Shown: positions 1 through 7,505 of the stretch, one piece after another
How the letters are laid out: every line of letters starts with the position of its first letter
Numbering within the stretch: the stretch's first letter is position 1
NCBI GenBank assembly: GCA_017390645.1
Contig: JAFPAZ010000288.1
Span: 1-7,505 of the forward strand
DNA: 7,505 nt
Reading direction: 5' to 3'
Source: Lachnospiraceae bacterium
GTDB taxonomy: Bacteria; Bacillota_A; Clostridia; Lachnospirales; Lachnospiraceae
The notes under the pieces: generated by a model
Database searches by the model: none
What the model was told of the DNA's origin: nothing
Seen by the model: only the letters and a program-made list of their open reading frames with translations
Translations under genes and position numbers: made by a program

Positions 1-612
1 CCTGCAATAAAATCAGATTGGGAAGTATTGTTATATCCTAGTTTTTGGGCAGTATACTGGTATAGGATTGCTCATAAATTATATAAAAAAGGACATTTTT
101 TTCTTGCAAGGTTCATTTCACAAAAGACAGCAAGAAAGACCGGAATCGAAATCCATCCAGGGGCTGAAATCGGGGAAGGATTTTTTATTGATCATGGTCA
201 TGGAGTTGTAATTGGTGAAACTACAATTATTGGTAACAATGTAACTTTATACCAGGGGGTTACCTTGGGAGGAACAGGAAAAGAAAATGGAAAGAGACAC
301 CCTACAATTGAGGATAATGTTATGATAAGTGTAGGGGCTAAGATTATAGGCTCTTTTACCATAGGAGAAAATTCTAAGATAGGTGCCGGGGCTGTGGTAT
401 TAAAGGAAGTTCCGCCAAATTGTACTGTGGTAGGGGTTCCGGGAAGAATTGTAAAACGAGATAATGTTAAAGTGCCTAGAAGTGATATGGATCAGGTACA
501 TCTGCCAGATCCTGTTATGGAAGATATTACAACATTGCAAATGCAGAATGTAACCATAAAAGAAAAACTGGATGAAATTGAACAACAGCTGACAAAGAAA
601 CGTGGAGCTTAG
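1..612 (+). CDS. cysE: Serine O-acetyltransferase (CysE/EpsC type), 5'-truncated by window edge
   Basis: Transfers an acetyl group from acetyl-CoA to L-serine, giving O-acetylserine, the first committed step of cysteine synthesis in the cytoplasm. The frame is open from base 1 (it reads PAIKSDWEVL...), so 203 residues are visible and the true start lies outside the window. A TTG at 28 is in frame but is internal: family members carry a similar DPA...EVLL stretch after roughly 15 more N-terminal residues. The left-handed beta-helix of hexapeptide repeats is clear: GIEIHPGAEIG, then FFIDHGHGVVIGE with the catalytic-type His, GVTLGGTGKE, GKRHPTI, and IGAGAVVLKEVPP. The C-terminal tail (LPDPV, then a charged helix) resembles the Bacillus/clostridial enzyme. 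It is the first visible gene of a tight operon with cysS 54 bases downstream, a classic pairing of cysteine synthesis with cysteine charging. Any T-box or other leader would lie upstream of the window. Confidence 0.95.
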   Translation, partial: PAIKSDWEVLLYPSFWAVYWYRIAHKLYKKGHFFLARFISQKTARKTGIEIHPGAEIGEGFFIDHGHGVVIGETTIIGNNVTLYQGVTLGGTGKENGKRHPTIEDNVMISVGAKIIGSFTIGENSKIGAGAVVLKEVPPNCTVVGVPGRIVKRDNVKVPRSDMDQVHLPDPVMEDITTLQMQNVTIKEKLDEIEQQLTKKRGA

Positions 613-666
613 TTTTGTTCGAGGTGATTTGCCAGAGACGTCGTGATGAGTAAAGGTGAAAGATGA

Positions 667-2094
667 ATGGAGATTAAAATGGAAAATAATATGAAATTGT
701 TTAATACACTTACGAAAAAGGTGGAAACTTTTATTCCAAATGAAGAAGGAAAGGTAAACATGTATACTTGTGGACCTACAGTTTATCATTTTGCTCATAT
801 TGGTAATTTGAGAAGTTATATTATGGAGGATGTATTGGAAAAAACCTTCCGGTATGCCGGATATGATGTAAAACGTGTTATGAACATTACGGATGTGGGA
901 CACCTTTCTAGTGATGCAGACAGTGGCGAAGATAAGATGTTAAAAGGAGCAAAAAGAGAACATAAGACAGTAATGGAAATTGCGAAATTTTATACAGACG
1001 CTTTCTTCTCTGATTGTGAAAAATTAAATATTAAGCGACCGGATGTGGTGGAACCGGCTACGAACTGTATTAAAGAATTTATTCATATGATAGAAGTTCT
1101 TTTGGAAAAAGGGTATGCTTATGTTGCCGGGGAAAATGTATATTTTGATACTTCAAAACTACAGGATTATTATGTGTTTTCCAGTCAGAGTGAAAAAGAA
1201 CTTATGGTTGGTGTAAGAGATGACGTAGCTGAAGATACAAATAAGAAAAATAAAAGTGATTTTGTATTATGGTTTACGAAATCAAAATTTGATAATCAGG
1301 AATTAAAGTGGGAAAGCCCATGGGGGGTAGGTTATCCGGGATGGCACATTGAATGTTCAAGTATCAGCATGAAACATCTGGGTGAGTACATGGATATTCA
1401 TTGTGGTGGAGTGGATAATATCTTTCCTCATCATACCAATGAAATTGCACAAAGTGAAGCTTATTTGGGGCATAAATGGTGTAACTACTGGTTCCATGTG
1501 CATCACTTAAATGATAAATCAGGAAAAATGAGTAAGTCAAAGGGTGATTTTCTGACGGTGTCCTTATTAGAAGAGAAAAATTATCATCCGCTGGTATACA
1601 GAATGTTCTGTTTACAGTCTCATTATAGAAAACCATTGGAATTTTCTTATGAAGTTATGGATAATATGGAAAATTCTTATTTGAAATTAAGAAAAAACAT
1701 TGCCAAACTAACTGATAGTGAAGAAATAGAAATGCAAAAATTTGAGGAGTATAAGGGGAAATTTTTAGATGCCTTAAAAAATGATTTAAATACTTCCATG
1801 GCAATTACCATTTGTTATGAAGTATTAAAGGCAGAGATGAAAGATGCAACCAAACTGGCATTGTTCCGTAGTTTTGATGAAGTGTTATCCCTGGATCTGA
1901 CAATGGGTGAATTAGAAGAGGAAGGTGCTGTGGATCAGGAATTAGAGACACTTATTTTACAGAAGATAGAAGAAAGAAAGGCTGCGAAGAAGGAAAAGAA
2001 TTTTGCCAAGGCAGATGAGATAAGGGCGGAACTTCTGGAAATGGGAATTGTACTGGAAGATACAAGAGAAGGAGTAAAATGGAAGAAAATATAA
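667..2094 (+). CDS. cysS: Cysteinyl-tRNA synthetase
   Basis: Class I aminoacyl-tRNA synthetase that charges tRNA-Cys with cysteine in the cytoplasm, at the cost of ATP. The 475 residues are about the usual length for the family. Visible motifs: TCGPTVY at 34-40; the HIGH-type motif HIGN at 44-47; GYPGWHIECS at about 222-231; FPHHTNEIAQSE at about 253-264; and KMSKS at 287-291. The four zinc ligands expected from the E. coli enzyme are present as C35, C230, H255 and E259. The C-terminal part ends in the KNFAKADEIRAEL helix and GVKWKK typical of CysRS. The start is uncertain: ATG 667 has AAAGGTGA at 652-659 with good spacing, ATG 679 has GGAG at 669-672, and ATG 691 (MKLFNT) best matches the conserved N-terminus but lacks an obvious ribosome binding site. 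The 3' end overlaps the next gene by 16 bases, so the two are probably translationally coupled. Confidence 0.96.
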   Translation: MEIKMENNMKLFNTLTKKVETFIPNEEGKVNMYTCGPTVYHFAHIGNLRSYIMEDVLEKTFRYAGYDVKRVMNITDVGHLSSDADSGEDKMLKGAKREHKTVMEIAKFYTDAFFSDCEKLNIKRPDVVEPATNCIKEFIHMIEVLLEKGYAYVAGENVYFDTSKLQDYYVFSSQSEKELMVGVRDDVAEDTNKKNKSDFVLWFTKSKFDNQELKWESPWGVGYPGWHIECSSISMKHLGEYMDIHCGGVDNIFPHHTNEIAQSEAYLGHKWCNYWFHVHHLNDKSGKMSKSKGDFLTVSLLEEKNYHPLVYRMFCLQSHYRKPLEFSYEVMDNMENSYLKLRKNIAKLTDSEEIEMQKFEEYKGKFLDALKNDLNTSMAITICYEVLKAEMKDATKLALFRSFDEVLSLDLTMGELEEEGAVDQELETLILQKIEERKAAKKEKNFAKADEIRAELLEMGIVLEDTREGVKWKKI

Positions 2095-2507
2095 AGGACT
2101 ATTTTAAAGAAGCTTTTCAGATAAGTCAGGTGGACCCGAAGGGATATTCCCCTTTGGCACTTGCGTATATTGGAGATGGGGTATACGAATTAATGATTCG
2201 TACCATCCTGGTTTCAAAGAAAGATATGCAGGTTCAGAAATATCATAAAAAAGCAAGTGATTTAGTAAAAGCCCAAACCCAGGCAAATATGATTCATGCC
2301 ATAGCAGAGGAATTGACAGAAGAGGAAATGGCAGTTTATAAAAGGGGAAGAAATGCAAAATCCTATACCATGGCAAAAAATGCCACGGTGTCGGATTACA
2401 GGGCTGCCACAGGTTTTGAAGCGTTGATAGGATACCTGTATTTAAAAGAAGACCTAATAAGAGCGATTGAACTTGTCAAAATTGCATTGGAAAGAAAAGA
2501 TGTATAA
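2079..2507 (+). CDS. mrnC: Mini-ribonuclease III
   Basis: Ribonuclease of the RNase III fold that lacks the double-stranded RNA-binding domain. In Bacillus subtilis it trims the 5' and 3' ends of 23S rRNA precursor in assembling 50S subunits. The 142 residues cover the catalytic domain only, as expected. Signature segments are LAYIGDGVYEL at about 28-38 (D33 is the metal-binding catalytic Asp of this motif), GRNAKSY at 90-96, and YRAATGFEALIGYLYL at about 107-122 with E114 as the second acidic active-site residue. The ATG at 2079 lies inside the end of cysS (16-base overlap, different frame) and is preceded by AAGGAG at 2069-2074, itself within the cysS coding sequence. The position between cysS and rlmB matches the conserved Firmicutes order (yazC in B. 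subtilis). Nothing looks truncated. Confidence 0.94.
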   Translation: MEENIKDYFKEAFQISQVDPKGYSPLALAYIGDGVYELMIRTILVSKKDMQVQKYHKKASDLVKAQTQANMIHAIAEELTEEEMAVYKRGRNAKSYTMAKNATVSDYRAATGFEALIGYLYLKEDLIRAIELVKIALERKDV

Positions 2508-2523
2508 GAAAGCAGAGGAATAA

Positions 2524-3267
2524 ATGAGATACGAAGAATTTACGATTGAAGGACGAAACGCGGTCATCGAAGCATTTCGTTCCAATAAAACCATTGATAA
2601 ACTTTTTATACTGGATAAGTGTCAGGATGGACCTATTAAAACGATTTTACGGGAAGCAAAAAAACAGGATACCATCATTCAGTTTGTTACAAAGGAACGA
2701 TTAGACCAGTTGTCAAAGACGGGACACCATCAAGGTGCTATTGCTATGGCAGCAGCATATGAATATGCAGAAGTTTCAGAAATATTAGATGTTGCAAAGG
2801 AAAAGGGAGAACCACCATTTATTTTTATTTTAGACGAGATTGAGGACCCTCATAACCTAGGTGCTATCATCCGTACGGCAAATCTGGTAGGGGCCCATGG
2901 TGTGATTATTCCAAAAAGAAGAGCAGTGGGGCTTACAGCTACAGTAGCGAAGACTTCCGCAGGAGCAATCAATTACACACCGGTGGCGAAAGTGACAAAC
3001 ATTAAAAAGACTATGGAAGAACTAAAAAAAGAGGGACTTTGGTTTGTATGTGCAGATATGGGTGGTGAGGTAATGTATGACCTTGATTTAAAGGGACCTA
3101 TCGGGATTGTGATCGGAAACGAAGGACAAGGAGTAAGCAGATTGGTGAAAGAAACCTGTGATTTTACGGCCTCAATTCCAATGAAGGGGGAAATTGATTC
3201 TTTGAATGCATCTGTTGCAGCAGGTGTGTTGGCTTATGAGGTGTTCCGGCAAAGACGAAACGGGTAA
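2524..3267 (+). CDS. rlmB: 23S rRNA 2'-O-ribose methyltransferase, RlmB/TrmH SPOUT family
   Basis: S-adenosylmethionine-dependent methyltransferase of the SpoU/TrmH family. By family and context it acts on the ribose of a 23S rRNA guanosine (RlmB role; yacO/trmH-like in Bacillus), though target choice cannot be proved from sequence. The 247 residues fit the family length. An N-terminal substrate-binding domain of L30e type spans about 5-75 (EGRNAVIEAF, then GHHQGAIA). The knotted SPOUT domain follows, with motif 1 EDPHNLGAIIRTA at about 107-119 (N111, R117), motif 2 IVIGNEGQGVS at 195-205 (E200) and motif 3 IPMKGEIDSLNASVAAG at about 218-234. Start ATG 2524 has AGAGG five bases upstream and lies 16 bases after mrnC. 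Next to an rRNA-trimming nuclease, it makes the middle of the operon a 23S rRNA maturation pair. Confidence 0.92.
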   Translation: MRYEEFTIEGRNAVIEAFRSNKTIDKLFILDKCQDGPIKTILREAKKQDTIIQFVTKERLDQLSKTGHHQGAIAMAAAYEYAEVSEILDVAKEKGEPPFIFILDEIEDPHNLGAIIRTANLVGAHGVIIPKRRAVGLTATVAKTSAGAINYTPVAKVTNIKKTMEELKKEGLWFVCADMGGEVMYDLDLKGPIGIVIGNEGQGVSRLVKETCDFTASIPMKGEIDSLNASVAAGVLAYEVFRQRRNG

Positions 3268-3288
3268 AGTTCATGGAGAGAGGCGCTT

Positions 3289-3906
3289 ATGTCAAGAGAT
3301 TTTACAAAGTTGGAAGATGAACAGATGATTCGGCTGATTCGGGAAGAAAACAACGAAGAGGCTATGGATTTTTTGATGAATAAATACAGGGGGCTGGTAA
3401 AAAAAGAGGCCAGAACTTTATATATGATGGGAGCCGACTCAGAAGATATTATTCAAGAAGGAATGATTGGACTTTTTAAGGCAATACGAGATTATAGTAT
3501 GGAAAATGAAGCTTCTTTTTTTACTTTTGCGAAAATCTGTATTCAAAGGCAATTGGTAAATGCCGTAAAAGCATCTACCAGAAAAAAACATTCTCCGTTA
3601 AACTCTTATGTTTCGTTTTATGAACCAGTGCAGGAGAGTACGGAAGTAGCTGTTATGGATACCATACAGGCAGCTGAAAATTTTTCAAATCCCGAAAATA
3701 TTTTACTAGAACATGAAACAATAGAACGGTTGGAAGAAGGGATTAAGGAAAAGCTAAGCGGCTTGGAGCAGGAAGTGCTGAGTTTATTCTTAGACGGTAA
3801 GTCTTATGGTGAAATAGGGGAAATGCTAGGTAAGGATACAAAGGCTGTAGACAATGCAGTTCAAAGAATTCGAAATAAAATTAAAAAAAGTATTGACACA
3901 AAATAA
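3289..3906 (+). CDS. sigH: RNA polymerase sigma-H factor (Spo0H type)
   Basis: Alternative sigma-70 family factor that directs RNA polymerase to transition-phase and early sporulation promoters in Bacillus and Clostridia. The 205 residues are close to the usual length of about 210-220. Region 2 spans about 24-98, including GADSEDIIQEGMIGLFKAIRD (48-68) and the region 2.4 stretch RQLVNAVKASTRKKH (87-101) followed by PLNSY; this combination is very close to B. subtilis SigH. Region 4 spans about 145-200, with a helix-turn-helix around FLDGKSYGEIGEML and DNAVQRIRNKIKK. Start ATG 3289 is preceded by GGAGAGAGG (3275-3283) and lies 21 bases after rlmB, with no promoter or terminator between them. 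A yacP gene, present between rlmB and sigH in B. subtilis, is absent. The last five codons double as the -35 region of the tRNA-Thr promoter. SigH is kept in many non-sporulating Clostridia too, so it does not prove sporulation. Confidence 0.93.
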   Translation: MSRDFTKLEDEQMIRLIREENNEEAMDFLMNKYRGLVKKEARTLYMMGADSEDIIQEGMIGLFKAIRDYSMENEASFFTFAKICIQRQLVNAVKASTRKKHSPLNSYVSFYEPVQESTEVAVMDTIQAAENFSNPENILLEHETIERLEEGIKEKLSGLEQEVLSLFLDGKSYGEIGEMLGKDTKAVDNAVQRIRNKIKKSIDTK

Positions 3907-3921
3907 CGTTTGTGGTAACAT
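3893..3921 (+). promoter_or_regulatory. Sigma-A-type promoter for tRNA-Thr, overlapping the end of sigH
   Basis: A perfect -35 box TTGACA lies at 3893-3898, 17 bases before a -10 box TAACAT at 3916-3921. The -10 is preceded by TGG (3913-3915), an extended -10 motif. The predicted transcription start near 3928 is about ten bases before the mature tRNA 5' end. The -35 box is inside the sigH coding sequence, and the sigH stop codon lies in the spacer. Confidence 0.78.
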
Positions 3922-3937
3922 CTTAATGCGATGTTAT

Positions 3938-4010
3938 GCTGATATAGCTCAGGAGGTAGAGCGCAACATTGGTAGTGTTGAGGTCACGGGTTCGACTCCC
4001 GTTATCAGCT
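3938..4010 (+). tRNA. tRNA-Thr (anticodon GGU)
   Basis: The 73 bases fold into a perfect cloverleaf. The acceptor stem is GCTGATA/TATCAGC, the D arm GCTC-AGGAGGTA-GAGC, the anticodon arm CAACA-TTGGTAG-TGTTG, the variable loop AGGTC, and the T arm ACGGG-TTCGACT-CCCGT. All stems are fully paired. The anticodon GGT at 3971-3973 reads ACC and ACU threonine codons. The discriminator base is T, and no CCA is encoded (TTA follows), so CCA must be added enzymatically. The gene has its own promoter upstream and a terminator five bases downstream, so it is a single-tRNA unit, although read-through transcripts from the sigH operon are likely too. Confidence 0.96.
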
Positions 4011-4014
4011 TTAC

Positions 4015-4038
4015 AACTCCTGGAAGGGAGTTTTTTTT
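4015..4038 (+). terminator. Rho-independent terminator after tRNA-Thr
   Basis: AACTCC (4015-4020) pairs with GGAGTT (4027-4032) around a six-base loop, and a run of eight T residues starts at 4031. It lies directly after the tRNA and is the only good terminator visible between rlmB and the LCP gene, so it probably also ends the cysE-sigH operon transcript. Confidence 0.88.
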
Positions 4039-4074
4039 GTTTACCAGGGATTTTTTGTATATTCGAGGTAAAAA

Positions 4075-4103
4075 TTGGCACAATGTGCAGTAAAACATAT
4101 TTG
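4075..4103 (+). promoter_or_regulatory. Candidate promoter of the LCP-family gene
   Basis: TTGGCA at 4075-4080 and TATTTG at 4098-4103 are separated by 17 bases, and they follow the tRNA terminator. A short perfect inverted repeat GCACA-A-TGTGC (4078-4088) overlaps the -35 end. The -10 box is weak, so the exact element is uncertain, but a promoter is needed between the terminator and the ATG at 4150. Confidence 0.4.
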
Positions 4104-4149
4104 TAAAAATGAGAGTGAAAATACAAATGATGGTACGGAGGGACACATT

Positions 4150-5511
4150 ATGAAAAAAAAGAGCAAAAAAGGTCTTATATTCGTTGTTATTGCGGTGATT
4201 ATAGTTGTGATTTTTGTGAAAAAATCAAAAAACAAAAAAGAAGATAAACCAGATACTACGAAACAACCGATTACCATAGAAAATAGGGATGACGGAATTT
4301 TTGTTACGGCGATGATGGGCGAAAATACCACGGTTGGTGGGATTGATTACTTTATTGTTAAAATTTTTAACACGGAAACAAATAATCTGGATTTTGTGGT
4401 GATTCCGGAAAGATGTTATCTTACGATGTCTTCCGAATGTTATCAGACATTAAGTAGTAAAAACGCTGATTTGATGGCCAGCATGAATTTATCCAGTATT
4501 GCATTGTATTTTAACAAAGAAGCCAGATATGAAAATACGATTATTGCATTGGAAGATATCTTAGGGCTTGAGGTGGACTATTATGAAGTGTTTAGCGAAG
4601 AAGAGTTTATTCAGATGATTAATCTTGTCACACCATTAAATTATGATTTAAAGACAAACATTTCGTATATTAACCGAAAAGGTGTCAGTGTAGAGGTACC
4701 GGCGGGAATGCAGTATATTGATGGTGAGAACGCATTAGCCATAATTAAAGCAGAAGATTCCTATGAGTCAAAAATAGATCAGGCAAATGAAATGTGCGGA
4801 TATCTGAACCAGTATTATTCTTTTATTTTTTCTTTGAATTCATTGGATAAATTAAAAGAATACTATTCTTATGTATTTGAAATTATGCAGTCTGATGCGG
4901 TATACGATGATTATGCTCCTTATTTAGAAAAGCTATATAATGTAAATCCGGATGAGATTTCTTTCCATATTGTAGTAGGTGGATTAGTTGAAGATGGACG
5001 TTATTTTATTGACTCTGTTCAAATGCAACAGCTGGTTCAAGAAATTATAGCAAAGCCGGCAGGTGCAGGAAAAGAAGTGATTTCTACAGAAGATCCTTCT
5101 GCTTCAACTTCGGAAGGAGACAGTAGTGAAGAAAATTCAGATGATACTCAAAGTACTGAAAATACAGAAAACACAGAGCAGAGTACAGAAGAACCAGCTA
5201 CTGAGCCGGAAGAACCACAAGGAATGAGTACAAAAGAGGCTGTCATTCAGATCCAAAATAGTACTTTCGTAAATGGTCTTGCAAAGAAATGGCAGACGAA
5301 ACTGAACACAGATGGATATCAGGTTACCAGCGTAACAAATTATAAAGGTGGAGGCGGTACTTTAGAAGCTACGAAGATTATTGTGAACAATGCTTCTTTA
5401 GGAGAGGATTTGAAGACCTACTTCCCATCTGCCACAATTGAGACAGGTGAAGTACCTGCGGGATATGATGTTGTAATTATCTTAAGTTCACAGGATACAA
5501 CAGTAAATTAA
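4150..5511 (+). CDS. Membrane-anchored LCP-family protein with LytR_C domain; LCP active site degenerate
   Basis: The start is ATG 4150, preceded by GGAGGG (4137-4142), giving 453 residues; an in-frame upstream TTG at 4075 has no ribosome binding site and would add a polar leader. A basic N-terminus and one membrane segment (about 8-23) predict an inside-N, outside-C anchor. Residues about 48-228 follow the LytR-CpsA-Psr pattern: GGIDYFIVKIFN, FVVIPERCYL, IIALEDILGLEVDYYEVFSEEEF, GMQYIDGENALAIIK. A Ser/Thr/Glu/Pro-rich linker (about 302-358) leads to a LytR_C-like domain (about 363-447: NSTFVNGLAKKW, LNTDGY, YDVVIILSS). Active LCP enzymes move wall polymers from lipid carriers to peptidoglycan using conserved arginines. 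Here the Arg of DRSDT is Gly, PRDT reads PERC, RYR reads IKAED, and the later GRxxRQ stretch reads SKIDQANE. Family membership is fairly sure; transferase activity is doubtful. It lies 56 bases before a probable partner gene, with no terminator between them. Confidence 0.82.
   Translation: MKKKSKKGLIFVVIAVIIVVIFVKKSKNKKEDKPDTTKQPITIENRDDGIFVTAMMGENTTVGGIDYFIVKIFNTETNNLDFVVIPERCYLTMSSECYQTLSSKNADLMASMNLSSIALYFNKEARYENTIIALEDILGLEVDYYEVFSEEEFIQMINLVTPLNYDLKTNISYINRKGVSVEVPAGMQYIDGENALAIIKAEDSYESKIDQANEMCGYLNQYYSFIFSLNSLDKLKEYYSYVFEIMQSDAVYDDYAPYLEKLYNVNPDEISFHIVVGGLVEDGRYFIDSVQMQQLVQEIIAKPAGAGKEVISTEDPSASTSEGDSSEENSDDTQSTENTENTEQSTEEPATEPEEPQGMSTKEAVIQIQNSTFVNGLAKKWQTKLNTDGYQVTSVTNYKGGGGTLEATKIIVNNASLGEDLKTYFPSATIETGEVPAGYDVVIILSSQDTTVN
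5152..5193 (+). repeat. Imperfect in-frame repeat coding Thr-Glu-Asn/Gln units in the LCP linker
   Basis: Codons 335-348 of the LCP-family gene read STENTENTEQSTEE, made of imperfect ACA-GAA-AAT-like nine-base units. The stretch lies within a longer low-complexity acidic Ser/Thr linker and probably forms a flexible extracellular spacer. Codon variation within the units argues against very recent expansion. Confidence 0.6.
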
Positions 5512-5567
5512 TCCCGAAGCTTAAAAATACTCGAAACTGTTGTAAATATAGCGTTGAGGTGTCTCAT

Positions 5568-6218
5568 ATGCATAATAAAAAAAGTATTTATGAACTTGAA
5601 TTTGACTGCATGTCAGAAACAAAAGCAGAAGAATTGGTTGAGAAATATTTTTCGTCAGAACAGATACATTTGATTTACTATGTGGAACCGAAATTGGTTT
5701 TAACTGATTTGAGTGAAGAAGAAATTTCTTTGATTCAAAGTGCGAAATTGGTAATGGCAGTTCAGACGGAATTATATGAAGATTTACAAAGTGCAAAAGA
5801 AAATTATAGTAGAATTGTAAAAGGAATTGAATTTCTGAAAATTATCAGCACTTATGTAAAGAAGAAGAAAGAAAAGGTGATTGTTCTTTCTTCTTCAGAA
5901 GAAGATTGTGAGGCATTTATGAGATTCCTTCATCTGGATAGGAATTTATGTAAAAATATAATTGTTGCGCAGATGAAGGAAACAGATATGGATGGTTTTG
6001 TGAATGAAATGAACATGGACATGGCTCCTGTTGTTTTTTCTTTGATGCAGCATGACATCCAGATAGAATTTATCAGAAATTATGTGGATAAACTGGATAC
6101 AAAAATGGTAGTTATGCTGGGAGACAGCCTGGAATACATGAAAAAATCTGAAAAGAAGATACATAAGATTTTGAAAGCATTACACATTGGCAAAAAACAC
6201 TACAATTTGCCGAAATAA
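5568..6218 (+). CDS. Uncharacterised protein, possible degenerate WecG/TagA/CpsF-fold protein
   Basis: The start is ATG 5568, with GAGG at 5556-5559 eight bases upstream; an in-frame GTG at 5559 overlaps that site and is less likely. The product has 216 residues, is acidic and Lys-rich, and has no signal peptide or membrane segment, so it should be cytoplasmic. I do not recognise it with certainty. Read against WecG/TagA/CpsF glycosyltransferases, the segment order matches from end to end: IYELEFDCMSETKAEELVE as the opening strand-helix, QIHLIYYVEPKLVL where TPNAE is expected, SAKLVMAVQTELY where the PDG motif is expected, EKVIVLSSSEED for the VFLLGG strand, then APVVFSLMQHDIQIEFIRN for the LFVGLGAPKQEKWI stretch and KMVVMLGDSLEYM for GVGGAFDF. 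Every signature residue is replaced, so catalysis is unlikely. It follows the LCP-family gene with no terminator between and probably shares its transcript. The family link is inferred from pattern only. Confidence 0.5.
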   Translation: MHNKKSIYELEFDCMSETKAEELVEKYFSSEQIHLIYYVEPKLVLTDLSEEEISLIQSAKLVMAVQTELYEDLQSAKENYSRIVKGIEFLKIISTYVKKKKEKVIVLSSSEEDCEAFMRFLHLDRNLCKNIIVAQMKETDMDGFVNEMNMDMAPVVFSLMQHDIQIEFIRNYVDKLDTKMVVMLGDSLEYMKKSEKKIHKILKALHIGKKHYNLPK

Positions 6219-6372
6219 TGAGAATATTGCATAATTTTTGAAAGTGTATATGCAAATTAAACAAAAGATTTTAAAATTCTTTGTTTATATATAATATGGT
6301 ATTTTGATTAAAAAAAGTGTATTATATAACCTAGCATTAAAGTAAACATAACCCAAGGAGGAGAAATATAAA
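6219..6372 (+). promoter_or_regulatory. AT-rich intergenic region with inverted repeat and promoter-like sequence upstream of the ABC ATPase
   Basis: This 154-base gap is very A+T-rich. A consensus -10 box TATAAT lies at 6290-6295 but lacks a good -35 at the right distance (GATTTT at 6267-6272). A second candidate is TTGATT 6304-6309 with TAACCT 6327-6332. An imperfect inverted repeat (6259-6286) sits just before the first -10 box. AAGGAGGAG at 6355-6363 is a very strong ribosome binding site for the ATG at 6373. No cre-like site was seen. No convincing terminator with a GC stem follows the gene ending at 6218. Confidence 0.4.
6259..6286. repeat. Imperfect inverted repeat before the ABC ATPase gene
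   Basis: AAACAAAAGA (6259-6268) and TCTTTGTTT (6278-6286) are reverse complements apart from one extra A, and flank a nine-base AT centre TTTTAAAAT. The repeat spans the -35 zone of the candidate TATAAT promoter, so it could be an operator. It could also be a weak AT-rich hairpin ending the upstream transcript, though no uninterrupted T run follows. Confidence 0.45.
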
Positions 6373-7485
6373 ATGGCAAGTTTATCTTTAAAGAATATTT
6401 ATAAAATCTATTCAAATGGATTTAATGCAGTAAAAGATTTCAACTTAGAAGTTGAAGATAAAGAATTCATCATCTTCGTAGGACCTTCAGGATGTGGTAA
6501 ATCTACTACACTTCGTATGATCGCTGGTTTGGAAGATATCAGTAAAGGTGAATTGTGGATTGGTGATAAGTTGGTAAATGACGTAGAACCAAAGGATAGA
6601 GATATCGCTATGGTATTCCAGAACTACGCATTGTATCCACATATGACAGTATATGATAATATGGCATTTGGTCTTAAGATTAAGAAAGTGCCAAAGGATA
6701 AGATTGATAAGCAAATTCATGAAGCTGCAAAGATTCTTGATATTGAACATTTGTTAGATCGTAAACCAAAGGCTTTATCCGGTGGTCAGAGACAGCGTGT
6801 TGCTATGGGACGTGCTATCGTTCGTGAACCTAAGGTATTCTTAATGGACGAGCCTTTATCAAACCTTGATGCAAAGTTAAGAGTTCAGATGCGTATCGAA
6901 ATTTCAAAGTTACATCAAAGATTACAAACAACTATCATTTATGTAACTCATGACCAGACAGAAGCTATGACACTTGGTACAAGAATCGTAGTATTGAAGG
7001 ATGGTATCATTCAACAGGTAGATACACCACAGAACTTATATGATAAGCCACAAAACTTATTCGTAGCAGGATTTATCGGTTCTCCGGCTATGAACTTCAT
7101 TGAATGTAAGGCTGTTAAGTCCGGTTCTGACATTTTATTAATGTTCGGTTCTCATTCTATTAAAGTTCCTGAAGGAAAGGCTATTAAGTTAATCGAAGGA
7201 AATTACATTGACAGAGATATTATCTTAGGTATCAGACCAGAAGATATCCATGATGAACAATTATTCATCGAATCTTCACCAGAAAGTGTAATCGATGCTA
7301 AGATTAATGTATACGAAATGTTAGGTGCTGAAGTTTACTTATACTTTAACATTGACCAGTTTGATATTACTGCAAGAGTTAACTCTCGTACTACTGCAAG
7401 ACCAGGAGATACTGTTCAGTTAGCATTCGACTTAAGTAAGATTCACTTATTCGATAAAGAGACTGAAAGAATTATCGTTAACTAA
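6373..7485 (+). CDS. ABC importer ATPase of the MsmK/UgpC/MalK (carbohydrate uptake, CUT1) type
   Basis: Cytoplasmic ATP-hydrolysing subunit that powers sugar uptake by binding-protein-dependent importers. The 370 residues match the family. The nucleotide-binding domain (about 1-235) has Walker A GPSGCGKST 37-45, the Q-loop VFQNYALYPHMTV with Q83, signature LSGGQRQR 135-142, Walker B VFLMDEP 155-161 with catalytic E160, D-loop SNLDA 163-167, and the switch His H193 in VTHDQTEAMT. GFIGSPAMNF (233-242) leads into the C-terminal TOBE/regulatory domain with GIRPEDI (286-292), typical of MsmK/UgpC/MalK. All catalytic residues are present. The ATG at 6373 is preceded by AAGGAGGAG. No permease or solute-binding gene adjoins it in the window, which fits an ATPase shared by several sugar transporters; the substrate cannot be told. 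Codon choice (many CGT, TTC, ATC, AAG) differs from the upstream genes and suggests high expression. Confidence 0.93.
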   Translation: MASLSLKNIYKIYSNGFNAVKDFNLEVEDKEFIIFVGPSGCGKSTTLRMIAGLEDISKGELWIGDKLVNDVEPKDRDIAMVFQNYALYPHMTVYDNMAFGLKIKKVPKDKIDKQIHEAAKILDIEHLLDRKPKALSGGQRQRVAMGRAIVREPKVFLMDEPLSNLDAKLRVQMRIEISKLHQRLQTTIIYVTHDQTEAMTLGTRIVVLKDGIIQQVDTPQNLYDKPQNLFVAGFIGSPAMNFIECKAVKSGSDILLMFGSHSIKVPEGKAIKLIEGNYIDRDIILGIRPEDIHDEQLFIESSPESVIDAKINVYEMLGAEVYLYFNIDQFDITARVNSRTTARPGDTVQLAFDLSKIHLFDKETERIIVN

Positions 7486-7505
7486 GAAATATAAAATATT
7501 TGTCG

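Follow-up and report, generated by a model that had tools for sequence, protein, structure and literature searches.

The genes at positions 4150 to 5511 and 5568 to 6218 of a 7,505-nucleotide stretch of Lachnospiraceae DNA (the window) raise the question of what two neighboring homologs of wall-polymer enzymes might do after the loss of their catalytic residues, and whether they do it together. All genes in the window lie on the + strand, in the order cysE-like, cysS, mrnC-like, rlmB-like, sigH, tRNA-Thr(GGT), gene 1, gene 2, and ugpC, wherein the names cysE, mrnC, and rlmB were assigned by us from Pfam domains. The tRNA-Thr(GGT) gene (3938 to 4010) is located between sigH and gene 1, and a terminator-like hairpin (4015 to 4032, recognized as a pattern match) immediately follows it and separates genes 1 and 2 from sigH. 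Because of this hairpin, a new transcript may begin at gene 1. No promoter signal was evident inside the two-gene unit, wherein 14 sigma-70-like matches compare with a mean of 10.8 (SD 3.5) for shuffled sequence. A genome from goat cecum (L001) carries an identical gene order, and its gene 2 product is 80% identical to that of the window. Those relatives that carry a name derive from metagenome-assembled genomes of Lachnospiraceae.

Gene 1 (4150 to 5511) encodes a 453-amino acid, membrane-anchored, degenerate LCP protein with a C-terminal LytR_C domain, which we call pLCP. An N-terminal membrane helix is predicted for residues 7 to 25 (4168 to 4224) from the helix in the structure model and the hydrophobic sequence, which together suggest the topology. 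An LCP fold spans residues 49 to 303 (4294 to 5058), and a LytR_C domain is present at residues 366 to 446 (5245 to 5487). The protein thus shares its anchor, fold, and terminal domain with LCP-LytR_C glycopolymer ligases of the TagT/LcpA/CglA type, but differs from them in lacking the arginine of the IPRD motif and the RxR pair, where the window protein carries Glu, Lys, and Glu. In an alignment, these arginines are found in none of 19 pLCPs versus all six canonical LCPs, and the RxR positions are gaps in 14 of the 19. The wider family, detected in 40 of the 299 genomes sampled from the L001 family, shades down to LytR_C-only remnants through stepwise erosion of the LCP core, such that LytR_C is the sole domain above its Pfam cut-off in two members (L154 and L156). 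The mycobacterial proteins VirR and Cei (Rv2700) likewise carry LytR_C only, but these are actinobacterial, and the window pLCP still has an LCP-like domain.

Gene 2 (5568 to 6218) encodes a 216-amino acid protein, which we call pTagA, whose predicted structure has the WecG/TagA/CpsF (GT26) fold over residues 3 to 194; model confidence is low from residue 198 on, and the alignment to TagA stops at TagA residue 199, ahead of the C-terminal appendage that bears Arg221. It scores below curated cut-offs (18.8 of 27.4 bits for Pfam and 30.7 of 350 for NCBIfam TarA), and a relative (P0017) does pass the Pfam cut-off. In the Thermoanaerobacter italicus enzyme, Asp65 is the proposed catalytic base and Asn39 and Arg83 are on the acceptor side (PMC6493773). 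The aligned window residues at TagA positions 65, 39, and 83 are Val, Glu, and Ile. Moreover, the window has Val65, Gln66, and Thr67, with no acidic residue at positions 60 to 67 and the first at 68. Gln165 (TagA Gln167; 6060 to 6062) is a retained pocket residue that, like the fold, is shared with TagA/TarA (WecB/TagA/CpsF), whereas the three lost residues, the sub-cut-off scores, the genomic setting, and a new invariant Asn148 set the window protein apart. Thus, the preliminary description was correct in reading the upstream gene as an LCP homolog without the expected arginines and the downstream gene as a TagA/WecG-fold protein without its signature residues, and the structure prediction for the 216-residue protein does not reveal an unrelated fold.

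To place this protein among its relatives, 299 genomes of the L001 family were sampled. Matches were found in 121 genomes at E ≤ 1e-8, and in 130 with a wider profile at E ≤ 1e-5; about 107 of these 130 have pTagA as best match, and 23 have matches only in the range of intact TagA. The loci analyzed comprise 120 of the 136 match places, chosen by match rank rather than at random, together with the window and L001, which amount to 106 pTagA and 16 intact TagA loci. For six of the 120 (L050, L061, L083, L107, L126, and L136), gene context was judged by coordinates. In a tree of 73 rows (23 intact TagAs, the 21 pTagAs accompanied by pLCP, and 29 of the 85 that lack it), pTagA is separated from the rest by a branch with SH-aLRT support of 100.

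The members of this clade share a sequence signature. Two asparagines in an N-x-x-N motif, which correspond to TagA positions 148 and 151 (window Asn146 to Asn149; 6003 to 6014), are invariant in all 106 pTagAs. Among intact TagAs, Asn148 is seen in only three of 16 from the family and three of 18 from the class, and Asn151 is common in both sets (10 of 16 and 17 of 18, respectively). Intact TagAs of the same sample retain the DG motif in 16 of 16, Asn39 in 15 of 15 readable cases, and Arg or Lys at position 83 in all, where six of the 16 have an alignment slip at Asp65 (five Pro, one Val) with the DG motif present nonetheless. The 18 top-ranked class-level TagAs all have Asn39 and Arg/Lys83, and 17 have Asp65, with Glu in L193. 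Two of the 106 pTagAs (L121 and L136) have Asp at aligned position 65, but without Asn39 or Arg83. The pTagAs are thus degenerate TagAs forming a single clade, in which Asn39, Arg83, and the Asp65-bearing DG motif have been lost and an invariant Asn motif has been gained. The fixation of a new asparagine alongside the loss of catalytic residues argues for a new role rather than decay.

Three other ideas were examined and set aside. One was that pTagA is a subunit of an intact TagA; a second family match (E ≤ 1e-5) occurs in 16 of the approximately 107 pTagA genomes and is missing from about 91. Another was an intact TagA in the nearest genome (G001), where a search yielded the ortholog of the window gene and a false SDR match but nothing else. 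A scan of viral contigs found no relative of the window protein that would indicate phage origin.

One role that might have survived is glycosyl transfer to another substrate by a rebuilt active site. Among the 94 pTagAs tallied with their gene context, 69 retain Gln167 and 68 retain Glu168. Position 65 is Gly/Ala in 69 of these, and positions 39 and 83 are re-fixed, with Thr/Ser at 39 in 74 and Glu/Asp at 83 in 67. In a separate tally of 79 pTagAs without pLCP, 71 have Glu/Asp at 83. An acidic residue follows at position 66 in 68 of 79 pTagAs without pLCP and in 12 of 21 with it, and the catalytic base could conceivably have shifted by one place (65 to 66) in pTagAs outside the lineage of the window. 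This acid in most pTagAs counts against a non-catalytic reading, although the window itself has Gln66. Set against continued catalysis are the loss of Asn39, Arg83, and the DG motif, the Val65-Gln66-Thr67 sequence of the window, and the reported effect of Asp65Ala in T. italicus TagA, where activity falls from 1.5 to 0.052 μM/min (PMC6493773). We therefore consider an active enzyme unlikely. Even ligand binding is doubtful for the window and L001 proteins, since they define the longest branch of the pTagA tree (2.29) and have also lost Glu168.

The preliminary description had proposed that the two genes form a dedicated unit. In one form of this proposal, pLCP would sense conditions outside the cell and pTagA would relay the signal inside. 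pLCP is indeed present just upstream of pTagA in 21 of 106 pTagA loci, directly adjacent in 19 and with a small gene between in two (L133 and L140), and these loci make up two groups that branch early in the pTagA tree. Two changes of the pLCP label suffice on this tree versus a mean of 18.3 when shuffled, which, together with the early branching, suggests that the pairing may be old and was later lost. However, 85 of the 106 pTagA loci lack pLCP, and 19 of the 40 pLCP genomes have no pTagA at the locus. The best leftover ORF at these 19 loci matches the pTagA profile with E 0.02 and is on the other strand (L173). Co-occurrence across genomes is mild (21 with both, 19 with pLCP only, 86 with pTagA only, and 173 with neither; Fisher p 0.02, uncorrected for kinship). 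A dedicated trans-membrane pair is thus improbable in our estimation. The survey of adjacency that the preliminary description called for therefore came out divided, and of its overall interpretation the folds, the residue losses, purifying selection, and adjacency in 21 loci stand, whereas the private partnership is not supported. pLCP and pTagA seem better described as accessory genes of a shared locus than as partners dedicated to each other.

The small gene encodes a protein of approximately 140 to 185 amino acids that starts with a hydrophobic helix and carries a GSxxDPL[IV]T motif after it. It lies between pLCP and pTagA at L140:3526-3969 and L133:8924-9460, and after pLCP, in the place of pTagA, at L172-L174 and L176-L179. 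The L140 protein has no Pfam match at E ≤ 0.01, and the L133 protein has only matches below cut-off.

The constant element is instead the block of genes downstream, of which the DNA available to the preliminary description included only ugpC. YitT, UgpC, CdaR, FtsE, or FtsX is encoded just downstream of pTagA in 100 of 106 loci, and for 94 of these 100 it lies within the first four ORFs on the same strand. Where complete, the locus reads pTagA-(YitT)-(UgpC)-CdaR-FtsE-FtsX-M23 peptidase-CtpA, and the first seven downstream ORFs of the 100 loci include CdaR in 89, FtsE in 84, FtsX in 84, the M23 peptidase in 69, and CtpA in 82. Three of the six exceptions are at contig ends (L064, L102, and L127), and three have other genes downstream (L070, L075, and L095). 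By comparison, the block is absent next to 15 of 16 intact TagAs, and the sixteenth has only a stray ABC ATPase match. We take the BLAST match to "FtsE" at L153 to be another ABC ATPase. pLCP keeps to the same place. It occurs at the conserved locus in 39 of its 40 genomes (the contig of the other ends too early), and at all 19 loci lacking pTagA at most a few genes separate it from a downstream YitT, UgpC, or CdaR, where the UgpC-like ORF of L181 is cut by the contig end. Thus, across the sampled family, pTagA and pLCP occupy the same conserved place ahead of CdaR-FtsE-FtsX-M23 peptidase-CtpA.

In L001, FtsE, FtsX, and the S41 protease score above NCBIfam cut-offs, and the CdaR and M23 proteins score below them, with best matches that agree in kind; the M23 peptidase is of the coiled-coil type. 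The first gene of the block in the window is a ugpC-type ABC ATPase (6373 to 7485; 506.6 bits for the NCBIfam UgpC subfamily, cut-off 432). Because the window lacks YitT and has a 154-bp gap between pTagA and ugpC, co-transcription of pTagA with the block is only putative there. Some members of the branch that lacks pLCP have, upstream of pTagA, a gene resembling the SH3 plus NlpC/P60 hydrolase of L046 (L046, L048, L049, L051-L053, L055, L067, L085, and L115), which adds a further wall-cutting gene to this place.

Conserved gene order can reflect shared expression alone, and the position upstream of FtsEX may simply be inherited, with each gene serving a different process of the envelope, perhaps together with YitT. 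In 39 of 100 loci pTagA is immediately followed by YitT, and in 32 the two overlap or are no more than 10 bp apart. As the tightest neighbor of pTagA, YitT is the likeliest single candidate for a direct partner. At one of the 18 class-level loci (G530; L206:4857-6484), YitT also comes directly after an intact TagA, with no FtsEX in the 14.5 kb covered, hinting at a possible old TagA-YitT tie. Yet pTagA remains upstream of the block even where YitT is missing, and in 46 of 100 loci it is directly followed by CdaR, which makes the absence of any functional tie to FtsEX an unlikely explanation, about on a par with an active enzyme.

Both genes might also be decaying remnants, as the lost catalytic residues and the LCP cores eroded to LytR_C (L154 and L156) would suggest. 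However, reading frames are intact, the N-x-x-N motif is kept in 106 of 106 pTagAs, and the dN/dS between the window and L001 is 0.12 for pLCP and 0.12 for pTagA. Decay is therefore very improbable. The corresponding values for neighbors are 0.01 to 0.06 for four genes and 0 for ugpC, and thus pLCP and pTagA are both under purifying selection but are less constrained than the genes around them. Both are also dispensable, wherein pTagA was detected in about 107 and not found in about 190 of the 299 genomes, whose completeness is unreported.

The explanation we favor, although we hold it at somewhat short of an even chance, is based on gene order: pTagA and pLCP would be non-catalytic helpers that tune FtsEX-controlled peptidoglycan hydrolysis by the M23 enzyme. 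In Bacillus subtilis, FtsEX is reported to control the CwlO hydrolase (PMC3817527), and the locus described here likewise encodes FtsE, FtsX, and a coiled-coil M23 peptidase, but neither pTagA nor pLCP is a known component of that system. As helpers, pTagA would be membrane-peripheral at the cytoplasmic face and would act as an adaptor or as a sensor of a ligand such as a sugar nucleotide. It would retain some of the pocket on the donor-sugar side (Gln167 and often Glu168). Its new Asn face would bind a partner, most likely YitT or FtsE/FtsX. Outside, pLCP would be a membrane-anchored scaffold acting via LytR_C, as has been proposed for mycobacterial VirR (PMC11832169), and an LCP-LytR_C protein is reported to affect septum placement in Streptomyces (PMC11481543). 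The two proteins would tune the timing with which FtsEX lets the M23 hydrolase cut peptidoglycan, and they need not touch one another.

A bolder version, which we judge quite unlikely, is that a widespread family of former TagAs traded its acceptor site for the Asn-x-x-Asn face to become a cytoplasmic gauge of nucleotide-sugar wall precursors that gates FtsEX, with a retired LCP-LytR_C protein as its outside arm in some branches. If true, this gauge would couple wall hydrolysis directly to the supply of wall polymer.

We found no description of this locus or of a pTagA/pLCP family in titles or abstract openings of open papers, a search that left most subscription journals uncovered. Conserved former wall-polymer enzymes at an FtsEX locus are a concrete, testable candidate for FtsEX switching in Gram-positive gut bacteria, and the same family bears on how cells coordinate the synthesis of wall polymers with wall cutting. 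The family also matters for annotation, because many pTagA genes would receive teichoic acid or polymer glycosyltransferase names by family match despite missing key residues. pTagA alone should therefore not count as evidence of wall teichoic acid in such genomes.

Finally, the UgpC protein (6373 to 7485) is identical in the window and L001. The dS of ugpC is only 0.25, versus 0.66 to 1.47 for flanking genes, suggesting either gene conversion or strong selection on codons.
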